IMG/VR virus record: IMGVR_UViG_3300017917_003093
Coordinates: 1-64,000 of that record
Reading direction: 5' to 3' (one strand)
Origin: a virus
DNA length: 64,000 nt
Below the pieces are notes generated by a model. It was not told where the DNA came from. It did not search any database and worked only from the letters and a program-made list of their open reading frames with translations. Position numbers and translations under genes: made by a program. This document shows positions 1 to 64,000 of the stretch, one piece after another. Numbering within the stretch: position 1 is the stretch's first letter; every line of letters starts with the position of its first letter.

Positions 1-1
1 A

Positions 2-382
2 GCATCATCTATTACTGGAACTTCAGTGACCTATGCCGGTGGTGGAGGTGGTGGCCAACACCAGGCAAACTCTAATGCTTCTATACGAGGTGCCGGCGGC
101 TCTGGTGGTGGTGGCCAGGGCGGCAGCGGATCAGCAGGCACCAGCCTAGGACAAGATGGAACTGCAAATCTTGGTGGCGGCGGTGGTGGAGGCGGATATG
201 TTGGCCCGTCCACCACTACAAACAATGGAGGACGTGGCGGCGATGGAGTAGTGATCCTGAAAATTTCTAGTGCTCATTCAGCTACATTTAGTGCAGGATT
301 GACTACTTCGTTGTCAACAGCGGTTCCTGGATACAAGATATACACCATAACCGCAGGAACTGGCACAGTTACATTCGCTTAA
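2..382 (+). CDS. Glycine-rich tail fibre/adhesin-like protein, C-terminal part
   Basis: The reading frame is open from the first base, so the N terminus lies outside the window. The visible 126 residues are dominated by glycine runs (GGGGGGG, SGGGGQGG) followed by a short ordered end (VVILKISS... then a Thr/Ser-rich tail). Glycine-rich modules of this kind occur in tail fibres and fibre adhesins of T4-like phages, so a receptor-binding or fibre-tip role is inferred. Its TAA stop forms part of the late box that precedes the next gene. An antisense proline-rich frame is only the complement of the glycine codons. Confidence 0.6.
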   Translation, partial: ASSITGTSVTYAGGGGGGQHQANSNASIRGAGGSGGGGQGGSGSAGTSLGQDGTANLGGGGGGGGYVGPSTTTNNGGRGGDGVVILKISSAHSATFSAGLTTSLSTAVPGYKIYTITAGTGTVTFA

Positions 383-385
383 ATA
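379..385 (+). promoter_or_regulatory. Late promoter box TTAAATA
   Basis: T4-type late box. It contains the TAA stop (380-382) of the upstream gene and ends 4 nt before the ATG at 390, with no Shine-Dalgarno sequence between them. Confidence 0.6.
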
Positions 386-389
386 CACC

Positions 390-1226
390 ATGGCCACACT
401 AAAAAATACCACTATCAATGACACGGGATTTTTACAATTACCATCAGGTAACACCGCTCAACGTCCTGTTTCCCCGTCTAATGGCATGTTGCGATACAAT
501 ACCACCACAGGCGCGATTGAAGGATATGCAGGCAGCAGTTGGGTGAGTTTAGTAGCATACGGAAGTCAGCAAAACCCAGCATCATCTGCTACTGCGTTGA
601 AAAATTCAGGACAAACCAGTAACGGTGTCTACTATTACAGTTTGACAAGTGGTGTAGTTCCGCTGTATACAGATTTTACATCGTGGCCTAGTTATCCCAT
701 GGTCATGGTCACTCGATTATCGCCCAATGATCAAAATCAATATCTTACCACGGCTAACAATGTGGGAGATCTAGGAACAGCTCCCAACGATGTCACACCA
801 ACAAGATCTGCCAAGATCAGTGACATAGATATGAATACCATCATAGTAGCTAACACCATCCGTTGGGTCATAGTGGCTGCACGGATGACCTTTGAAAAGT
901 TACCAGACACTACACCTTGGTACAGCAACTTTGGTCAATCAGCTAGTTGCGGATATACCACGGCGTTGATAAGCCAGTATGCCACGCCCAACAACACACC
1001 AACCTGGAAAAACTTCAGTAACTATGGCGGTGCCTGCGGTGGCGGATATGATGCCGGCGGCTCTAACTGGATCACTCTGTCGGGTATTCACACCAACGAT
1101 GGTATATACATGGGTGGCTATTCTGGTAGCAGTGCTGATAGAGGAATAGCATCCAGTCCTTATCTAACCACGGCCGGCAATACCGATTCTTGGAGCCAAG
1201 GTGGCTATGTTTTGTTGAGCTGGTAA
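390..1226 (+). CDS. Tail fibre-like protein with fibrinogen-like C-terminal region
   Basis: 278 residues. The N terminus (roughly residues 1-60) has a fibre-head pattern with low-complexity Thr/Asn/Ser and the phrase RYNTTTGAIEGYAGSSWV, common in phage fibre proteins. From about residue 70, the pattern NGVYYYSL...YTDF...MVMVTRL resembles fibrinogen-related (GxxYCDxxxxGGGW-type) lectin domains; the end SQGGYVLLSW fits a compact C-terminal fold. Function is inferred as receptor or glycan binding at the virion surface. It is preceded by a late box 4 nt upstream, so the mRNA is probably leaderless. The fibrinogen assignment is by eye and moderately secure. Confidence 0.55.
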   Translation: MATLKNTTINDTGFLQLPSGNTAQRPVSPSNGMLRYNTTTGAIEGYAGSSWVSLVAYGSQQNPASSATALKNSGQTSNGVYYYSLTSGVVPLYTDFTSWPSYPMVMVTRLSPNDQNQYLTTANNVGDLGTAPNDVTPTRSAKISDIDMNTIIVANTIRWVIVAARMTFEKLPDTTPWYSNFGQSASCGYTTALISQYATPNNTPTWKNFSNYGGACGGGYDAGGSNWITLSGIHTNDGIYMGGYSGSSADRGIASSPYLTTAGNTDSWSQGGYVLLSW

Positions 1227-1231
1227 CTGGC

Positions 1232-1402
1232 ATGGAACTACACGAACAAAGAATTGAGATATGCAAAAAATGCGATTTCTACGGAGAGTGGTTTTGCAAG
1301 AAATGCCTATGCTTTCTGTCATTGAAAACCCGATTGAAAAACGAATCATGTCCTATAAACAAGTGGCATACCAAAACAGCTAACACCACTCAACCAAGAT
1401 GA
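1232..1402 (+). CDS. Small zinc-ribbon protein (four-cysteine type)
   Basis: 56 residues from the ATG at 1232. The cysteines form CKKC ... CKKC followed by a further Cys in ESCPINKW, a layout seen in small phage proteins with a CxxC-CxxC zinc ribbon ending in a CPxxKW motif. Zinc binding is inferred; no enzymatic function is known to me. It lies 5 nt after the fibre gene and overlaps the next gene by 4 nt (ATGA), so all three are likely co-transcribed. An upstream in-frame start at 1190 would overlap the fibre gene and is less likely. Confidence 0.55.
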   Translation: MELHEQRIEICKKCDFYGEWFCKKCLCFLSLKTRLKNESCPINKWHTKTANTTQPR

Positions 1403-2064
1403 AAACAGCTCAGTACCGTAATGATTATGCAGGAGAGTTCGTCATAACACAGACCCGCTGGGCTGGTGGCCGCAAAAACGAAACCAGAGAATGGATTGCT
1501 AATCCTATTGTGAATCATCATATCTCGGGTCGCGCTGCCTGTATTGGCACCGAGAGAGATCGATGGAGATTTGACTACACTAGATTGCAACGGCATCGCG
1601 GCGGATTGTTGGGATCAAAAAAATTACAGACCTACGGTACAGGAGTAATCGCTCAACAGATGCGATTAGATTTTACTGTAGAAACCGATCCAATCCGCCT
1701 GCAACAGATCCTAGATCAAGAATATCAAGTGGCCAATGTTGTGTATACTTCACCACGCAACTGTATCACTTATCCTGGAGAGTTTTATCTCATTCCTCAC
1801 AAACCTAATATCATTGACATGGCACAGTTGATATATCTAGCGGCCTTTGATGGCCATCGAGAAATCTTCTTGTTGGGCTATAATGATGAAGTGCCCACTC
1901 AACACAAAGACTGGGTGGCGCAGATTGCACAGATATTTCACTGCTATTCAGGCACAAAGTTTTTTCTTGTGGGAGAATCCACTCGCATGTTTGATGCCTG
2001 GTTAGAATGTACCAATGTGCAGGCCATGCCATATAGAGACTTTATTGGCTATTGCGACATATAA
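1399..2064 (+). CDS. Unknown protein, possibly glycan-related
   Basis: 221 residues, translationally coupled to the zinc-ribbon gene (ATGA overlap). I do not recognise the family. The middle contains NVVYTSPRNC and the later segment has alternating hydrophobic strands with REIFLLGYNDE, faintly like the MptE/DUF115-like fold of carbohydrate-linked enzymes; this is only a weak resemblance. It ends in convergent overlap (16 bp) with the Nudix gene on the other strand. Placement after fibre genes suggests a role linked to the virion surface or host surface, but that is inference. Confidence 0.45.
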   Translation: MKTAQYRNDYAGEFVITQTRWAGGRKNETREWIANPIVNHHISGRAACIGTERDRWRFDYTRLQRHRGGLLGSKKLQTYGTGVIAQQMRLDFTVETDPIRLQQILDQEYQVANVVYTSPRNCITYPGEFYLIPHKPNIIDMAQLIYLAAFDGHREIFLLGYNDEVPTQHKDWVAQIAQIFHCYSGTKFFLVGESTRMFDAWLECTNVQAMPYRDFIGYCDI

Positions 2065-2489
2065 AGACCGGCTTCTATGATGCCAATCTTGTTTTGCACA
2101 GCATCAAAGTTCACAGTGCTCCACAATCCTGGATGCATGGGTTTGGGCCAGGTTCCAGAGTTGATCCAGGCATAGCCTAAATGTTCGTGATTGAGTCGAG
2201 GTTGGAACTCATCCGACACGGTGCAGAAAAAAGTATGATATTCAAAGTTGGCATCAGCCGTAGTAAACTTTTCCAAGGGTATCATTCTATGATATTCAGG
2301 CATGTAGCCCAGTTCTTCTTCACATTCACGACGCATGGCTGCCAGCAAAGGTTCTCCCGGCTCAGCACGACCACCGGGCAACCCCCAGGTTCCTGGGTGT
2401 TTGGGATCGGCTCGCATGAGATACAGATAGCGTTGGGTAGTGGTGGCATAAAACCACACACCCACTGCGGTTACAACACCAGACTCCAT
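2049..2489 (-). CDS. Nudix hydrolase
   Basis: 146 residues. Residues 40-62 form a complete Nudix box (GX5EX7REUXEEXGU): GGRAEPGE, then RRECEEELGY, with all metal-binding glutamates present. Nudix enzymes hydrolyse nucleoside diphosphates linked to another moiety, such as oxidised nucleotides, nucleotide sugars or mRNA caps; the substrate cannot be told here. The start at 2489 is chosen because GGGAGG lies just upstream; it overlaps the end of gp15 by 19 bp, so it is the last gene of the gp14-gp15-Nudix unit. T4-like phages commonly carry one Nudix gene (T4 NudE). Confidence 0.85.
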   Translation of the reverse strand: MESGVVTAVGVWFYATTTQRYLYLMRADPKHPGTWGLPGGRAEPGEPLLAAMRRECEEELGYMPEYHRMIPLEKFTTADANFEYHTFFCTVSDEFQPRLNHEHLGYAWINSGTWPKPMHPGLWSTVNFDAVQNKIGIIEAGLYMSQ

Positions 2490-3886
2490 TCGCCTCCCTG
2501 ATAAAGTCCTTGATAAGATTTCACCCAAGCTGTGCCGGTCCAGCGATATTGTATTTCTGTGGTGAGATTTGTAACATATTGGGTATTGTTGGGGCTGGAT
2601 GTGCTGTCAAAAGAGATTTGCCATCTCGTGCCATCGTATTCCACTATATCATTGGCATGAGCTACTAAGGGTTGATTATTGATGCCTTCCCAAGCATCAG
2701 GATTGGTCATGCCTGGATTGTCATAGGATCCAGTGGCCTGTGTGAGCAGATATCGTTGCCCAGAGGTAGCTGCTGGCAATCCATAACCGGGTCCACTGAG
2801 CAATGGATCAATCACCGCATCAATAGGCAACAGTGTGTTAGAAGGTACTGTGGCAGGGTTTACCGTGAACAACAAAAATCTATCATCGGTGGGATCAAAT
2901 GCTACGGTACCCGTAACTTCAGTACCATCGGGTTGTTCTAAGGTTACATAACTGATGCCAGGTCTCATGGTACCATACATGCTAACTACACCGGTCCACA
3001 ACAGATTGCTGTTAGGTGAATCTGCTGGTTCTAAACTGTCATTAGGCTCATCTACTACTTGTTGTTTTCTTAGTGCTTGCAATCTATTGTTGATCAACAA
3101 TACCTGATAGTTGTAAGGAGTGAATCTTTGGCGGGTGCCCAGCAACAAATCGCTGTTGGTCAATGATTCTGCAAGATCACCCTGTGGATCATACATGCTG
3201 GCAATGATGCGCTCAACCACACCTAGTTTCTTGACTTTGGCCGGCGGGGTAATCCAGATAGGCAAGCTAAAGGTCAGTGTAGTAATATCGATAGGGTTGT
3301 CTGTGCCTACTGGAATAGAGCGACTGGTGTATCTACTGTCCTTGAGATACAACACAGTAAGACTGGTCCAATCAATGTAATTGTCGGTGCTTTGTATCTC
3401 TAGACCAGGATTGAACAAGGTCAGGATCTGTTCTAACAACTGCCATTTTTGATTGGTATTGCTGGTCCATATGTCTAGATTAATGGTCATCTCATATGGT
3501 ACCGGCATGAGGCGTTCAATAGTAAACGCATTCCCTTGCGTAGTTTCGTAACTTTCGGTGTCAGGATCATAAGTTCTCTGACGCACAGCTATGTTGCTAA
3601 CAAAATAGGGTTCTTGCATTCTTGGACGATCATACTTGAGTTCTGTGATGTAAAAAGTCATCAACGGGGTTGATGGCATGTCGTTGGCTGAATTGTTTTG
3701 TATGATAGTTTGTGCCTGGCGACTGGCATCGCCATAACGCACCGGTACACGAATCAATGTATCTATTTCAGAACCAGGACCTTGCCCGGCCTGATTGGGA
3801 CCGTACTCAACATCAAAGTTTGAAAAGATTCTAGCAAACTGTAGTAAAAATCTACGTATCTGCCCGTCGTAAAAAAATTGTGCCAT
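2471..3886 (-). CDS. 15: Tail sheath stabiliser / tail terminator, gp15-like
   Basis: 471 residues. The N-terminal pattern (FFYDGQIRRFLLQFARIFSN, then LIRVPVRYGDASR, then PLMTFYITELKYDRPRM) matches the T4 gp15 family, which caps the tail tube and sheath and provides the joining surface for the head. T4 gp15 is 272 residues; here roughly 200 extra residues follow from about residue 270, including WTGVVSMYG and a Gly/Thr-rich segment that may be an added surface domain. It starts directly after the gp14 stop, with a CAGGACG ribosome-binding site inside the gp14 end. Assembly with gp14 and gp13 at the neck is expected. Confidence 0.8.
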   Translation of the reverse strand: MAQFFYDGQIRRFLLQFARIFSNFDVEYGPNQAGQGPGSEIDTLIRVPVRYGDASRQAQTIIQNNSANDMPSTPLMTFYITELKYDRPRMQEPYFVSNIAVRQRTYDPDTESYETTQGNAFTIERLMPVPYEMTINLDIWTSNTNQKWQLLEQILTLFNPGLEIQSTDNYIDWTSLTVLYLKDSRYTSRSIPVGTDNPIDITTLTFSLPIWITPPAKVKKLGVVERIIASMYDPQGDLAESLTNSDLLLGTRQRFTPYNYQVLLINNRLQALRKQQVVDEPNDSLEPADSPNSNLLWTGVVSMYGTMRPGISYVTLEQPDGTEVTGTVAFDPTDDRFLLFTVNPATVPSNTLLPIDAVIDPLLSGPGYGLPAATSGQRYLLTQATGSYDNPGMTNPDAWEGINNQPLVAHANDIVEYDGTRWQISFDSTSSPNNTQYVTNLTTEIQYRWTGTAWVKSYQGLYQGGEWSLVL

Positions 3887-5239
3887 TTAGCGTCCTGGAG
3901 GTCTTGGGTTTGGTGGTGTAATATTGCCACCCTGATCACCGTTATCGGGCTGTATTTCCAATATCTTGCTGAGACTCTGACGACTGGGTATGTTACCAAC
4001 ATCTGTGGTTGGTACAGTGTAGGTGTTGTTTACAAAGCTGGCTCGCTGAGTCAAAGCCTGGGTGGCATAGTCAAGGTCGGTTCTTACATTGTCAGTGATG
4101 GCCAACCATGCCCGACCATTATATCGGAATAAGCGATTAGGAAAATAATCCAGGCGCAGACAATAGTCACCTAACACAGGAGTGGGCGGAAACTGCACAC
4201 CCGGAGTAACAGGTAGTCCATTGGGAGCGTGAGTGCTTCCAGTAAGATATCCTTGCGCATAACCAAACCCATTGGGTGTGATTCCTTCGCCAGTTTCGGT
4301 TCCATCTACTGTAGGTCCAGTCTGATCTGCAGTCAGTCCGGCCGATGCAGGTTCGCCATTGGGCCCCGTAGGCAAGATATAAAACTTTACATTGTCGTAG
4401 CCGCTGACTGGTACTTCTTCATAGGCCTGTGCCAGTATGGCATCATTGATGGCTAGATCTTTGGGTCGAGTACTTTGCTTGTCGCCTATGGTGTTAGGAT
4501 TGGTGATCTCGGTCCAGTAAGCAGTGTTGGTTATGTCAGTGCCAGGCGGAACATTCTGTGCGGCTTGATAATAGGTGCCACCGTTGTCGACTATTTCTCC
4601 TGCAGGATAAAAGTTACCCGGATCCCAGATGTTTTCTGGCATAAAGGGCTGATCAATGATTTGGCTGTATTCCTGGGCATTGACCATGGGTGTGGCCTTG
4701 ACTCGCCACAGATGTGGTTGCCAGGTTTGGCTAAATCCTTCTGAAGCAAAGTTGGCATCCTGGATCACATAATATCTAGGTAGAGCTTTGACCAATGTGG
4801 TATCTAAAGGATGATAATCTTTGAGATTAGGAACTTCTATCACATCGCCACTCATGAGTTTGCGACCAAAAGTGTCAATCATGTCGTTGTAATGGAACGT
4901 AATAAACAAAGTATCGCCGTTTAAGAACAGGCCAAACTGTGTGAGATCAAAGTCGATATCTTGGGTGCGATACACACCACGCATGACAAACACATCAGGA
5001 GCATACACACGATCACGGTTTTCCAACAACAACAAATCTTCTATGAACAAAGGATTGGTTGTAGGGTAGTTGGGTATAGTCGCATCGTTGTTGCCGTTGT
5101 CGGTGCCAGCCCCTTGTGGTCCAAGATATTTGTGTACATAGATATCAATGCCGCCCACGGTAAACATTTCGCTGATGTTGCGGTCAAGATACTGATAGTC
5201 GTAGGTTCGATTGGGTCTGTAAAGGCTGAGACGTGGCAT
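3887..5239 (-). CDS. 14: Neck protein gp14-like
   Basis: 450 residues from the ATG at 5239. The opening MPRLSLYRPNRTYDYQYLD and EMFTVGGIDIYVHKYLGP, followed by FLNGDTLFITFHYNDMID, match the gp14 neck family of aquatic T4-like phages. gp14 joins gp13 to close the packaged head and form the platform for the tail. It is longer than T4 gp14 (256 residues), with a Pro/Gly/Asn-rich C-terminal part. A late box (ATAAATA on the minus strand) ends 7 nt before the start with no Shine-Dalgarno sequence. A longer in-frame start at 5299 would run through this promoter and is rejected. Confidence 0.8.
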   Translation of the reverse strand: MPRLSLYRPNRTYDYQYLDRNISEMFTVGGIDIYVHKYLGPQGAGTDNGNNDATIPNYPTTNPLFIEDLLLLENRDRVYAPDVFVMRGVYRTQDIDFDLTQFGLFLNGDTLFITFHYNDMIDTFGRKLMSGDVIEVPNLKDYHPLDTTLVKALPRYYVIQDANFASEGFSQTWQPHLWRVKATPMVNAQEYSQIIDQPFMPENIWDPGNFYPAGEIVDNGGTYYQAAQNVPPGTDITNTAYWTEITNPNTIGDKQSTRPKDLAINDAILAQAYEEVPVSGYDNVKFYILPTGPNGEPASAGLTADQTGPTVDGTETGEGITPNGFGYAQGYLTGSTHAPNGLPVTPGVQFPPTPVLGDYCLRLDYFPNRLFRYNGRAWLAITDNVRTDLDYATQALTQRASFVNNTYTVPTTDVGNIPSRQSLSKILEIQPDNGDQGGNITPPNPRPPGR

Positions 5240-5246
5240 AGTCGTG

Positions 5247-5253
5247 TATTTAT
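5247..5253 (-). promoter_or_regulatory. Late promoter box ATAAATA for gp14-gp15-Nudix
   Basis: Minus-strand CATAAATA, 7 nt upstream of the gp14 ATG. It sits back to back with the rightward early promoter at 5262-5290. Confidence 0.6.
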
Positions 5254-5261
5254 GGGGGAAC

Positions 5262-5290
5262 TTGACTAGAAAGTTCAAAGCTGATATAAT
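5262..5290 (+). promoter_or_regulatory. Sigma70-like early promoter, leaderless
   Basis: TTGACT (5262-5267), 17-bp spacer, TATAAT (5285-5290) preceded by TGA (extended -10). The start codon at 5298 begins only 8 nt after the -10, so the predicted transcript begins at or next to the AUG. Confidence 0.8.
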
Positions 5291-5297
5291 TAAGCGC

Positions 5298-5552
5298 ATG
5301 GACGAACTGTATCAGCGCCTGGATCGCATAGAGCATCAAGTTACCAAGATCAAAAACAAGCGATATCGCAAAGATCTCCAAAAAATGATCCGCACCATTG
5401 ATTCTGCCATGTTGGCTATGGACCAGGAAAGCGTGGAATGTCGCAGATTGCACAAAGAAACCCTGCGACACAAAGAGCTGGCCCAAAAAGCCGGCGATCT
5501 CATGACCACTTTGGAGCAACACCTAACATTTGTGGCGCTTTTAGACGGTTGA
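5298..5552 (+). CDS. Small coiled-coil protein, unknown
   Basis: 84 residues, almost wholly predicted helix, rich in Lys, Arg, Glu and Gln with heptad-like spacing (YQRLDRIEHQVTKIKNK). No family recognised. The ATG at 5298 is chosen because a strong sigma70-like promoter ends 7 nt before it; the longer in-frame start at 5244 lies upstream of that promoter and overlaps gp14 in the opposite direction. Promoter type suggests expression early in infection. It may act as a small regulator or protein-binding factor, but nothing in the sequence proves this. Confidence 0.6.
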   Translation: MDELYQRLDRIEHQVTKIKNKRYRKDLQKMIRTIDSAMLAMDQESVECRRLHKETLRHKELAQKAGDLMTTLEQHLTFVALLDG

Positions 5553-5577
5553 CCAAAAAACACCAAAATGCTATAAT
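5549..5577 (+). promoter_or_regulatory. Sigma70-like early promoter
   Basis: TTGACC (5549-5554), 17-bp spacer, TATAAT (5572-5577) with TGC just upstream (extended -10). It overlaps the stop of the preceding gene and drives the gene at 5604, which has AGGAG at 5594-5598. Confidence 0.8.
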
Positions 5578-5603
5578 ATAGCAATAACTACCTAGGAGTC
5601 AGA

Positions 5604-6752
5604 ATGAACGCACGATCTGCTACAGCCATCAAACCCATGAACCCAAAATCGCCCGATACCAAATACACAGGCTCGGAACCCGAATGGCGCATACAACCTG
5701 AACCAGAAAATCGTTCCAGCAAACTGATCGAAGCGTTTACCTGGTACAACTATCATTATGACAAGAAAGTGGCCAAGGAGTGTGTGATTGATTGGCTGAC
5801 TCGCAACAACCGTGCCAAGGATGCCAAGGACTTTGCTCGTGTGCCAGAAAGTACCTTGCGTAATCAAGTGGGTTGGTTGTGCCGTATGAATCTCATGGGC
5901 TATCAGTTCAATGAACATGAAGAACTCACAGTAGACAACGCCATCGCGGAACATCTGCGCACGGTACGAGCCGTGCGCGAAGTGGTTAAAGAAGCAGAAA
6001 AAGAAACACCCAAAGGTCCCAACATTCAGGACCGCCTGCGCGAAAAAGTGCAAGAATGTGCCGGCGAGCTAGAAGGAATGTTTGACGATTTTATCATCGC
6101 TGGCGCCAAGATGTCAGCGGATTTCAAACCTATTACTGTCATGCGAGGCATGAACATAGCACCACAAATGGTAAACATCATAGCTGACCATTGGAAGGTC
6201 AAGCTGACCGAGTTTGAAGAAGTAGTGCAAGGCAAAGATGCACAACTGGTAGAAGGATACAGTCTCTGGACCAAAATCCAGCTCAAAAACTTTGTGAAGT
6301 TTGCCGAACAAGTCATTGCCGACTGCGGCAGTTATGTGCAGATCAAAAAAGTAGAACGCAAACCACGTGCCAAAAAAGCAGTGAGCCCAGAGAAACAAGC
6401 CAGCAAGTTCAAGTACCTAAAAGATTTCGCTGAACTCAAGCTCACTTCAGAATCATCGGCCAAGTTGGTCGGTGCCAGCGAAGCCTGGTTGTATGATACC
6501 AAAAAACGCAAACTCATACACGTGGTAGCAGACACCCATGCGGGTACAGTCAGCGTCAAAGGTTCCAGCATTATTGGATTTGATCCTACCTTGACCCAGC
6601 AAAAAACCCTGCGCAAACCTGCAGAACAGCTCAAAGCACTGCTCAGCGGCGGCAAACCTGCACAGCGCAAGTATTTCAAGGACATCAAAGCTACAGAAAC
6701 CAAATACAACGGTCGTGGCAACGAGAACTTGATCATACTCAAGGCCTGGTAA
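5604..6752 (+). CDS. Conserved T4-like phage protein of unknown function (early-type)
   Basis: 382 residues, basic. Residues about 40-110 look like a winged-helix-type region (AFTWYNYHYDKKVAKECVID ... RVPESTLRNQVGWLCRM). A Lys/Arg-rich linker near residue 250 (ERKPRAKKA) leads to a C-terminal beta-rich domain with LYDTKKRKLIHVVAD and SSIIGFDPTLTQQKTLRKP. The C-terminal pattern is familiar from conserved hypothetical proteins of T4-like aquatic phages. DNA or RNA binding is inferred from charge and fold pattern. It has its own early promoter and Shine-Dalgarno sequence; its TAA stop lies in the late box of gp13. Confidence 0.6.
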   Translation: MNARSATAIKPMNPKSPDTKYTGSEPEWRIQPEPENRSSKLIEAFTWYNYHYDKKVAKECVIDWLTRNNRAKDAKDFARVPESTLRNQVGWLCRMNLMGYQFNEHEELTVDNAIAEHLRTVRAVREVVKEAEKETPKGPNIQDRLREKVQECAGELEGMFDDFIIAGAKMSADFKPITVMRGMNIAPQMVNIIADHWKVKLTEFEEVVQGKDAQLVEGYSLWTKIQLKNFVKFAEQVIADCGSYVQIKKVERKPRAKKAVSPEKQASKFKYLKDFAELKLTSESSAKLVGASEAWLYDTKKRKLIHVVADTHAGTVSVKGSSIIGFDPTLTQQKTLRKPAEQLKALLSGGKPAQRKYFKDIKATETKYNGRGNENLIILKAW

Positions 6753-6755
6753 ATA
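6749..6755 (+). promoter_or_regulatory. Late promoter box GTAAATA for gp13
   Basis: Contains the TAA stop (6750-6752) of the preceding gene. The gp13 ATG is 22 nt downstream and has a Shine-Dalgarno sequence. Confidence 0.6.
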
Positions 6756-6757
6756 CA

Positions 6758-6774
6758 GGGAACACGGAGTTCCC
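6758..6774 (+). promoter_or_regulatory. RBS hairpin in the gp13 leader
   Basis: GGGAAC (6758-6763) pairs perfectly with GTTCCC (6769-6774) around the 5-nt loop ACGGA. The loop and closing G hold the ribosome-binding sequence GGAG, 8 nt before the ATG at 6778. Confidence 0.45.
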
Positions 6775-6777
6775 TAC

Positions 6778-7548
6778 ATGGCCTTAGAAAATCAATCTAG
6801 CACCCAGACCCTAAAACAAAACTTGTTTGACTATGTGCGCCTGCAACTGGGCGATCAGATCATAGACATTGAGCTGGATGCCGAGCACTATGAAGCCGCT
6901 TATCAAAAGACCATTGGAACCTATCGTCAACGGGCACAAAATGCCTATGAAGAAAGTTACAGTTTCCTGGAGTTGGTTGCCAACGTTAATATCTACGATC
7001 TACCACAGGAAGTTATCACAGTGCGTCAGATCTTCCGTAGAACATTTGGCGACTCAACTGGTCCTTTTGCATCGAACTTTGATCCGTTCAGTCAAGCCAG
7101 TTTGAATGTGTATCTCATGAACTTCAACGTAGCCGGCGGCTTGGCCACTTATGATTTTTATAGCCAATACGTAGAGCAGGCCGGTCGTATGTTTGGTGCT
7201 TACATGAACTACACCTGGAACCCTGTGACCAAAAAACTACAACTGATCCGTGATCCCAAGGGCACAGGCGAAAATGTCCTGCTTTGGACCTACAATCTCA
7301 AACCTGAATTCAATCTGCTCAGCGACTTTCAGATATCGCAATGGATACGTGACTACATGGTCGCGGCCTGCAAAATGATCATCGGTGAAGCACGTGAGAA
7401 GTTTGGACAGTATGCTGGCCCTCAAGGTGGTAGCCAACTCAATGGCACTGCCATGAAAACCGAAGCACAAACCCAGATGGACGGCTTGATCGAAAGCCTC
7501 AAGAACTACGTAGACGGAAGCCAGCCCTTGACCTGGGTAATCGGCTAA
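6778..7548 (+). CDS. 13: Neck / head completion protein gp13-like
   Basis: 256 residues. The sequence order VRLQLGDQIIDIELDAEHYE, then FLELVANVNIYDLPQEVITV, then RQIFRR, MFGAYMNYTWNP and the C-terminal AGPQGGSQLNGTAMK matches gp13 of aquatic T4-like phages. gp13 binds the portal after packaging and, with gp14, seals the head for tail joining. Length is near that of T4 gp13 (309). It reads away from gp14 and gp15, which sit 1.5 kb upstream on the other strand, so the neck genes are split across strands. Expression is late, from GTAAATA. Confidence 0.82.
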   Translation: MALENQSSTQTLKQNLFDYVRLQLGDQIIDIELDAEHYEAAYQKTIGTYRQRAQNAYEESYSFLELVANVNIYDLPQEVITVRQIFRRTFGDSTGPFASNFDPFSQASLNVYLMNFNVAGGLATYDFYSQYVEQAGRMFGAYMNYTWNPVTKKLQLIRDPKGTGENVLLWTYNLKPEFNLLSDFQISQWIRDYMVAACKMIIGEAREKFGQYAGPQGGSQLNGTAMKTEAQTQMDGLIESLKNYVDGSQPLTWVIG

Positions 7549-7575
7549 TATCCACTAGATTTCCTCTAAAAATCA

Positions 7576-7584
7576 TGCTATAAT
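7576..7584 (+). promoter_or_regulatory. Extended -10 promoter TGCTATAAT, leaderless
   Basis: TGC + TATAAT (7579-7584); no good -35. The ATG at 7591 starts 7 nt after the -10, so the transcript would begin at or near the start codon. The upstream stretch AAAAATCATG is shared with the promoter at 51197-51225. Confidence 0.65.
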
Positions 7585-7590
7585 CACAGC

Positions 7591-8115
7591 ATGAGCTCAT
7601 TGATGATTGACATAGAAGGCTTGGCCACTGGTCCTGATGCCACCATACTGACCATTGCGGCACAGAGTTTTGATCCATTTGGCACCGGCTATTACATGGA
7701 CCGTTGTTACTATGCCAGGATCACTTTGGAAAGCCAGGAAACTCGTGCCATAGAACAAGGCACCATACAGTGGTGGGCCACACAGAAAGAAGCACAAGTG
7801 GAAGCATTCTGCGAAGAAGGCCGCGTGCCATTGGACATAGCCTTGGATAGTCTTTATAAACTGGCATGGCAACACAAGTTTATATGGGCCAATGGTCCGA
7901 CCTACGATATGAATATTCTGGAGCATGCCTACAAGAGCTATGGCAAAAACCTGCCCTGGCAGTTTTTCAATGTGCGTGATGCCAGAACAGTTTACAGCCT
8001 GTGGCCGGGCCTGCCCAAACCACCTACCAGCCACCATGCCTTAGAAGATTGCCGCAGGCAAATAGACATGCTACAAGCCACGCTCAAACACCTCAACATA
8101 AAGGAAATCAAATGA
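7591..8115 (+). CDS. DEDDh-type 3'-5' exonuclease
   Basis: 174 residues. The four exonuclease acids and catalytic His can be placed: D7 and E9 in MIDIEG, D106 in WANGPTYDM, H149 and D153 in HHALEDC. This matches the compact RNase T/Rv2179c-like 3'-5' exonuclease group found in many phages; T4 DexA has the same general fold. Likely roles are trimming DNA or RNA 3' ends during host DNA breakdown or recombination. It has an early-type promoter 7 nt upstream and no Shine-Dalgarno sequence, and it is coupled to the dNMP kinase gene (ATGA overlap). Confidence 0.82.
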   Translation: MSSLMIDIEGLATGPDATILTIAAQSFDPFGTGYYMDRCYYARITLESQETRAIEQGTIQWWATQKEAQVEAFCEEGRVPLDIALDSLYKLAWQHKFIWANGPTYDMNILEHAYKSYGKNLPWQFFNVRDARTVYSLWPGLPKPPTSHHALEDCRRQIDMLQATLKHLNIKEIK

Positions 8116-8777
8116 TCATTGGAATCTGTGGCTTGATAGGAGCCGGCAAAGACACCACGGCAGACTATTTGGTAAACATACATCAGTTTCGTAGAGAAAG
8201 TTTTGCCAACTCACTCAAGGATGCAGTATCAGCGGTTTTTGGGTGGGATCGCGATCTCCTGGAAGGGCGAACCCGTCAAAGTCGTGAATGGCGCGAACAA
8301 GTCGATGCCTGGTGGGCTGATCGCCTGAATCTTCCTGGGCTAACTCCGCGATGGGTGCTACAGCACTGGGGTACCGAAGTGGTGCGCCGTGCTTTCCATG
8401 ACGATACCTGGATTGCCAGCTTGGAAAATCGCCTGCGCAAAACCACAGATGATGTGGTGATTTCTGATTGTAGATTTCCTAATGAAATACAGGCCATTAA
8501 ACGTGCCGGGGGCATAGTGGTACGAGTAAATCGTGGTCCAGAGCCCGAATGGTATCGATTTGCAGAACTAGTGAATCGAGGCCCAGAACACAATCTAGAG
8601 TGGTCGTGGGCCAAAACTCAACTGGACAAATTCAACGTACATGCCAGCGAAACTGCTTGGGTCGGGACAGATTTTAATGCTTGGTTGGACAACAACGGTT
8701 CCATGGACGGTCTTTTTGCCCAGGTCAATGATCTGGTTCGAGATCTCCAGGCCGCCAGGTTAGATCTGACAGTCTGA
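8112..8777 (+). CDS. 1: Deoxynucleoside monophosphate kinase, gp1-like
   Basis: 221 residues. The P-loop is at residues 7-15 (GLIGAGKDT), followed by FANSLKDAV, the LLEGRTR and LQHWGTEVVR segments and VISDCRFPNEIQAI, all typical of the T4 gp1 dNMP kinase family. It phosphorylates dNMPs (in T4 dTMP, dGMP and 5-hydroxymethyl-dCMP) for phage DNA synthesis. The start at 8112 overlaps the exonuclease stop by 4 nt. The last 53 bp overlap the convergent HNH-like gene. Substrate preference is not visible from sequence. Confidence 0.87.
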   Translation: MIIGICGLIGAGKDTTADYLVNIHQFRRESFANSLKDAVSAVFGWDRDLLEGRTRQSREWREQVDAWWADRLNLPGLTPRWVLQHWGTEVVRRAFHDDTWIASLENRLRKTTDDVVISDCRFPNEIQAIKRAGGIVVRVNRGPEPEWYRFAELVNRGPEHNLEWSWAKTQLDKFNVHASETAWVGTDFNAWLDNNGSMDGLFAQVNDLVRDLQAARLDLTV

Positions 8778-9072
8778 TTTCTACTACACAGTTTTGACAC
8801 ACAGTCTTGAGGTTTATTAGATTGCTGTTGTTGAGATTGCCATCCACGTGATATACCATGAGCTGTGCTGAATATCTAGCACGGAATCCACAACGATCAC
8901 ACACATTCTTTTTCTTATAACCCGTTGAGCGCCAGCGAGGTTCCGGTGCTCGAACGCGGCGTCCTTTTTTGATACAAGAGTCACATCGACTTCGATAGTG
9001 TGTGACATCCCCGGATCTATAGTTTACAGCGCACAATCGTTGATTACAGGCTGTACATTTGGGTCGGATCAT
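8725..9072 (-). CDS. HNH-like zinc-binding protein (putative endonuclease)
   Basis: 115 residues from the ATG at 9072. Cysteine pairs at C6/C9, C30/C33, C58/C61 and C92/C95 flank a VYHVDGNLNN segment (H75) and NLKTVCQNC, a pattern typical of HNH and endonuclease VII-like zinc-fold proteins of T4-like aquatic phages. Nicking or structure-specific cleavage of DNA is inferred from the family; activity is unproven. A minus-strand late box (CTAAATA, 9077-9083) ends 4 nt before the ATG, so the transcript is likely leaderless. Confidence 0.65.
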   Translation of the reverse strand: MIRPKCTACNQRLCAVNYRSGDVTHYRSRCDSCIKKGRRVRAPEPRWRSTGYKKKNVCDRCGFRARYSAQLMVYHVDGNLNNSNLINLKTVCQNCVVEIRLSDLTWRPGDLEPDH

Positions 9073-9076
9073 GTAA

Positions 9077-9083
9077 TATTTAG
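9077..9083 (-). promoter_or_regulatory. Late promoter box CTAAATA (minus strand)
   Basis: Four nt upstream of the HNH-like gene start at 9072; no ribosome-binding site is present. Confidence 0.6.
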
Positions 9084-9134
9084 TGAAAAAACCTTTGCAA
9101 AGGGACAATAGACACCATTTTTTTTCTCCTGCCG

Positions 9135-9150
9135 CTAAATATGTTATATT
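9135..9150 (+). promoter_or_regulatory. Composite late (CTAAATA) and extended -10 promoter for sheath
   Basis: CTAAATA (9135-9141) is followed by TGTTATATT, whose last six bases (9145-9150) form a -10-like hexamer. The same arrangement, TAAATATGTTATA, recurs at 43763-43775. AAAAGGAAT precedes the ATG at 9169. Confidence 0.6.
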
Positions 9151-9168
9151 GAAAAAAAGGAATAAGTC

Positions 9169-12100
9169 ATGGCCTTAATATCCCCAGGTGTACAAGTCAG
9201 TGTTATTGACCAAAGCAACTACACGCCCGCCGCAGCAGGTTCAACTCCTTACTTGTTGATCGCTACTGCTGCCAACAAAGTTTCTGGTGCAGGAACCGGA
9301 ATAGCCCCAGGAACACTGGCTGCTAATGCAGAGAAAGTGTACCTGATGACCAGCCAGAGAGATCTGTTGAGCACATTTGGTGTGCCGTTCTTCTACAACA
9401 CCACAACAGGCACCCCTATCAATGGCTACGAACTCAACGAATACGGATTGTTGGCTGCTTATTCCGCTCTTGGTGTCACCAACATAGCCTATGTGCAACG
9501 TGCCGACATCGACTTGGCTGCGCTGACTGCCAGCTTGGTTCGTCCTGTGGGTGCTCCGGCCAATGGCAGCTTCTGGTTTGATACCACGAACAGCACATAT
9601 GGCATCACTGAGTGGAACCAATCCACATCTGCGTTTACTAAAAAAACTGCTTCGGTGATCACAGACACAGTATTTTTAGAGCCACTGAGCACAGTGCCTT
9701 TGGCCAGCTATGGCAGCATCGGAAACTATGCTGTGGTAGCCACTAACGTATACAATCCTATATACTACAAGCGCGGCGGCCCAACCACTGCACAGGCACC
9801 GGGCTGGATACAAGACGGCGCCAGCGCCAGCGATCTTTACAATACCTGGGTATTGGTTGGCAGCGACGAATGGAAAACAGCATGGCCTACAGTGCAAGGT
9901 GACTTGGCTCCGTCCAGCCTCACCGTTGGCAACAGCTTTGCTATCAACGACGTGACCATCACTGTTCCAGCTAGCCCCAACAACACAGTACAACAACTGG
10001 CTACTTTGATCAACGCGGCATTAAATGCCAGCGGTGTGTATGCAGCCAACATTGGCGGCAAGTTGACCATCTATGCTGACAGTTCTGCTACCAATGACGG
10101 TAGTACAGAAGGCACAGGTTTAGTGGCTATTAACAACGTAAACGGTACACCGTTGACTGCGTTGGGTATTACATCTGGTGAATATGCAGCTCCTGCTTAT
10201 CTTGCCGGTCCTAACTACAGCGCACCAAGATGGCGTGCTACAGACACTCAACCAGAACCTACTGGTAGCGTGTTCCAACAAACCAACAGCGTGAATCAGG
10301 GTATGAGCATTCAAGTCAAGGCTTACAATTCTACCTTGGGCACTTTTGTACTACAGAGTTGCCCGGTCTATGCCAATGATGCTGCGGCTTTATATGCTCT
10401 TGATCCTACCACTGGTGGTCAGGTTATTCCGGCTGGCACTACCTACGCTCAGATCGATCCTTACAACAATGGCACAGCAGGATTCTTGTTATTGGAAAGA
10501 TTAGCAACTGGTGCCACAGTGATCACTGGTGCCGACACTACCCCAACTTTTATAAATCCTAGCACGTTTACCTTGACTGCTACGCAACCAGAATCGGCCA
10601 CAGTGGCCGCTCCAGTCACTGTGACCATCAATGGTACCACAGCCGCGGACTTTGTGGCTGCTGTGAGTGCTGCCGGTATAGACAATGTCAGTGCAGATGT
10701 AAACGATCTTGGACAGATTGTGTTCAGTCATGCCACCGGCGGCGATATCTATCTAGTAGACGGAACCAACACACCATTGGCAGACGCTGGATTTACTACA
10801 TCCGTGCGTGGTATACGCCAGACCGATGTGGATGGCACAGGCCTTACACTCAGCAACTGGGTTAGCACACCAACGTTTACCTACACTGCCAGCGCCAGCG
10901 CACCCAATGTGGATCCTGCCAACGGCACTTATTGGTACTACAGTGATGCTACAGACGCTGACATCATGATCCAAAACAACGGTGTATGGTGTGGTTACCA
11001 GACCGTGACCAATGATGTGCGTGGCATGAATCTATCATTGACCAATGCAGCTGGTCCGATCTACAGCACCACAGCACCTACCACACAGACTGATGAAGCA
11101 GAAAGCCCATTGGCCTATGGTGATCTTTGGATCGATACCAGTGACCTAGAAAACTATCCTATCATCAGCCGTTGGTCAACAGTGGATGGCGAAGATCAGT
11201 GGGTACGTATTGACAACACAGACCAAACCACGATCAATGGTGTGTTGTTCGCAGATGCTCGTTGGGCCCCCAACGGCACTACCAATCCAATCACAGATCC
11301 GATTCCACCTATCGCTTCTGGTTCAACTCCGCTGATTACCAGCAACTATGTGGACCTAGATGCTCCTAATCCAGAGCTGTATCCTGAAGGCATCTTGTTG
11401 TTCAACACACGTCGCAGCGGATTCAACGTGAAGTCATTCCAGGTCAACTACTTCAATGTACAAGACTTTCCGCCTCCTGCGGTATTGCCAAGCCAGACAG
11501 ACACTTGGCTCACCGCTTCGGCCAATCGCAACGACGGCAGCCCCAACATGGGACGTCATGCTCAACGATACTTGATCGTGAAAGCCATGCGCCAAGCCAT
11601 TGATACTAGCACACAACTGCGTGAGCAACAGGCTCAGTTTAATCTGATCACTTGTGTGAGCTATCCTGAGTTGGCACCTAACATGGAAGTGCTCAACAAC
11701 GATCGTGGACAGACTGCATTTAGTTTGGTAGACACTCCGTTGCGCCTGTCTCCTGATGAAATCGTGACCTGGGCTACCAATAATAATGGTCTGGGACTCA
11801 GTACCGGTGATGGTGCTCTGACTGCGGGCGATCCTTATGGCGCCGCATTTTACCCTAGCTGTACCGCAACCGATCTCACAGGCAACGTGATTGTTACTGC
11901 CCCTAGCCACATGATGTTGCGAACCATAATCCGCAGTGACGCTGTGGCTTATCCATGGTTCGCTCCAGCAGGTCTGCGCAGAGGTACAGTGGACAATGCT
12001 CTACAGATTGGTTATCTATCAGCTACCACCGGTGAATTCCAGCCCTTGGGCGTGAATCAAGGTCTGCGTGATGTGTTGTACAGCAACAACGTCAACCCAA

Positions 12101-12498
12101 TCACATTTATTCCTGGATCAGGTATTGTAAACTTTGGTAACCATACTTTGCAGGGATTTGCTACTGCGCTGGATCGTATTAACGTGGCACGCTTGGTGGC
12201 TTACCTACGTGGTCGTTTAGAAATCATCGGCGAACAGTATCTGTTTGAACCCAACGATACTATCACTCGTAATGCTATCACCAACCAGATCACAGCACTC
12301 ATGGTTGACTTGGTCAACAAACGTGCGCTCTATGACTTCTTGGTGGTGTGCGATCTCACAAACAACACACCGTTTACCATCGATCGCAACGAGCTGTATG
12401 TGGACATCGCTATCGAGCCAGTCAAGGCTGTGGAGTTTATCTACATTCCGATGCGTATCCAGAACACCGGGGAAATAGCCGCACAAGGATTGGCCTAA
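9169..12498 (+). CDS. 18: Tail sheath protein gp18-like, oversized
   Basis: 1109 residues against 659 in T4 gp18. The N terminus (PGVQVSVIDQSNYTPAAAGS ... EYGLLAAYSALGVTNIAYVQRAD) is typical of the sheath family, and the C-terminal 350 residues (KAMRQAIDTSTQLREQQAQF ... LVNKRALYDF ... AVEFIYIPMR) contain the conserved polymerisation and contraction core. The surplus lies between about residues 130 and 740: Thr/Ala/Gly-rich, beta-type segments with internal FWFDTTNSTYG/YWYYSDATDAD-like motifs, probably surface-exposed domains. The sheath contracts to drive the tube through the host envelope. It is the first gene of the late tail block and has a Shine-Dalgarno sequence. Confidence 0.88.
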   Translation: MALISPGVQVSVIDQSNYTPAAAGSTPYLLIATAANKVSGAGTGIAPGTLAANAEKVYLMTSQRDLLSTFGVPFFYNTTTGTPINGYELNEYGLLAAYSALGVTNIAYVQRADIDLAALTASLVRPVGAPANGSFWFDTTNSTYGITEWNQSTSAFTKKTASVITDTVFLEPLSTVPLASYGSIGNYAVVATNVYNPIYYKRGGPTTAQAPGWIQDGASASDLYNTWVLVGSDEWKTAWPTVQGDLAPSSLTVGNSFAINDVTITVPASPNNTVQQLATLINAALNASGVYAANIGGKLTIYADSSATNDGSTEGTGLVAINNVNGTPLTALGITSGEYAAPAYLAGPNYSAPRWRATDTQPEPTGSVFQQTNSVNQGMSIQVKAYNSTLGTFVLQSCPVYANDAAALYALDPTTGGQVIPAGTTYAQIDPYNNGTAGFLLLERLATGATVITGADTTPTFINPSTFTLTATQPESATVAAPVTVTINGTTAADFVAAVSAAGIDNVSADVNDLGQIVFSHATGGDIYLVDGTNTPLADAGFTTSVRGIRQTDVDGTGLTLSNWVSTPTFTYTASASAPNVDPANGTYWYYSDATDADIMIQNNGVWCGYQTVTNDVRGMNLSLTNAAGPIYSTTAPTTQTDEAESPLAYGDLWIDTSDLENYPIISRWSTVDGEDQWVRIDNTDQTTINGVLFADARWAPNGTTNPITDPIPPIASGSTPLITSNYVDLDAPNPELYPEGILLFNTRRSGFNVKSFQVNYFNVQDFPPPAVLPSQTDTWLTASANRNDGSPNMGRHAQRYLIVKAMRQAIDTSTQLREQQAQFNLITCVSYPELAPNMEVLNNDRGQTAFSLVDTPLRLSPDEIVTWATNNNGLGLSTGDGALTAGDPYGAAFYPSCTATDLTGNVIVTAPSHMMLRTIIRSDAVAYPWFAPAGLRRGTVDNALQIGYLSATTGEFQPLGVNQGLRDVLYSNNVNPITFIPGSGIVNFGNHTLQGFATALDRINVARLVAYLRGRLEIIGEQYLFEPNDTITRNAITNQITALMVDLVNKRALYDFLVVCDLTNNTPFTIDRNELYVDIAIEPVKAVEFIYIPMRIQNTGEIAAQGLA

Positions 12499-12503
12499 TG
12501 ATG

Positions 12504-12532
12504 TCAGGCAAGTTCGACTAAAACTTGCCTGA
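12504..12532 (+). other. 11-bp perfect stem-loop between sheath and tube genes
   Basis: TCAGGCAAGTT pairs with AACTTGCCTGA around a 7-nt loop, starting 5 nt after the sheath stop. No U-tract follows, so it is not a standard intrinsic terminator; RNA processing or stability control is possible. Confidence 0.6.
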
Positions 12533-12542
12533 TTCTGAGACC

Positions 12543-12549
12543 ATAAATA
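12543..12549 (+). promoter_or_regulatory. Late promoter box ATAAATA for tube gene
   Basis: CATAAATA 24 nt upstream of the ATG at 12574, with AGGATG as a possible ribosome-binding site between them. Confidence 0.6.
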
Positions 12550-12573
12550 AACATATATTAGGATGACACCCAA

Positions 12574-13200
12574 ATGACAACAGCCTCACTAACCAAACTG
12601 ACAGTACCATTGGCCAGCGACCAGAGCGCAAGCGCACAAGGTCTGCTGATGCCCAAACTCAAGTTCCGCTTCCGCGTGACTTTTTTGAATCTGGGCGTGT
12701 CACAACCTACTACAGAACTAACCAAGCAAGTCATGGATTTTAGCCGTCCGCAGGTTACATTTGACAACATAGATTTGCCCATCTACAACAGTACTGTGCG
12801 GTTGGCCGGTAAACACTCTTGGTCAGACATCACTTGCCAAGTGCGTGATGATGCAGCCGGTAACGTGTCAAGATTGGTTGGCGAACAACTACAGAAACAA
12901 CTGGATTTCTTGGAGCAGAGTTCTGCTGCTTCAGGTATTGATTATAAGTTTACCACAGTTTTTGAAGTATTGGATGGCGGCAACGGTGCTAACACTCCGA
13001 TCGCTCTTGAAACCTGGACTATCCTGGGTTGCTATCTACAAGGCGTCAACTACAATGATGCCAACTACGGATCCGGCACTGAACCCATGACAGTGTCAAT
13101 GACCATACGTTACGACAATGCTCTGCAGACTCTTACTGGAGCAGATGTTGGTGTTGGCGCAACCATACCGTTGACGGTCAATAACGTAGCCACAGGCTAA
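12574..13200 (+). CDS. 19: Tail tube protein gp19-like
   Basis: 208 residues, close to the gp19 family norm (163-210). The pattern LKFRFRVTFLNLG, TKQVMDFSRPQVTFDN, WSDITCQVRDDAAGNVSRLV, then WTILGCYLQGVNYNDANYGS and PMTVSMTIRYDNALQ is characteristic. It polymerises into the inner tail tube inside the sheath. Position directly after the sheath gene is the canonical gp18-gp19 order. It is followed after 6 nt by a second tube-like gene. Confidence 0.88.
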   Translation: MTTASLTKLTVPLASDQSASAQGLLMPKLKFRFRVTFLNLGVSQPTTELTKQVMDFSRPQVTFDNIDLPIYNSTVRLAGKHSWSDITCQVRDDAAGNVSRLVGEQLQKQLDFLEQSSAASGIDYKFTTVFEVLDGGNGANTPIALETWTILGCYLQGVNYNDANYGSGTEPMTVSMTIRYDNALQTLTGADVGVGATIPLTVNNVATG

Positions 13201-13206
13201 TCTTCA

Positions 13207-14415
13207 ATGGCTTTTGGTCAAGAAAATCTTCGACCATTTCCACCTGGTGAAGGGTTGCGTGATTATACTCACGCTTCTAAAACCTTTCGAGCAGGCGGCT
13301 ATGACTTGGCGCCGCGCACCAAGTTCTTATTTTATGTGTACTTCAACTTAAATACCAACATACCTGCTGTGGCCAATCTCACATCAGGCGGCAAAGGCAG
13401 CACCATTGGTCTTACTGTGAAAACAGCGCAGTTACCGGGCTACACGATAGATGTGGCCACCATGAACCAATACAATAGAAAACGTTTGGTCCAGACCAAG
13501 ATTAACTACAATCCGGTGCAGATAGTTTTCAATGATGATCACAGCGACTTGGTGCGCAACATGTGGTACCAATACTATCAGTACTACTACAGTGATCCGG
13601 TCTATAGATATGGCAACACTCCTAACCAGTCTGGCACCTTGGGAGAAATCAGCACCGCACTTAGTGGTTTCAGTTATTCTAGTAACGACACTTATCAAAG
13701 CAGCAGACCTGTGCAAAAATGGGGTCTCAATGGGCAAGGATATACCAATCCTACCTTGCAAAGTCTGGCCAGTAGCCTGCTGACAGGACCGGCCAGTGGT
13801 CAAGAACCGTTTTTCCGCGACATCACGATCTATGGCATGAGTCAAAAGACCTATGCTCAGTATACCATGATCAATCCATTGATCACTGACTGGACTCATG
13901 ACACACATGATTATGGTCAGGGCAATGGCATCATGACTCATACTATGAGCATACGTTATGAAAATGTCAAATATTATTCAGGGGCAGTTGGTGGCGCCAA
14001 CCCCAGTCCTGTGGTTTCTGGATTTGCTGATCCTGCCAACTACGATGTGCAAGACAGTCCTATCGCGCCTCCTGGTAGTACCGACACAGTGGAAGTACAA
14101 GGTACTATCCGACCCAGCCCAAGTGGCAGCAAACAGGATCTACAATCTTTGGCCACAGGACAGAACACTCTGCAGAATGTGATAGGAGCAGTAGGGCAGG
14201 CTCTGGTGCCTACAGCGGCCAGTTTCTTGAATGGCCAGTTGGCAGGGTCCGGTGCATTGGGTTCCGCAGTGGTAGCAGGGCTTGGAGTTGCTGCTGGCAT
14301 AGGTGTACCTGGCAGTATTGGGCAAGTACCCAATGGTTCTGGTGGCATGAACTTCCCTACACCAGCAGGCGTAGATGCAGCTACCAAACTTAAAAATCTT
14401 ATCAGCGGAGGTTAA
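13207..14415 (+). CDS. Second tail-tube-family protein (gp19/gp54-like)
   Basis: 402 residues. The segment YDLAPRTKFLFYVYFNLN, then GLTVKTAQLPGYTIDVATMN and KRLVQTKINYNPVQIVFNDD, followed by MTHTMSIRYENVKYY near residue 255, follows the tube-protein fold pattern. A Gly/Ala/Pro-rich tail of about 120 residues follows. It may be a minor tube component or the tube initiator (gp54-like) of the baseplate; the sequence does not decide. It begins 6 nt after gp19 and has a weak ribosome-binding site. Confidence 0.65.
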   Translation: MAFGQENLRPFPPGEGLRDYTHASKTFRAGGYDLAPRTKFLFYVYFNLNTNIPAVANLTSGGKGSTIGLTVKTAQLPGYTIDVATMNQYNRKRLVQTKINYNPVQIVFNDDHSDLVRNMWYQYYQYYYSDPVYRYGNTPNQSGTLGEISTALSGFSYSSNDTYQSSRPVQKWGLNGQGYTNPTLQSLASSLLTGPASGQEPFFRDITIYGMSQKTYAQYTMINPLITDWTHDTHDYGQGNGIMTHTMSIRYENVKYYSGAVGGANPSPVVSGFADPANYDVQDSPIAPPGSTDTVEVQGTIRPSPSGSKQDLQSLATGQNTLQNVIGAVGQALVPTAASFLNGQLAGSGALGSAVVAGLGVAAGIGVPGSIGQVPNGSGGMNFPTPAGVDAATKLKNLISGG

Positions 14416-14418
14416 CAC

Positions 14419-14778
14419 ATGGCCTCAGTCAACGCTGTCAACAACAAAACCGATCTTACAGTACAGATCTTTGATAGATTTTATGGATATCAACAACAGG
14501 TACCAGTGGAGGCCTACGATGCTGTGCTGAGCTATTTCAAATCGGTGTTTGATTCGTTAGAGGCCGCTGGTAACTTCACTGTGAGCCTGTTTCGTATTAG
14601 CCAGGTATCTGGCATACCCGTAATGACCTTGTTGCAACAGTTTCAAGGACTCAGCGCACCTGAGATCAATCTTACCTTGGCTTACTACCTCAATGGTGTA
14701 AGAAGTTCCAGCACGCTGCTGGGAGTCAACACACCCACACAACCCAACTATTATGTGGCCAGAAACATCAGGAACTGA
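14419..14778 (+). CDS. Conserved virion-block protein, unknown
   Basis: 119 residues, preceded by a clear GGAGGT in the end of the previous gene. The pattern VEAYDAVLSYFKSVFDSLEAAG, then SGIPVMTLLQQFQGLS and LAYYLNGVRSSSTLLGV is familiar as a conserved protein between tube and head-completion genes of aquatic T4-like phages. It is probably a virion or assembly component. No catalytic motif is visible. Confidence 0.6.
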   Translation: MASVNAVNNKTDLTVQIFDRFYGYQQQVPVEAYDAVLSYFKSVFDSLEAAGNFTVSLFRISQVSGIPVMTLLQQFQGLSAPEINLTLAYYLNGVRSSSTLLGVNTPTQPNYYVARNIRN

Positions 14779-14781
14779 CAC

Positions 14782-15225
14782 ATGGCCAACTTTCGGCAAG
14801 GCATTTATACTGTAAAAAATCCTGTCAAGTACGTGGGAAAAAATACTCCCAGATACAGATCTGGTTGGGAACTCACATTCATGATGTTTCTTGACACCAA
14901 TGATAACATTCTGCAGTGGGCCAGCGAAAGCATTAGTATACCTTATCGTAATCCCATAACCGGAAAACAAAGCATGTATGTGCCAGATTTCTTTGTTACC
15001 TATCGCAGCCGAAACAACACTACTCGTGCTGAGCTGGTAGAAATCAAACCCAAGAAACAAAGCATAATCGAAAGCAAGGCCAGTGATAGAGATCGTGCTG
15101 TGGTAGCTGTAAACTATGCCAAATGGGATGCAGCCACTAAGTGGGCACGTCGCAATGGGCTAACTTTTAGAGTTATCAACGAAGATCAGATATTCCATCA
15201 AGGCAATAAAAAAACCGGTAAATAG
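14782..15225 (+). CDS. 4: Head completion protein gp4-like
   Basis: 147 residues. NPVKYVGKNTPRYRSGWELTF, LQWASESISIPYRNPITGK, VPDFFVTYR and ELVEIKPKKQ match the T4 gp4 (head completion, also gp50/65) family; the WE...PDF...EIKP layout is that of a TnsA/PD-(D/E)XK-like nuclease fold. gp4 acts after packaging to finish heads. Length equals T4 gp4 (150). Its TAG stop overlaps a late box that serves the next two genes. Confidence 0.85.
   Translation: MANFRQGIYTVKNPVKYVGKNTPRYRSGWELTFMMFLDTNDNILQWASESISIPYRNPITGKQSMYVPDFFVTYRSRNNTTRAELVEIKPKKQSIIESKASDRDRAVVAVNYAKWDAATKWARRNGLTFRVINEDQIFHQGNKKTGK
15218..15224 (+). promoter_or_regulatory. Late promoter box GTAAATA
   Basis: Overlaps the gp4 stop TAG (15223-15225) and ends 4 nt before the ATG at 15229. 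It supports the small gene there as real and would also serve gp16. Confidence 0.55.
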
Positions 15226-15228
15226 GGT

Positions 15229-15378
15229 ATGCCTATTTTCCTTTACAAAAAGACTCACAAAGACACAGGTCTAAAATATCTTGGCAAAACCATTGCCGGC
15301 GATCCCTACGCTTATCCAGGTTCCGGAGTGACATGGAAAGTGCTCAATGGTAAAAGAGTTTGGGTAGAAGTATTATGA
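15229..15378 (+). CDS. 49-residue GIY-YIG-like mini-protein
   Basis: Reads MPIFLYKKTHKDTG, then LKYLGKT, DPYAYPGSG and a final WKVLNG...VEVL before TGA. The first 40 residues match the N-terminal part of phage GIY-YIG (Seg-like) homing endonucleases, where LYxKTHxxTGxKYLGKT and DPxxYxGSGxxW are usual. The catalytic Arg/Glu region is missing, so it is either a remnant or a small domain with a new role. A late box lies 4 nt upstream, and its stop overlaps the gp16 start (ATGA), which argues for maintained translation. Confidence 0.6.
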   Translation: MPIFLYKKTHKDTGLKYLGKTIAGDPYAYPGSGVTWKVLNGKRVWVEVL

Positions 15379-15875
15379 CAAGGAAATTAGAGGAGCTTTT
15401 TGACCTACCACCGTCTGGGTGCGACAGCGAAACCGCCGACGAGCCCACTACTATTCCTGCCACCCAACTGGCTTTGCAGGAGATAGATGCCACTATAGAC
15501 AAGATTGATCAAGCCCTACCTGCTGTGCGAGGGCTAGACGCATCAGATGCTGAAATGGATGAACTGGCCACAAAAGCCCAAGAAACATTTGACAACTTGA
15601 TGGATCTAGGATTCAATGTGGACAGCAGGTATGCCAGTGAGATATTTGCTGTAGCAGGAACCATGCTGGGACATGCGCTCACAGCCAAAACTGCCAAGCT
15701 CAATAAAAAGCTCAAAATGGTGGATCTACAGTTGAAAAAACTAAAGATGGATCAAGACCAGGCCAGCAAGGCCGGTGACGAGCCCATGGAAACAGCACAC
15801 GGACAGGTGCTGAGCCGCAATGATCTTTTGGAACGCCTGTTGTCCAGCAGAGATCAAAACAATGGCAAAGCATAA
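15375..15875 (+). CDS. 16: Terminase small subunit gp16-like
   Basis: 166 residues (T4 gp16 has 164). The N-terminal LEELFDLPPS, a helical middle with DKIDQALPAVR, and the central coiled coil YASEIFAVAGTMLGHAL followed by LNKKLKMVDLQLKKLKM fit the gp16 oligomerisation helices; the end ETAHGQVLSRNDLLERLL resembles the gp16 tail. gp16 recognises and delivers DNA to the gp17 motor. Unlike T4, it is separated from gp17 by 7.7 kb. The ATG at 15375 is coupled to the mini-gene stop; the earlier in-frame TTG at 15360 is less likely. Confidence 0.72.
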   Translation: MTRKLEELFDLPPSGCDSETADEPTTIPATQLALQEIDATIDKIDQALPAVRGLDASDAEMDELATKAQETFDNLMDLGFNVDSRYASEIFAVAGTMLGHALTAKTAKLNKKLKMVDLQLKKLKMDQDQASKAGDEPMETAHGQVLSRNDLLERLLSSRDQNNGKA

Positions 15876-15878
15876 ATA
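15872..15878 (+). promoter_or_regulatory. Late promoter box ATAAATA
   Basis: Contains the gp16 TAA stop (15873-15875); 18 nt upstream of the ATG at 15897, with ATAGGAAC as a weak ribosome-binding site. Confidence 0.6.
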
Positions 15879-15896
15879 TCATATAGGAACACAAAC

Positions 15897-16505
15897 ATGA
15901 AAAAATTTCAAGAATATCTAGCCGAAAGCCAAAAAACCTACAACTACAGGATCAAAATTGTGGGTGATGTTGAGCCTGCTGTGATCAAGGCTCTTGAGGA
16001 AAAACTCAAGCAGTTTGATCCTGTAAAGGTTTCGTCTGTTAAGAAAACACCTATCCAACTCAAACCTGCAGACTTTCCAGCACATGCCAATGAGAGTGTG
16101 AACAGCATGGATTGTGAGTTCCGTTATCCAGCCATTGAACCACAGATACAACAGATCGCTCAGTTGTTGGGTCTTGATCCCAACCGTATCCGCATGTTGA
16201 CCACAACCTATGAAGATAGTCTGATTGATGAAAAAGAAAAGATTGAAGTAGAAAACAAAGATCTACTCACAGACACCGATTATCCTGCTCCAGATGCAGA
16301 ACAAAAAGCTCTCAGCAAAGATTATTCAGCAGATCCTTACCAACATGCTGTATTGAAGAATGCCTATCGCAGCGAGTTCACCGTAGCTGGTGGCAAGACA
16401 CCTCCAGCCGAAACCACAAATGATTTGCCTATGGGAGTCAAGAGTCCCATGACCAATGTCAAACGTCCGCCACGTCCAGCCACCGGCGCCAACCCAAGAG
16501 GATAA
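15897..16505 (+). CDS. Head-associated protein with T4-like capsid-targeting N terminus
   Basis: 202 residues. The start MKKFQEYLAES closely resembles the capsid-targeting sequence of T4 internal proteins (MKTYQEFIAEA type), and LAE fits the gp21 protease consensus (L/I)xE. The following domain YNYRIKIVGDVEP...ALEEKLKQFDPVKVS looks like a ferredoxin-like alpha/beta fold; the C-terminal third is Pro/Asp-rich and probably disordered. I infer packaging in the prohead core. It is the first of several genes here with such N termini. Confidence 0.6.
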   Translation: MKKFQEYLAESQKTYNYRIKIVGDVEPAVIKALEEKLKQFDPVKVSSVKKTPIQLKPADFPAHANESVNSMDCEFRYPAIEPQIQQIAQLLGLDPNRIRMLTTTYEDSLIDEKEKIEVENKDLLTDTDYPAPDAEQKALSKDYSADPYQHAVLKNAYRSEFTVAGGKTPPAETTNDLPMGVKSPMTNVKRPPRPATGANPRG

Positions 16506-16509
16506 CAAC

Positions 16510-18267
16510 ATGGATTTTTTTCACAACCTTAATCGCAAACTCGATCAGATCGCGAGCAAACCCGACAATATCAAGGAGACTGTGACCGAAAGCATAGGCA
16601 GCACTTCTGGATTCCTAGAAGGTTCGACCGGTGACTATTCTGCCAAGAAGGCACGTGCTGGCAAAGACATTGGCAAGCCTGGCAAGATGTTTTCAAAGAT
16701 TGCCAAATCAGCTGGCGAACGTTATGGCTCCAAAGAGCGTGGCGAGAAAGTGGCAGGCGCTGTGTTGGCCAAGCTACGCAAAGGCGCCAAAGAAGCCATT
16801 GATCCCAGCCTGGAAGAAGCTGACATGGAAGAAGGCAACGAGTTTTCAGGTGCATTGGCCAAGGCCAAGGCCTCTGGTGCAAAGAGTTTTGAAGTGGATG
16901 GCAAAGAGTATCCAGTCAAGGAAGGCGCCAAGCCCGACTACATTGACCTCGACAAGGACGGCGATCGCAAAGAAACCATGAAAAAAGCTGCCGCGGATGC
17001 CAAGAAAGAAAAAGTAGAAGAGAAAAAAGAAAAAATATTGTGGCCAGGTTCTCCCGAATACAAGGCCAAATATCCAGATGAGCTCCGCACTGGTGAAAAG
17101 AGAAAATCCTCTACCGGTGGAGAGATTGAAAAAACCGCCACTGGTATCCGGCACACTGCCAAGGCTTACGATGATGAAGAAGATACTAAGGTCGACGACG
17201 GCACACCTAAAAAACGTGGTCGTCCAAAGGGCAAAGATAAAGGACCTGAACGTGTGACAGCCAAGGCTTGGAAACACAAAGGTGGCCGCAAACAAAAGAC
17301 TGAAGAAGATCTTGACACCGATGGTGTGATGATGAATAAGCCTAGCAACATGAGTAGTGAAGACATTGAAGTTGATAGCATAGCTCTCACAGACAAAGGC
17401 GAATATGATCAAGAAGGTGACATGGCCAAGGATCAACTGCATACTTTGACCAAGGCCGCAGAAGAGTTGGCCAGCATTCTTGATGATGACCAAAACTTGC
17501 CAGAGTGGGTTCAAAGCAAGATTACCAAGGCTTTGGACTATATCAAGACAGCCAACGACTATATGGATCAAGAAGCACATGATGCCGATGAACCCATCGC
17601 TGAAAAAGCCGTGAGTCAACAACAACAAAAATTCATGGGCATGGTACATGCTATGCAAAAAGGTGAGAAAGTCAAAGGCGCCAGCAAGGAACTAAAGAAA
17701 GTGGCCAAAGAAATGCCCAAGAAAGCTGCCAAGGATTATGCAACCACCAAGCATGCAGGCTTGCCCAAGAAAGTCAGCGAGACCGATTCTGAACCCAAGG
17801 CCGCCAAGAGCAAGAGCGGGTATCAGTTTGGCAAAGGTGTCTATGAAAGCCTGGATCAACAGTTCAAACAGGTGTTGAATGAAGGCATGAACATCACAGT
17901 GAACATGGGGCAAGATGAAAACGGTCAACCCAATAAGAATATCACTGTCAGTGCTGATGGAGACGACGCTGAAGCATTGGCCGCATTGTTGAAGATGGCC
18001 GGCCTGCAAGAAAAATCTAGTTGCGGTTGCGGTCAGACTCCTTGCGGTTGCCAAGAACTAGATGAGAACTCCCCCGATTGGCCCACAAACACTGAGACCT
18101 CTGATGATGCCATGCAATATTCAGGCGGACTCAACGGTCCTAAATCCACAGGACAGACCACAGTGCCTGTGATTGCCAGCCAACTACGCCGCCAGGTATC
18201 CATGGAAGAATCAGTGGAACTTGAGCGTAGCCTGTTCCAACTTTATCAGAACTACAAAGTCAAATGA
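16510..18267 (+). CDS. Large charged virion-block protein with Cys cluster and Ca-type loop
   Basis: 585 residues from the ATG at 16510 (AGAGGA upstream); very rich in Lys, Glu and Asp. Visible elements: DLDKDGDRKE near residue 158, an EF-hand/dockerin-like DxDxDG loop; an AT-hook-like KKRGRPKGKDKGPER near residue 235; a helical region around 310-380; a CGCGQTPCGC cluster near residue 520 that could bind metal; and a conserved-looking tail NSPDWPTNTETSDDAMQYSG. It is probably a scaffold, core or DNA-associated head protein. The family is seen in aquatic T4-like phages but I know of no proven function. It overlaps the next gene by 4 nt. Confidence 0.55.
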   Translation: MDFFHNLNRKLDQIASKPDNIKETVTESIGSTSGFLEGSTGDYSAKKARAGKDIGKPGKMFSKIAKSAGERYGSKERGEKVAGAVLAKLRKGAKEAIDPSLEEADMEEGNEFSGALAKAKASGAKSFEVDGKEYPVKEGAKPDYIDLDKDGDRKETMKKAAADAKKEKVEEKKEKILWPGSPEYKAKYPDELRTGEKRKSSTGGEIEKTATGIRHTAKAYDDEEDTKVDDGTPKKRGRPKGKDKGPERVTAKAWKHKGGRKQKTEEDLDTDGVMMNKPSNMSSEDIEVDSIALTDKGEYDQEGDMAKDQLHTLTKAAEELASILDDDQNLPEWVQSKITKALDYIKTANDYMDQEAHDADEPIAEKAVSQQQQKFMGMVHAMQKGEKVKGASKELKKVAKEMPKKAAKDYATTKHAGLPKKVSETDSEPKAAKSKSGYQFGKGVYESLDQQFKQVLNEGMNITVNMGQDENGQPNKNITVSADGDDAEALAALLKMAGLQEKSSCGCGQTPCGCQELDENSPDWPTNTETSDDAMQYSGGLNGPKSTGQTTVPVIASQLRRQVSMEESVELERSLFQLYQNYKVK

Positions 18268-19058
18268 AAACTCTAAAAGAATACATCGTTGAAAGTGCCA
18301 AATGGATGGAATCGCCTGCCGAAGGTGACACCTTTGCCATTGAGTTACCCGATGAAGTACTGTGCGAAACCTATATCATCGAAGTAGCTGACGATTGTAT
18401 ACTATTAGATTCAACCGAAGAAATCAACCGTGCTTTGGCAGAATGGGCCACATTGGAGGACACCGACGAAGGTGATTCAGGCGTGATCATGGAAACCATG
18501 GGCTATGGTACTCTTGTTGGTGAAGGCTCAATGAAAGATCTAGCTATCGAGCTAGAAGATTACAAACGTATGAGCCCACAACAGTTTTATTCTGCCTACG
18601 GTCAACGCAAAGCCGATTGGGCCATGGCAAATCACGATCTTTTGATGAAACACAATCTCCAGGTAGACTTTACTGGCAAAAGCGGGTTTGATTATACACG
18701 TAAACCCAACATGGAAGATCAAGATGCGGCTACAGTTGCAGCAAAGGAAGTGGCCATTGATACAGCACAGCGCATGGCCACAGACGAAGCTGAGTATCAG
18801 GGGCGTAAAGTTCCCTTGGGCAAACCCATGCGAGGCGATGTGAAAAAGTTCAAAGTCTATGTCAAAGATCCTGCCACTGGTAACGTTAAAAAAGTAAACT
18901 TTGGTCACGGTGGCACCTCGGCCAAGCGCCTGGGTCAAAAAACCATGAAGATCAAGAAATCTAATCCCGCACGCCGCAAATCATTCCGTGCTCGTCACAA
19001 CTGTGACAACCCAGGACCAAGAACCAAGGCAAGATATTGGTCTTGCCGTGCATGGTAA
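18264..19058 (+). CDS. Head-targeted protein with conserved basic C-terminal domain
   Basis: 264 residues. It begins MKTLKEYIVES, a T4-like capsid-targeting sequence with a possible IVE cleavage site. The last 65 residues form a basic domain (KKFKVYVKDPATGNVKKVNFG ... RKSFRARHNCDNP ... KARYWSCRAW) with two or three conserved Cys and a terminal YWSC motif, which is widespread in T4-like aquatic phages. The charge and Cys suggest nucleic-acid or metal binding. I infer a protein packaged with the DNA and perhaps injected. It is coupled to the upstream gene (ATGA). Confidence 0.6.
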   Translation: MKTLKEYIVESAKWMESPAEGDTFAIELPDEVLCETYIIEVADDCILLDSTEEINRALAEWATLEDTDEGDSGVIMETMGYGTLVGEGSMKDLAIELEDYKRMSPQQFYSAYGQRKADWAMANHDLLMKHNLQVDFTGKSGFDYTRKPNMEDQDAATVAAKEVAIDTAQRMATDEAEYQGRKVPLGKPMRGDVKKFKVYVKDPATGNVKKVNFGHGGTSAKRLGQKTMKIKKSNPARRKSFRARHNCDNPGPRTKARYWSCRAW

Positions 19059-19073
19059 TAAGGAAAAACAACA

Positions 19074-19364
19074 ATGGCCGCAAATGTATACACAAGTCTA
19101 GCAAATGCCACAGTTTACACTGATAAACTGCAGATCTCTACCACAGCCAATGCTGTGACCTATCAGGTCTATGCCACAGCACTAGGCAGCGCGGTAGCTG
19201 CTGGCAACATATACTCAGCGCCTATCAACATTCCGGCTAACACTGTGTTTGAGGTCTATGCCGGAGCCGGCAACAAAGTCACAGTCACAGGTACGCCATT
19301 CACTGCCTTGGAACTAGGCACCGCAAGTTCAGCTCAATCAGGTGTAATCGGCGGAGGTGCTTAG
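19074..19364 (+). CDS. Small Ala/Thr-rich structural protein
   Basis: 96 residues with an AAGGA ribosome-binding site. Composition (Ala, Thr, Val, Asn) and alternating beta pattern (VYTDKLQIST, VTYQVYATALG, VFEVYAGAGNKVTVTGTP) suggest a compact beta-sandwich subunit, possibly a capsid decoration or minor tail protein. No family recognised. Confidence 0.5.
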   Translation: MAANVYTSLANATVYTDKLQISTTANAVTYQVYATALGSAVAAGNIYSAPINIPANTVFEVYAGAGNKVTVTGTPFTALELGTASSAQSGVIGGGA

Positions 19365-19366
19365 TC

Positions 19367-19738
19367 GTGCGAGCCCAAGAGTTCGTGACAGAGGCTAAGT
19401 CTGGCAAAATAGGTCGTCGTAGACAAAGTGCCACACGAGGCCTAAACAAATTTCGCGACAGTGAATTCCAAGATCGTATCTATGAACTCAATCGTGTGAT
19501 GATGGCCGCGGCCTGCAGTGACGGAACCACACCCATTAACATGGATGGCGAGTCATGGGCTGGTCGCTACAACACAGCACATCCTTATACCGAAGTAGAA
19601 CAACGCATGTTAAAACAGGCTTTCAAAGCCTGTGGATCAGAGTGGGAAGACATCAATCGGGGCGACATGGATTCTGAAGAGTTAAAAAGCACCAATACTC
19701 ACAGTCCTATTCAAAGTTTCAAAGGATATCCTCGATGA
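19367..19738 (+). CDS. Small head-targeted protein A (tandem pair)
   Basis: 123 residues with a GTG start at 19367 following GGAGG. The start MRAQEFVTEAKSG matches the capsid-targeting pattern (xxxQEFxxEA), and the end is SPIQSFKGYPR. The next gene shares both ends (MRAREFITEQ ... SPIKPFKGYPR) although the middles differ, so the two look like a diverged tandem pair. Function unknown; internal head protein is inferred. ATGA overlap with the next gene. Confidence 0.55.
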   Translation: MRAQEFVTEAKSGKIGRRRQSATRGLNKFRDSEFQDRIYELNRVMMAAACSDGTTPINMDGESWAGRYNTAHPYTEVEQRMLKQAFKACGSEWEDINRGDMDSEELKSTNTHSPIQSFKGYPR

Positions 19739-20118
19739 GAGCTCGAGAATTCATAACAGAACAACGTGCAAAACTGCCAGTTGAAGCATCTGCACCCATG
19801 CATGATACCTATATGTTGCCTGGTCTGCGTAACAATGATGCTTATCGTAGTTACAGATTTGGTGTAGCTATGGCACGTGCTCGAGCTGACATTGGTGGAG
19901 CTGGCAAAGATTTGCCAGCCTGGAACTCAGAAAGTGCCATGGGCATGTATGGTATTGTTTCGGGCTTTGACGAAAATGTAGATCCTGTGATTGATCTGGC
20001 ACTCAAAATGACCGACATACCTGGTGGCAAGATTCCGGTAAGTTCAGATGACAGTGAAGAACCTGCTTATGTTGATTCAACTAGTCCTATAAAACCGTTC
20101 AAAGGATATCCGCGATAA
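19735..20118 (+). CDS. Small head-targeted protein B (tandem pair)
   Basis: 127 residues. N terminus MRAREFITEQR (ITE fits the gp21 site) and C terminus STSPIKPFKGYPR echo the preceding gene. The middle has YRSYRFGVAMARARADIGG, a helical phrase also seen in small conserved aquatic phage proteins. It is probably packaged in the head with its partner. Its stop overlaps the next start by one base (TAATG). Confidence 0.55.
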   Translation: MRAREFITEQRAKLPVEASAPMHDTYMLPGLRNNDAYRSYRFGVAMARARADIGGAGKDLPAWNSESAMGMYGIVSGFDENVDPVIDLALKMTDIPGGKIPVSSDDSEEPAYVDSTSPIKPFKGYPR

Positions 20119-20417
20119 TGGCCAATCCGCCACCACCATATGATGATTTGACTGGTATCAGTCGCACTGTGATGAAAGACAATGCGCAGGAGACTGTGAC
20201 TAACTACAACGGCAATGCTAGACCTGCCGAAATGACTGTGAACATCAACACCAATGAAATCTACATTGGCAATGCCACTGGAGCACTTACAAAAGTAATA
20301 CAGGCAACAGGAGCAAATGTTTTCCTTGGCAACGTGCGGGTGGCCAACAGCACCGCAGGCTTACAAGCCCTGTATTTTGATCCTGCCACCGGCGAGATCG
20401 TGCGCTACCAGCCCTAA
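20118..20417 (+). CDS. Small fibre-head-like structural protein
   Basis: 99 residues. Pro-rich start, then VNINTNEIYIGNATGALTKV and ALYFDPATGEIVRYQP. These short TGxLxx/ATGEI phrases are common in phage fibre and head-fibre subunits. It lies just before a larger fibre-like gene. No specific family recognised. Confidence 0.5.
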   Translation: MANPPPPYDDLTGISRTVMKDNAQETVTNYNGNARPAEMTVNINTNEIYIGNATGALTKVIQATGANVFLGNVRVANSTAGLQALYFDPATGEIVRYQP

Positions 20418-20418
20418 A

Positions 20419-20425
20419 CTAAATA
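20419..20425 (+). promoter_or_regulatory. Late promoter box CTAAATA
   Basis: Two nt after the preceding stop and 7 nt before the ATG at 20433; no Shine-Dalgarno sequence. Confidence 0.6.
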
Positions 20426-20432
20426 TAGTATT

Positions 20433-21926
20433 ATGGCATTTCCAGAACCAACCGAAGTAGCACCGTGGTATCTACGTAATATCACCCAGGCTCTTGAGCT
20501 CAACACAGCCACGGGTCAGGTGTTTGTGCGTACCAACGCCACTGTGGGAAATCTCACAGTGGGCAATGTCAACGTGGGCAATGTTGATATCCGGACACTG
20601 GGCAATGTAGACATCTCTAGCAATACTCTACCGGTCACAGTAGAATCTGGCAACATCACAGTGTTCCAAGGTACAACACCTTGGTCGGTCACAGGCAATG
20701 TCACCGCTAACATTTCGGGTGGTAACGTAACCACATCTATAACTGGCACCAATCTTGATGCGTTTGGTCGCCTGCGTGTTTCAAATCCAGTTACATTGTT
20801 TGACAGTCAAAACATGTATGTGGATGGCGGTCAGTTTTCAAATGTAACAACCACTGGAGGAACTATAACCTATGTGGCCAACGAAAGCAGTTTTAATCTT
20901 GCTGTGACCGCGGCCAATGGAAGCAGTGTGATCACCCAGGCCAAGACCACACAGCCTTATCAACCAGGCAAGAGCCTGCTGACCATGGAGTCATTTTGCT
21001 TTGCCACCTTGGCCGCAGGATGCCGCCAACGAGTGGGCTATTTTACCGACAACAACGGTGTGTATTTTGAAGCCGATGGCACTACTCTGTATCTTGTGAT
21101 CCGTAGCAAGGCTTCGGGCACCGTGGTCGAAGAACGTGTGGCACAGGAAGACTGGAACACCAACACTCTAAAAACAGCCACCAGCCCTAATCCGTCGGGC
21201 TACATTCTCAACCCGGCCTTGGTCAACATATTCTGGTGTGACATAGAATGGCTGGGTGTGGGATCGGTGCGTGCTGGCTTTGTGATCAACGGTGAATTTG
21301 TAGTGTGCCACACATTCCAGCATGCCAATCAAAGTGGCAATGTCACGGTGTATATGACCGCGGCCACACTCAATCCCAGATACGAGATTACAAATACCAG
21401 TGCCACAGCAGGTGCCAGGACCATGAAACAGATCTGCTCCACTGTGATTTCAGAAGGTGGCTATTCACCAACCCCGGCCATTGGTTTTGTGGGCAGTGGC
21501 ATCCAAGCCACCAGACTGTCCACAGGCAACGTGTATACCAATCTGGCAACCATTCGACTGAATCCAGCCTGTATAGATGCTGTGGTCCTGCCATCCCAGA
21601 TTGATCTCTTACTCACAGATGTGCAGTATGGTTCCTGGCAGTTGGTGTTGGGTGCCAGCAACGTGGCTGGTCTGACCTATGCCAATGTCAACGGTGGTGT
21701 GGTCCAGGCCAACACCAGTCCTGTGCAGATTGGCGATGGCACCGTGGTCTATGGCGGTGTAACCAGCAGCCGAGATACATTTACTGTGGGCGAAGATATT
21801 GCAAGACGCTTACAACTGAGTAGACACGCTAATGGCACACCAATAACTTTGACCTTATGTGCAGGATACAACAACAACAATGCTGACCTTATCTGGAGAT
21901 TTGGTTGGAGCGAAGTAACTAACTAA
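20433..21926 (+). CDS. Fibre-like virion protein with GN(V/I)-repeat neck
   Basis: 497 residues. Residues about 30-110 hold short repeats of the type VGNLTVGNVNVGNVDI and SGNITVFQG, suggesting a thin beta-helical stalk. Then comes DAFGRLRVSNPVTLFDSQN, a motif frequent in structural proteins of large phages, followed by a long beta-rich globular region with EWLGVGSVRAGFVINGEFVV. A capsid or tail fibre protein is inferred. The late box lies 7 nt upstream, so translation would be leaderless. Confidence 0.6.
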   Translation: MAFPEPTEVAPWYLRNITQALELNTATGQVFVRTNATVGNLTVGNVNVGNVDIRTLGNVDISSNTLPVTVESGNITVFQGTTPWSVTGNVTANISGGNVTTSITGTNLDAFGRLRVSNPVTLFDSQNMYVDGGQFSNVTTTGGTITYVANESSFNLAVTAANGSSVITQAKTTQPYQPGKSLLTMESFCFATLAAGCRQRVGYFTDNNGVYFEADGTTLYLVIRSKASGTVVEERVAQEDWNTNTLKTATSPNPSGYILNPALVNIFWCDIEWLGVGSVRAGFVINGEFVVCHTFQHANQSGNVTVYMTAATLNPRYEITNTSATAGARTMKQICSTVISEGGYSPTPAIGFVGSGIQATRLSTGNVYTNLATIRLNPACIDAVVLPSQIDLLLTDVQYGSWQLVLGASNVAGLTYANVNGGVVQANTSPVQIGDGTVVYGGVTSSRDTFTVGEDIARRLQLSRHANGTPITLTLCAGYNNNNADLIWRFGWSEVTN

Positions 21927-21938
21927 AAGAACAATAAC

Positions 21939-22373
21939 ATGAAAAAAATCTTTACCTTCTTATTTTTAATTCCTTGCTTGGCCGTGGCACAAAAAACACC
22001 ACAAGGCGTGACCTATGACGCACAGATTGTTCGAGTGAATGATGGTGACACAGTTGTGATCAGTGCGCCGTTTCTTCCTAAACCGCTAAAGCCAGAACTG
22101 GCTGTGCGTGTGTTTGGTGTAGACACTCCAGAAAAAGGACATCGTGCCCAGTGTGACAGTGAAAACCAGCGTGGTTTGGCCGCCAGCGAATTCACCAAAA
22201 ACGCTGTAAAGAGTACTAAGAAGCATCAAGTGATTCTCTACGGCTGGGACAAGTTTGGTGGACGTGTGTTGGGAGACATGATCCTGGACGGTGTGAGCCT
22301 GAGACAAGAACTTATCCGCAACGGCTTTGCCCGTGAATACTACGGCGACGCCAAGCAGAGCTGGTGTCAATAA
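21939..22373 (+). CDS. Exported staphylococcal-nuclease-like (thermonuclease) enzyme
   Basis: 144 residues. Residues 1-18 form a signal peptide: KK, a hydrophobic core, then an AVAQ cleavage region. The mature part is an SNase domain: NDGDT at 34-38, VRVFGVDTPE at 56-65 (Arg57, Asp62 and Glu65 match catalytic residues), GGRVLGD with Arg109 as the second catalytic Arg, and LIRNGFAREY. SNase cleaves DNA and RNA with calcium. The signal peptide implies action in the periplasm or outside the cell, or release at lysis. It sits between a fibre gene and a radical SAM gene in the late block. Confidence 0.87.
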   Translation: MKKIFTFLFLIPCLAVAQKTPQGVTYDAQIVRVNDGDTVVISAPFLPKPLKPELAVRVFGVDTPEKGHRAQCDSENQRGLAASEFTKNAVKSTKKHQVILYGWDKFGGRVLGDMILDGVSLRQELIRNGFAREYYGDAKQSWCQ

Positions 22374-22395
22374 TACATCTACCAAAAAACGTTGG

Positions 22396-22402
22396 TTAAA
22401 TA
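22396..22402 (+). promoter_or_regulatory. Late promoter box TTAAATA
   Basis: Five nt upstream of the ATG at 22408; no ribosome-binding site. Confidence 0.6.
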
Positions 22403-22407
22403 GAAAC

Positions 22408-23559
22408 ATGGACGATTTCTATTGTGCAGCCCCTTGGCGGGGGTTGCATATCAATCCTCGTGGTGACGTCAAAACCTGTTGTGCAGGTAACCCCAACATG
22501 CTGGGCAATCTCAGCAAAAAAAACATTGAGCAAATACTCAACAGCGATCTCATGGTCGAAGTCCGACAAAGTTTATCTCAAGGTCGTCCACATGCCTATT
22601 GTTCCAACTGTGTACAAGCCGAAAGATTTGGCGCAGATTCTGAACGACGTTGGCACAACAACGTAAATCCTGATTTTGATTACGCCACTGCCGGCAATAA
22701 CTATCATTATCCTGTGATAGTCGATGTACGCTGGAACACCACATGCAATCTAAGTTGCAACTACTGCGGCGAGTTTTGCAGTTCTAAATGGGCCAGCATC
22801 AAAAGCATACCATTCAAGTCCGGGGCTAGACCTTACTATGATGCGGTGTGCGACTTTATCGGACAACATCAAGAACACATACATGAAGTGGCTTTAGTAG
22901 GCGGAGAACCATTGTTGTTGCCTGAAAACGAAAGATTGCTGGATGTGATTCCAAAAGATGCCATAGTGACATTGATAACCAATCTCAGTGTGGAGTTGGA
23001 ACGCAATAAAATTTTCCGTAAACTACAAAATCGCAACAAGGTAGGATGGTCATTGAGTTTTGATAACATAGGGGCCAAGTTAGAGTATGTGCGACATGGA
23101 GCTCAATGGAATCAAATCAAACACAACCTTGAGATCATCAAAGATCTTTTTAAGAATCAAGGACAATGGGGAGGTATACATGCTGTCTATAATCTATACA
23201 ACGCCACTAACTTTTGTGAATTGCGAGAGTTTGCACAACACATGCAGATGACCGTGCTATGGCAAAATCTTTTCCAGCCCGAGTATCTTGATCCTTTTTT
23301 GTATGGAGCCGGTGTAGCAAAACCAGCTATGAACGAAATAGAAAAGTTCTATCGTATGGGCGTGGCTACCACTGCTGAGACTCAGTTTTTTCAAACTGCA
23401 TTTTCTACATATGAGCAAAGACTGGCAACGATTCCTGACAGCAAAATCATCAATGCTTTCCGACAACACATCCAAGATATAGAACAAAAATATCATCCAG
23501 ATCAACAAGGAGTATTTAGAAATCTTTGGCCCGAACTGGCCGATTCCTTGCTTAAATAG
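22408..23559 (+). CDS. Radical SAM enzyme with N-terminal twitch-like cysteine domain (copy 1)
   Basis: 383 residues. The radical SAM cluster motif CNLSCNYC is at 113-120 and the SAM-contact GGEP at 165-168. Before the core, Cys at 6, 24, 25, 65 and 68 (YCAAPW, TCC, CSNC) form a twitch/SPASM-like auxiliary-cluster domain placed at the N terminus rather than the usual C terminus. The gene at 62489 has the same layout. The substrate is unknown; relatives modify peptides or sugars. A late box lies 5 nt before the ATG, and terminase follows 4 nt after the stop, across another late box. Confidence 0.82.
   Translation: MDDFYCAAPWRGLHINPRGDVKTCCAGNPNMLGNLSKKNIEQILNSDLMVEVRQSLSQGRPHAYCSNCVQAERFGADSERRWHNNVNPDFDYATAGNNYHYPVIVDVRWNTTCNLSCNYCGEFCSSKWASIKSIPFKSGARPYYDAVCDFIGQHQEHIHEVALVGGEPLLLPENERLLDVIPKDAIVTLITNLSVELERNKIFRKLQNRNKVGWSLSFDNIGAKLEYVRHGAQWNQIKHNLEIIKDLFKNQGQWGGIHAVYNLYNATNFCELREFAQHMQMTVLWQNLFQPEYLDPFLYGAGVAKPAMNEIEKFYRMGVATTAETQFFQTAFSTYEQRLATIPDSKIINAFRQHIQDIEQKYHPDQQGVFRNLWPELADSLLK
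23552..23558 (+). promoter_or_regulatory. Late promoter box TTAAATA for terminase
   Basis: Overlaps the last codons and TAG stop (23557-23559) of the radical SAM gene; 5 nt before the terminase ATG at 23564. Confidence 0.6.
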
Positions 23560-23563
23560 TCAC

Positions 23564-25111
23564 ATGGCATTAGAAAGCGTATTGATCAAGGCTCCACATC
23601 GTCGTCAGACATTCACTGACGATCAACTGGCTGAGTTTGTGGCCTGTGCTGATCCTGTGACTGGTCCTATGTATTTTATGGATCGTTTTTTCTACATACA
23701 GCATCCTACCCGCGGCAAGATGCTGTATCATCCTTTTGACTACCAAAAACGCCTGATAGATACCTATCATAACTATCGTTTTTCAATCTCTATGATGCCA
23801 CGACAAACGGGTAAATCTACATCGGCTGCTGGCTATCTACTGTGGTATGCCATGTTTGTGCCAGATAGCACAATCCTGATTGCCGCACACAAATACACAG
23901 GTTCACAGGAGATCATGCAACGTATCCGTTATGCCTATGAGTTGTGCCCGGATCACATCCGTGCTGGTGTCACAAGTTACAACAAAGGATCAATAGATTT
24001 TGAAAACGGATCAAGAATAGTTTCGGCTACCACAACAGAAAATACCGGTCGTGGTATGAGTATATCGCTCCTGTACGCAGACGAGTTTGCGTTCGTGCGA
24101 CCCGGCATTGCCAAAGAATTCTGGACTTCTATTTCGCCTACATTGGCCACTGGTGGTAAGGCTATTATTACCAGCACACCCAACTCGGACGAAGATCAGT
24201 TTGCACTGTTGTGGAAAGGTGCCAACCGATGTGAAGACGAGTATGGCAATCCCACAGATCTAGGTATCAATGGATTCAAGGCCTATCGCAGTTATTGGAA
24301 CGAACATCCAGACCGCGATGAGAAATGGGCAGCAGAACAACAAGCTCAACTAGGCGAAGATCGTTTCCGCAGAGAAATGGGTTGCGAGTTCATTATCAAT
24401 GACGAAACCTTGATAGCTCCGGCCAAGCTTCTAGATCTACGAGGGCACGAACCTCTATATAAAACAGGTCAAGTGCGTTGGTATCAGAAACCTCGAAAGG
24501 ACCGTACCTATGTGGTGGCATTGGATCCTAGTCTGGGCACAGGTGGCGACCCGGCGGCCATACAGGTATTTGAAGCCACTACCACTGAACAAGTGGCCGA
24601 GTGGCGGCATAACAAGACCACCATACCGGAACAAATCCGAATACTGGCTGACATCTGCACGCATCTCAATGACACTGTAGATGACCCACAAAAAATCTAC
24701 TACAGTCTTGAAAACAACACCATAGGCGAGGCTGCGTTGATATCTATAGCAGAATATGGAGAAGAACGCATACAAGGATATTTCCTCAGTGAGCGCGGCA
24801 AAAATCGTCGAGGGTTCAACACCACTAACAAGCCTAAACTCCAGGCCTGCAACAAGCTAAAGACCTTGATTGAACTGGGACGTATGAAAATACGCAGCGC
24901 TAGCCTAGTCAGTGAGTTAAAAACTTTTGTAGCACATGGCGTGGGCTACGCTGCCAAGCCCGGCGAAACCGATGATCTAGTCATGAGTACTATTCTAGTG
25001 GTGCGCATGTTGCAGGAACTACAGAGCTATGACAGCGATATCAATAATCAACTGCGCGATCACGGCGATGTGATTATACCGCCCATGCCCTTTATAGCAG
25101 TCATGCGCTAA
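23564..25111 (+). CDS. 17: Terminase large subunit gp17-like
   Basis: 515 residues. The ATPase domain has Walker A PRQTGKST (79-86), Walker B LLYADE (169-174) and coupling motif TSTPNS (203-208). The nuclease domain has RNase H-like acids D321 (ALDPSLGTGGD), E383 (LENN) and D470/D471 (GETDD). This is the headful packaging motor that translocates DNA into the prohead and cuts it. It is shorter than T4 gp17 (610). The message is predicted leaderless, and its own TAA stop lies in the next late box. Confidence 0.95.
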   Translation: MALESVLIKAPHRRQTFTDDQLAEFVACADPVTGPMYFMDRFFYIQHPTRGKMLYHPFDYQKRLIDTYHNYRFSISMMPRQTGKSTSAAGYLLWYAMFVPDSTILIAAHKYTGSQEIMQRIRYAYELCPDHIRAGVTSYNKGSIDFENGSRIVSATTTENTGRGMSISLLYADEFAFVRPGIAKEFWTSISPTLATGGKAIITSTPNSDEDQFALLWKGANRCEDEYGNPTDLGINGFKAYRSYWNEHPDRDEKWAAEQQAQLGEDRFRREMGCEFIINDETLIAPAKLLDLRGHEPLYKTGQVRWYQKPRKDRTYVVALDPSLGTGGDPAAIQVFEATTTEQVAEWRHNKTTIPEQIRILADICTHLNDTVDDPQKIYYSLENNTIGEAALISIAEYGEERIQGYFLSERGKNRRGFNTTNKPKLQACNKLKTLIELGRMKIRSASLVSELKTFVAHGVGYAAKPGETDDLVMSTILVVRMLQELQSYDSDINNQLRDHGDVIIPPMPFIAVMR

Positions 25112-25114
25112 ATA
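25108..25114 (+). promoter_or_regulatory. Late promoter box CTAAATA
   Basis: Contains the terminase TAA stop (25109-25111); 7 nt before the ATG at 25122. Confidence 0.6.
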
Positions 25115-25121
25115 ATGTATT

Positions 25122-27743
25122 ATGTCTAATATAACCCCCGCTCGTAAACTGTTTGATCTGCTAATCAGCCGTGATTTTGATCCAGAAATGCTGGATTCTG
25201 CAGGCCGTGCCGCTGAAGATCCCAGTGACACCGAAATATTCAGTTTTGATTTCCGTGCAGAATCCGGAAGAGACTACGGAACCGTGGTCATAATGCTGGG
25301 CAATGACAACAATCTCGAAGTGTATTGTTCCGACAATGTAGGACGAAACATGGAGGGGTCCGACAAAGATAACTGGTTTGATTTTCTAGCACAACTCAAA
25401 CACTTCGCCACCAAGAACTTTATGGAGTTTGGCATCAAAAATCTCAATCGTTTACGTTACAGCATGCAAGGTCAAGCCGCCATCAAAGAAGGTCTGCTGG
25501 AATCCTGGGCCGGGCGACGTGACGTAAGCTGGAATGCAGGACCCAACGAAAGCCGACTCATGATACGTCACAAACGTGCTCTAGGAGAAGGTGAAGCTAG
25601 ATTCCGTTATGTAGAAAGCCTGTTTATTGAAACAGCCGAAGGCGAACGCTACAAGTTACCATTCCGTAATCTCACAGCCGGCAAGGCCATGTTAGAACAT
25701 GTACGAGCTGGGGGTCGACCCTATGATGATCGAGGACAACACATCGCAGAGATGGTGCAAGAACTTGGAGTGTTGGGTAGATTCCGTAGAGCCAATCAAG
25801 GTCGATTGCTAGAAGGTGATACCGCGGCATTGGTAGAAAAAACTGAAATTTACCACGAGACCCTGAAAAAAAATCTCAAGAGCCTGACCACTCGCACCGG
25901 TTATAAAAACTATTTTGAAAACTGGAATCCTGAAACACTCACAGAAGAATCTGCGGTGATTGACGGACTCAAGCATTTGTTTGTCACACAAAGTATCGAT
26001 CAGAGGATTGAAGATGCATTGCCACTGATTGCTCGAATCCAACAACAGGAAAACGTCATGAAAGAAGCTGAAATATTTGAATCCTGGGCTGATCAGCTCA
26101 TGGAAGGAACTTGGCAAACACCAGACACCCCGGAAAAACAAACAAGGTTAGTAAAGTTACTGAGCACGGATCTTCCAGTGGGTGCCGATGCTACCAATGC
26201 TACAGAACAACTGTATGATTTATTAGGCGATGACATTCTGTTTGATCAGTTGCACGACCTTGCTGCCAGCGATGCCAATGCAGATGCACGCCAGATTGTT
26301 TTGAATCGCATGCAAGAATTGTCTGATAATCCCGATGTGTTGAAAGTGATTACCGATCTCAACATCGACGCCACTGCCACAATGAATCCTCCTGAACAGA
26401 CACCAGCTGATCTAGAACCCACAGACGAAGCTGTAAAAGATCCTCGCACACAAACCGAAGATCCTGCTGGCACGAAAGAAAAAGCCTATCCAGAATATGC
26501 TCAAGATCTGACCAACATACTCCGACACGCCGGCGTTCCGGCCAAAGAACGTGCGGCTCCTGACTATGAACCAGAATTAGACGAAGGCATCTTGTCCGGC
26601 AAAGATCTACCTTGGCAACAACCAGGACAATCAGCACTGACCAAAACCATGGTCAAGGACTATGAAAAAGACATAGTCAAGCCTGGTCAAGCAGTGTTAC
26701 AAAAAGCCAAAGATTTGGCCAAAGAACGTGGTCAGCAAAAAGAAACAGCCAATCCAGGTGTGACACCGGCCGACATAGATGGTGTTCCTAAACAAGAATT
26801 AGATGAATTCGCTCCTTTGGCTGCTGCTGTTGGAGGTGCACTAGGACGTGCAGTTGTAGGCAGTGCTGTTAAATCTCTCGCAAATAAAATATCTAACAAC
26901 AACGAACTAGATGAAGAATGGTATGCTCATGATTTTGACAACTGGCAACAAGATGCCAATGCTAAAGGATTAGACATCATACATGCTGAAGCTGATGAAA
27001 CCGGCAACAGTCTGCAGGCTTATCATGCTGTGGATAAAAGTGGAGCCATAGTTGGTCACTTTGATGGCAACATTGGTAGCGGTGTGTTAACCAATTCCCC
27101 GGAAGACTATCAAAAAGCGGTGGCCGTAGATGAAGGATTTAGTCAAAATGCATATGATGCCTACACCAAAGATGTTGTTGATTATCGCTCTGGAGTAGCT
27201 GGTGCTAAAGAATTGTCCAAAATGGCAAATCCGTTGGACGAAGGACGTTGCAACATGACCGAAGCTGGTAAATCCTGCCCAGTGCATGGGTTGGAAGAAT
27301 GTGGACTTGAAGAAGGTTGGAAAGAAAAACTAGCCGCAGCAGGCCTAGCTGGTGCGCTGGCTCTAGGTGCTTCTGGAGCTCAAGCTCGAGTCATGCCGGG
27401 GCAAGATCCTAACGTCAACCGACTCACAGGAGAACCGATCACACAACAGGCCGCTGACGTTAAGCCTCAAGGATCGTCGCAAGGATTTAGCAAAGAGTAT
27501 CTGGAAAAAGCTGCCAACCCGGATCGTGTAGGACGTTTCCTAATCAGTGTGGAACAAGCACAAGAGATGTTGAAACAAATGGACGATGCCTCTACTACCC
27601 AGTTGAAGTTACGACCTTCCATCAAAAGATCTGGCACTCCGGTACAACAAGAAGGCTGGGGCCTTACTGCTGTGCCTACAGCAGAATCCAAAGATCCGGT
27701 TTTAGAAAGGTTTCAACAACTGGCCGCCATAAAATGTAGTTAG
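25122..27743 (+). CDS. Large virion-associated protein, unknown (873 residues)
   Basis: The first 330 residues look folded: NNLEVYCSDNVGR, a helical FLAQLKHFATKNFMEFGIKNLNRLRYS, then an LPFRNLTAGKAMLEHVRAGG region. The rest is acidic, Pro/Asp-rich and probably modular: residues 440-560 are linker-like, a small domain with EEWYAHDFDNWQQDANAKG lies near 605, and a CNMTEAGKSCPVHGLEECG cysteine segment is near 710. The N-terminal pattern is known from structural proteins of aquatic T4-like phages. Many L/I-x-E sites are present, which would suit processing by a prohead protease. Function is not known. Confidence 0.6.
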   Translation: MSNITPARKLFDLLISRDFDPEMLDSAGRAAEDPSDTEIFSFDFRAESGRDYGTVVIMLGNDNNLEVYCSDNVGRNMEGSDKDNWFDFLAQLKHFATKNFMEFGIKNLNRLRYSMQGQAAIKEGLLESWAGRRDVSWNAGPNESRLMIRHKRALGEGEARFRYVESLFIETAEGERYKLPFRNLTAGKAMLEHVRAGGRPYDDRGQHIAEMVQELGVLGRFRRANQGRLLEGDTAALVEKTEIYHETLKKNLKSLTTRTGYKNYFENWNPETLTEESAVIDGLKHLFVTQSIDQRIEDALPLIARIQQQENVMKEAEIFESWADQLMEGTWQTPDTPEKQTRLVKLLSTDLPVGADATNATEQLYDLLGDDILFDQLHDLAASDANADARQIVLNRMQELSDNPDVLKVITDLNIDATATMNPPEQTPADLEPTDEAVKDPRTQTEDPAGTKEKAYPEYAQDLTNILRHAGVPAKERAAPDYEPELDEGILSGKDLPWQQPGQSALTKTMVKDYEKDIVKPGQAVLQKAKDLAKERGQQKETANPGVTPADIDGVPKQELDEFAPLAAAVGGALGRAVVGSAVKSLANKISNNNELDEEWYAHDFDNWQQDANAKGLDIIHAEADETGNSLQAYHAVDKSGAIVGHFDGNIGSGVLTNSPEDYQKAVAVDEGFSQNAYDAYTKDVVDYRSGVAGAKELSKMANPLDEGRCNMTEAGKSCPVHGLEECGLEEGWKEKLAAAGLAGALALGASGAQARVMPGQDPNVNRLTGEPITQQAADVKPQGSSQGFSKEYLEKAANPDRVGRFLISVEQAQEMLKQMDDASTTQLKLRPSIKRSGTPVQQEGWGLTAVPTAESKDPVLERFQQLAAIKCS

Positions 27744-27894
27744 AGCAACCGCGTCATAAATACTCTTGACGCTACTCAATCTAGCGTATATACTGTCATG
27801 GTGTATGCGCTTTTTTGTTCAGCATCACAGGCAACTAAAATCTAAATCTTTAGATAGGCAACACATAGTAAAACTTTAGAAAGGCAACTTAACT
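27744..27894 (+). promoter_or_regulatory. gp32 upstream region: promoters, hairpin and AGGCAAC repeats
   Basis: The 151-nt gap holds a late box ATAAATA (27756-27762), a sigma70-like promoter (27766-27794), and a leader of about 95 nt. At the predicted 5' end, GTGtATGC (27801-27808) pairs with GCATCAC (27822-27828). AGGCAAC occurs three times (27829, 27856, 27882), the last two inside 15-mers CTTTAGAwAGGCAAC spaced 26 nt apart. In T4, gp32 represses its own translation through a 5' pseudoknot and an unstructured leader; the layout here is similar. Confidence 0.6.
27766..27794 (+). promoter_or_regulatory. Sigma70-like promoter for gp32
   Basis: TTGACG (27766-27771), 17-bp spacer, TATACT (27789-27794). 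The spacer holds ACGCTA...TAGCGT, an inverted repeat that overlaps the promoter and could be an operator. Confidence 0.72.
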
Positions 27895-28887
27895 ATGGCA
27901 TCTTTACAAGAAATTCGCGCAAGACTAGCCGCTAGCGAATCCAAACAAGGCGGACAATCCACAGGCGGTGACAACTCGATTTATCCACATTGGAACATGG
28001 ACGAAGGCCAAAGTGCCACTCTGCGTTTCTTGCCTGATGGTAATTCAAAGAACACATTCTTTTGGCAAGAACGTGCTATGATTCGCTTGCCATTCAATGG
28101 CATCAAAGGTGAAGCAGACTCCAAACAAGTCTATGTTCAAGTGCCATGCATGGAAATGTGGCAAGAGACTTGCCCAGTGCTCACAGAAGTGCGTACTTGG
28201 TTCAAAGACAAGAGCTTGGAAGAAATGGGTCGTAAGTATTGGAAAAAACGCAGCTACATTTTCCAAGGCTTTGTGCGTGAGAATCCACTCAGCGACGACA
28301 AGACTCCAGAAAATCCCATCCGCAGATTCATCATTGGTCCTCAGATCTTTACTTTGATCAAATCTGCACTCATGGATCCTGAGCTGGAAGAATTGCCAAC
28401 TGACTTGCAACGTGGGTTGGACTTCCGCATTACCAAGACTTCAAAAGGTGGTTATGCTGACTACAATACCAGCAAGTGGGCCCGCAAAGAAACTGCACTC
28501 ACTGAAGCCGAACAGGCCGCTGTAGACAAGCATGGTCTATTTGACTTGAGCACATTTTTACCCAAGAAACCAACCGAAGCCGAAGTCAAGGTCATCAAAG
28601 AAATGTTTGAAGCATCAGTTGACGGACAGAGCTATGACACCGAACGTTGGGGACAGTACTTCCGCCCAGCAGGGGTCAATGCACCGGCAGGTGGTTCTAC
28701 TACAACAAATTTTGTTGATGGGCACGGCGATGTACGTGAAGTTGCCAAAGCCGCACCGGCTCCTGTTAGCTCGTTTGACGACGAAGATGATGCTCCGGTT
28801 GCAGCCTCCGCACCAGTTGAGGCCAAACCAGCTACTCAGAATGCCAATGACATTCTGGCCATGATCCGCGCAAGACAGAAGCAGTAA
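27895..28887 (+). CDS. 32: Single-stranded DNA-binding protein gp32-like
   Basis: 330 residues (T4 gp32: 301). It has the N-terminal cooperativity region (basic LQEIRARLAAS), an OB-fold core with ATLRFLPDGN, FFWQERAMIRLPFNGI and YIFQGFVRENPL, and an acidic C-terminal tail (SFDDEDDAPV) ending in a short helix, as in other aquatic T4-like gp32 proteins. Only two Cys (C85, C93) lie in the region where T4 has its His-Cys3 zinc site, so the zinc ribbon appears reduced or lost. It coats ssDNA and organises replication and recombination with UvsX, UvsY and gp41. A strong terminator follows. Confidence 0.88.
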   Translation: MASLQEIRARLAASESKQGGQSTGGDNSIYPHWNMDEGQSATLRFLPDGNSKNTFFWQERAMIRLPFNGIKGEADSKQVYVQVPCMEMWQETCPVLTEVRTWFKDKSLEEMGRKYWKKRSYIFQGFVRENPLSDDKTPENPIRRFIIGPQIFTLIKSALMDPELEELPTDLQRGLDFRITKTSKGGYADYNTSKWARKETALTEAEQAAVDKHGLFDLSTFLPKKPTEAEVKVIKEMFEASVDGQSYDTERWGQYFRPAGVNAPAGGSTTTNFVDGHGDVREVAKAAPAPVSSFDDEDDAPVAASAPVEAKPATQNANDILAMIRARQKQ

Positions 28888-28896
28888 TCGTTGAAC

Positions 28897-28927
28897 AAAA
28901 GGGCAAGGGTAACACCTTGCCTTTTTT
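28897..28927 (+). terminator. Intrinsic terminator after gp32
   Basis: GGCAAGG pairs with CCTTGCC around a 6-nt loop, followed by six T (28922-28927). The next gene begins at 28932, directly after the U-tract. Confidence 0.85.
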
Positions 28928-28931
28928 CACT

Positions 28932-29726
28932 ATGGCAAAACTTGTCTGGAAAAAAACCGGCGATTTCATTGACTTGGTTCCTGTAGACCCCGAGGTCTAC
29001 GTATACTTTGTTGAAAACTTGGATCGCACAGGTCAAAATCATTACAGCCTTCCGGAGATGTATCTGGATACTCTGGCAAATGACTTGATCAACGATCTGA
29101 CCACTGTGGATACATTTTTTCAATCCAAGTTTGATATAGAACCCTGGATAACACACAGCATCGATCCACTGGACCAGACACAGTTGAATCATTTCCATAG
29201 AGTCTGGGTAGATCTGCATCTGCGATATCCTAATGTTGCAGTATTGAGTGACAAGATCATGCCAGGCATGGCACAACGATTGCACAATATTAACAAACTG
29301 ATACACAAGTTAGAAGAAAGTTTTGATTGGTTAGATTGCAAAACTCCAAGTCCTACAACGAATTTTCCAAATCCATTTGGAGCTCGAATATTGGATTTTG
29401 GCACGGCATCGATACAGATCGATTACAACAATCTAGGAAGAACCACCTATAACAAATGGAGAAACTTTGACACCGATGTAGCTGGCACCGATACCAATGA
29501 TTTCAAAGAACTCTATACCTGTATCATAGTGTCTTTGAAACGACCCAGCAGAGCATCGGCACCAAAAGAATATGTGACCTGGGCTGATCGGCATAATATA
29601 CAACCACATGGTAGCACATTGAATCTAGCACAGTTTGACAAACTGGAAGAAAATTTGCTAACATATAGAAAACTGATTTACAAGAATTCTCGCATCACAG
29701 AAAATTATTTTACTCTAAAGGAATAG
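28932..29726 (+). CDS. Unknown phage protein, paralogue of the gene at 43783
   Basis: 264 residues. No known domain recognised. It shares a spaced pattern with the protein at 43783: QTQLNHFHRVWVDL against QDSLNYWHHIFETR, LHNINKLIHKLEES against LAELNVAVHRCESV, and FGTASIQIDYNNLGRTTYN against FGSVCLNYAEIGKTLED. Conserved His, Asn, Glu and Asp suggest a metal-dependent or ligand-binding helical domain. It starts 5 nt after the gp32 terminator and precedes UvsX by 5 nt, so it may be expressed by read-through. The start at 28932 is chosen because an upstream alternative would lie inside the terminator stem. Confidence 0.55.
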   Translation: MAKLVWKKTGDFIDLVPVDPEVYVYFVENLDRTGQNHYSLPEMYLDTLANDLINDLTTVDTFFQSKFDIEPWITHSIDPLDQTQLNHFHRVWVDLHLRYPNVAVLSDKIMPGMAQRLHNINKLIHKLEESFDWLDCKTPSPTTNFPNPFGARILDFGTASIQIDYNNLGRTTYNKWRNFDTDVAGTDTNDFKELYTCIIVSLKRPSRASAPKEYVTWADRHNIQPHGSTLNLAQFDKLEENLLTYRKLIYKNSRITENYFTLKE

Positions 29727-29731
29727 ACAAC

Positions 29732-30787
29732 ATGGGCAAGCCATTTGACGTATCAAAGTTCCGTAAGGAAATCACCAAGAGCATCGACGGATTGTCGATC
29801 GGTTTTAATGATCCCACCGACTGGATCTCAACCGGAAACTACGCACTCAACTACCTAATCTCAGGAGACTTCAACAAAGGCATTCCGCTAGGCAAGGTTA
29901 CTGTGTTTGCCGGCGAGTCGGGCGCAGGCAAGAGCTACATCTGCTCTGGCAATATCGCTCGTAATGCACAACAACAAGGTATCTTTGTTGTGTTGATTGA
30001 CACAGAAAATGCTCTCGACGAAGACTGGCTCAAGGCCTTGGGTGTGGATACCAGCGAAAGCAAACTGCTCAAGATCAGCATGGCCATGATCGACGATGTG
30101 GCTAAGACCATTTCAACGTTTATGGCTGACTACAAGGCCTTGCCCGACGGTGAGCGTCCCAAGGTCATGTTTATCATCGACAGTTTGGGCATGTTGTTGA
30201 CACCCACAGATGTAAACCAGTTTGATGCAGGCGAAATGAAAGGCGACTTGGGTCGCAAACCCAAAGCACTCACAGCGTTGGTGCGTAACTGTGTAAACAT
30301 GTTTGGTAGCTATAACGTGGGCCTAGTATGTACCAATCATACCTATGCCAGCCAAGACATGTTTGATCCTGACGACAAGATCTCAGGCGGACAGGGCTTT
30401 ATCTACGCTTCAAGTATTGTGGTGGCCATGAAGAAAATGAAACTCAAAGAAGACGAGGATGGCAACAAGATTTCAGAAGTCATGGGCATCCGTGCCGGCT
30501 GTAAAGTCATGAAAACACGCTATGCCAAGCCTTTTGAAGGTGTACAGGTCAAGATTCCTTATGAAACAGGCATGAACCCCTATTCAGGGTTAGTTGACTT
30601 GGCAGAGAAAAAAGGTCTGTTGAAAAAAGATGGCAATCGTTTGATGTTTGTGACCAGCGATGGTGAGATCATCAAACAGTTCCGCAAAGCCTGGGAAAGC
30701 AACGAAGAAGGATGTTTAGACAAGCTCATGGCTGACTTTGCGAATCAAAAAGAAACGGTAAGTACTGAAGAAAACGCGGAGGAATAA
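29732..30787 (+). CDS. uvsX: UvsX RecA-like recombinase
   Basis: 351 residues. Walker A GESGAGKS at 61-68, preceded by GIPLGKVTVFA; VVLIDTENALD is at 87-95, Walker B MFIIDS ends at 150-151, and FGSYNVGLVCTNH with ISGGQGFIY matches the DNA-binding loop region of the UvsX/RecA family. It forms filaments on ssDNA coated by gp32 and drives strand exchange for recombination-dependent replication. AAAGGAATAG precedes the start. It is followed by a small acidic gene and UvsY. Confidence 0.93.
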   Translation: MGKPFDVSKFRKEITKSIDGLSIGFNDPTDWISTGNYALNYLISGDFNKGIPLGKVTVFAGESGAGKSYICSGNIARNAQQQGIFVVLIDTENALDEDWLKALGVDTSESKLLKISMAMIDDVAKTISTFMADYKALPDGERPKVMFIIDSLGMLLTPTDVNQFDAGEMKGDLGRKPKALTALVRNCVNMFGSYNVGLVCTNHTYASQDMFDPDDKISGGQGFIYASSIVVAMKKMKLKEDEDGNKISEVMGIRAGCKVMKTRYAKPFEGVQVKIPYETGMNPYSGLVDLAEKKGLLKKDGNRLMFVTSDGEIIKQFRKAWESNEEGCLDKLMADFANQKETVSTEENAEE

Positions 30788-30790
30788 CGG

Positions 30791-31042
30791 ATGTCGACAG
30801 ATTTAAGTCAAGAGATTTGGGATGAGTTAAAACGCTATATCAATCCACAGGATCGGTCTGAAGCAGCAGAAACTTTGGTCAGTGTGTTGATCGACAATGA
30901 TGTAGATGCCGATGAGATCAAAGATGTGTTCAAAACAGATCCTGAGGTAAAACGTGCATTGACCAGCTACCTCAAAGATCATGAAGAAGCCGATGAGGAA
31001 GAAGAGTACGAAGAAGATTTTGACGAGGACGACGATTACTGA
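30791..31042 (+). CDS. Small acidic protein between UvsX and UvsY
   Basis: 83 residues, strongly acidic; the last 20 residues are almost all Glu/Asp (residues about 64-82) with a terminal Tyr. GGAGG lies upstream. Acidic tails of this sort often bind ssDNA-binding or recombination proteins, so a modulating role in the UvsX-UvsY-gp32 system is possible, but no family is recognised. It overlaps UvsY by one base. Confidence 0.6.
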   Translation: MSTDLSQEIWDELKRYINPQDRSEAAETLVSVLIDNDVDADEIKDVFKTDPEVKRALTSYLKDHEEADEEEEYEEDFDEDDDY

Positions 31043-31494
31043 TGTGGTACAGCAAGGTCGTAGCTGATCTAGGAAACATACCAGACTTCATAGCACACTA
31101 TGAGCGTGAGCTTGACGCGGCCAAACTTGAATGCCGCATTGGCGGGCTGATTGAGAAAAACATCACAGCGTTGCCCGGTATTACAGAACATCGTTTCAAT
31201 CAACTGCAAGAGATTGAAGCGGTTTTGAACTATCTCAATATACAACTCAGAAAAATACGCCGCAAGCACTTCCAGAAATATTTAGAAGGTTACGCTCGAG
31301 CTCTAGCCAGCCGAGATGCTGAAAAATATGTGGATGGCGAAGACGAAGTCATTGATTTTGAAACCATAATCAACGAAGTAGCTCTACTACGTAATCGCTG
31401 GCTGGGTATCATGAAAGGTCTGGATACCAAACAGTGGCAAATGGGGCATGTGGTGCGTTTGCGCACAGCAGGTATGGAAGACATACAGGTATGA
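31042..31494 (+). CDS. uvsY: UvsY recombination mediator
   Basis: 150 residues (T4 UvsY: 137). The helical pattern YERELDAAKLECRIGGLIEK, LPGITEHRFNQLQEIEAVL, YARALASRDAEKYVDGEDEV and LLRNRWLGIMKGLDTKQWQM matches UvsY from aquatic T4-like phages. UvsY loads UvsX onto gp32-coated ssDNA. Position two genes after UvsX supports the call. It overlaps the next gene by 4 nt, so the carbohydrate island is transcriptionally continuous with recombination genes. Confidence 0.87.
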   Translation: MWYSKVVADLGNIPDFIAHYERELDAAKLECRIGGLIEKNITALPGITEHRFNQLQEIEAVLNYLNIQLRKIRRKHFQKYLEGYARALASRDAEKYVDGEDEVIDFETIINEVALLRNRWLGIMKGLDTKQWQMGHVVRLRTAGMEDIQV

Positions 31495-32243
31495 AATTCA
31501 TACGACCCGGCGACAGCCATCGTCATAGTCTACAAACTCTCAATCAACTGTATGAGTATGATGATTTTATGGCCAGCATCCGTAGCATGGTTGATCTAGG
31601 GTGTGGTGATGGCGAAGATCTTGAATGGTGGGCCACAAGAACCACACGTGATGATTCACCTGAACCTTTGAACATACGTTGCACTGGTGTTGATCTAAGA
31701 TCGACACTGCCCATTATCCAACCCTATCTTAATGCCACCTATGTATCACAGAACTTTGAAGATGTTATAATACCGCATCCGGGCGGGTTTGATGTATTGT
31801 GGTGTCATGATGCTTTTCAGTATGCTATCAATCCCATAGAAACTCTCAGTCGTTGGTGGCATATGACCAGTGAAGGTGGTATGTTGGCCTTGGTCATTCC
31901 TATTACACAGTCGGTACATCATCGACAGATTTCTTATGTGCTACCCAGCGGTTGCTATTATCATCATACCATGGTCAGCCTGATCTACATGTTGGCCACA
32001 TCTGGCTGGAACTGTTCTCAAGGGTTCTTCAAACAAGAGCCTACAGATCCATGGATCCATGCAGTAGTATACAAAAGCAACATTGAACCCATGAGACCAC
32101 AAGAAATCACATGGCATCGCTTGTCTGAACTAGGATTATTGCCAGAATCTGCACAGGCCAGTGTGTACGCACACAACGCTTTAAGGCAACAGGATCTGGT
32201 GGTGCCTTGGATTGATCACAGTTTCCGCAGCATGGCCTTATGA
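31491..32243 (+). CDS. Class I SAM-dependent methyltransferase
   Basis: 250 residues. Motif I VDLGCGDGE at 34-42, an acidic strand CTGVDLR for motif II, and FDVLWCHDAFQYA with WHMTSEGGMLALVIP as motifs IV to VI give a typical Rossmann methyltransferase. The acceptor is unknown; the neighbours (FkbM, glycosyltransferases) suggest a sugar or lipid-linked glycan. It is the first gene of the carbohydrate island and is coupled to UvsY and to the next gene by 4-nt overlaps. Confidence 0.78.
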   Translation: MKFIRPGDSHRHSLQTLNQLYEYDDFMASIRSMVDLGCGDGEDLEWWATRTTRDDSPEPLNIRCTGVDLRSTLPIIQPYLNATYVSQNFEDVIIPHPGGFDVLWCHDAFQYAINPIETLSRWWHMTSEGGMLALVIPITQSVHHRQISYVLPSGCYYHHTMVSLIYMLATSGWNCSQGFFKQEPTDPWIHAVVYKSNIEPMRPQEITWHRLSELGLLPESAQASVYAHNALRQQDLVVPWIDHSFRSMAL

Positions 32244-32875
32244 TCAATGACGTTGAACAACGTCAAGGTTGGTGGTGGCCTCGAACAGATCAACGCTGTT
32301 GGGATTACATGCAGACTCATCCAGATGTGCCTCAACTGATCACAGAATTTGTACCCGTAGATCAACGACGTGTGGTAGTTCAAGCTGGTGGCAACTGTGG
32401 ATTTTATCCACGACAGTACGCTCAATTGTTTGACAGAGTGTATACCTTTGAACCCGACTGGCTAAACTTCTATTGTCTTAACCTCAATGTGCCAGACTCC
32501 AACGTAGTCAAGATACAATCTTGTTTGGGAGACATACATCAAACAGTTGGGCTCAGCATCAAGAGCGTGAACCGAGGTAAGAACTTTGTAGATGGTGCTG
32601 GCGCCTACCCTGTGTTGCGTATTGATGATCTTGCCTTGGATCAGTGTGATCTCATACAGCTAGATATCGAAGGCTATGAATATTATGCATTGTTGGGCGC
32701 AATAGATACCATCAAAAAGTTCCATCCAGTGATCACTGTAGAGGTCTGGGACCAACTCAAAAATCGATTTGATCACAACATAAATCAAAAACTTGATGAC
32801 TTGTTAAAGTCCCTAGGTTATGACCTAGTCAAGATCCTGTATGATAGTGACAGAATATATCAACATCGAGCATGA
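32240..32875 (+). CDS. FkbM-family methyltransferase (copy 1)
   Basis: 211 residues. VVVQAGGNCGFYPRQYAQLF (45-64) is the SAM-binding start, YTFEP at 68-72 the acidic loop, and IQLDIEGYEYYALLGA the FkbM signature. FkbM enzymes O-methylate sugars in glycans and natural products. A second FkbM gene lies at 38559-39209 on the other strand. It is within a run of five 4-nt-overlapping genes (31491-34328). Confidence 0.8.
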   Translation: MINDVEQRQGWWWPRTDQRCWDYMQTHPDVPQLITEFVPVDQRRVVVQAGGNCGFYPRQYAQLFDRVYTFEPDWLNFYCLNLNVPDSNVVKIQSCLGDIHQTVGLSIKSVNRGKNFVDGAGAYPVLRIDDLALDQCDLIQLDIEGYEYYALLGAIDTIKKFHPVITVEVWDQLKNRFDHNINQKLDDLLKSLGYDLVKILYDSDRIYQHRA

Positions 32876-33540
32876 AAAGTTATATCATCCGACTCAAACA
32901 ACATGAATTCAGTTCTGACATAGCGCAACAATGTGTGAGCCGCGCCCAGCAGTTTGGTCTTGATGTAGAGTTTTTTGACGCAGTCACTGGTAAGCAAGCT
33001 CTAGAGATATTCCAACATCACGGAATACAAAAATATCCACACAAACTCAAAAGAAACACAGACGGGGTGCAAGGATGTGCCTGCAGCCATTACCTATTAT
33101 GGAAACAGTGTGCTCAAGATCAGACGCCTTATCTGATACTAGAACATGATGCTTACATGATTCGTCCCTTGCCAAACATGTTGGACAAGTTTGATCATGT
33201 GCTGAAACTGGATCCTTGTGATCCGTTTGCACCCACATATGATTATGACACCGCACAAGATCATGGCATCAATATTGTACGTTATGATACTGGATGGGGT
33301 TACAAAAAGAAAGCGGCTCCTTATGGTGGCTATTTCAGAGGTGCCTGGGCCTATATAATCAAACCCAAGGCCGCGACGATGATCACACAGGCCATGGCTA
33401 ACAACGGATGGGTGCCAGCAGACAAGCAGTTTGGAGAAACATTGTTAGATCTAAAAACCACGATGTCTACAGTGTTTCGTATACATCCTACCTATAACAG
33501 TGCCAACATTGAGCAGTTGAGCCTAACACGTAACTTATGA
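32872..33540 (+). CDS. Glycosyltransferase family 25-like
   Basis: 222 residues. The pattern of GT25 (LPS galactosyltransferase/collagen GT type) is visible: MKSYIIRLKQ, VEFFDAVTG, GVQGCACSHYLLWKQC (65-80), LILEHDA (88-94) and RGAWAYIIKPKAA. The EHD replaces the more common EDD metal-binding triad. It probably adds a hexose from a UDP-sugar to LPS or another surface glycan. Coupled on both sides. Confidence 0.78.
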   Translation: MKSYIIRLKQHEFSSDIAQQCVSRAQQFGLDVEFFDAVTGKQALEIFQHHGIQKYPHKLKRNTDGVQGCACSHYLLWKQCAQDQTPYLILEHDAYMIRPLPNMLDKFDHVLKLDPCDPFAPTYDYDTAQDHGINIVRYDTGWGYKKKAAPYGGYFRGAWAYIIKPKAATMITQAMANNGWVPADKQFGETLLDLKTTMSTVFRIHPTYNSANIEQLSLTRNL

Positions 33541-34328
33541 TCAAATATGCCTTTGCCCGAGACATTGCTGGCGAGCATGTGCGCTGGTCTCTCGAACCTT
33601 GGCGCCAGCGAGGATTGACCATATTTGATCGTCTGTGCGATGTGCCAGATAGTTATGTGGTAGTAGTCAGCCACTTCGCTCCATGGTGGAACCCTTTACA
33701 ACAATACATAGCCGAAGGCCGGCCTTGGATAGAAATCGAATACGGCTACTGGGGGCCTGATTCTCCTCGCCGAGAAACACGCCGAGTGACCTATCGTGGG
33801 CATCATAATATGATTATGAGATCTGTACCTTACAGCCGCACTGATCTATTTCCACTTCCTGAGCATCAGCCTTGGAGAACCACCGCTGGGGATTATGTAC
33901 TGGGAATACAGCCAGTGGAAGAAATCTTGCAACAACGCACCGGAGAAAATCTCCAACAGTTTAGGCAACGCCTGACCAACTCTATACGTCCTTATTGGTC
34001 AGGCGAGATACGCTGGCGCAAAAAACGCGGCGGCGCAAAACCTGGTCGTTTTGACAGTTTTGTAGAGGAGTTGCACCGGGCACACGCTGTGGTTGGAGAG
34101 CGTACCATGGCCTGTGTAGAAGCATGCCTGCTGGGGGTACCGGGCTACACCACGGATTCCAGCATGACCACTTTATTAGTGGGCGGTATAGAAAATCTAG
34201 CCACTCCGATCTGCCCGGATAGATCTGCTTGGTGGGAGCATATTTGCTGGAGCCAGTTCAATCGTGCCGAGTTTGATACTGCTGTACCAGCAGATCTAGT
34301 AGAACAATATCAGATAGCCGATCATTAA
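33537..34328 (+). CDS. GT-B-like phage glycan protein, paralogue 1 of 5
   Basis: 263 residues. The C-terminal half has the family core: HAVVGERTMACVEACLLGVPG (183-203), then IENLATPICPDRSAWWEHICWSQFN. The same order S/T..A.EA.L.G.P, then DRxxW...SQF recurs in the genes at 35791, 36589, 37481 and 40048. It resembles the sugar-nucleotide half of GT-B enzymes (KpsS/surface carbohydrate type). This copy has RWRKKRGGAKPG in place of the TxRPxxxRP strand, so it is the most diverged. Function is inferred as glycosyl transfer. Confidence 0.55.
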   Translation: MIKYAFARDIAGEHVRWSLEPWRQRGLTIFDRLCDVPDSYVVVVSHFAPWWNPLQQYIAEGRPWIEIEYGYWGPDSPRRETRRVTYRGHHNMIMRSVPYSRTDLFPLPEHQPWRTTAGDYVLGIQPVEEILQQRTGENLQQFRQRLTNSIRPYWSGEIRWRKKRGGAKPGRFDSFVEELHRAHAVVGERTMACVEACLLGVPGYTTDSSMTTLLVGGIENLATPICPDRSAWWEHICWSQFNRAEFDTAVPADLVEQYQIADH

Positions 34329-34334
34329 CGGCGT

Positions 34335-34341
34335 ATAAATA
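34335..34341 (+). promoter_or_regulatory. Late promoter box, full T4 consensus TATAAATA
   Basis: TATAAATA at 34334-34341, identical to the T4 late consensus; 5 nt before the ATG at 34347. Confidence 0.7.
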
Positions 34342-34346
34342 TCGGC

Positions 34347-35111
34347 ATGAAAAAGATTGTTTTAGTAACCGGCGGCTTTGATCCTTTGCACAGTGGGCAT
34401 ATTGCCTATTTTAACGAAGCAAAAAAACTAGGAGACATCTTGGTAGTAGGAGTCAACAGCGATGCTTGGCTCACACGCAAGAAAGGCGCACCTTTCTTGC
34501 CACTGCTGGAACGCACTAACATCGTGCGCAATCTGCACATGGTCGATTATGTGATAGATTTTGATGATTCGGATGGCTCTGCTCGACGTGCCATTACCAT
34601 GGTTCGTCAAAGTTATCCCCGAGACACCATTGTGTTTGCCAACGGAGGCGATCGCACCGACAACAACATTCCAGAGATGGATGTAGCCGATGACAATGTG
34701 AAGTTTGTGTTTGGTGTGGGAGGATTCAACAAAGCCAACTCCAGTTCATGGATTTTAGAAGAATGGAAAGCACCTTGTACCAAAAGACCTTGGGGATACT
34801 ATCGAGTGTTACACGATGTGGCAGGCACCAAGGTCAAAGAACTCACAGTGGAGCCAGGTCAAAGACTTAGCATGCAACGTCATCAACAGCGGGCCGAGCA
34901 TTGGTTTGTTTCGGAAGGCACAGCCACAGTCTACACCATTGACAGAAAAAGTGATGCTGAACTCTTGGGAGAGTTTGGTACACATCAGCACATACATATA
35001 GATCGTGGCGAATGGCATCAACTGTGTAATCTCACGGATGAGCCTTTGCGGGTGGTAGAAATACAGTACGGCGATAGTTGCGTGGAAAATGACATAGAAA
35101 GAAAACCATGA
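34347..35111 (+). CDS. Cytidylyltransferase-cupin fusion
   Basis: 254 residues. Residues 1-140 are a nucleotidyltransferase of the RfaE/TagD type: VTGGFDPLHSGHI (7-19, the GxFDxxHxGH motif), VVGVNSDAW and, near 130, KANSSSWIL in place of ISSTxxR. Residues 147-254 are a type II phosphomannose isomerase-like cupin: RPWGYYRVL, KELTVEPGQRLSMQRHQQR, EHWFVSEG and IDRGEWHQLCN. Together they suggest activation of a sugar phosphate with CTP or ATP plus isomerisation or sensing, to supply donors to nearby glycosyltransferases. I know of no standard name for the fusion. Confidence 0.82.
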   Translation: MKKIVLVTGGFDPLHSGHIAYFNEAKKLGDILVVGVNSDAWLTRKKGAPFLPLLERTNIVRNLHMVDYVIDFDDSDGSARRAITMVRQSYPRDTIVFANGGDRTDNNIPEMDVADDNVKFVFGVGGFNKANSSSWILEEWKAPCTKRPWGYYRVLHDVAGTKVKELTVEPGQRLSMQRHQQRAEHWFVSEGTATVYTIDRKSDAELLGEFGTHQHIHIDRGEWHQLCNLTDEPLRVVEIQYGDSCVENDIERKP

Positions 35112-35794
35112 CACCTATTCCAATTTTCATAGGGTATGATCCTAGAGAAGCAGTGGCTTATCATACCTGTGTCAACAGTATAATCCGACATGCCAGCCAA
35201 CCAGTGGCTATCATGCCCTTGGCATTGAATTTGTTTACCGACTACACAGAAACCCACACTGACGGATCAAATCATTTTATCTATTCTAGATTTCTAGTAC
35301 CTCATCTCATGAGTTATCTAGGATGGGCTATATTCATTGATGGAGACATGATCCTACGCGATGACATCGTGAAACTTTGGAATCTCCGAGAAGGCAACAA
35401 GGATGTCATGGTAGTCAAGCATGATTACAAGACTCGCATGCCAATAAAATATCTTGGTTCCAAAAACGAAGATTATCCACGCAAAAACTGGTCGAGCGTG
35501 ATCTTGTGGAACTGCTCATCTTGGCCCAACCGGAGACTCACTCCAGAATTTATACAATCGGCTACCGGAGCACAACTACATCGTTTCTCTTGGGTGACCG
35601 ATGATCGCATAGGTGAATTGCCCATTGAATGGAACTGGTTACCGGATGAATTTGGAGCCAACCCTGATGCCAAGCTGTTGCACTATACCCTGGGTACACC
35701 TTGTTTCCATGAGTTTGCTGACACTCCGCAAGCAGAGGAGTGGCACAGAGAGCACATGCTCACAGATTACTGTCTACAACGCACACAAAAATGA
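35108..35794 (+). CDS. Glycosyltransferase family 8-like
   Basis: 228 residues. IFIGYDPREAVAYHTCVNSI opens a GT-A fold; FIDGDMIL holds the DxD metal site at 78-80; SSVILWNCSSW and ELPIEWNW follow as acceptor and donor loops, and KLLHYTLGTP gives the late His of retaining GT8 enzymes. It likely transfers a hexose to a surface glycan. Coupled to its neighbours by 4-nt overlaps. Confidence 0.77.
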   Translation: MTPIPIFIGYDPREAVAYHTCVNSIIRHASQPVAIMPLALNLFTDYTETHTDGSNHFIYSRFLVPHLMSYLGWAIFIDGDMILRDDIVKLWNLREGNKDVMVVKHDYKTRMPIKYLGSKNEDYPRKNWSSVILWNCSSWPNRRLTPEFIQSATGAQLHRFSWVTDDRIGELPIEWNWLPDEFGANPDAKLLHYTLGTPCFHEFADTPQAEEWHREHMLTDYCLQRTQK

Positions 35795-36603
35795 TTGATC
35801 ACCCCGATCAAGTGTTGTGTATTGATCGCAAATCCCCGCACAGCACAGTTGACCCAAGACAGACGGCATTTGTCAATAGATTTGCTGCAGGATGTCATGG
35901 AGTAGTGACCAGTCTTATAGAGGCCCGCAGTGCTCCTTTGTCCAATCCTTGGTGCATACGTGGCATGAAATATGCGTTGGCAGTGGCCGAATGCATAGAC
36001 TCCAAACGCACATTGTACTACATCGACAATGGGTATTTTGGCAATCAAGACAAAAAAATCTATTTTAGAATCATCAAAGACGATGTGCATGACACTCGGC
36101 CCATTATAGCTCGAGACCGAACAAGATTGGATCTTTGTCAGATAAATCTAAAAAAGTTTACCACTGGAAGAAAAATCTTAATAGCCCCGCCCAGTGCAAA
36201 AAGTTTTACCATGTGGGCCATTGATCAGGATCAGTGGATTCAAGAAACTATGGACGAAATCAAACGTCACACAGATCGGCCTATTGAAATACGCATGAAA
36301 CGTCCTAGGACTGAACGCTTGGCTGTGGATACCATGGAGCAGGCTCTAGCAGATGACATACATTGCCTAGTGACCTACAACAGTGTGGCAGCATGTGAAG
36401 CCATAATGCTGGGTAAACCTGCCATCACTTTGGGACCAAATGCAGCCTGTCAACTATCATCCCATCGCATTGAAGACATAGAAACACCCCACATACCTTC
36501 ACTAGATGAACGCGAAGCATGGCTTCGCCATCTCAGCTACAGTCAGTTTACGTTTGATGAAATGAGCAACGGATACGCCTGGCGTATTCTAAATGAACGG
36601 TAA
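35791..36603 (+). CDS. GT-B-like phage glycan protein, paralogue 2 of 5
   Basis: 270 residues from the ATG at 35791 (ATGA with the previous stop). Family motifs: HTDRPIEIRMKRP, then HCLVTYNSVAACEAIMLGKPA, IEDIETPHIPSLDEREAW and LSYSQFTFDEMSNGYAW. The order matches the other four paralogues, and the S/N-x-EA...G-x-P stretch resembles the nucleotide-binding end of GT-B glycosyltransferases. The 3' end converges with and overlaps the next paralogue by 15 bp. Confidence 0.58.
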   Translation: MIDHPDQVLCIDRKSPHSTVDPRQTAFVNRFAAGCHGVVTSLIEARSAPLSNPWCIRGMKYALAVAECIDSKRTLYYIDNGYFGNQDKKIYFRIIKDDVHDTRPIIARDRTRLDLCQINLKKFTTGRKILIAPPSAKSFTMWAIDQDQWIQETMDEIKRHTDRPIEIRMKRPRTERLAVDTMEQALADDIHCLVTYNSVAACEAIMLGKPAITLGPNAACQLSSHRIEDIETPHIPSLDEREAWLRHLSYSQFTFDEMSNGYAWRILNER

Positions 36604-37488
36604 GAATCGCTGATAGATCGCACCGGTTGCGCTTTCCTCGTCAGTCCAGTGTGCAGCGCTGAGATCGTGCAACCATTGTGTTCTATCTGGCATAACTGGT
36701 GATTCGATTTGATTCAAGTCTTGGTTGGCCACAGACCAGGCCACACAATCATCATCAGTGGCAAACACAGGAATACCAGCCAACGCTGCTGCTACACTGC
36801 TGGAACTGTTGCAAAATACTGCTGCCCAAGCTCCTGCTAGATCTTGTTGTAGACTGCGACTTGGTGCACTTTGGCTTACTCCCGACAATGCAGTCAGCTC
36901 TTTTAGGTCCATGTGATGTTTTGGGTGTGGACGTATCACAATGGGTCTGGTGGTAATGGATCTCAATCGTCGCACAGTCTGCTCGGTCCAATGAGTCATA
37001 TCCGTTCCTTTCATTGACCAACCTCCGTCGCGTTGTAGGCACACTAATATATGATCTCCACGATCTCTCCAAGGGCGTAGATCAAGTTCCAGATGTTGTT
37101 TTATGCGGTGCCATTTAGAAGCATCACTGTTGGTGTTGGCATAGTTGTTGGTGTTGTAAAACACTCCGTCAAGACTGTAGCGTAAAAAATAACTTTCAGG
37201 ATCTGCAAACTTAAAACAACTGGCATCAACAGGCATGACATGATTGCCTGTTCGTCGTTGATGGTCTATCACATTCTGTCGTAGTTGTATGTGTGGTCCA
37301 CGTATGGTAGTACCAACCCAACCCAGTATCACAGCTAATCTACAAGGTACTACCTGTGTCTGTGTTTGAGTCAACACCCGAGCACCTTGAGCCTGGGCAC
37401 CAGTAACAAAAGCTCGCAGTACTTCAACTTTGCGATTGCGGTCAGAGATCCTGGGTAAACTAGAAAGATAAACTACAACATCATACAT
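36589..37488 (-). CDS. GT-B-like phage glycan protein, paralogue 3 of 5
   Basis: 299 residues. The N-terminal half has VLRAFVTGAQAQG and RLAVILGWVGTTIRGPHIQL (DUF-like Rossmann segment). Family motifs follow: TTRPIVIRPHPKHH, AAVFCNSSSSVAAALAGIP, VMPDRTQW and LSAAHWTDEESATG. RPHPKH is the clearest version of the R-P-H-P motif that binds phosphate in GT-B/CMP-sugar-type enzymes. Its start overlaps the end of paralogue 4 by 8 bp, so the two are co-transcribed leftward. Confidence 0.62.
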   Translation of the reverse strand: MYDVVVYLSSLPRISDRNRKVEVLRAFVTGAQAQGARVLTQTQTQVVPCRLAVILGWVGTTIRGPHIQLRQNVIDHQRRTGNHVMPVDASCFKFADPESYFLRYSLDGVFYNTNNYANTNSDASKWHRIKQHLELDLRPWRDRGDHILVCLQRDGGWSMKGTDMTHWTEQTVRRLRSITTRPIVIRPHPKHHMDLKELTALSGVSQSAPSRSLQQDLAGAWAAVFCNSSSSVAAALAGIPVFATDDDCVAWSVANQDLNQIESPVMPDRTQWLHDLSAAHWTDEESATGAIYQRFLPFI

Positions 37489-38557
37489 GATAACGTTTTG
37501 TCAACTCCAAGGCAGTTCCGTCAAACATTTCTTTTTTGGTGAATTGGCTGTAGCTCAATGCACACAACCAGTTACCGATGGACCCACGATATAGGTCATT
37601 GATGTCTGATATTCGAGTGCGAGCCACAGATTGTGAAATGTGTTGGTTCAATGTGATGACAGGAATCCCGGCCCATACCGCTTCTATGGCAGAACAACTG
37701 GCATCGACAACTACACAATAATAATCGGATTCTCTTAGATGATTGTAAAGATTGTCACGAGTTTTACGATCAGGATTCTTGGGTCTAAACACCACTGGTC
37801 GATTGGTGTGTAACTGTAGTTCTGCCAGCACACGATGCTTCCATTGTTCTAGACTGGTGCCAAATAACTGATGATGAGATTGGCTGTTTTCGATAACTAA
37901 AACAGCCTCACCGTCGCGCCTCCAAGGTGACGGCATGCTGGGCAACAGATGTAATCTATCAGCAGGATAGTAGATTTTTTTGCCTAGAGCATGGTGTATA
38001 TGATTGGCTACCAGTCTATGAAAAGTTTTGGCACCAGTTAAAAAGTTGGTGTAACCAGTATCAACAAACCAAAATGGTAACTGATTGGCCATGCGATGTT
38101 GCAACAATGTTTCGTTGTTGAGTATGTTTCTTATCAATACGTTGCGATCGTCTGGTATCGGATCTCCGGAAATGGTCCATATTGGATCATCAGTGAACTG
38201 GGGAGCAAGATTTTTTATAAAATCTTTTTTAGAAGACTTGAGATACAGATCTATCAGATATTGATGATCTATGCCCAGATCATCGAACTTGTTAGCCAAC
38301 CAGCGGATCACAGGACGATATTTGTTTTTGTATGCTCCAACCACTTCGTCTTTGTAGCATTCGACATCCTGTCTTAACAGTTGATTGACTGTGGCAAAAT
38401 CCACTTCGATCAGTCCAGATTTGACCTGTCGTAGTTGCATCTTGTCAAGGTACTGGGTGGTATTAGCCCAGGAAGGTCGTAGTTGGTTGAGATGTTCGGA
38501 TATGAGCTGTTTGGCCAACCCAACCACGGCCTCTTCTCGGTTCAGTACAAGATACAT
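37481..38557 (-). CDS. GT-B-like phage glycan protein, paralogue 4 of 5
   Basis: 358 residues, the longest copy. About 90 extra helical residues at the N terminus precede the shared part: HTNRPVVFRPKNPDRK, CVVVDASCSAIEAVWAGIPVI, IGNWLCALSYSQFTKKEMFDGTA. The SQFTxxE..xGxA ending is nearly the same as in paralogue 2 although the genes lie on opposite strands. It follows the FkbM gene by 1 nt. Confidence 0.58.
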   Translation of the reverse strand: MYLVLNREEAVVGLAKQLISEHLNQLRPSWANTTQYLDKMQLRQVKSGLIEVDFATVNQLLRQDVECYKDEVVGAYKNKYRPVIRWLANKFDDLGIDHQYLIDLYLKSSKKDFIKNLAPQFTDDPIWTISGDPIPDDRNVLIRNILNNETLLQHRMANQLPFWFVDTGYTNFLTGAKTFHRLVANHIHHALGKKIYYPADRLHLLPSMPSPWRRDGEAVLVIENSQSHHQLFGTSLEQWKHRVLAELQLHTNRPVVFRPKNPDRKTRDNLYNHLRESDYYCVVVDASCSAIEAVWAGIPVITLNQHISQSVARTRISDINDLYRGSIGNWLCALSYSQFTKKEMFDGTALELTKRYHV

Positions 38558-38558
38558 T

Positions 38559-39209
38559 TTACCAACCCAAGATTACGTCGTTTCTTATACGGTCTAGCTC
38601 TCGTGCGCCCCATTGCTTCAGCAGATCTACCGCTTCATATTGTGTAAAACGTGTTATGCCAGTGTCTTTGTGCAGTTTTTGTTCCACTACCATGATTGGT
38701 CGATGGGTCTTGATGGTCTGTTCTGCGCCTAGCAGTATGTTGTATTCAAATCCTTCGCAATCAATTTTGCAATAATCAAACTTGGGCAATGCCAGAGCAT
38801 CCAGCCGGTGCATGGGTATGCTTCCTTGACCTCGGCTGTCTAGGTTCACATGACTGTGTCCGGTGTTTTCTGCTGTGATGTTCATGTCTATCATGGTATC
38901 TTCATTGCCCAATGCACATTCACGTAGATCTAGATTGTCTCGAGGTACATTTAGTTTCAAGCATTGTCTAAAATCAGCTACAGGTTCAAACGCAATGACT
39001 TGATCAAAGTACAAAGACAAATCTCTACACCATAGTCCTACATTGGCACCAATGTCTACAGCGATGCCTCTATTGGGAGTGAGTTCAATACTACGTCGAC
39101 GCACAGGCTCTTGATATACTGCACCACCACCTTTTTTGATATTTTTGGCTAGCATTCCTGCGAAGTGGGTGTCTTGGTCAGGAAACCACCATCCGTGAGC
39201 TTGATACAT
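38559..39209 (-). CDS. FkbM-family methyltransferase (copy 2)
   Basis: 216 residues. AVDIGANVGLW at 50-60, VIAFEPVADFRQCLKLNV (71-88) and YCKIDCEGFEYNILLGAE form a textbook FkbM pattern. It is only moderately similar to copy 1 (VQAGGNCGFY in place of VDIGANVGLW), so it probably acts on a different sugar position. Middle gene of a leftward four-gene unit. Confidence 0.83.
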   Translation of the reverse strand: MYQAHGWWFPDQDTHFAGMLAKNIKKGGGAVYQEPVRRRSIELTPNRGIAVDIGANVGLWCRDLSLYFDQVIAFEPVADFRQCLKLNVPRDNLDLRECALGNEDTMIDMNITAENTGHSHVNLDSRGQGSIPMHRLDALALPKFDYCKIDCEGFEYNILLGAEQTIKTHRPIMVVEQKLHKDTGITRFTQYEAVDLLKQWGARELDRIRNDVILGW

Positions 39210-39210
39210 G

Positions 39211-40035
39211 TTATCGTCTTCCTTTGCTTAACACCTGAGACCAGTAAGGGTTGTCTTGATGCATGACTACTTCTTTGGGTTTAGAATGTCCTTCATTCTT
39301 TCGATCTCCTTTGACATGGTCCATATATCGTCCTAGTTCTGAATTTATAAAAGGATGCCCGGCCAGACCCTTGTCGTTGACACTGGGATTTAGATTAAAA
39401 AACTTGTTGTGATTTTGATATCTTTTGCGTACCACGTCCCAGATATAACTGTCGTGCCATTCTCGTTCTTCAAATATTTTATCAGTGTTATACATGCTCA
39501 CAAACTCCTTTATGAAGTTTCGTGTCTGTGCGTGATCTAGATTGTAACCTACCCAACCGCATTCGCTGTGATAACGTTCGCCGCGCCCTAGATAACTGAT
39601 CATGGCATCCGAGGGACAAACAGTTTCTAACCATAACAGCGGCACCGGAGCATGAGTGTGGGTGTCTGCGTCCAACCAAATCATGTAACCACCGTCTAGA
39701 GACTTTTCACACAAGCTGACTGAAAATACTTTGTAACAGAATCTCACTGCATTCCATCTGAATGCTTTTTTTGGATTCCAGGTTTCGGCAGGTCCAGCTT
39801 GACCATGTGCCAGCGGGTTGTTTCGGTGTCGTTCCACAAAGGATCTAAGATTTGGGCTCACGGCCAATAGATCATATACATGAGTATTGGACCTGGTGAT
39901 ACGAGGCTGACAGTTTTCAGCGCAAACTACAAGATCTACTTCGGCAGGCCACAGGCGCTCAAAAGTTTCTATCATGCGCTGACCGTATTGTTTTAGACCT
40001 GATTCGTTGAAGGAGGTAACTACAGTATATTTCAT
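39211..40035 (-). CDS. Putative GT-A glycosyltransferase
   Basis: 274 residues. YTVVTSFNESGLKQYGQRMI starts a GT-A-like Rossmann region; MIWLDADTHTH has the DxD at 122-124; NPKKAFRWNAVRFCYKVFS and GWVGYNLDHAQTR follow. The pattern is familiar from glycosyltransferases carried by T4-like aquatic phages. Donor and acceptor are unknown. A minus-strand late box ends 6 nt before the ATG. The gene is divergent from paralogue 5, only 12 bp apart. Confidence 0.68.
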   Translation of the reverse strand: MKYTVVTSFNESGLKQYGQRMIETFERLWPAEVDLVVCAENCQPRITRSNTHVYDLLAVSPNLRSFVERHRNNPLAHGQAGPAETWNPKKAFRWNAVRFCYKVFSVSLCEKSLDGGYMIWLDADTHTHAPVPLLWLETVCPSDAMISYLGRGERYHSECGWVGYNLDHAQTRNFIKEFVSMYNTDKIFEEREWHDSYIWDVVRKRYQNHNKFFNLNPSVNDKGLAGHPFINSELGRYMDHVKGDRKNEGHSKPKEVVMHQDNPYWSQVLSKGRR

Positions 40036-40041
40036 CCTGGA

Positions 40042-40048
40042 TATTTAG
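40042..40048 (-). promoter_or_regulatory. Late promoter box CTAAATA (minus strand)
   Basis: Six nt before the ATG at 40035. Its last base is the first base of the divergent GTG start at 40048. Confidence 0.6.
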
Positions 40049-40908
40049 TGATCAAATCAGTGGCCTATTTTCCTTTGCAGTGTGCTCAAAACAGCGGTCC
40101 AGTCATGACGGCTGTATTAGATTCCCTGCATCGCGCAGGTATACACGCCCAAGAAAACAGCCGGTCTTCAGATGCGGCTATAATATGGTCGGTACTGTGG
40201 GCAGGCCGCATGGCCCCAAATCAAGAGGTATGGAATCATTACAGACAACTCAATCGGCCTGTGATAGTGATAGACGTGGGTGCCTTATATCGAGGTGAAA
40301 CCTGGAAGATAGCTCTGAACTCTATCACAGCCCAGGGCTATTATGGACATACCGAAAACCTTGACTGGGATCGCCCGCGTCGTTTAGGCATAACAGAAGC
40401 TGTGAACTTTACCAGAAATCCCAACATCGTGATCGCAGCACAGCATGCTCAAAGCCTACAGGTGGCTGATCTGGTCAGCGTAGAATCATGGATAGTGGAG
40501 CAGGTGGAAAAACTTAGGAAAGTCACTGACCGACCCATTGTAGTCCGACCGCATCCTAGAAGTGCATTGAACACAGCCAAACTGGCAAGTTTGCCTGGTG
40601 ATATTGTTATTGAACAACCTAAAAAAATCATCAATACCTATGACAGTTACAATCTAGTATTTGATTGTCACGCTCTTGTCAATCACAACTCAGGCCCGGG
40701 AATACAGGCTGCGTTGGCAGGTACCCGTCCCATAGTGGATACCAGCAGCCTGGCACATCCTGTGTCGATCTCGATTCAGGATATTGACAAACCTTACAAC
40801 ATAGATCGACACCAATGGTTGGTTGAAATTTGTCACACCGAATATACCTTAGAAGAAATCAAACAAGGCCTATGGCTACAACGATTACAAACTCAACTGG
40901 ACCTATAG
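40048..40908 (+). CDS. GT-B-like phage glycan protein, paralogue 5 of 5
   Basis: 286 residues, GTG start. The N-terminal half (PVIVIDVGALYRGETWKIAL) aligns in style with paralogue 3. Family motifs: VTDRPIVVRPHPRS, HALVNHNSGPGIQAALAGTRP, ISIQDIDKPYNIDRHQW and ICHTEYTLEEIKQG. R-P-H-P and the G-P-G-x-Q-A-A-L-A-G stretch suggest a GT-B donor site. No promoter is evident for this start, which abuts a divergent late box. It overlaps the next gene by 37 bp. Confidence 0.6.
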   Translation: MIKSVAYFPLQCAQNSGPVMTAVLDSLHRAGIHAQENSRSSDAAIIWSVLWAGRMAPNQEVWNHYRQLNRPVIVIDVGALYRGETWKIALNSITAQGYYGHTENLDWDRPRRLGITEAVNFTRNPNIVIAAQHAQSLQVADLVSVESWIVEQVEKLRKVTDRPIVVRPHPRSALNTAKLASLPGDIVIEQPKKIINTYDSYNLVFDCHALVNHNSGPGIQAALAGTRPIVDTSSLAHPVSISIQDIDKPYNIDRHQWLVEICHTEYTLEEIKQGLWLQRLQTQLDL

Positions 40909-41606
40909 ACTGCGCCTGTGTGATACATGGCACAGCCTATGATTGGACCTATGTAGAACGTCTGCACAACATGTTGAGTAGACACATCACTCCAGGTATC
41001 CGACTGCATGTGTATACCGAATCAGAAAGACCAGTTCCTGCTCCTATGATCAAACATGAGCTTGAACCCTGGAATATAACTCGGGCTCGTCGCGGATGGT
41101 GGTACAAGATGCAGATGTTTAATTCTGCGCATCACTCTGGTCCGTTGCTATATTTTGATCTGGATACCGTGATAGTCAGCAACATTGATTGGATATGGCA
41201 ACAACCATTGAAATATTTCTGGGCAGTGCGTGATTTCAAATACCTCTGGCGCCCAACACATACTGGTATCAACAGCAGCGTGATGTGGTGGGATACTTCA
41301 AAGTATCACAAAGTTTGGCAAGATTTTTGTCAACAGGATCTACAACAGATTATGCGTCGTTATCACGGAGACCAAGATTATATCACCCAGGCGGTGGCCC
41401 AGAATCAACGTAGATTTTTACCTCAAGAACGAGTGCTGAGTTGGCGATGGCAATGCCAAGATGGTGGTTATGATTTCCGGCGCCGTCGAGGGCACACACC
41501 GGGCACAGGCACCACGCTCACCGACATGGCCAGTGTTCTGGTGTTTCATGGCAACCCCAAACCAAACCAAGTAGCAGATAAATTGGTACAAGCCCACTGG
41601 TGCTAA
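40872..41606 (+). CDS. Putative GT-A glycosyltransferase (second)
   Basis: 244 residues from the ATG at 40872. CACVIHGTAYDWTYVERLHN, the GWWYKMQMF segment (75-83), LLYFDLDTVIV with DLD at 96-98, and INSSVMWWDTS are typical of a phage GT-A family. The 37-bp overlap with the upstream gene is unusual in this genome but supported by the unbroken motif set. Last gene of the carbohydrate island. Confidence 0.68.
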   Translation: MATTITNSTGPIDCACVIHGTAYDWTYVERLHNMLSRHITPGIRLHVYTESERPVPAPMIKHELEPWNITRARRGWWYKMQMFNSAHHSGPLLYFDLDTVIVSNIDWIWQQPLKYFWAVRDFKYLWRPTHTGINSSVMWWDTSKYHKVWQDFCQQDLQQIMRRYHGDQDYITQAVAQNQRRFLPQERVLSWRWQCQDGGYDFRRRRGHTPGTGTTLTDMASVLVFHGNPKPNQVADKLVQAHWC

Positions 41607-41612
41607 TAAATA
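41606..41612 (+). promoter_or_regulatory. Late promoter box ATAAATA
   Basis: Begins in the TAA stop of the preceding gene; 17 nt before the TTG start at 41630, with AGGAG at 41619-41623. Confidence 0.6.
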
Positions 41613-41629
41613 GAATCCAGGAGACAACA

Positions 41630-42406
41630 TTGATAGAAAACAGAACTTATAGATTTTATGGTGTCGGGTGTGGTGTCACTCCGGTGTCGGTTACTGCCAC
41701 AGTGGGTGGTGATCAAGTATTTTCCGGCACGGTGCCCACACAGGATATCGATATCAAATCGCCCCCGTCGGCCAGCGAAATAAGAACAGTATTGTTTGAA
41801 ATAGCAAACAGTCGTGTCTATGGAACTCAGTTTCAAGGCAATGTTCCTGTCAAGTTGGAGGTCTCTGGTGGGGATGGCATAATCCTGGGGTACATAGAAT
41901 CAAACTGGTATTCTGGAAAAAGGAAAACAGACACCAAAGCAGGACAACCGGACAAATTCAATCTATGTTATTACGGTGTTCCAGCCAACAGCGAAACTAC
42001 CACAGATCCCAGATCTAGCGTGACTATCAATGGTGAAATCCAGGTTCCGCCCATGGTACCTTCTACCGGGTGTTGGAGATGGGTAATACCCACTCCTTGT
42101 ACCATCACTCACGATTGGAACATTGGTATAGGACAAGTTGGCGAAGTGTTGGGAAATATCGAATATTTTGCCGGAGACAGTTCCACTACTACGTTTGCTC
42201 TGCGTCAAGTGGTTCGATCATTGGATGACATTGAAGTTTCTTTGATATTAGAACCTTATGTACCTCCTGCACAGTTTGATACTCCACTGACTCCGGGAGT
42301 GGATTACACAGTGTCCGGCAACATGTTGACCTTCACAGTTCCACCACCGCCACCGCCTATGCCCGAATATGACGGCGTGCGAGTGACCTACAAAACCAAT
42401 CAATAA
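41630..42406 (+). CDS. Late structural-type protein, unknown
   Basis: 258 residues with a TTG start at 41630, chosen because AGGAG lies 6 nt upstream; an in-frame GTG at 41600 lacks such a site and overlaps the previous gene. The sequence is beta-rich with no Cys motif of note: YRFYGVGCGVTPVSVTATVGG, VLFEIANSRVYG, WRWVIPTPCTITHDWNIG and an end containing PPPPPPMPEYDGVRVTYKTNQ. The last segment resembles a beta-hairpin fibre or tail knob domain. A virion protein is inferred from the late promoter and composition. A terminator follows the stop directly. Confidence 0.55.
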   Translation: MIENRTYRFYGVGCGVTPVSVTATVGGDQVFSGTVPTQDIDIKSPPSASEIRTVLFEIANSRVYGTQFQGNVPVKLEVSGGDGIILGYIESNWYSGKRKTDTKAGQPDKFNLCYYGVPANSETTTDPRSSVTINGEIQVPPMVPSTGCWRWVIPTPCTITHDWNIGIGQVGEVLGNIEYFAGDSSTTTFALRQVVRSLDDIEVSLILEPYVPPAQFDTPLTPGVDYTVSGNMLTFTVPPPPPPMPEYDGVRVTYKTNQ

Positions 42407-42428
42407 CCCTGCCAAGAGCAGGGTTTTT
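42407..42428 (+). terminator. Intrinsic terminator
   Basis: CCCTGC pairs with GCAGGG around a 5-nt loop, followed by TTTTT, starting at the base after the TAA. Confidence 0.85.
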
Positions 42429-42433
42429 CATGG

Positions 42434-42462
42434 TTGACCAAAAATATCCATTTTGCTATACT
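42434..42462 (+). promoter_or_regulatory. Sigma70-like promoter upstream of non-coding stretch
   Basis: TTGACC (42434-42439), 17-bp spacer, TATACT (42457-42462) with TGC before it (extended -10). No gene starts for the next 200 nt. Confidence 0.75.
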
Positions 42463-42468
42463 CTAAAC

Positions 42469-42599
42469 ATGATAAGAAACATTTATCTCCGCCCCCGGCA
42501 GAAATCCAGGGTTTGTTGCACAAAAACAACAGTAAAGCCTAAGCCCGGGACAATGGATATCCATGGTTAGTACCCACTAACCTAGCAGCTACAAGGCGG
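42469..42599 (+). ncRNA. Candidate small structured RNA / long leader
   Basis: About 130 nt lie between two strong promoters and hold no convincing ORF. Visible structure: TGTTG...CAACA at 42513-42528, a 12-bp palindrome ATGGATATCCAT (42553-42564), and a perfect 7-bp stem GGTTAGT/ACTAACC with loop ACCC (42565-42582). CCCGG and CCGGG segments 60 nt apart can also pair. No T-tract marks its end, so the transcript may run into the AAA gene as a leader. The call rests on structure and promoter only. Confidence 0.4.
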
Positions 42600-42628
42600 T
42601 TGACAAAAAAACACCCATTTCGTATAAT
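42600..42628 (+). promoter_or_regulatory. Consensus sigma70 promoter for AAA ATPase
   Basis: TTGACA (42600-42605), 17-bp spacer, TATAAT (42623-42628): a perfect consensus promoter. AAGGAG precedes the ATG at 42665. Confidence 0.9.
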
Positions 42629-42664
42629 AGTATTATTAAAACAATGCACAAAGGAGCTAGTTGT

Positions 42665-43684
42665 ATGTCAACAATCATCATCAAATCAGGCAGTTATCGC
42701 AACAAACCCGTGATCAATGTGAGTTTCGCTTTGGTCAAGGATTTTCAAACCGGTGCCAAAGGGGGCTATGTTACAGTGAAGAGCGATGGATACTTTGGAC
42801 CCGATACGCCGGATGTGGTGCGTATCAAAGTAGACTCAATCGAAGATATTGAGTTTACCTCTCAGTCAGCGGGCTCCTCACGAGTTACCGCAGTGACCAC
42901 GCCAGTGGAAACCGACGACGAAGTCATGGATCGTATCGAACAACGATTCAACATCCTGGAGCAAATGACCAAGGCCACTATATCAGGTGACGTCCGTGCC
43001 ATGATCGTTGTGGGCCCTCCCGGAGTTGGTAAAAGTTACGGTGTAGAAAAACAACTGGAAAAATCTGGCTTGTTTGATCAGCTCAGTGGTCGCAAGATCA
43101 AGTATGAAGTGATCAAAGGTGCTATGACGCCGATTGGACTCTACTGCACATTGTATAAACATTCAGATCCCAACAATGTCTTGGTGTTTGACGACTGTGA
43201 CTCGGTGTTCCAAGATGACTTGAGCTTGAACATTTTGAAAGCGGCACTGGACTCAGGCAAGAAACGTAGAATCTACTGGAACTCAGACTCGGCCATGTTG
43301 CGCCGTGAAGGTGTGCCTGACTGTTTTGATTTCAAAGGTGGCTGTATTTTCATCACCAACTTGAAGTTTGACAATCTGCAATCGAAGAAAATGAAGGACC
43401 ATTTAGAGGCCTTGCAGAGTCGTTGCCACTTCTTAGACCTTACGCTCAATACCATGCGCGACAAGTTCCTGCGCATCAAACAGATTTTCCGTCAAGGTCA
43501 GTTGTTCAATGACTATGACTTTACACCCGAACAAGGTGACGAAATACTCAACTTCATGGACGAAAATAAGGATCGTCTGCGTGAAATGAGCCTGCGCATG
43601 GCGCTGAAGATCGCAGACTTGACCAAGGTCAGTGCCGAAAACTGGCGAGCTCTTGCAGTGACCACGTGCATGAAAAACTCTTAA
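42665..43684 (+). CDS. AAA-family ATPase
   Basis: 339 residues. Walker A GPPGVGKS at 117-124, Walker B VFDDCD at 174-179, then IFITNL (sensor 1 region). The first 110 residues (SGSYRNKPVINVSFALVKDF...) form a separate beta-type N-terminal domain. The start at 42665 has AAGGAG 8 nt upstream. It resembles AAA proteins found in large phages that remodel protein complexes or DNA structures; it lacks the arginine-finger SRC motif of the gp44 clamp loader. Strong early promoter and terminator bracket it as a single-gene unit. Confidence 0.78.
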   Translation: MSTIIIKSGSYRNKPVINVSFALVKDFQTGAKGGYVTVKSDGYFGPDTPDVVRIKVDSIEDIEFTSQSAGSSRVTAVTTPVETDDEVMDRIEQRFNILEQMTKATISGDVRAMIVVGPPGVGKSYGVEKQLEKSGLFDQLSGRKIKYEVIKGAMTPIGLYCTLYKHSDPNNVLVFDDCDSVFQDDLSLNILKAALDSGKKRRIYWNSDSAMLRREGVPDCFDFKGGCIFITNLKFDNLQSKKMKDHLEALQSRCHFLDLTLNTMRDKFLRIKQIFRQGQLFNDYDFTPEQGDEILNFMDENKDRLREMSLRMALKIADLTKVSAENWRALAVTTCMKNS

Positions 43685-43698
43685 ACGGTAGCTCCTGG

Positions 43699-43718
43699 GT
43701 GATAGCAATATCACCCAT
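43699..43718 (+). other. Stem-loop upstream of terminator
   Basis: GGGTGAT and ATCACCC form a 7-bp stem around a 6-nt loop, 8 bases after the AAA gene stop-proximal region and just before the terminator. It may stabilise the mRNA 3' end. Confidence 0.45.
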
Positions 43719-43723
43719 TTTAC

Positions 43724-43749
43724 ACAGGCACTTCGGTGCCTGTTTTTTT
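43724..43749 (+). terminator. Intrinsic terminator with TTCG tetraloop
   Basis: ACAGGCAC pairs with GTGCCTGT around TTCG, followed by seven T. The T-tract runs straight into the TTGATC -35 of the next promoter. Confidence 0.92.
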
Positions 43750-43777
43750 GATCTTGCTCGAGTAAATATGTTATACT
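43748..43777 (+). promoter_or_regulatory. Promoter with late box and extended -10, leaderless
   Basis: TTGATC (43748-43753), 18-bp spacer, TGT + TATACT (43772-43777). GTAAATA also lies at 43762-43768. The ATG at 43783 is 5 nt after the -10. Confidence 0.65.
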
Positions 43778-43782
43778 AAAGC

Positions 43783-44631
43783 ATGATCTTATCTATTGAT
43801 CTTCCAGAGGTGTCATTGAAGTTTCGGGTATTGGACACACCCGTGGCGGGTCTTTGGGTTGACCGCATGCAACACCGCATAAACTGGCCTTTGGATGACC
43901 CAACTCGATTCTATGGATTCAATGATCCTGAACAAGACACGCAGTTTGCATTGACCAAAATCAATCACTGCATAGATCAAATCAAACAACGCTATCCTGG
44001 AATCACACGAGGGCCAGTTACGCAGGTTCATGACCAAGACAGCCTAAACTACTGGCATCACATATTTGAAACACGTCATGGATTGCTAGGGCAAGAAGAT
44101 CTCAACGATCCTTTGACAAGTGTGTTGGCCGAGTTGAACGTGGCTGTGCATCGTTGTGAAAGCGTGGCCCGCGGTAATCATCCTAGATTTGTCTGCACTT
44201 GGTATGGCATGCCCAAGATCAAAACACTGCCCCTGGAGTTAATGGGCGAATACGGCACCCTGTCACCTGAATTTGGTTCTGTGTGTCTGAACTATGCCGA
44301 AATCGGCAAGACTCTTGAGGATCTGTCGCAAGATCGTGATAACTACATCAGTGATCAAGCATTCCGGCCATTCTGCCATTATTCCGCAGACTTTGTAGTG
44401 CGCATGTACGAAGAACCCAAATCAGTGATTGATGCTAGATTAGCCAACATGAAAACCTTTTATTCTCAACACCAAGATTTTTTCTTTGAACAAGGCTACA
44501 CACAGTTCGATGATCCTAGACTGTTGCCTTTGAGATTTCCAGTGGCGCAGTTGATAGAAACTCAGCCCAGGTCACAGTTGATACAACACATAGCAAAACA
44601 ACAACACATTACACAGGTCACTTTAGAATGA
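43783..44631 (+). CDS. Unknown phage protein, paralogue of the gene at 28932
   Basis: 282 residues. No named domain. It shares the spaced motifs described for the gene before UvsX: QDSLNYWHHIFETR, LAELNVAVHRCESV and FGSVCLNYAEIGKTLED. Additional pattern here: WPLDDPTRFYGFND and DNYISDQAFRPFCHYSADF. His/Asn/Asp conservation between two diverged copies suggests a shared functional site. Predicted leaderless and early. It is coupled to UvsW by a 4-nt overlap; its paralogue precedes UvsX, so both copies stand before recombination genes. Confidence 0.55.
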   Translation: MILSIDLPEVSLKFRVLDTPVAGLWVDRMQHRINWPLDDPTRFYGFNDPEQDTQFALTKINHCIDQIKQRYPGITRGPVTQVHDQDSLNYWHHIFETRHGLLGQEDLNDPLTSVLAELNVAVHRCESVARGNHPRFVCTWYGMPKIKTLPLELMGEYGTLSPEFGSVCLNYAEIGKTLEDLSQDRDNYISDQAFRPFCHYSADFVVRMYEEPKSVIDARLANMKTFYSQHQDFFFEQGYTQFDDPRLLPLRFPVAQLIETQPRSQLIQHIAKQQHITQVTLE

Positions 44632-46091
44632 AAAAAGCCACCATCGTCATACGAGACGAAGTCAACATCAAGATTGAAGGCCTTGAACTGGATGCTCGTC
44701 GCAGTTGTGTGAACGCATTCAAATATGATGTACCGTATGCTAGATATCTGCCCGCGGTGCGTCTAGGCAGGTGGGATGGCAAGGTCAGCTATTTTCAGTT
44801 GGGTGGTAGCACCTATGTGAACTTGTTGCCTGAAATCATACCCATACTTGAAAAGTTCAACTATGACATTGACTTGGATGATCAGAGAGACTATGCTACA
44901 ACATTTGAGTTCCAACCGGTTACCGAAAACAGTTACAGCCACATAGACTGGCCCAAGGGTCATCCTGCGGCCGGAGAACCCATGAAGCTTCGCGATTATC
45001 AAGTAGAGATTATCAACAACTTCTTGGCCAATCCACAATGCCTGCAAGAGGTAGCCACTGGTGCAGGCAAAACTGTTATGACCGCGGCACTCAGTGATGC
45101 TGTCACAGCATATGGTCGTAGCATAGTGATCGTGCCCAACAAGAGTCTGGTCACACAAACAGAAAAAGACTACATCAACATGGGTCTGGATGTGGGTGTT
45201 TACTTTGGTGACCGTAAAGAATGGGGTCGTCAACACACCATCTGCACCTGGCAAAGTCTTAACGTGTTGCTCAAGAACACAAAAAATGGCACTGCCGCCG
45301 ATGACTGCACCATAGGCGAGTTCATAGAAGGTGTGGTATGTGTGATTGTGGACGAAGTACACATGGCCAAGGCTGATGCGCTCAAAACACTGCTCACAGG
45401 GGTAATGAGTCGCATACCCATACGCTGGGGACTCACAGGAACCATACCCAAGGAAAAGTTTGAAAGTGTAGCCTTGCTTGTGAGTCTCGGGCCTGTGATA
45501 TCCAAACTGTCAGCATCGGAACTGCAGAGTCAGGGCGTGTTGGCTCAGTGCCATGTCAACATCGTACAGTTAGAAGACCATGCCGAGTTTTCTAACTACC
45601 AAAGCGAACTCAAATATCTCTTGGAAGAAGAAGGCAGAATAAAAACCATCGCGGACTTGGTGCGACAAGTAAATCTCACAGGCAACACTTTGGTGTTGGT
45701 AGATCGGATCGCCGCAGGGCAGGCCTTGGTTGATCAACTGGACAATGCGGTATTTGTATCAGGTGCAACCAAAGCCAAAGATCGTCAGGATGAATACGAC
45801 GAAGTAGCTGTGGCCGATGGCAAGATCATTGTGGCCACTTATGGTGTGGCCGCTGTAGGGATCAACATTCCCAGGATCTTTAACTTGGTGTTGATAGAAC
45901 CGGGCAAGAGTTTTGTGCGGGTGATACAGAGTATCGGGCGTGGTATCCGCAAAGCCGAAGACAAAGATCATGTGCAGATCTGGGACGTGACATCAACTTG
46001 TAGATTTGCCAAACGGCACTTGACCAAACGCAAGGCCTACTACAAAGAAGCCAACTACCCGTTTACACAAGAGAAACTTCCGTGGAAGTAA
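44628..46091 (+). CDS. uvsW: UvsW-like DNA/RNA helicase
   Basis: 487 residues (T4 UvsW: 503). An N-terminal SLR domain with VRLGRWDGKVSYFQLGG is followed by helicase motifs: Q/I region LRDYQ (121-125), Walker A TGAGKT (144-149), DEVH (242-245), LTGT (269-272) and motif VI QSIGRGIR (434-441). UvsW unwinds R-loops and recombination intermediates and helps switch from origin- to recombination-driven replication. In a leftward-free, early-promoted pair with the unknown gene upstream. Confidence 0.93.
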   Translation: MKKATIVIRDEVNIKIEGLELDARRSCVNAFKYDVPYARYLPAVRLGRWDGKVSYFQLGGSTYVNLLPEIIPILEKFNYDIDLDDQRDYATTFEFQPVTENSYSHIDWPKGHPAAGEPMKLRDYQVEIINNFLANPQCLQEVATGAGKTVMTAALSDAVTAYGRSIVIVPNKSLVTQTEKDYINMGLDVGVYFGDRKEWGRQHTICTWQSLNVLLKNTKNGTAADDCTIGEFIEGVVCVIVDEVHMAKADALKTLLTGVMSRIPIRWGLTGTIPKEKFESVALLVSLGPVISKLSASELQSQGVLAQCHVNIVQLEDHAEFSNYQSELKYLLEEEGRIKTIADLVRQVNLTGNTLVLVDRIAAGQALVDQLDNAVFVSGATKAKDRQDEYDEVAVADGKIIVATYGVAAVGINIPRIFNLVLIEPGKSFVRVIQSIGRGIRKAEDKDHVQIWDVTSTCRFAKRHLTKRKAYYKEANYPFTQEKLPWK

Positions 46092-46094
46092 AGG

Positions 46095-46122
46095 TTGCAC
46101 TTGCCAAAAAACGTGTTATAAT
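46095..46122 (+). promoter_or_regulatory. Extended -10 promoter, leaderless
   Basis: TTGCAC (46095-46100), 16-bp spacer, TGT + TATAAT (46117-46122). The ATG at 46129 is 6 nt after the -10. Confidence 0.72.
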
Positions 46123-46128
46123 CATAGT

Positions 46129-46629
46129 ATGAGAATACTAACATTAGACAACCGACCATTTGAACTTGATCATCTACCCGAGGAAGTAGATGACATGCGT
46201 TTCGCTATATTTGACAACTCGGATCCTAAAGATCCCGATTATCACTATATTCCTTTGATATTCCTGGAAAGTTTTACGGCACCGGCCCTGGTATTACGCA
46301 TTGGCGATCACAGGATCAAGATGCCAGTGGATTGGCAGGTCTTGATTGGAGAACCCGATCTAGGAGATCTAGAAATGTTGCCGTTAACATCCATTAACGA
46401 TCGTGGATTCAAGGCTTTCCAGTTCAATCCTCTCAGTAGTTTCCGTCCCAGCTTCCTGGACGTAGAAATCATTGATGTGTATCAGGAAGTTACCTGGTAT
46501 GCTCCCAAACTAAAAAATGGTCAGATGTTGTGCGTTCCAATCAATGAAAGCGAACAACCAGACTGTGTGTATTTCGTCAAAGACATCAGTCGCAACTGTG
46601 AAATAGTAGACTACAACAAGGCCTGGTGA
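46129..46629 (+). CDS. Conserved T4-like phage protein, unknown
   Basis: 166 residues. The strings YIPLIFLESFTAPALVLRIG, LGDLEMLPLTSINDRGFKAF and VTWYAPKLKNGQML form a pattern I associate with a conserved hypothetical family in T4-like aquatic phages; no function is known to me. Beta-rich with a final CVYFVKDISRNCEIVDY. Early-type leaderless promoter. First gene of a tightly spaced six-gene unit that includes gp62-like, zinc-finger, SGNH and DnaE-like genes. Confidence 0.55.
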   Translation: MRILTLDNRPFELDHLPEEVDDMRFAIFDNSDPKDPDYHYIPLIFLESFTAPALVLRIGDHRIKMPVDWQVLIGEPDLGDLEMLPLTSINDRGFKAFQFNPLSSFRPSFLDVEIIDVYQEVTWYAPKLKNGQMLCVPINESEQPDCVYFVKDISRNCEIVDYNKAW

Positions 46630-46630
46630 T

Positions 46631-46966
46631 ATGCAAATCAAATACAATGAACATGACATTGGTGGAGAGGTTGTCAAAGACAACGAAACCTACTTATTAA
46701 AAGACAATAAAACACTGAACAATCTAGTGTTGAGTTCGACTAGATTGTATCAAGGACAAAGCACTCGTGGACACAGTCATGCAGGCCAGGAAGAAGTTTA
46801 TTTCTTTGTACAAGGCACAGGTGTCATGATCGTGGGCACAGACAGATTTGTAGTAAATCCAGGGGATGTTGTTTTGATTCCTGATGGCGAGTTTCATCGC
46901 GTGTGCAATGATGGCGAAACAGATCTGATTTTCAACTGTGTGTTTGATGGCAAACGGAATCACTGA
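46631..46966 (+). CDS. Cupin-domain protein
   Basis: 111 residues. Cupin motif 1 is GHSHAGQEEVYFFVQGTG (about 52-69), with two His and a Glu for metal; motif 2 is PGDVVLIPDGEFHRVCN with the last metal His. A single conserved beta-barrel of this size fits small-molecule or sugar-phosphate binding or isomerisation. Together with the cytidylyltransferase-cupin fusion at 34347, it may act in sugar metabolism, but it sits among replication genes. It starts one base after the preceding stop. Confidence 0.82.
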   Translation: MQIKYNEHDIGGEVVKDNETYLLKDNKTLNNLVLSSTRLYQGQSTRGHSHAGQEEVYFFVQGTGVMIVGTDRFVVNPGDVVLIPDGEFHRVCNDGETDLIFNCVFDGKRNH

Positions 46967-46971
46967 TTTAC

Positions 46972-47421
46972 ATGAGCGATAAGTTAAACATCAACAATGA
47001 AATGCGACAGTTTGATCTCAAAAACAGATCATTCTATGATGAGCTTACCCCCGAAGAACGCAAGAAGTTTTCAACATTCCTTATGATACGTTGGGGATCC
47101 AGCATACAGGCTTCACGTGAACTGCAAGAGTACTATGTGCAGAGTACCAATCACTATCTCAACAAGAACTTCTTTTCCTTGAGCCGACATCCCAAACTAC
47201 AATGGCTCATGGCCACCGCGGTCAGTCCTGGGTTGGGCACACACAGACATCAATGGATTGCTCCCAAGAAAAAAGAAGGCGGTGACTCGGCCATAAGAAA
47301 ACAGTTGGCTGAAATGTATCCACATCTCAAAGACGACGAACTAGATCTGATGGCCAAGATTACCACCAAAAAAGAAATCGATGAATATCTGAAAGCATCG
47401 GGTGCAGAAAAGAAGAAATGA
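46972..47421 (+). CDS. 62: Clamp loader small subunit gp62-like
   Basis: 149 residues, helical and basic at the C terminus. The pattern FDLKNRSFYDELTPEERKKFST, FLMIRWGSSIQ...LQEYYVQSTNHYLNKNFF, SLSRHPKLQWLM and QWIAPKKKEG resembles gp62 of aquatic T4-like phages, in which NxxHxLDKKxQYxFLLxxLRKKKRFxxW occupies the same place. gp62 works with gp44 to load the sliding clamp gp45. No gp44 or gp45 lies in this window. The call rests on remembered pattern and so is moderate. Confidence 0.5.
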   Translation: MSDKLNINNEMRQFDLKNRSFYDELTPEERKKFSTFLMIRWGSSIQASRELQEYYVQSTNHYLNKNFFSLSRHPKLQWLMATAVSPGLGTHRHQWIAPKKKEGGDSAIRKQLAEMYPHLKDDELDLMAKITTKKEIDEYLKASGAEKKK

Positions 47422-48092
47422 CCTACGAGTGTAGATACTGCAAAAAAAGTTTTGCCAAAGAAACCAGCCTGACTGTTCACATGTGTGAACCTAAACGGCG
47501 ATTCCAAGAACAAGACGAGCGTGGAGTACAACTGGGATTGCATGCCTATCTCAAGTTTTATGAACTCACACAAGGCAGTGCTAAACTAAAGACCTTTGAT
47601 GACTTTGCTGCCAGTCCTTACTATCGTGCGTTTGTAAAATTTGGCAGGTATTGTGTGGCAGTACGGGCTATCAATCCTGCCAGATTTGTAGAGTGGTTGT
47701 TGAAAAACAACAAGAAGATTGATCACTGGGCACGTGATACCATGTACACAGAATATCTAGTGACTTATCTGCGACTGGAGAACGTCAACGACGCTCTGGC
47801 CCGAGCCATGGAACATGCCATAACCTGGTCAGAAGAAACCGGCAATCCAGATAGAGATTGCCTGCGCTATGGCAATACCAATGCCATGGTCTATGCTGTG
47901 ACCACTGGCAGGATCAGTCCATGGATAGTGTATAACTGTGAGTCGGGTCAAAAGTTTTTGCGTGAGTTAGACAACACGCAGATTGCCATGGTATGGCCTT
48001 ACATTGACTCAGACTTTTGGATGAAAAAGTTCTCGGACTATCCAGCAGATCAAGAATATGTCAAGGATATCTTGACTCAGGCAGGGTGGTAA
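47418..48092 (+). CDS. N-terminal zinc-finger protein conserved in T4-like phages
   Basis: 224 residues. A CCHC finger opens the protein: C5 and C8 in ECRYCKKSF, H21 and C23 in SLTVHMCE. The rest is a helical domain with LGLHAYLKFYELT, YYRAFVKFGRYC, TEYLVTYLR and TTGRISPWIVYN, a pattern I recognise from a conserved family in T4-like aquatic phages. Nucleic-acid binding through the finger is inferred. The start overlaps the gp62-like stop by 4 nt. Confidence 0.6.
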   Translation: MTYECRYCKKSFAKETSLTVHMCEPKRRFQEQDERGVQLGLHAYLKFYELTQGSAKLKTFDDFAASPYYRAFVKFGRYCVAVRAINPARFVEWLLKNNKKIDHWARDTMYTEYLVTYLRLENVNDALARAMEHAITWSEETGNPDRDCLRYGNTNAMVYAVTTGRISPWIVYNCESGQKFLRELDNTQIAMVWPYIDSDFWMKKFSDYPADQEYVKDILTQAGW

Positions 48093-49042
48093 TGAGCACG
48101 ATTATTCTAGGCAGCAATCACAACAATACCGCTGAGTATTACCAATACCTGGGTCTATCACCCAGTCGTTTGATAACCGCAACAGAACACGATTATGATC
48201 CTGGACATACCAGTGTACAGGACATTGATGACTTGACAGTGTTGGAAACTGTGTTGAGTCGCGCCGACCAGGTGTATTGGGCACATCCACACATCAGTGA
48301 GTTCAGTGACAGTGATTCCTACTATGATTTCATGGATTGGTTGAAGGACTACAATCTACGACATCACAATCTACAGAATCTAGAATCTGTGGTTTTTGAT
48401 CCCTATGGGTGGAATCAAAAATTTGAACCAACAGCCAACCATGCTGTGTTCTTAGGATGCAGTTTCACCGCAGGTGTAGGACTGCCAGACCCTCACACCC
48501 ACTATGCCCACCAGGTGGCCCAACATTTTGGCAAACAACTGATGAACTTGTCTGTGCCCGGGGGCAACAACAGCCAGATTTTTGACAGATTCACACAGTT
48601 ACGGTGCTGTGCCGGTCAACTGGTAGTGGTGCAGTTTACAGATCTGGCCCGCATAAACTATTGTGATCAGCACAAAAATCTATCATCGTTGTTGTTCTCT
48701 ACTACCAAGATGGACAAAGATCTACATAGATCTCTGTTGGAAGTTTACCATAAAGACTTTTTGTTTTATGAGTTACTTGTTAAAATAAGAGCCATGGTGG
48801 CCCTGGCTCAAGTCCAGAGATTGAAATTGGTTTTTTGGTTGTCAGACTACAAGAATCCCACGCTGTATTCGCGATTGGATCAGACCTATTTTTATTCTAT
48901 GAAACAGTTTGTTCCGGCCAGTTGGATCAAAAACTATCTAGTAGATTTTGCACAAGACGGACTCCATCCTGGAGTACAATCAAACAAAAACATCGCCACA
49001 GCATTGATACGCTATATTGAAACTGTGTACAAGGACCAATGA
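48092..49042 (+). CDS. SGNH/GDSL-like hydrolase
   Basis: 316 residues. Block I is LGCSFTAGVGLP with nucleophile Ser124; block II has SVPGGNNSQI supplying an oxyanion-hole Gly; the final pair is DGLHPG with Asp289 and His292. The N-terminal 110 residues are a separate region without recognised motifs. Such esterases remove acetyl or other acyl groups from glycans. It could edit surface polysaccharide along with the carbohydrate island 7 kb away. Its location between replication genes is unusual. Start at 48092 overlaps the previous stop by one base. Confidence 0.8.
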   Translation: MSTIILGSNHNNTAEYYQYLGLSPSRLITATEHDYDPGHTSVQDIDDLTVLETVLSRADQVYWAHPHISEFSDSDSYYDFMDWLKDYNLRHHNLQNLESVVFDPYGWNQKFEPTANHAVFLGCSFTAGVGLPDPHTHYAHQVAQHFGKQLMNLSVPGGNNSQIFDRFTQLRCCAGQLVVVQFTDLARINYCDQHKNLSSLLFSTTKMDKDLHRSLLEVYHKDFLFYELLVKIRAMVALAQVQRLKLVFWLSDYKNPTLYSRLDQTYFYSMKQFVPASWIKNYLVDFAQDGLHPGVQSNKNIATALIRYIETVYKDQ

Positions 49043-49620
49043 TGCAGACCGATATTGATATTGATTTGGCAGATAGAGAACAAGTGTTGGCATTGATACA
49101 TCATACTCCGGCACGGCAACTACATCAAGGACAGGTACGTCGTCACAACAGCGGAGTGTACGTCACTGACATACCTCAAGATCCAGTGCATGGTTGTGCC
49201 AGCCTGGACTATGAAGAGGCTGAAGAACTTGGATATTTCAAAGTAGACCTTTTGAACATGTCGGTGTACCAACTGGTCAAAGATCCTGCACACTATCAAG
49301 CCATGTTGAATCGTGAACCCGATTGGGCTCGGCTGTGGACTGATCCGGCCTGGGCACAACAACTGGTGCATGTGGGCAACTACACAGATCTGCTGAAAAG
49401 TATGCGTCCAGATTCGATACCACGCATGGCTGCATTTATCAGTATCATACGTCCGGGCAAGGCACATCTACAGAATCAGTCATGGGATCGGGTGTTTGCT
49501 TCAGTTTGGGATGGAGACAACAGCCAAGGATTTGTATTCAAACACAGTCATGCCATCAGTTACGCGGCCTTGGTGGCACTGCACATGAACTTACTCAGTC
49601 AAGACGCCGAACCAAAGTAA
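49039..49620 (+). CDS. Miniature DNA polymerase III alpha (DnaE)-like protein
   Basis: 193 residues. Blocks of the DnaE polymerase core appear in order but with large gaps removed: DIDIDLADREQVL (5-17, like the PDFDVDF catalytic strand), HNSGVYV (36-42, like HAGGVVI), LDYEEAEELGYFKVDLLNM (57-73, like VEYAGLVKFDFLGL with the third catalytic Asp at 70), the segment ending IISIIRPG-type ISIIRPG (134-140, like LVALFRPG) and FKHSHAISYAALVAL (167-181, like NKSHSAAYALV). DnaE is about 1160 residues, so fingers, PHP and clamp parts are missing. Catalysis is uncertain; it may be a domesticated fragment. Coupled to the SGNH gene. Confidence 0.72.
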   Translation: MMQTDIDIDLADREQVLALIHHTPARQLHQGQVRRHNSGVYVTDIPQDPVHGCASLDYEEAEELGYFKVDLLNMSVYQLVKDPAHYQAMLNREPDWARLWTDPAWAQQLVHVGNYTDLLKSMRPDSIPRMAAFISIIRPGKAHLQNQSWDRVFASVWDGDNSQGFVFKHSHAISYAALVALHMNLLSQDAEPK

Positions 49621-49972
49621 TACTTTTACGTTTTGATTTTTTACGGGCCATTTCGCTGAGGCTGCACACGGGCCCGTGCATGATGGTAAGATCTTTGTTG
49701 GCAAAGGTGCGTAGATAAGGCCTAAAATCTTCCCAGTCATCTTTGAGGAATATGTTTATGGGCACAGCCCGATTGCTTTCCCACCACCAGATATTGGCCA
49801 ACTCCAGGAACCTGCGTTTTATTTCCAAGTCTTGTATGGCTCCAAAATCGTAGATGGTAGTGATGGCATCATCTTGATTCTGTACGATACCCACGTATTC
49901 TGTGCTGGCGTACACGCACAGAGTTATAAATGGGTATTTTTCAGCGAGTTTGGCAAATAAATCGTGGTTCAT
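49595..49972 (-). CDS. Conserved T4-like phage protein, unknown
   Basis: 125 residues. YPFITLCVYASTEYVGIVQNQ, ITTIYDFGAIQDLEIKRRFLEL, WWWESNRAVPINIFLKDDW and a basic end KKSKRKSITLVRR belong to a family I recognise as conserved in T4-like aquatic phages without known function. The basic tail may contact nucleic acid. A minus-strand late box precedes the start by 9 nt. It converges on the DnaE-like gene with 26 bp overlap. Confidence 0.6.
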   Translation of the reverse strand: MNHDLFAKLAEKYPFITLCVYASTEYVGIVQNQDDAITTIYDFGAIQDLEIKRRFLELANIWWWESNRAVPINIFLKDDWEDFRPYLRTFANKDLTIMHGPVCSLSEMARKKSKRKSITLVRRLD

Positions 49973-49981
49973 ATCACGTGA

Positions 49982-49988
49982 TATTTAC
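49982..49988 (-). promoter_or_regulatory. Late promoter box GTAAATA (minus strand)
   Basis: Nine nt before the ATG at 49972; the intervening bases form the palindrome ATCACGTGAT. Confidence 0.55.
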
Positions 49989-50019
49989 CAGACCGTTTTC
50001 ATGGTTGTTTCTAAAGTTA

Positions 50020-50026
50020 CTAAATA
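50020..50026 (+). promoter_or_regulatory. Late promoter box CTAAATA
   Basis: Six nt before the ATG at 50033; no ribosome-binding site. Divergent from the late box at 49982-49988. Confidence 0.6.
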
Positions 50027-50032
50027 CTCTGT

Positions 50033-51193
50033 ATGTACTCGACCCAGGCTTATGTTTACCAACAAATCACACAAGTGTTGCTCATGGACACTGGTGCGGG
50101 CGAAACTTTTATCTATAGGTATGATCCTGTGTACGCAAAACGCTTGACTATAAACAAAGGTGTTGACAATGTGTTGTTGTTTGAGTTTATCAATCAGCAA
50201 GAAAAGCCAGTGAACATCACCGGTAGTACTTTTGTTTTCCGTGTGATTGACACCGAAAGCAACAAGATCTTGATACAAGAACCCATGGTCACGCTGAATG
50301 CGCCCACAGGTCGGGCTAAGGTCACATTGACCAGCGAACAACTGCTGGAAGTGTTGGCACAGCCTGCCAACTACAGCATCAGCAGGACCAGCGGCAATCT
50401 AACCGAAGCTGTGTTTGTTGATGCGCAAGCAGGTGCTCGGGCACCAGTGGACATCGTGGATTCAGTGTTGCCACAGCATGTGCCCAGCAGTCCTCTTACC
50501 ATACCTACTACCAAACTTTCGGCCCAGATCAGCGTGGAAGGATCTGGTTATGAAAATTGGCCAGCCAGTCCTTATTGGGCCGGCAACCCTAATGGCGGCA
50601 GCTATTGGAACAGCTATTTGAATCCACAGTATTTCAGCAGTTTTATTGAACCCAGAAACTCTGTGACCACGGTGCAGATGGATCTAGTGGGCTACACCGG
50701 GACCATCAAGTTCCAGGCCGCAGAAAACTATCAGAGTATTTGGTACAATGTCACAGAAAGCGTGACTTATCTCAACAAAACAGGAACCATACATTGGAAC
50801 GTGATTGGATGGTATCCTATAATCCGTGCCTGTTTTGATAGCAGTTTGTTCTCAGTGCCAAACTACCCTACCCCATCGCCGGCATCGGCCTATGCTGTGT
50901 GCAATGACGGAGTGGTTACCAGCATTATTATGAACAACAACGGCACAGGTTATCTGGCACCGCCCAAAATCAACATTGTGGGCACCGGATCTGGTGCCAC
51001 AGCCGAAGCCATATGGGATCCGGCCACAGGGTCTATATCTGGAATCACTGTGACCAATGGTGGTTCTGGTTATTGGCGGGTACCAAACGCCATGGTCAGC
51101 GGTTCGGGCGGTACCTATCCGGTAGCCCCACAAAATCAAGGTGCTGTGGTTATCATCAGCACCGGTTACGTAGAAAATCTCTTATACCGATAA
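50033..51193 (+). CDS. Fibre/baseplate protein with BppU-like N-terminal domain
   Basis: 386 residues. Residues about 35-125 (KGVDNVLLFEFINQQEKPVNI ... FVFRVIDTE ... NAPTGRAKVTLTSEQLL) match the N-terminal domain of BppU-type baseplate proteins. A beta-rich middle follows with WYNVTESVTYLNKTG. The C-terminal 100 residues hold two repeat-like units of the form NNGTGYLAPPKINIVGTGSG and TNGGSGYWRVP, common in phage and surface adhesins. It is a likely receptor-binding or distal tail part. Late promoted and predicted leaderless. Confidence 0.68.
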   Translation: MYSTQAYVYQQITQVLLMDTGAGETFIYRYDPVYAKRLTINKGVDNVLLFEFINQQEKPVNITGSTFVFRVIDTESNKILIQEPMVTLNAPTGRAKVTLTSEQLLEVLAQPANYSISRTSGNLTEAVFVDAQAGARAPVDIVDSVLPQHVPSSPLTIPTTKLSAQISVEGSGYENWPASPYWAGNPNGGSYWNSYLNPQYFSSFIEPRNSVTTVQMDLVGYTGTIKFQAAENYQSIWYNVTESVTYLNKTGTIHWNVIGWYPIIRACFDSSLFSVPNYPTPSPASAYAVCNDGVVTSIIMNNNGTGYLAPPKINIVGTGSGATAEAIWDPATGSISGITVTNGGSGYWRVPNAMVSGSGGTYPVAPQNQGAVVIISTGYVENLLYR

Positions 51194-51196
51194 CGA

Positions 51197-51225
51197 TTGA
51201 TCATACTCAAAAATCATGTTACAAT
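51197..51225 (+). promoter_or_regulatory. Sigma70-like extended -10 promoter, leaderless
   Basis: TTGATC (51197-51202), 17-bp spacer, TGT + TACAAT (51220-51225). The ATG at 51231 follows after 5 nt. Confidence 0.72.
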
Positions 51226-51230
51226 ACAGC

Positions 51231-52223
51231 ATGATTGATGTGACTTCCTATCTGCCCAGCAAACACAAAAGCACCACTTCGGGCTGGATCAGTTTCAATG
51301 CTGTGTGTTGTGTACACAACGGCGAAAGCCAGGATCGTCGACAGCGCGGTGGTATCAAGCCAGCAGAAGATGGATCTTGGAGTTATCATTGTTTCAACTG
51401 TGGATTCACTGCCAGCTTTATCATGGGTCGTAATCTTACCTTTAAAGCTCGCAGACTGTTGGAATGGATGAATGTGCCTGCAGAAGAAATCGAACGCATC
51501 AATCTTGAAAGTCTTCGCCACAAGAACGTGCAGGGCATACTGCAAGATCGTCAGCAACTGATGCAAAAGTTGGGCGCCATAGAGTTTGAGGATCGTGATC
51601 TGCCCAGCCGATGCCAGCCCATAGATCCTACCAACGGACTAGGTTATGCCGGCAACGACAACGCTATGCAATATCTGCGTGAACGTTGTGTGCCTATGGA
51701 TTATCCTTATCTGTATCGCCCCATGCCACGTCCTGGTATCATAATACCGTTCACACACGACGGGCAGGTAGTGGGTCATACCATGCGGTTCCTGGATGAT
51801 CGTACTCCCCGATACATACATGACACACAACCGGGTTATGTGTTCGGCACAGATCTGCAACATGCTGGCTGGCAACATGCGATCGTGGTCGAGGGAGTGT
51901 TTGACGCACTCAGTATCTCGGGCCTGGCAGTGTTGCATGCTGAAATCAACGACACACAGGCACGCTTGATACGCAGCCTGGGACGTGAAATAACTGTGGT
52001 TCCAGATCAGGATGAGGCTGGCATGAAGTTAGTGGATCGTGCTGTGGAACTGGGCTGGGCAGTGAGCATGCCAGACTGGCCCGCAGATGTCAAAGATGTC
52101 AATGATGCTGTGATTCGTTGGGGTAGATTGGCCACTTTGATAACTATCATGCAGGCTCGAGAAACCAGTAAAATCAAAATAGAATTGAGGAAGAAACAAC
52201 TTGTTAAAAGACTACGGACTTGA
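51231..52223 (+). CDS. 61: DNA primase gp61-like (zinc ribbon + Toprim)
   Basis: 330 residues. A zinc-ribbon (C26-C27-x-H29 and C54-FN-C57 in YHCFNCGF) is followed by the Toprim core: VVEGVFDAL with Glu221 and VVPDQDEAG with Asp259 and Asp261. This is the T4 gp61/DnaG-type primase that makes RNA primers for lagging-strand synthesis with helicase gp41. The ATG at 51231 is chosen because it lies right after the promoter; an ATG at 51216 falls within the -10 region. It overlaps the helicase start by 23 bp. Confidence 0.88.
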   Translation: MIDVTSYLPSKHKSTTSGWISFNAVCCVHNGESQDRRQRGGIKPAEDGSWSYHCFNCGFTASFIMGRNLTFKARRLLEWMNVPAEEIERINLESLRHKNVQGILQDRQQLMQKLGAIEFEDRDLPSRCQPIDPTNGLGYAGNDNAMQYLRERCVPMDYPYLYRPMPRPGIIIPFTHDGQVVGHTMRFLDDRTPRYIHDTQPGYVFGTDLQHAGWQHAIVVEGVFDALSISGLAVLHAEINDTQARLIRSLGREITVVPDQDEAGMKLVDRAVELGWAVSMPDWPADVKDVNDAVIRWGRLATLITIMQARETSKIKIELRKKQLVKRLRT

Positions 52224-53610
52224 TGTCCAAAAACTATTCTTAGAAATGATGTTGCAAGACGCAGAGAGCTATGTGCGTGTGCAGAACATCTACAATCCAG
52301 AAAACTTTGATCGTAGCCTGAGACCTGCGGCCCAGTTTATTGCTGAACACAGCGACGAACACAAGACCTTGCCCACAGCTGAACAGATTCGGGCAGCCAC
52401 AGGTGTTGCCTTGAATCATATCCCAGACTTGAACGAAGGACACTTTGAATGGTTTATGGATGAGTTTGAAGGTTTTACTCGCAGACAGGAACTGGAACGT
52501 GCTATCCTTAAATCCGCAGACTTGTTGGAAAAGGGAGAGTATGATCCTGTGGAGAAACTGATCAAGGATGCTGTACAGATATCATTGACCAAGGACATGG
52601 GCACAGACTACTGGGCCGATCCAAGATTCAGGATCAACAAATATTTTAACTCAGGCGGACAAGTATCAACTGGTTGGCCACAGATGGACAAGATTTTATA
52701 CGGTGGTTTCAGCCGTGGCGAACTGAATATTTTCGCAGGCGGGTCAGGATCTGGTAAGAGTCTTGTGATGATGAACATAGCCTTGTCGTGGTTGCAGGCC
52801 GGACTTTCAGGCGTGTATGTGAGTTTGGAACTTAGTGAAGAGCTTTGTGCCCTAAGAACTGATGCTATGTTATCAGGTATGAGCACCAAAGAGATCCGCA
52901 AGGACATAGATCAGACTGAACTCAAGGTCAAACTTGTGAGCAAAAAAGCCGGACAATATCGTATCAAAGCACTGCCAGCACAAAGCAACATCAACGACAT
53001 TAGAAGCTACATCAAAGAAGTACAGGTACAGACAGGACTCCGAGTAGACTTTGTCATGGTAGACTATCTAGACTTGCTGATGCCGGTATCGGCCAAGGTC
53101 AGTCCCAATGATCTATTCGTCAAAGACAAATATGTTTCAGAAGAACTGCGTAACTTGAGCAAAGAGCTCAATGTGCTCATGGTCACGGCTTCGCAGTTAA
53201 ATCGTAGTGCTGTAGAAGAAATCGAGTTTGACCACAGCCATATCTCGGGTGGTATTTCAAAAATCAACACAGCAGACAACGTGTTTGGTATCTTTACATC
53301 GCGTGCCATGCGTGAGCGTGGCAAGTATCAGATACAGTGTATGAAATCACGTAGTAGCACAGGTGTAGGTATGAAGATTGACTTGGACTACAACATCGAA
53401 ACCATGCGCATAACTGATCCGGGCGAAGACGCTGCGCCAGTCAACGGTTTCCGCAAGCCCGACATCTTGTCCAACATCAGAACACAAAGCCGCTTGAACT
53501 CGGAACCCGAGCCAGATGCTCCGGCAGAAGAAATGGAAACTGGCAAAATCACAGCCGACGTACAGAGCGCCAAACTCAAGCAGTTGTTGGGCAAAATAAA
53601 AACAACGTGA
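52201..53610 (+). CDS. 41: Replicative DnaB-type helicase gp41-like
   Basis: 469 residues (T4 gp41: 475), TTG start with GAGGAAG upstream. Residues 1-130 are the helical N-terminal domain; the RecA-type core has Walker A GGSGSGKS (180-187), VYVSLELSEELC, Walker B FVMVDY (284-289) and the ISGGISKINTADNV loop. It is the 5'-3' hexameric fork helicase that partners the primase encoded just upstream. A Pro/Glu-rich C-terminal tail ends in a basic helix. Confidence 0.93.
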   Translation: MLKDYGLDVQKLFLEMMLQDAESYVRVQNIYNPENFDRSLRPAAQFIAEHSDEHKTLPTAEQIRAATGVALNHIPDLNEGHFEWFMDEFEGFTRRQELERAILKSADLLEKGEYDPVEKLIKDAVQISLTKDMGTDYWADPRFRINKYFNSGGQVSTGWPQMDKILYGGFSRGELNIFAGGSGSGKSLVMMNIALSWLQAGLSGVYVSLELSEELCALRTDAMLSGMSTKEIRKDIDQTELKVKLVSKKAGQYRIKALPAQSNINDIRSYIKEVQVQTGLRVDFVMVDYLDLLMPVSAKVSPNDLFVKDKYVSEELRNLSKELNVLMVTASQLNRSAVEEIEFDHSHISGGISKINTADNVFGIFTSRAMRERGKYQIQCMKSRSSTGVGMKIDLDYNIETMRITDPGEDAAPVNGFRKPDILSNIRTQSRLNSEPEPDAPAEEMETGKITADVQSAKLKQLLGKIKTT

Positions 53611-54617
53611 TCAGTTATCAAGAAATAAGAGACGTCCACCTAGAAATATCCAGTCTCTGCAACGCCAGTTGTCCATGGTGCCCCAGGACTTTTTGGGGCT
53701 ATCCCTACAACGGCGGCTATCCTGAAACCAATCTTTCTTTGGTGCAAGCTCAGCAAATCTTCCAACCCGAGTTTTTGCAACAGTTGACCAGCATACGCAT
53801 CAACGGCAACTTTGGCGACATCGTGATGAATCCTCAAGGCCCCGACATCGTTGATTATTTTTTCTCACAAAACCCAGATCTGTATGTGAGCATCAGCACC
53901 AATGGCGGCGCCAGAGACAAGAAGTTTTGGACACAGTTGGCCCAGACTCCGGTCACGGTGTTGTTTTGTTTGGATGGCCTGGAAGATACACATCATCTTT
54001 ATCGCCAAAACACAGTGTGGAAAACCGTGATACGCAACGCAGAAATCTTTATTGAAGCAGGCGGTCGAGCGATTTGGAAAATGATCAAGTTTGATCACAA
54101 CCAGCATCAGATTCTGGAGTGCGCCCAACTGAGTCGGCGCATGGGATTTGCGGATTTTCAGCTGATTGACGAAGGGCGCAACACTGCTCCAGTGTTTGAT
54201 CAGCACGGACAGTTGACCCATGTGTTGGGCAACTATACCGGAGAAAAAGAATTTGAAGTTTTGATATATCGCAAAAAAAATGACGAAATTTTGCTGGAAG
54301 ATATTGTGGCAGATCGCCGCCCTGCTCAAAGAATAGAGTGCGAAACACAAAAACTAAGATCCATTTATATTTCGGCCACTGGTGATGTGAGCCCGTGTTG
54401 CTACACTGGATTTTATCCTCGTAGCTATGGGCACGGACAATACCATCAAGCTGCCAATGCCCAACTGGTTCCTTTGATGGTAAAAAACAATGCGCTGGAA
54501 TATTCTTTGCAAGACTGCATACAATGGTTCAAATCCGTGGAAAAATCCTGGAAAATATCGGAATATCAACAGGGCCGTCTAGTAATATGTGATGACAACT
54601 GTGGCCAAAAACAATAA
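53607..54617 (+). CDS. Radical SAM enzyme with C-terminal SPASM-like cysteines
   Basis: 336 residues, GTG start overlapping the helicase stop (GTGA). The cluster motif CNASCPWC is at 18-25; IRINGNFGDIVMNP follows as the SAM-contact strand, and LFCLDGLED is motif-like for the later barrel. C-terminal cysteines (ECETQ, SPCCYTGF, ICDDNCG with C328 and C332) fit an auxiliary Fe-S cluster domain, unlike the two N-terminal-twitch copies in this window. The substrate is unknown. Its TAA stop lies in a late box. Confidence 0.82.
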   Translation: MISYQEIRDVHLEISSLCNASCPWCPRTFWGYPYNGGYPETNLSLVQAQQIFQPEFLQQLTSIRINGNFGDIVMNPQGPDIVDYFFSQNPDLYVSISTNGGARDKKFWTQLAQTPVTVLFCLDGLEDTHHLYRQNTVWKTVIRNAEIFIEAGGRAIWKMIKFDHNQHQILECAQLSRRMGFADFQLIDEGRNTAPVFDQHGQLTHVLGNYTGEKEFEVLIYRKKNDEILLEDIVADRRPAQRIECETQKLRSIYISATGDVSPCCYTGFYPRSYGHGQYHQAANAQLVPLMVKNNALEYSLQDCIQWFKSVEKSWKISEYQQGRLVICDDNCGQKQ

Positions 54618-54620
54618 ATA
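54614..54620 (+). promoter_or_regulatory. Late promoter box ATAAATA
   Basis: Contains the TAA stop (54615-54617) of the radical SAM gene; 21 nt before the ATG at 54642, with AAAGG between. Confidence 0.6.
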
Positions 54621-54641
54621 ATACAAAGGTCACAAATCATC

Positions 54642-54890
54642 ATGCAAAAGAAAACACGCAGTCTACTAGAAGAATTAGACGAGATGTATGTACAACGTGA
54701 TTCACGTTTGGTCATTGAAAATCGCGCTTCTAATATCATTGCCAGTGCTATACGTCTGCTAGAACAGATTGATGCTACCTATCCGGCTGAACAGGCAGAA
54801 AATCTCAAACGCAAGTTGTTGAATGCCATCAACCAACGTGACCCCGGTAAATTCACCCGAACCGTGAGACGCACAGATGCAAATTCATGA
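54642..54890 (+). CDS. Small helical protein, unknown
   Basis: 82 residues, highly charged: LLEELDEMYVQRDSRLVIENRAS, IRLLEQIDATYPAEQAENLKR and a basic tail with FTRTVRRTD. Predicted to be mostly helical. No family recognised. It overlaps the next gene by 14 bp, so they are co-translated; late expression suggests an assembly role. Confidence 0.55.
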   Translation: MQKKTRSLLEELDEMYVQRDSRLVIENRASNIIASAIRLLEQIDATYPAEQAENLKRKLLNAINQRDPGKFTRTVRRTDANS

Positions 54891-55950
54891 CATCACTAAA
54901 CCCCAGATAAATGAAGGGTTAGGAGATTTTATCAAGTCGGCCCAGCGACAAAGACAGATAAACAAAATAGCCGACACATCATACAAGGCCTGGAAACAGT
55001 ATGAAAAAACCTTGTTACAAGCCAATCCCGATGCACGAGCAGATGGCATGTATGAGCAAGCATTATTGGCCTTTGTGACTAAAAATCTCTTGGGCGGACA
55101 ATATCTACCCAACGTTATAAACAAACAACAAATACAAGCTCTGGTCAAACAACTCAGTAGCGGGGGAAAAATAAGTGAAGCCAAACCGTTTGCTGTAACT
55201 GGAGCTGCCAATCCTGGGGCACCCACAGCTGCCGAGCGTGCAAAACTGCAACAAATGATAGCGGCCAAAACACAGGCCCAACAACCGGTCGCCGCACCTG
55301 TTGCTAAAAAAACTGTCGCACCTGCCTCTAAAACTTCTGCGCCTATTACCTCCAAAGCATTTGGCTCCATGGTAAAAGACCTTTCCACATCTCAACCAGT
55401 TGGTCCAAAAACCAGTAGCACAGGAGGAACTACCACAGTTACTCCAACAGGAACAGTGCATAAAGCAAGTGCAACCAATCCAAATATTGCTAAAGAACCA
55501 GCTCAACCTGTTGCCACTCCAACTGCACCGGCCGCACCTGCTCAACCCGTTGCTACACCTGCTCAACCCGCTGCTACACCTGCTCAACCCGCTGCTACAC
55601 CTGTTGCACAAAAACCAGTTACCCCCGCAAGTTTGTCTCCGCAACAGGAAAAAGATCTTTGGTTAAAACTGACTCAACAGGCAGCAGTGGCAACCACCAC
55701 AGCTCCCGGTACCGGAGTCAAACAGACTCCAGTTGCGGATACCGAAAAACAAAATGCATCTCCGGAATCCTCTGGCGACGCCAGATCATATGTGCAGTTA
55801 CTCAACGGAGCTGTTCCAGCAGAGACCATCCGAGGTCTGGCAGAGTTTGGAAATCAGTCCACTAAAAATCTCGGAACTCTAAAAGTCAACAGCACCGGAA
55901 ATCCAGTGGCTGATGCACTGTTGTTGATGGCCGGCTTCAAGGGTATCTGA
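54877..55950 (+). CDS. Pro/Ala/Thr-rich virion-block protein with 7-residue repeats
   Basis: 357 residues. Residues 1-105 are helical (GLGDFIKSAQRQRQINKIADT ... FVTKNLLGGQYLP); the N-terminal QINEGLG offers an INE protease-type site. Residues 115-275 are Ala/Pro/Thr/Gln-rich and contain tandem AQPxATP repeats; the C-terminal 65 residues (ARSYVQLLNGAVPAETIRGLAEF) are again folded. The protein looks like two domains joined by a flexible linker. Function unknown. Confidence 0.55.
   Translation: MQIHDITKPQINEGLGDFIKSAQRQRQINKIADTSYKAWKQYEKTLLQANPDARADGMYEQALLAFVTKNLLGGQYLPNVINKQQIQALVKQLSSGGKISEAKPFAVTGAANPGAPTAAERAKLQQMIAAKTQAQQPVAAPVAKKTVAPASKTSAPITSKAFGSMVKDLSTSQPVGPKTSSTGGTTTVTPTGTVHKASATNPNIAKEPAQPVATPTAPAAPAQPVATPAQPAATPAQPAATPVAQKPVTPASLSPQQEKDLWLKLTQQAAVATTTAPGTGVKQTPVADTEKQNASPESSGDARSYVQLLNGAVPAETIRGLAEFGNQSTKNLGTLKVNSTGNPVADALLLMAGFKGI
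55540..55602 (+). repeat. 21-bp tandem repeat, three copies
   Basis: Unit GCTCAACCCGYTGCTACACCT (encoding AQP[V/A]ATP) at 55540, 55561 and 55582; a degenerate copy lies at 55501-55521. Copies 2 and 3 are identical and copy 1 differs at one base, suggesting recent slippage. Confidence 0.9.
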
Positions 55951-57815
55951 TGAACATATTTGAAGGCGGCAATGTATTCAAAGACGACGAAGGTCGTAGT
56001 CTCACACAGCGTATCAATCAGACTGATGTGAAATCTACATTGGCCTGGTTGGAAGAACTGGTGCCAGGACTGGATCTACAAAACAACACCCTGGGCAGCA
56101 CCGGCATCAAAGCCACATCGGGCGACCTAGACATAGCAGTGGACACCGGCCAAGTCACCAAAGAGCAAATGGTGGCACAACTCACACGTTGGGCACAGAG
56201 TCATGGTTTCCGCCCAGAAGAATGGATACGCAAGTCGGGCACCGCTGTGCATTTCAAAACTCCTATCAATGGGCGACCTGATCTGGGATTTGTGCAGACT
56301 GATTTTATGTTTTTACAAAATGTGCCTTGGTCAAAGTTTGTGTTGGGTGCCATGCCTGCAGATTCAAAGTACAAAGGTCGTGAACGCAATATATTGATCA
56401 ACTCGATAGCCAAGAGTATGGGTTACAAACTCAACCAACTGGCCGGCATCGCAGATCGAGCCACCAACGAGATCATCACAGACGATCCGGACAAAGTAGC
56501 CAAACTGTTGCTGAATCGTACAGCCACACGCCAAGACCTAGCATCTGTAGAAACCATACTACAGGCTCTCAGCACTGATCCCAATCGCGAAGCCAAGCTG
56601 GCCGACTTCCGCGAACACATGCAACGCGAAGGTCTGCCTTTTTTAGAAAGCACAGAAGTGCAACAACCCATGTCTGATGTAAACTTCCTGGCTCGTCTAA
56701 GAGACCGCATAGTCAATCAAGGCATGGTGCCCATCATGGAGGCCGGCGGAGCCCGCATTGAGCATCTAGAAGATTTGGTGTTTGAGCGCGGCACACGTGG
56801 TGTCAAAGAAGCTCTTGACATCATTCAGCAGGCCGCAGAAGATACTCGCAAGACTACCACGGTGAAATGGGATGGCAAGCCCGCTATCATCTGGGGTCGT
56901 AAACCCACCGGAGAGTTTGTGCTCACAGACAAATCAGGATTTGGAGCCAAGGGCTACGATGGTTTGGCCACCAGCCCGGAACAAATAGCTCGTATCATGA
57001 GCATGCGCGGTGGAGAAAGATCAGGACTGATCGCTATCTATCAAAAACTGTTTCCCATGTTGCGTGCTGCCACGCCAGAAAACTTCCAAGGCTACATCCA
57101 AGGCGACTTGTTGTATACCGATACTCCTCCCGAAGTATCTGGTGCCTATGTGTTCAAGCCCAACTTTGTGGAATATCGTATTCCTGCGGCTAGCAAGCTG
57201 GGCGAGAGTATCGGCTCCAGTGAAGTAGGCATAGCCGCACACACTAGATATCTCAGCCAGGATTCAGCAGCTGAACCTTTGCGCAACGTAAATCTAGAAC
57301 CCGTGCCTGGATTATTGATAGTGGAACCCACTGTCAATGACATCAAGAATGTGGTGCCCAACAAAAAACTAATACAACAGTTGAAACAAGTTGTAAATCA
57401 AAATGCCGCGGCCATAGATGGTTTGTTTAATCCTGCCGATCTCCGAGCCGCACAACTTAGCGATCTGCCGCAGTTATGCAAACGCTATATCAACAGTCGT
57501 ATCATGAGCAACTATGACAATCTGTTGCCGGGCTTTGGCGAGTGGTTGAAGGCCAATGTCACGCCCAGGAAGTTTGCCAATCTGGTAGAATATCTACAAA
57601 GTCCTAGATCAAACATGGACGGAATAACTGCTGCTTTTACAGCGTTCTTATTGTTACACGAAATCAAGACCGATATGCTGGAACAACTAGATCGTCAACA
57701 GCCAGGACAAGAAGGCTGGGTCTTGGCCACTGATGCTGGTCGTGCCAAGTTGGTAAATCGCTTTGGATTCTCGGCCGGCAATCGTATCCTAAACAACCCA
57801 AATCTAGCTACCTAA
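55950..57815 (+). CDS. Nucleotidyltransferase fold fused to KxDG ligase-like (DUF6267-type) domain
   Basis: 621 residues. Residues 40-130 form a minimal nucleotidyltransferase: LGSTG at 48-52, SGDLDIAVD with Asp59 and Asp61, and QTDFMF with Asp118. From about residue 265, IEHLEDLVFERGTRGVKEAL leads to VKWDGKPAIIWG (K306, D308, G309), matching the KxDG nucleotide-binding motif of DNA/RNA ligases; GYIQGDLLYT (381-390) sits where motif III is expected and VFKPNFVEYRI follows. This second part resembles a family (DUF6267) conserved in T4-like aquatic phages. Ligase or end-repair chemistry is inference. MNIFEGG at the start offers an IFE protease-type site. Confidence 0.7.
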   Translation: MNIFEGGNVFKDDEGRSLTQRINQTDVKSTLAWLEELVPGLDLQNNTLGSTGIKATSGDLDIAVDTGQVTKEQMVAQLTRWAQSHGFRPEEWIRKSGTAVHFKTPINGRPDLGFVQTDFMFLQNVPWSKFVLGAMPADSKYKGRERNILINSIAKSMGYKLNQLAGIADRATNEIITDDPDKVAKLLLNRTATRQDLASVETILQALSTDPNREAKLADFREHMQREGLPFLESTEVQQPMSDVNFLARLRDRIVNQGMVPIMEAGGARIEHLEDLVFERGTRGVKEALDIIQQAAEDTRKTTTVKWDGKPAIIWGRKPTGEFVLTDKSGFGAKGYDGLATSPEQIARIMSMRGGERSGLIAIYQKLFPMLRAATPENFQGYIQGDLLYTDTPPEVSGAYVFKPNFVEYRIPAASKLGESIGSSEVGIAAHTRYLSQDSAAEPLRNVNLEPVPGLLIVEPTVNDIKNVVPNKKLIQQLKQVVNQNAAAIDGLFNPADLRAAQLSDLPQLCKRYINSRIMSNYDNLLPGFGEWLKANVTPRKFANLVEYLQSPRSNMDGITAAFTAFLLLHEIKTDMLEQLDRQQPGQEGWVLATDAGRAKLVNRFGFSAGNRILNNPNLAT

Positions 57816-57837
57816 CTCCTGATTTTTTGCCCAAAAG

Positions 57838-57844
57838 GTAAATA
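57838..57844 (+). promoter_or_regulatory. Late promoter box GTAAATA
   Basis: 40 nt before the ATG at 57885; this gene has a strong AAGGAG (57872-57877) and thus a conventional leader. Confidence 0.6.
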
Positions 57845-57884
57845 AAAGTAGGTCTTCAGTGACCATATATTAAGGAGAATCAAA

Positions 57885-58298
57885 ATGGCTTATATTACCC
57901 CCGTATCCGGCGGCGCACAACCAGTATTTGCAACCGACGTTCGCAATCCTGTAGCAGCTGGTGCTTCCACAGCAGCAACACCTGTAAACTTCCAAGGTCC
58001 TAAGTTAGACTTTTATCAAGTGACAGCCAACGTGTCTGTTGCTACACAGCAAGACGTGAACGAGTACGTTTCCAACGTTATTCAATCTTTGCAAAACACA
58101 TGTACAGTTGCAGTATATCAAGTTGATGGTGCTCAAATCAGCTTTGGTATTTTCCCAACTGGTGCATTTGGTGATTCCACAGCGAATCCTCCAACAACCG
58201 TTAACACTACCAACTTCTTGACAGCTGCCAACATCACCTACACAGGTTATCAGTTGGATTCTTGCACAAGCATTGGTTTCAAACTTGCAACATCATAA
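57885..58298 (+). CDS. Small abundant-type structural protein
   Basis: 137 residues with its own late promoter, AAGGAG and a terminator, as expected for a highly expressed virion subunit. The beta-rich sequence (LDFYQVTANVSVATQQDV, NTCTVAVYQVDGAQISFGI, AANITYTGYQLDSCTS) has no recognised family. Codon choice looks different from neighbours, with more GTT, AAC and ACA and few rare codons, consistent with high expression. A capsid decoration or major minor-capsid protein is a guess. Confidence 0.6.
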   Translation: MAYITPVSGGAQPVFATDVRNPVAAGASTAATPVNFQGPKLDFYQVTANVSVATQQDVNEYVSNVIQSLQNTCTVAVYQVDGAQISFGIFPTGAFGDSTANPPTTVNTTNFLTAANITYTGYQLDSCTSIGFKLATS

Positions 58299-58318
58299 TC
58301 AAATCATATTTGATTGCA

Positions 58319-58343
58319 CAAAACCCGCCCAGGCGGGTTTTTT
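58319..58343 (+). terminator. Intrinsic terminator
   Basis: AAACCCGC pairs with GCGGGTTT around a short CCAG loop, followed by TTT and more T. It closes the small structural gene. Confidence 0.88.
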
Positions 58344-58344
58344 G

Positions 58345-58382
58345 TTGACTTTACAAACCATCAGGTTGTAGTATATTAAATA
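58345..58382 (+). promoter_or_regulatory. Sigma70-like promoter plus late box TTAAATA
   Basis: TTGACT (58345-58350), 18-bp spacer, TAGTAT (58369-58374), then TTAAATA (58376-58382) 5 nt before the ATG at 58388. Confidence 0.6.
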
Positions 58383-58387
58383 CACAC

Positions 58388-58642
58388 ATGCAGGTCAGCA
58401 AAATAACTGAAGTAACTATCTTTGAAAGCCCCGACGGCGGCCGCACTGTGTATGCTCGTAAATCAAACGATTCTCACAGAGAACTGCACTGGCAAGACCC
58501 CAATCTGCAACGCGAGCTCAAAGAGCTGGAAAGTCAAAAACGCTGGGTGGACATATTCCAAGCACGGCGAGACAATCCAGAACTGGATCGCCTGTGCGAG
58601 CAAGTGGAAATCCTGTATGAACTAGGACGCCCAACACCATGA
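58388..58642 (+). CDS. Small protein, unknown
   Basis: 84 residues: VTIFESPDGGRTVYARKS, HWQDPNLQRELKELESQKRW and LDRLCEQVEILYELG. The N-terminal half is beta, the C-terminal half helical. No family recognised. Predicted leaderless. ATGA overlap with the next gene. Confidence 0.55.
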   Translation: MQVSKITEVTIFESPDGGRTVYARKSNDSHRELHWQDPNLQRELKELESQKRWVDIFQARRDNPELDRLCEQVEILYELGRPTP

Positions 58643-59058
58643 GATATATCTGCCAAACTGAGTTTGATATCACAGCCACAGGAGTAACTGGACACTGCCG
58701 CCCTCAACGCATGCCCTATCGAGACAGTGCCGGGCAGATGGTGAACAACGAGCAACAATGGCACAGATCCAGGAACCAACAACGTAACTGGGAAACTATC
58801 ACGCAGATCTTGGGATTGCGTACTCAGTTGTTTGATATTACTGTTCCGGTGCAAGATTCCACTGGTAAACGCTGGATGTTTGAGTTTGAAACTGAGCGTG
58901 ACGGCATCTACGGACCAGATTCTGATCCTTGCGAAGTGCTACGCCTAGATGCAGACGGCGTGCCCATGTTGAAGGACCTCAAAAATCAGCCTGACATAGA
59001 GCCCTGTTTGCGTACTTCCGGCCCCCGACAAAACATTTGGTTCGCTCCAAAACCATAA
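58639..59058 (+). CDS. Conserved-type phage protein, unknown
   Basis: 139 residues. FDITATGVTGHCRPQRMPY, NWETITQILGLRTQLFDIT and KRWMFEFETERDGIYGPD form a beta-rich protein that I cannot assign. Its stop codon lies in the late box for the next gene. Presumed virion or assembly role from context only. Confidence 0.55.
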   Translation: MRYICQTEFDITATGVTGHCRPQRMPYRDSAGQMVNNEQQWHRSRNQQRNWETITQILGLRTQLFDITVPVQDSTGKRWMFEFETERDGIYGPDSDPCEVLRLDADGVPMLKDLKNQPDIEPCLRTSGPRQNIWFAPKP

Positions 59059-59061
59059 ATA
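59055..59061 (+). promoter_or_regulatory. Late promoter box ATAAATA
   Basis: Contains the TAA stop (59056-59058) of the preceding gene; 7 nt before the ATG at 59069. Confidence 0.6.
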
Positions 59062-59068
59062 ATATATT

Positions 59069-59332
59069 ATGAGCGAAGCCACGGATATCGAAAAGAAAAG
59101 TCTGGAGGCACACGTAGAACTGTGTGCCGAACGCTACAACCAACTGGAAGCCAGATTTGAGCATGTGGAAGGCAAGATCAACCACCTGGACACTCTCATG
59201 CGTGAAGTGCATGACATGGTGCAGAAAATGTCAGAAAAACGCAACGATCAGATCATAGGTTGGGGCCTGGGCATCATTGGTGCTCTGTTGGCATCCACGG
59301 TCTGGTTAGTAACTCACTACGCTTTCAAATGA
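59069..59332 (+). CDS. Coiled-coil protein with C-terminal membrane anchor (holin/XhlA-like)
   Basis: 87 residues. Residues 8-62 form an amphipathic helix with heptads (HVELCAERYNQLEARFEHVE ... LDTLMREVHDMVQKM); residues 64-84 (IIGWGLGIIGALLASTVWLV) form one transmembrane helix. The layout is that of XhlA-type/haemolysin-like phage proteins, so a membrane or lysis role is inferred. T4 holin has a different layout. Late promoted, predicted leaderless, coupled to the next gene. Confidence 0.6.
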   Translation: MSEATDIEKKSLEAHVELCAERYNQLEARFEHVEGKINHLDTLMREVHDMVQKMSEKRNDQIIGWGLGIIGALLASTVWLVTHYAFK

Positions 59333-59835
59333 TCAACGAACAACAGATGGAACGCATGTTCCAAAAAGAAATCAACTATCTCATGCCCAATGTAATCTGG
59401 CAGAATGATGATGGCATCTATGAAGTTTTTGGACGGTATCGTATACAACCCAAATATCCAGGATTCCGTGTGTTTTGTGGTGCAACAGAAGTAGGAACAT
59501 TCAGTTCTACTCGTACTGCATTGAGCTGGTGCATAGCCGACAAAAACTGTGCCTACAACACCGCCCGAGAAATACTATCAGTAGACTCCAAGCTGTCGGC
59601 CTTGACAGCAGATATTGCCACTCGTGCATCCGTGGGTGATCGCAGCAAAGACCTCGATCGACGAGAAATCATTTCAACCAAACTAGAAACCAAGATTATA
59701 CATAAAAAAGCCTTAGAAAATCAACTGGCCAAATGTGTGGATTGGGCTAAATATTGTCAACAACGAGGATTCGATAATGAAACTGCAAGAACTGGCCGTG
59801 GCCAACCCAACAAAACAAGCCGCCAAGGTATTTGA
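59329..59835 (+). CDS. Conserved-type structural-block protein, unknown
   Basis: 168 residues from the ATG at 59329 (ATGA with the previous stop). MFQKEINYLMPNVIWQND, YRIQPKYPGFRVFCGATEVGTF and RTALSWCIADKNCAYNTA, then a basic coiled-coil C-terminal half. The pattern is familiar from conserved proteins of T4-like aquatic phages. No catalytic motif. It overlaps the next gene by 59 bp. Confidence 0.55.
   Translation: MINEQQMERMFQKEINYLMPNVIWQNDDGIYEVFGRYRIQPKYPGFRVFCGATEVGTFSSTRTALSWCIADKNCAYNTAREILSVDSKLSALTADIATRASVGDRSKDLDRREIISTKLETKIIHKKALENQLAKCVDWAKYCQQRGFDNETARTGRGQPNKTSRQGI
59747..59753 (+). promoter_or_regulatory. Possible internal late box CTAAATA
   Basis: Inside the preceding coding region, 23 nt before the ATG at 59777, which also has GAGGA upstream. 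The spacing matches the Shine-Dalgarno-bearing late genes. Confidence 0.4.
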
Positions 59836-60589
59836 AAGCTATTTTGGCGACAGCGTGAATTTTGAACAGTTACCGGCTGATCAAGCCCGTAAAATGCTCA
59901 ATCGCGTGCGTTCACTCATCGCTGAACATCGCAGAACACCCAAGTTCCATACCAGCGAACAGAATCCTGCTTATTTGAAACTGGTAGTCATGGAACAGGC
60001 CCTGGCTGCCACTGCTACACAAGCTGATCCTCAACAGACTGCTGCTGCCATGGCTCTGCAACGCCAGCAAAAACAACGCCAGCTCGATGACGAAATCAAA
60101 GTCAAACAAAAAGAATTAGCTGATCTGCAAAAACAAAAAGGCATGTTAGAAACACGTCGTAGCTTGAAACAACGCCTCAAAGAAGCTAGCGAAGTTCAAC
60201 AGGCTCAAGTTGTACTGGCCAGCCAGGACATGGTTGATCAAGTGCAAAAGATGAGTGAACAGATTTCAGCCATGCAGTTCAAAGACTTGCCAGCCTTGGT
60301 AGATCAGATCAAGAACGAAGTTGGCACAGATCAAGCCATGCAGTTCAACACAGACGCCACAGCCGCACTGGCAGGCTTGTTACAAAATCTACAAGGCGCC
60401 AAAACACAACTGGAAGCCGCACTTGGTGTGGTCACAGGACAGGCTCCTGTGATTCCGGGTGAAGAAATGGTTGCTCCTGCTGTGGGTGAAGTTCCTGCAG
60501 AACTGCCAGAGCCCGGTGAAGAAATCGACATCACGGACACCGAGATCGAAGAACCCACCGATGTGGGCCTAGGACGTGAACGCAGATAA
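59777..60589 (+). CDS. Helical prohead-core-type structural protein
   Basis: 270 residues. The folded N terminus (KQAAKVFESYFGDSVNF, QARKMLNRVRSLIAEHRRTPKFHTSE, AYLKLVVMEQAL) matches a conserved family in T4-like aquatic phages. A long coiled coil follows (ALQRQQKQRQLDDEIKVKQKEL ...) and then an acidic Pro/Glu tail. Abundant helix and acidity are typical of prohead core or scaffold proteins. The start at 59777 is favoured by GAGGA and an upstream late box. It overlaps the next gene by one base. Confidence 0.6.
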   Translation: MKLQELAVANPTKQAAKVFESYFGDSVNFEQLPADQARKMLNRVRSLIAEHRRTPKFHTSEQNPAYLKLVVMEQALAATATQADPQQTAAAMALQRQQKQRQLDDEIKVKQKELADLQKQKGMLETRRSLKQRLKEASEVQQAQVVLASQDMVDQVQKMSEQISAMQFKDLPALVDQIKNEVGTDQAMQFNTDATAALAGLLQNLQGAKTQLEAALGVVTGQAPVIPGEEMVAPAVGEVPAELPEPGEEIDITDTEIEEPTDVGLGRERR

Positions 60590-60936
60590 TGCTTATCCGC
60601 GAGTTTGCGTCTGATAACACTGTCAAAGGTCAAGACCGATTGCTGGCCTTGGCCACGTTTCTCAAGGATCGAGCTTCTGACGAGGATGCCCGGGCACAGA
60701 TCAGTCAAGATGCATTCATTGAAGCAGCCAAGAGTCTTGGCATCAATGTGACCACAGAAAATTTAGCAGACATCGTCGCACAAGAACCTCTCAAAAATGT
60801 GTTGGAACCCATCGAGCCTGCTTCGAGCGTGATACGTTTCAAGGGCAACACCGAGGCCCAAACTGGCATGAGTGTGGATCAAGCGCGAGCTGTGGTCGAT
60901 GCCAATGCCAAACAGGCCATGAAACGGCGCATGTAA
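60589..60936 (+). CDS. Small head-block protein with capsid-targeting-like N terminus
   Basis: 115 residues. MLIREFASD partly fits the capsid-targeting pattern (xxREFxxx), though no L/I-x-E site follows at once. A helical body (RLLALATFLKDRASDEDARAQ, AFIEAAKSLGINVT) is followed by a segment with SSVIRFKGN. No family recognised. Probably an internal or minor head protein. Confidence 0.5.
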   Translation: MLIREFASDNTVKGQDRLLALATFLKDRASDEDARAQISQDAFIEAAKSLGINVTTENLADIVAQEPLKNVLEPIEPASSVIRFKGNTEAQTGMSVDQARAVVDANAKQAMKRRM

Positions 60937-60951
60937 TCCAACCAAAATCGG

Positions 60952-60980
60952 TTGTAAATATCCATAAAGTATGTTATAAT
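60952..60980 (+). promoter_or_regulatory. Promoter for iscU-iscA (sigma70-like with late box)
   Basis: TTGTAA (60952-60957), 17-bp spacer, TGT + TATAAT (60975-60980). GTAAATA (60954-60960) overlaps the -35. AAGGAG (60986-60991) is 7 nt before the ATG at 60999. Confidence 0.78.
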
Positions 60981-60998
60981 AACTCAAGGAGTTGATTT

Positions 60999-61454
60999 AT
61001 GGCTTATTCTGAACAAGTAATCGATCATTATGAAAATCCACGCAACGTGGGCTCATTTGAAAAAGGCGACGATAGCGTAGGTACCGGCATGGTGGGTGCG
61101 CCTGCTTGCGGTGACGTAATGAAACTACAAATAAAGGTTGACCATGATACAGGTATTATTACAGATGCAAAATTTAAAACGTATGGCTGCGGATCGGCTA
61201 TCGCAAGCTCAAGCCTTGTCACAGAGTGGGTCAAAGGAAAAACACTTGACGAAGCAGGAGAAATTAAAAACTCCGCCATCGCAGAAGAACTAGCATTGCC
61301 GCCAGTTAAGATTCACTGCTCCATCCTGGCCGAAGATGCCATCAAGGCGGCCATAGAAGACTATCGCAAAAAGCATCCTGTGGATGAACTTGAAGAGTAT
61401 CGTCGTCAGGCACAGGCTCTGTGGAATGATTCTTGCACTTCGCCACGAGCATGA
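60999..61454 (+). CDS. iscU: Fe-S cluster assembly scaffold IscU
   Basis: 151 residues (E. coli IscU: 128). All cluster ligands are present: C37 and D39 in APACGDVM, C64 in TYGCGSAIASSS, H106 and C107 in VKIHCSIL; the LPPVK chaperone-binding motif (100-104) is intact. A 23-residue C-terminal extension (DELEEYRRQAQALWNDSC) is added. IscU receives sulfur from IscS and assembles clusters with help from HscA/HscB; those partners are not in this window, so host proteins are presumably used. Has its own promoter and a strong ribosome-binding site, and it overlaps IscA. Confidence 0.93.
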   Translation: MAYSEQVIDHYENPRNVGSFEKGDDSVGTGMVGAPACGDVMKLQIKVDHDTGIITDAKFKTYGCGSAIASSSLVTEWVKGKTLDEAGEIKNSAIAEELALPPVKIHCSILAEDAIKAAIEDYRKKHPVDELEEYRRQAQALWNDSCTSPRA

Positions 61455-61780
61455 TCAATATCACAGACACAGCCGCTACTAAGATAAAAGAAAACATCAC
61501 CCGACGCGGTCGCGGGCTGGGCATCAAGATTGGTGTAAAAACTACTGGTTGTTCGGGATTGGCCTATGTGCTTGAATACGTTGACCAAGAACAAGGAAGA
61601 GAACACTGCATGGCTCACTATGACATCAATGGTGTGCGAGTCTATGTAGATCCCAAGCATGGCCCTTATCTACAAGGCATGACCATGGATTGGATACGGC
61701 AAGGTCTCAATGAAGGCTTTGATTTTATCAACCCTAATGAACGCGACCGCTGTGGTTGCGGAGAAAGTTTCCGAGTTTAA
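61451..61780 (+). CDS. iscA: A-type Fe-S carrier IscA/ErpA-like
   Basis: 109 residues (E. coli IscA: 107). The three conserved cysteines are C34 in TTGCSGLAYVLEY and C101/C103 in RCGCGESF. A-type carriers accept clusters or iron from IscU and pass them to target enzymes. Translation is coupled to IscU (ATGA). An extra Cys (C53) is seen. Target enzymes are likely the radical SAM proteins encoded here, one of which is in the same unit, 0.7 kb downstream. Confidence 0.92.
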   Translation: MINITDTAATKIKENITRRGRGLGIKIGVKTTGCSGLAYVLEYVDQEQGREHCMAHYDINGVRVYVDPKHGPYLQGMTMDWIRQGLNEGFDFINPNERDRCGCGESFRV

Positions 61781-62492
61781 TTTGTATAATCCTCGATTTG
61801 ACTATCGGCCCTTGAGCAGAGTCACAGAAGACGGTCGTAGACTCTACGACACTCCCGGAGGCAAACTGCCCAGTGTCACTACAATCTTAGACCGCACTAA
61901 GCCTGAAGAAAAGAAACAAGCTCTCAATGAATGGCGCAACCGTGTAGGGCATGCTCAAGCTCAAGCCATCACCACAGAAGCTGCCAACCGTGGCACCAGG
62001 ATGCATACATATCTTGAGCATTATGTAAAAACAGGGCAGATCCGAGAAGCCGGAACCAACCCGTATGCATGGGCCAGTCATGCCATGGCACAAACAGTGA
62101 TCGATCAAGGATTGAAAAATGTCGATGAATTCTGGGGAGTTGAAATACCCTTGTACTATCCGAAGCTTTATGCAGGAACTAGCGACGGTGCTGGTATACA
62201 TCTTGGTAGCGAAAGCATCCTAGATTACAAACAAACCAACAAGCCCAAGCGCCGAGAATGGATCGAGGACTACTTCCTTCAACTGGTAGCCTATGCTCTG
62301 GCACACAATGAAGTCTACGGAACAAAAATACGCAAGGGCGTGGTCTTGATGTGTGTCAAACCCGAAACTGATGACCAGTTCAATATTATCAAGCCACCCG
62401 AGTACCAAGAGTTTGTGTTGGAAGAACGAGATTTTGATTATTGGGAACAACAGTGGTGGAAAAGGCTGGAACTATATTACCTGCAGGCATGA
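61740..62492 (+). CDS. PD-(D/E)XK (RecB/Cas4-like) nuclease
   Basis: 250 residues from the ATG at 61740. LPSVTTILDRTKPEEKK and AANRGTRMHTYLEHYV (with RGTxxH) begin the fold; E136 in WGVEIPL, D150 in AGTSDGAGIHL and the D163-Y-K165 pair in ILDYKQTNK are the catalytic acids and Lys; QLVAYALAHNE follows. Homologues are common in T4-like aquatic phages. DNA 5'-3' or 3'-5' exonuclease activity in recombination or host DNA turnover is likely. It overlaps the end of IscA by 41 bp; RecB-like nucleases of Cas4 type bind Fe-S clusters through four Cys, but this one lacks them. Confidence 0.82.
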   Translation, partial: NATAVVAEKVSEFNLYNPRFDYRPLSRVTEDGRRLYDTPGGKLPSVTTILDRTKPEEKKQALNEWRNRVGHAQAQAITTEAANRGTRMHTYLEHYVKTGQIREAGTNPYAWASHAMAQTVIDQGLKNVDEFWGVEIPLYYPKLYAGTSDGAGIHLGSESILDYKQTNKPKRREWIEDYFLQLVAYALAHNEVYGTKIRKGVVLMCVKPETDDQFNIIKPPEYQEFVLEERDFDYWEQQWWKRLELYYLQA

Positions 62493-63598
62493 CGCATAGT
62501 TATTGCGCAGCTCCTTTCAACAGCGTCAGAGTCGAAGCCACCAGCCACAATCAATCTCGCTATCGACCCTGTTGCATGTATCAAGGACAACAGACCTACA
62601 ACAACATCCAGCAATATCTACACAGCCCTGAACTACAACAACTCCAACAGCATTTTTTAACCCAGGATTCGTTGCCTCCGGGATGTCAGGCCTGTCAGAA
62701 TCAAGAACAGCAAAATCAGATCAGCTGGCGCCAGCATTTCAACAACAAGTTTGGCGATAAAAAACAACTCTCACAACTGGAAATGTTTCCAGGTAATGTG
62801 TGTAATCTACGATGTTTCATGTGCAACGACAACTACAGCACCGCGTTGGGAGCCGAACGCACCAAGTTGAATTTCATTGACAGTTACCAAGAGATCGACA
62901 ATGTAGATGCTTGCATGGATTCCATAGCCAATCTATCTCAACTGACCGACATCAGTTTTATTGGTGGAGAGTTTTTCCTGACCAAAAAAAACCTCGACAT
63001 ACTGGATCTTGTGATTGAAAAACAACTGGGAGTCCGAGTAGTCACTAATGGTACCATACTGTTGCCCGATCACATGTCTCGTTTGAAACAGATCTCAAGA
63101 CTAGAACTACAGATCAGTATAGATGGCACGCATGATAACTATGAGTTCATGCGCTACCCGGCGCAATGGGATCAAGTGGAAGAAAACATCCAACGCATCA
63201 AACATGAACTGACCCACGCCCAGGTAAATTTTAACTTTGTAGTCCAGCCATTGAACGTGCAGTACATGATATCCACCATGGACTATGCCAACCGATTGAT
63301 GATACCCATAAGACTGACAAATCTCGTGGATCCTGCTTGGTTGACCTGGACCATCTTGGATCAACAGGAAAAAGCCGTGTTGATTGATCTGTTGCAATCG
63401 CAAGTGAGTCAGCATAGACTAACCACCCGACAGCAACAAACAGTTGAGGATTATCGGCAGACCATAGCACATACAGCCATGTCAGCACAAGATCGCTTGA
63501 TTTTTCAGCAAAAAATGAAGGCCACACTAAAACACCGCGGTATTCCACCGCAAAAAGTCCAGCAACATCTGGGCTGTATCAGCAGTCTGTTGGTTTGA
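62489..63598 (+). CDS. Radical SAM enzyme with N-terminal twitch-like cysteine domain (copy 2)
   Basis: 369 residues. N-terminal Cys 6, 28, 29, 66 and 69 (YCAAPF, PCC, CQAC) precede the radical SAM motif CNLRCFMC (105-112) and GGEF (159-162). The layout matches the gene at 22408 almost residue for residue at the N terminus (SYCAAPF against FYCAAPW). It is coupled to the nuclease (ATGA) and lies in the unit that starts with IscU and IscA, so its clusters could be supplied by them. Substrate unknown. Confidence 0.82.
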   Translation: MTHSYCAAPFNSVRVEATSHNQSRYRPCCMYQGQQTYNNIQQYLHSPELQQLQQHFLTQDSLPPGCQACQNQEQQNQISWRQHFNNKFGDKKQLSQLEMFPGNVCNLRCFMCNDNYSTALGAERTKLNFIDSYQEIDNVDACMDSIANLSQLTDISFIGGEFFLTKKNLDILDLVIEKQLGVRVVTNGTILLPDHMSRLKQISRLELQISIDGTHDNYEFMRYPAQWDQVEENIQRIKHELTHAQVNFNFVVQPLNVQYMISTMDYANRLMIPIRLTNLVDPAWLTWTILDQQEKAVLIDLLQSQVSQHRLTTRQQQTVEDYRQTIAHTAMSAQDRLIFQQKMKATLKHRGIPPQKVQQHLGCISSLLV

Positions 63599-63618
63599 TA
63601 TCGCAGTACCCAAAACTG

Positions 63619-63625
63619 ATAAATA
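63619..63625 (+). promoter_or_regulatory. Late promoter box ATAAATA
   Basis: GATAAATA 26 nt before the GTG at 63652, with AAGGA between them. Confidence 0.6.
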
Positions 63626-63651
63626 CCCAATAGAATCCAAGGACAACAAAC

Positions 63652-64000
63652 GTGGCCATTGTACAGATATCACAAATCACTAACCGCAAAGGTTTAGCCG
63701 AAAATTTACCGCAGCTGGCCGGTGCCGAGCTGGGGTGGAGCACAGACACCCGACAACTATGGATCGGTAATGGTACACTAGAGGATGGTGCGCCCGTGAT
63801 TGGCAACACCGAGATCCTTACAGAATTTTCCGATATATTAAACTTTACCAATACCTATACCTACAAAGGGCAGGCAGCAGGATATGTGGTACAGACCGGC
63901 CCTACCGCTGGCACGCCCGTGACACAGAGCCTACAGACATGGCTGGATCAGTTTGCCACGGTCAAAGACTTTGGCGCCACCGGTGACGGAGTCACCGATG
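63652..64000 (+). CDS. Tail fibre/tailspike protein, N-terminal part
   Basis: GTG start; the frame is open to the window end (116 residues visible). The start AIVQISQITNRKGLAENLPQ and ELGWSTDTRQLWIGNG is a phage fibre-head motif seen in many T4-like aquatic phages. The last visible residues, VKDFGATGDGVTD, are the opening of a pectate-lyase/right-handed beta-helix domain, as in tailspikes that cleave polysaccharide. The rest lies outside the window. Confidence 0.8.
   Translation, partial: MAIVQISQITNRKGLAENLPQLAGAELGWSTDTRQLWIGNGTLEDGAPVIGNTEILTEFSDILNFTNTYTYKGQAAGYVVQTGPTAGTPVTQSLQTWLDQFATVKDFGATGDGVTD

Follow-up and report, generated by a model that had tools for sequence, protein, structure and literature searches.

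How the single-stranded DNA-binding protein (SSB) gp32 recognises its own mRNA among other nucleic acids has been described as unclear (PMC535899). In T4, gp32 represses its own mRNA via a 5′ pseudoknot and UUAAA/UAAA repeats that run into the ribosome-binding site (RBS), both of which are needed; the RB69 gene 32 operator is diverged and follows the same plan, and RB49 is without the pseudoknot (PMC535899, PMC3014915). Autocontrol by gp32 beyond the T-even phages has been stated to be an open question, and its study in diverse T4-related phages has been called for (PMC3014915, PMC535899). The leader of a gp32-type gene in an uncultured phage raises this question: is it an operator of the T4 kind? 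The locus lies in a 64,000-nt window (the whole stretch of DNA analysed) taken from a 66.5-kb viral record.

The gp32-type gene

27895..28887, + strand, gp32-type SSB of 330 aa (phrog_1192; fold match to the RB69 and T4 gp32 cores)

The product of this ORF was assigned by family profile search to the phage SSB family phrog_1192 (E 7.6e-71). Its AlphaFold model matches the gp32 cores of RB69 (Z 17.1, 2.6 Å) and T4 (Z 17.0, 2.5 Å), each over ~200 residues, and the Foldseek match to gp32 has an E value of 1e-9. Searching solved structures by sequence alone did not recover gp32, whereas the fold search did; identity to the T4 and RB69 proteins is only 17–18%. Downstream are a 269-aa ORF and then uvsX- and uvsY-like genes. 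Despite the low identity, the name gp32-type is justified because of the profile match, the fold match and these neighbours, and the identification of the gene as gp32 in an earlier note on this DNA is thus borne out. By fold and profile, therefore, the leader belongs to a gp32 homologue, as do the gene 32 operators of T4, T2 and RB69, which lie upstream of a gp32-fold SSB.

The 269-aa ORF between gp32 and uvsX (28917–29723) has no PHROG or Pfam match. In the related phages Phosso, GAP32 and RaK2, a RecA/UvsX gene is directly downstream of gp32.

AGGCAAC repeats in the leader

27829..27835, + strand, AGGCAAC repeat 1
27856..27862, + strand, AGGCAAC repeat 2
27880..27888, + strand, Shine-Dalgarno (SD)-like AAAGG overlapping AGGCAAC repeat 3 (27882–27888)

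The repeats are spaced 27 and 26 nt apart (start to start), and the 15-mers CTTTAGATAGGCAAC (27848–27862) and CTTTAGAAAGGCAAC (27874–27888) differ at one base. The earlier note had described both the three copies at this spacing, with the last at the RBS, and the 15-mers with their single mismatch, and it was correct in each respect. Three AGGCAAC copies within 120 nt occur in the window at the gp32 leader alone, and 5000 dinucleotide-shuffled versions of the leader gave no such cluster. All 94-nt stretches with at least two copies are at this leader (88 start positions, exactly those that one cluster gives), and no antisense array was found in the window. With Rfam 15 covariance models, the coding strand of the leader had no match even when the cut-off was relaxed to E 10; the sole signal was a sub-threshold antisense match at 27684–27729. 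A leader peptide was considered and rejected because the frame changes between successive repeats (spacings of 10, 11, 13 and 14 in relatives).

The relatives were at most 80 per query from a single viral collection, plus 14 cultured phages, and gave 95 related loci, nearly all of them environmental viral contigs. Across these loci, the leader has an AGGCA density of 2.62 per 100 nt, vs ~0.15 elsewhere (mostly 0.0–0.3 in other 100-nt bins, but 0.59 in the bin that opens the gene), and an AGGCAAC density of 1.84 per 100 nt, vs ~0. Conservation of the repeats, which the earlier note had proposed as a check, was found: at least two AGGCA copies are present in 92 of the 95 leaders, typically two to four copies of AGGCA(AC), and no other repeated 5-mer matches it. 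A set of 53 leaders contains 132 AGGCA vs 18 in shuffles (maximum 30). In 12 contigs totalling ~1.2 Mb, the gp32 leader accounts for 18 of the 20 AGGCAAC pairs, and the other two are inside ORFs; a search for triple AGGCA gave a like distribution, with some matches elsewhere. The AGGCAAC cluster in the gp32 leader is real, specific and conserved. Its conservation and near-exclusivity are as expected of a gene-specific operator, and support one.

Spacing among the 95 leaders ranges from 9 to 57 nt (groups of 9–17, 20–39 and 50–57). Repeat-phased binding, as suggested in the earlier note, is therefore not supported, since the spacing is not fixed. The last repeat begins 7–37 nt upstream of the ATG and thus abuts or overlaps the RBS, as in T4-type operators. 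It overlaps the SD in the subclade of the window, but the repeats are not themselves SDs, because many relatives have a separate AGGAG SD downstream of the last repeat. UUAAA/UAAA words are not enriched (TAAA and TTAAA were within the shuffle range in the 53 leaders), so in sequence the leader does not qualify as a T4-type operator. The window leader has no DNA match in cultured phages, and the AGGCA array is absent from the leaders of the 14 cultured relatives. An earlier account of an AGGCA leader was not found in the open-licence literature, although subscription journals could hold one.

Promoters, predicted 5′ ends and helices

27755..27762, + strand, T4-type late promoter-like box CATAAATA (core TAAATA at 27757–27762)
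27766..27794, + strand, sigma70-type promoter TTGACG-17-TATACT, predicted start near 27801
27783..27811, + strand, terminator-like hairpin S1, arms AGCGTATATAC and GTGTATGCGCT, the left arm holding the -10 box, followed by T5
27801..27828, + strand, hairpin S2, GUGUAUGC...GCAUCAC, at the 5′ end of the predicted sigma70 transcript
27840..27855, + strand, hairpin HP1, ATCTAA-ATCT-TTAGAT, between repeats 1 and 2
27864..27897, + strand, start-codon helix CATAGT (27864–27869) / ACTATG (27892–27897), its loop holding the SD and repeat 3

The sigma70-like promoter seen by the earlier note is conserved in relatives. Its predicted start is upstream of all repeats, not downstream of them, the arrangement that the note had named as evidence against its reading; in most relatives in which a promoter was found, the AGGCAAC repeats are likewise downstream of it. 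The + strand of the window carries 23 copies of TAAATA, most of them a short distance ahead of ORF starts, and the - strand carries 6. Given this strand bias and position, we read the motif as a T4-like late promoter, and the NTAAATA boxes at the 23 + strand sites appear to be the T4-type late promoters of this phage group. Among relatives with a scorable promoter, most have the late box 31–34 or 12–15 bp upstream of the sigma70 -10 hexamer. With the geometry of T4 late promoters, the predicted late start is near 27768, upstream of S1, and the predicted sigma70 start is inside S1. Because the late box is upstream of the -10 hexamer, early and late gp32 mRNAs should have different 5′ ends; both predicted transcripts contain all three repeats. 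In the window and its closest relatives, an inverted repeat GCGTCA ... TGACG(C) (~27750–27772) lies on either side of the late box and extends into the -35 element.

In 23 sequences, 94.4% of S1 cells are paired, and the covariation score of S1 exceeds that of every one of 500 shuffles and of every slid control; its arm sequences differ in more distant members. The hairpin is complete only in late or read-through RNA, and with its T-run it could terminate read-through transcription from upstream. The hairpin reported in the earlier note is S2, which can form from the arms GUG(U)AUGC...GCAUCAC. Its pairing is kept (93.2% of cells), but its covariation is not above that of shuffles. The two hairpins are mutually exclusive because S2 uses the 3′ arm of S1, which is the stronger and better supported inverted repeat and had gone unmentioned.

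Also overlooked were HP1 and the start-codon helix. The stem of HP1 differs by lineage (ATTTAAG/CTTAAAT, GAGTAGT/GCTACTC, ATGCTC/GGGCAT or GTGTTC/GAGCAC), and several relatives are without it. The start-codon helix recurs as CATTTTA/TAAAATG, CATATTA/TAATATG or CCATAA/TTATGG, and is missing in some relatives. Each stem was scored separately because lineages that differ in their stems were wrongly aligned when MAFFT was applied to the inter-repeat segments. HP1 has a combined P of 8e-4 against shuffles, and leaders match the complement of their own tail more than permuted tails (P 2e-4), values that are optimistic because related sequences are not fully independent. The late-start leader is thermodynamically more stable than shuffles (z -2.1) and the sigma70-start leader is not (z 0.16). 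In predicted folds the AGGCA words are scarcely more unpaired than the remaining leader (0.54 vs 0.50).

A candidate operator for gp32 autocontrol

Given these features, we consider the leader to be probably an RNA operator by which the gp32-type SSB limits its own translation. Free gp32 in excess of the available ssDNA would bind the AGGCAAC words, spread along the ~60 nt from the first repeat to the AUG, and thereby cover the SD and start codon; as ssDNA accumulated, gp32 would depart and translation would restart. The late-promoter transcript may open with S1 and the sigma70 transcript with S2, in which case the two mRNAs could differ in stability, termination or repression. Points that suggest autoregulation are the gp32 identity, the enrichment and exclusivity of AGGCA, the order of promoter and repeats, helix covariation, the lineage-specific words described below and the T4 precedent. 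Points against it are the variable spacing, words that are barely less paired than their surroundings, and the lack of HP1 or the start-codon helix in some relatives. Of the T4-equivalent element proposed in the earlier note, the gp32 fold and the conserved, nearly exclusive repeats within the predicted transcript stand; the phasing and covariation in S2 do not. The helices found are hairpins, and a T4-type pseudoknot was not seen among them.

A further point against autoregulation is that T4 gp32 binds ssDNA without sequence preference, so that a specific word is not needed for simple spreading. Conserved, sequence-specific words are more typical of the target of a dedicated RNA-binding protein than of an SSB, and they might form an RNA operator for such a protein, encoded by phage or host and devoted to gp32 mRNA. 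This is rather unlikely in our estimation, although the data are also compatible with a dedicated regulator that is not gp32, and exclusivity to one gene is expected equally of it and of autoregulation. Several targets would be expected of a general, RegA-like regulator, but paired AGGCAAC is nearly confined to the gp32 leader; the RegA family gave no match in ten contigs, in a search that had no positive control and covered mostly contig fragments.

Roles other than translational repression seem less probable still. The inverted repeat over the -10 box could be a repressor operator, and direct repeats beside replication genes resemble iterons, so the elements might act as DNA, the AGGCA words being sites for a DNA-binding or replication protein. 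We regard this as very unlikely: the words follow the promoter and run up to the SD, a covarying helix includes the start codon, many helices use G-U pairs (U-G in 17 and C-G in 6 sequences at one S1 position) and the spacing is too variable for iterons. We assign a similarly low probability to a leader that serves mainly mRNA stability or ribosome loading through its 5′ hairpin, terminator and SD context, with the repeats as ribosome or nuclease signals. The terminator-like S1 with its T-run, the overlap of the last repeat with the SD in the subclade of the window, and the unusual stability and leader processing of T4 gene 32 mRNAs (PMC3014915) are compatible with such a role, but other leaders in the window and contigs are without repeats, and the last repeat is followed by a distinct AGGAG SD in many relatives.

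Compared with known systems, the autoregulatory leader proposed here most closely parallels the gene 32 operators of T4, T2 and RB69, in which a folded 5′ element is followed by short repeated words reaching the RBS, and in which operator sequences diverge among relatives (PMC535899, PMC3014915). It differs from them in its words, AGGCA(AC) rather than UUAAA/UAAA, in a 5′ element for which hairpins S1/S2 were found rather than a known pseudoknot, in having further helices, between words and involving the start codon, and in the nested late and sigma70 promoters with two possible 5′ ends. Most likely, to judge from sequence, the leader has the T4 plan (folded 5′ element, repeated words, RBS) and a different RNA code. 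The gene 43 operator hairpin of T4 and RB69, near the RBS, likewise gives a phage replication protein autogenous control of its translation (PMC3014915), but it is a single hairpin with a conserved loop and no word array, and concerns another protein. STAXI motifs, which are tandem pseudoknots close to genes for SSB and other DNA-handling proteins, resemble the leader as repeated elements near SSB genes, but their units are pseudoknots with UUCG tetraloops (PMC2864571); the present leader has no Rfam match on its coding strand. A conserved gene-specific word and covarying helices in dozens of relatives provide defined mutants and natural variants for testing gp32 autocontrol.

Other words in more distant relatives

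Below ~60% identity, AGGCA is largely replaced by other repeated words in the same position. The leader word is GGCTAATA in loci L199, L210, L212, L214 and L220, CATGGCA in L178, L192, L195 and others, and CTAACAT in L246. Among named phages it is AACAAAGAARCAAA in Cronobacter phage GAP32, Pectobacterium phage CBB, Salmonella phage Munch and Xanthomonas phage XbC2, and GCACAATT in Agrobacterium phage Atu_ph07. In each identity class, repeated 7-mers are more numerous than in shuffles (116 vs at most 45, 58 vs 27, and 33 vs 21), with weaker evidence in the last because that class is small and A-rich.

A more tentative reading, which we hold to be possible but doubtful as a whole, is that gp32 reads AGGCA in its own mRNA and that replacement of the word by lineage (GGCTAATA, CATGGCA, AACAAAGAARCAAA, GCACAATT) reflects lineage codes in which SSB and operator coevolved, while the nested late and early promoters would yield two mRNAs that are regulated differently and whose 5′ hairpins exclude each other.

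A sister group (L164, L174, L232 and L238) has no AGGCA in the last 115 nt upstream of the gp32 start. These leaders instead contain GTTAGT, a variable hairpin and GCGAA, with a conserved GACCATC-like element upstream of the SD. Locus L249 has GACCATC plus one AGGCA, which suggests operator replacement. In the CATGGCA leaders L176–L205, WGGCA is also present directly upstream of the sigma70 -10 hexamer.

Follow-up and report, generated by a model that had tools for sequence, protein, structure and literature searches.

Five glycosyltransferase-like paralogues of a phage glycan island belong beside the retaining beta-Kdo transferases and lack their nucleophile

Introduction

Why would a phage keep five diverged proteins of one glycosyltransferase-like family in a single island, and what chemistry would they perform? 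The question is raised by a 64,000-nucleotide stretch of DNA from a large tailed phage (the window), positions 1 to 64,000 of the 66,506-base IMG/VR record IMGVR_UViG_3300017917_003093. A sequence-only reading had proposed that the window carries an island of five GT-B-like paralogues, with KpsC among the candidate relatives. Retaining beta-Kdo transferases are defined by a QXXXD motif that holds the nucleophile and by a (K/R)XHP site that binds CMP (PMC12887879, PMC10148158), and the double displacement of KpsC and WbbB has been described as the only case so far among well-studied glycosyltransferases (PMC12887879). Here we establish by computation that the five are homologous, together with their fold, the active-site signatures of their clades and the conserved place that they occupy in a glycan-assembly island.

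Results

All five genes were found where they had been placed. The core paralogues are P2 (35791..36603, + strand, 270 aa), P3 (36589..37488, − strand, 299 aa) and P5 (40048..40908, + strand, 286 aa); P4 (37481..38557, − strand, 358 aa) is an accessory paralogue, and P1 (33537..34328, + strand, 263 aa) is the fifth. Their kinship, for which profile comparison had been named as the test, is confirmed: an iterated profile built from each recovers the other four by round 2 (E 1e-13 to 1e-79), so that every pair is linked, and these profiles gather about 400 relatives. Searched with P3, the whole record gave exactly these five places and no sixth copy; the four besides P3 scored E 1.4e-13 to 1.7e-4. 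Pfam and PHROG scans of P1–P5 returned nothing above chance, and phmmer found no match to P5 among PDB sequences. The overlapping starts that had been described do exist as overlaps, although not start to start: P2 has a start/stop overlap with the gene that precedes it, P3 has one with P4, and P2 and P3 overlap end to end.

In many phage contigs relatives lie, as here, with uvsX on one side and a uvsW-like helicase on the other. Among 50 complete islands, P3 and P5 are carried by all 50 and P2 by 47, with P4 in 11 and P1 in nine. In the tree, P1, P3, P4 and P5 are well-supported clades and P2 is nearly so, and each gene groups more closely with the one that occupies its island position in other phages than with its own neighbours. 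Local duplication had been suggested, but a recent one is not supported; the clustering by island position indicates that P1–P5 are five old orthologous clades. In phages of three other types, relatives are found among structural genes: the CcrColossus relative adjoins tail proteins, that of MW202713 adjoins the terminase, and that of pUSDA31-2 lies between portal and tail genes. The last, the Bradyrhizobium match, is a phage-plasmid. The uncharacterised CcrColossus K4JVV7 and gp185 and gp187 of Pelagibacter phage Mosig match the family profiles in sequence; by fold comparison alone, Tetraselmis virus 1 proteins that are likewise uncharacterised (e.g., A0A2P0VNK4) match at TM 0.62–0.76.

No clear cellular member of the family was found in pattern-limited scans of bacterial and archaeal genome contigs with the P3 and P2 alignments, the diversity of the whole family's 108-row alignment having ruled it out for this purpose. 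With the P3 alignment there was no match. The P2 alignment gave three matches, two on phage-like contigs of a Neomarinimicrobiota MAG with a uvsW-like helicase beside the island and one on a Woesearchaeota MAG contig.

The GT-B-like character and the link to KpsC, both anticipated, were borne out by fold matches of the AlphaFold models of P3 and P2 (pLDDT 95.4 and 95.9), with P1, P4 and P5 placed by homology only. The best PDB match of P3 is KpsC 6mgc (Z 15.4, 3.5 A, 242 aa) and that of P2 is KpsC 6mgd (Z 11.8, 4.4 A, 222 aa); KpsC, WbbB and KrkA rank ahead of other GT-B entries for both models. The modified GT-B fold of P3 and P2 is thus held in common with the N and C modules of KpsC (GT107) and the N modules of WbbB (GT99) and KrkA (GT140). 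A profile of 108 family members matches WbbB (5FA0/8CSB) with E 0.0016, in the stretch that spans HP and NSS. The record has no match to PF05159 (Capsule_synth), and the best window match to PF20471 (DUF6716), in P2, scores 10.5 bits where the curated cut-off is 27; among the 108 members, 14 match PF05159 weakly (best E 1.7e-5) and 17 match PF20471 weakly (best E 1e-3). Against KpsC, HHalign gives modest probabilities (P2 50%, E 1.6e-4; P3 30%, E 5.4e-4; P1, P4 and P5 lower), and the residue mapping can therefore be trusted only at points on which several independent alignments concur. The family of P1–P5 belongs next to GT107, GT99 and GT140, in the beta-Kdo-transferase superfamily. P1–P5 differ from those enzymes in being single phage modules of 263–358 aa without kps export genes.

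Profile alignment mapped the KpsC motifs onto the five proteins. P3 and P5 retain the RXHP and the Gln of QXXXD that KpsC, WbbB and KrkA possess, whereas the Asp nucleophile of those enzymes is present in none of P1–P5. In P3, RPHP (R186-P-H188-P189; codons 36922..36933, − strand) stands for the (K/R)XHP CMP site and QRDGG (residues 152–156; 37021..37035, − strand) for QXXXD, with Q152 kept and an invariant Gly, G156, at the nucleophile position. P5 has Q132, S136 at the nucleophile position and R167-P-H169-P170. P1, P2 and P4 have neither the HP His nor a conserved equivalent of the QXXXD Gln: P2 has P134/S138 at the Gln and nucleophile positions and R168-x-K170 at the HP site, P4 has N224/H228 and R258-x-K260, and P1 has no QXXXD and R161-x-K163 in place of RXHP. 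The T(x)RP(I/V)xxRPxP motif previously assigned to four of the five holds for four in its T(x)RP(I/V)xxR part, its literal RPxP part being found only in P3 and P5 (RPHP); P4 reads RPKNP there, P2 RMKRP and P1 RKKRGG.

These states are clade-specific. The nucleophile column is Gly in 98/98 P3 and Ser in 86/86 P5 proteins, and is varied, never Asp, in P1, P2 and P4; RXHP is kept in the same 98/98 and 86/86; and Lys or Lys/Arg replaces the His in P1 (R-x-K, 40/40), P2 (x-K/R, 115/115) and P4. As a control, the Asp of QXXXD and the other defining motifs are intact in all 13 KpsC-like modules gathered. At the position of the general base, KpsC Glu66, all five clades carry Asp or Glu: D88 in P3 (an acid in 98/98), D76 in P5 (in 86/86), D166 in P4 (in 46/46), D79 in P2 (in 113/113 aligned) and E68 in P1, which is among the P1 positions conserved in at least 96%. 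The base differs in place even among known members, and in KrkA, where the K/R of (K/R)XHP is replaced, it comes from another element (PMC12887879); the general-base residue is therefore the least certain of our assignments. Five phage relatives, found in islands of this kind and in a podovirus, keep the complete signature, EQDRHP; the window's record has no paralogue that carries it, and neither do most islands. Divergence in the N-terminal half, noted before, is present but not confined there, as the C-terminal (donor) half also differs at conserved positions. With clear clade-specific changes at the positions to which the donor nucleotide binds and at which the sugar–enzyme bond is made in KpsC and WbbB, altered acceptor specificity would probably be an incomplete account of how the paralogues diverged.

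In the island (31434–42406), the five lie beside other glycosyltransferases, methyltransferases and a sugar nucleotidyltransferase. To the left of P1 lie a class I SAM methyltransferase (31434..32243, +; Pfam Methyltransf_11, 24.8 bits, above cut-off), an FkbM-family methyltransferase (32240..32875, +; PF05050 E 4e-10, TIGR01444) and a GT25-family glycosyltransferase (32872..33540, +; PF01755 E 5e-19). Between P1 and P2 are a nucleotidyltransferase (HldE C-domain/TagD-like) fused to a ManC-type cupin (34347..35111, +; PF01467, PF01050; TIGR02199 80 bits, below cut-off) and a GT8-family glycosyltransferase (35108..35794, +; PF01501 E 5e-8). Between P4 and P5 are a second FkbM-family methyltransferase (38559..39209, −; PF05050 E 4e-17) and a putative GT-A-like transferase (39211..40035, −), suggested by a WLDADT motif only, with no Pfam or PHROG match, whose family occurs in 46/50 complete islands. 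Beyond P5 lie a phrog_1962 glycosyltransferase (40872..41606, +; PHROG E 8e-25), listed from 40830 but more probably starting at the ATG at 40872, and, at the right end, a beta-rich protein of no assigned function (41600..42406, +; family in 16/50 complete islands), speculatively a candidate glycan acceptor. The only inverted repeats that could flip the P3–P4 pair are short and imperfect (at most 22 nt at 82%), which gives no support to a recombinational switch. The T4 late promoter sequence TATAAATA occurs at chance level.

Discussion

Considered as a whole, the data make it fairly probable that P1–P5 are active GT-B enzymes of the superfamily working on one phage-specified oligosaccharide, with a virion protein as the likeliest acceptor. 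They would be soluble glycosyltransferases, each adding a different sugar. Since RXHP is kept in P3 and P5, their donor is probably CMP-activated (or CDP-activated); P1, P2 and P4, with Lys/Arg for His, probably use another leaving group. A CMP-sugar synthetase gene was found in only one of 12 longer relatives, and a CMP donor would thus have to be the host's. With the Asp nucleophile gone and an Asp or Glu kept at the base position, transfer would proceed by direct single displacement, with inversion, and not by double displacement through a sugar–enzyme adduct. On a more tentative view, to which we give somewhat less than even weight, the Asp nucleophile gave way to Gly or Ser in two or more branches and the CMP-binding His to Lys/Arg in one.

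The missing Asp could instead mean that the five are no longer catalytic and serve as glycan binders or as a scaffold for complete-signature enzymes, and an accessory secretion protein that is itself GT-B-like, Asp1 (5vaf), aligns with the predicted fold of P3 and P2 too. We consider this improbable: Q, R.HP and the base-position acid are strictly conserved in P3 and P5, and the complete-signature partner is absent from this record and most islands. If the five are active, the acceptor would most likely be a virion protein and next a host surface glycan. In the group of the window phage, the island belongs to the replication module (uvsX/uvsW) and has no structural genes beside it, which counts against a virion acceptor. 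This place would allow early or middle expression and speaks for a rival reading, in which the same enzymes alter host LPS or capsule and so block superinfecting phages. Characterised superfamily members do make capsule and LPS (PMC12887879, PMC10148158), and Iyer et al. 2021 proposed the same role for jumbo-phage sugar clusters, described as combining paralogous glycosyltransferases, a HIGH nucleotidyltransferase and cupins (PMC7824862), all of which are present here too. The complete clusters described there have an NAD-dependent epimerase/dehydratase, whereas no Pfam match to one was found among the island genes; nor do P1–P5 and their active-site divergence appear in that cluster description (PMC7824862). 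A host-envelope role nevertheless seems the less likely of the two, as no flippase, polymerase or lipid-carrier gene was recognised in the island, no strong transmembrane segment was found in its proteins by hydropathy, and relatives in the three other phage types lie among late structural genes.

The T4 beta-glucosyltransferase glucosylates phage DNA, and its gene adjoins uvsX. The position of the island beside uvsX recalls that gene order, and by analogy the glycosyltransferases here might decorate phage DNA; virus glycosyltransferases that hypermodify DNA are known from work cited in PMC12619734. The FkbM-type methyltransferases and about nine glycosyltransferases suggest a longer glycan, however, and the thymidylate synthase/hydroxymethylase (PF00303) that makes the acceptor base in a T4-type module had no homologue in the window's record and 12 longer relatives (three of 320–344 kb), 13 records of which most are fragments. 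A role in DNA modification is thus unsupported, and we regard it as very improbable.

Oligosaccharide synthesis by active P1–P5 remains our preferred reading, and if the nucleophile was lost as proposed, the phage arrays would display, on one scaffold, natural stages of transfer that run from a covalent adduct (retaining) to direct displacement (inverting), with complete EQDRHP members still in related islands alongside those without the nucleophile. An unannotated gene family, listed mostly as hypothetical protein in many phage contigs, gains a name. With scaffold, Gln and CMP site kept, the nucleophile replaced and complete relatives alongside, the family opens a direct question: can a retaining glycosyltransferase become an inverting one by the loss of one residue?

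The five proteins share a predicted fold and part of a donor site with beta-Kdo transferases

The five genes that the sequence-only reading had grouped as GT-B-like paralogues are all present: P1 (33537-34328, +), P2 (35791-36603, +), P3 (36589-37488, -), P4 (37481-38557, -) and P5 (40048-40908, +). When P3 was searched against the whole 66,506-base virus record, matches fell at exactly these five places and no sixth family copy was found. Jackhmmer searches of every ORF in about 210 related loci converged to one common set of about 406 proteins whichever of P1-P5 was the query, and each query retrieved its four paralogues within two rounds, which clearly upholds the proposed kinship. The motif described for them stands in part: literal RPHP occurs in P3 and P5 only, and the stretch reads RPKNP in P4, RMKRP in P2 and RKKRGG in P1.

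No convincing Pfam or PHROG match was obtained for any of P1-P5. Among 108 diverse family members, weak matches were found to Capsule_synth (14 members, best E 1.7e-5) and DUF6716 (17 members, best E 1e-3), and the stretch with HP and NSS was where the family profile matched the WbbB Kdo-transferase domain sequence (E 0.0016). AlphaFold modelled both P3 and P2 with high confidence (mean pLDDT 95.4 and 95.9, respectively). For each model, KpsC ranks first among solved structures, with WbbB and KrkA next and the other GT-B proteins below them; for P2, the KrkA matches (Z 9.2-9.4) are level with the best unrelated GT-B matches (Z 9.2). P3 aligns with KpsC 6mgc at Z 15.4 (3.5 A, 242 residues) and P2 with KpsC 6mgd at Z 11.8 (4.4 A, 222 residues). 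Foldseek on BFVD returned four Tetraselmis virus 1 proteins (TM about 0.7-0.76) and one Caulobacter phage protein (TM 0.62).

In KpsC, WbbB and KrkA, the general base is a Glu, the Gln of QXXXD binds the Kdo carboxylate, its Asp is the nucleophile, and (K/R)XHP binds CMP, with K/R replaced in KrkA (PMC12887879, PMC10148158). The Glu and both motifs are present in 13 of 13 KpsC-like modules taken from plasmid records. When the profile of each window clade was aligned with these modules, the equivalents fell at D79/P134/S138/R168/K170 in P2, Q152/G156/R186/H188/P189 in P3, D76/Q132/R167/H169/P170 in P5, N224/R258/K260 in P4 and E68 in P1. Pairwise HHalign runs gave modest probabilities, so the residue assignments depend on consistency across runs, together with the HMMER hit on WbbB and the common fold.

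In the clade alignments, all 98 P3 sequences have Gly at the nucleophile position and all 86 P5 sequences have Ser, and the P1, P2 and P4 clades have no conserved Asp there. The HP His is kept in all of these P3 and P5 sequences and is replaced by Lys in P1 (40/40) and P4 (45/45 aligned) and by Lys or Arg in P2 (115/115). An acid is kept throughout the clades at the position aligned with the general base. Thus, the Asp nucleophile of KpsC, WbbB and KrkA has no counterpart in any of P1-P5, and assignment as retaining beta-Kdo transferases fails for all five on this defining feature, whereas the common scaffold and a partly shared donor site stand.

When about 420 members were aligned together, five phage proteins showed the complete Glu-Gln-Asp-Arg-His-Pro set. 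Four of them (two in locus L072, one each in L075 and L226), from islands of the window's kind, form a P6 clade sister to P3; the fifth, from podovirus MW202713 (H46), is placed beside P5 with weak support. On a tree with a KpsC outgroup, the His-to-Lys/Arg change occurs once, on the side holding P1, P2, P4, Mosig, Bradyrhizobium and CcrColossus gp128. The nucleophile position must have changed state at least three times; the direction of change (loss or gain) is presumed, since the outgroup is very distant.

The paralogues are older than the divergence of these phages

Local duplication had been suggested as the origin of the five genes. In a maximum-likelihood tree of 77 members, P1, P3, P4 and P5 form strongly supported clades, with P2 at 93/88, and each window gene shown is closest to the equivalent gene of other phages (66-67% identical in the columns kept). 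The paralogy is therefore older than the split of these phages, and a recent local duplication is not supported.

Across 50 loci whose island is bounded on both sides, the contigs not being independent samples, P3 and P5 are present in 50/50, P2 in 47/50, P4 in 11/50 and P1 in 9/50, with two to six family copies per island and most often three. Twelve contigs of 94-344 kb each have all their family copies at a single locus, and the island repeatedly lies between uvsX and a uvsW-like helicase. In some phages, the window included, the P4-P3 pair runs opposite to the genes around it; this two-gene cassette (36589-38557) is inverted in the window and close relatives compared with L028, L188 and L195, and no long inverted repeats flank it.

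Gene content, carriers and acceptor of the island

Besides the five GT-B proteins, the window island (31434-42406) encodes GT25, GT8 and phrog_1962 glycosyltransferases, a putative GT-A protein (WLDADT), three methyltransferases (one of class I, two of FkbM type) and an HldE-C/TagD-like nucleotidyltransferase fused to a ManC-type cupin (34347-35111). Such content would be expected for an O-methylated oligosaccharide. The fusion recurs across these islands, being present at 128 loci. The 39211 gene (-) and P5 (+) start back to back, with only 12 bases (40036-40047) between them. By hydropathy, no island protein has a strong membrane segment.

Related islands vary. Some (L096, L104, L086 and relatives) also encode a redoxin-domain protein and an O-methyltransferase of TylF type, neither of them a usual neighbour of glycan genes. 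In L226 and L227 (PBPT01000082.1, PBPT01000016.1), filed under a Candidatus Neomarinimicrobiota MAG, the island adjoins a uvsW-like helicase; these are probably phage contigs binned with that MAG. L226 also encodes an island protein with a GSCFAERL motif (2920-3879, GSCFA-like). The 67 kb plasmid record of Bradyrhizobium elkanii pUSDA31-2 (L232), in which GT9 and methyltransferase genes lie close to a family member, is a phage-plasmid, since it carries portal, tail tube and tape-measure genes.

Jumbo-phage clusters of the same general kind are known and have been read as altering the host surface (PMC7824862), a role that the window island might share. Modification of DNA is unlikely, because 13 records yielded no thymidylate synthase/hydroxymethylase homologue. 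A virion protein is favoured as acceptor, with moderate confidence, because family relatives in three other phage types sit among structural genes. A beta-rich protein (41600-42406) that borders the island on the right, present in 53 related loci and without a Pfam or PHROG family, is possibly such a virion protein and glycan acceptor.

The superfamily and the island type are already known; the phage family itself and where it is placed, together with the clade-wise nucleophile loss and the HP-site change, are new within the open-access literature, as far as our searches reach. Beside the predicted fold, motif states, conservation and synteny observed here, we infer a mechanism in which P1-P5 would be catalytically active, P3 and P5 using CMP- or CDP-activated donors and P1, P2 and P4 a different leaving group. 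Transfer would proceed by direct displacement with the retained base-position acid, and the sugar would be received by a component of the virion.
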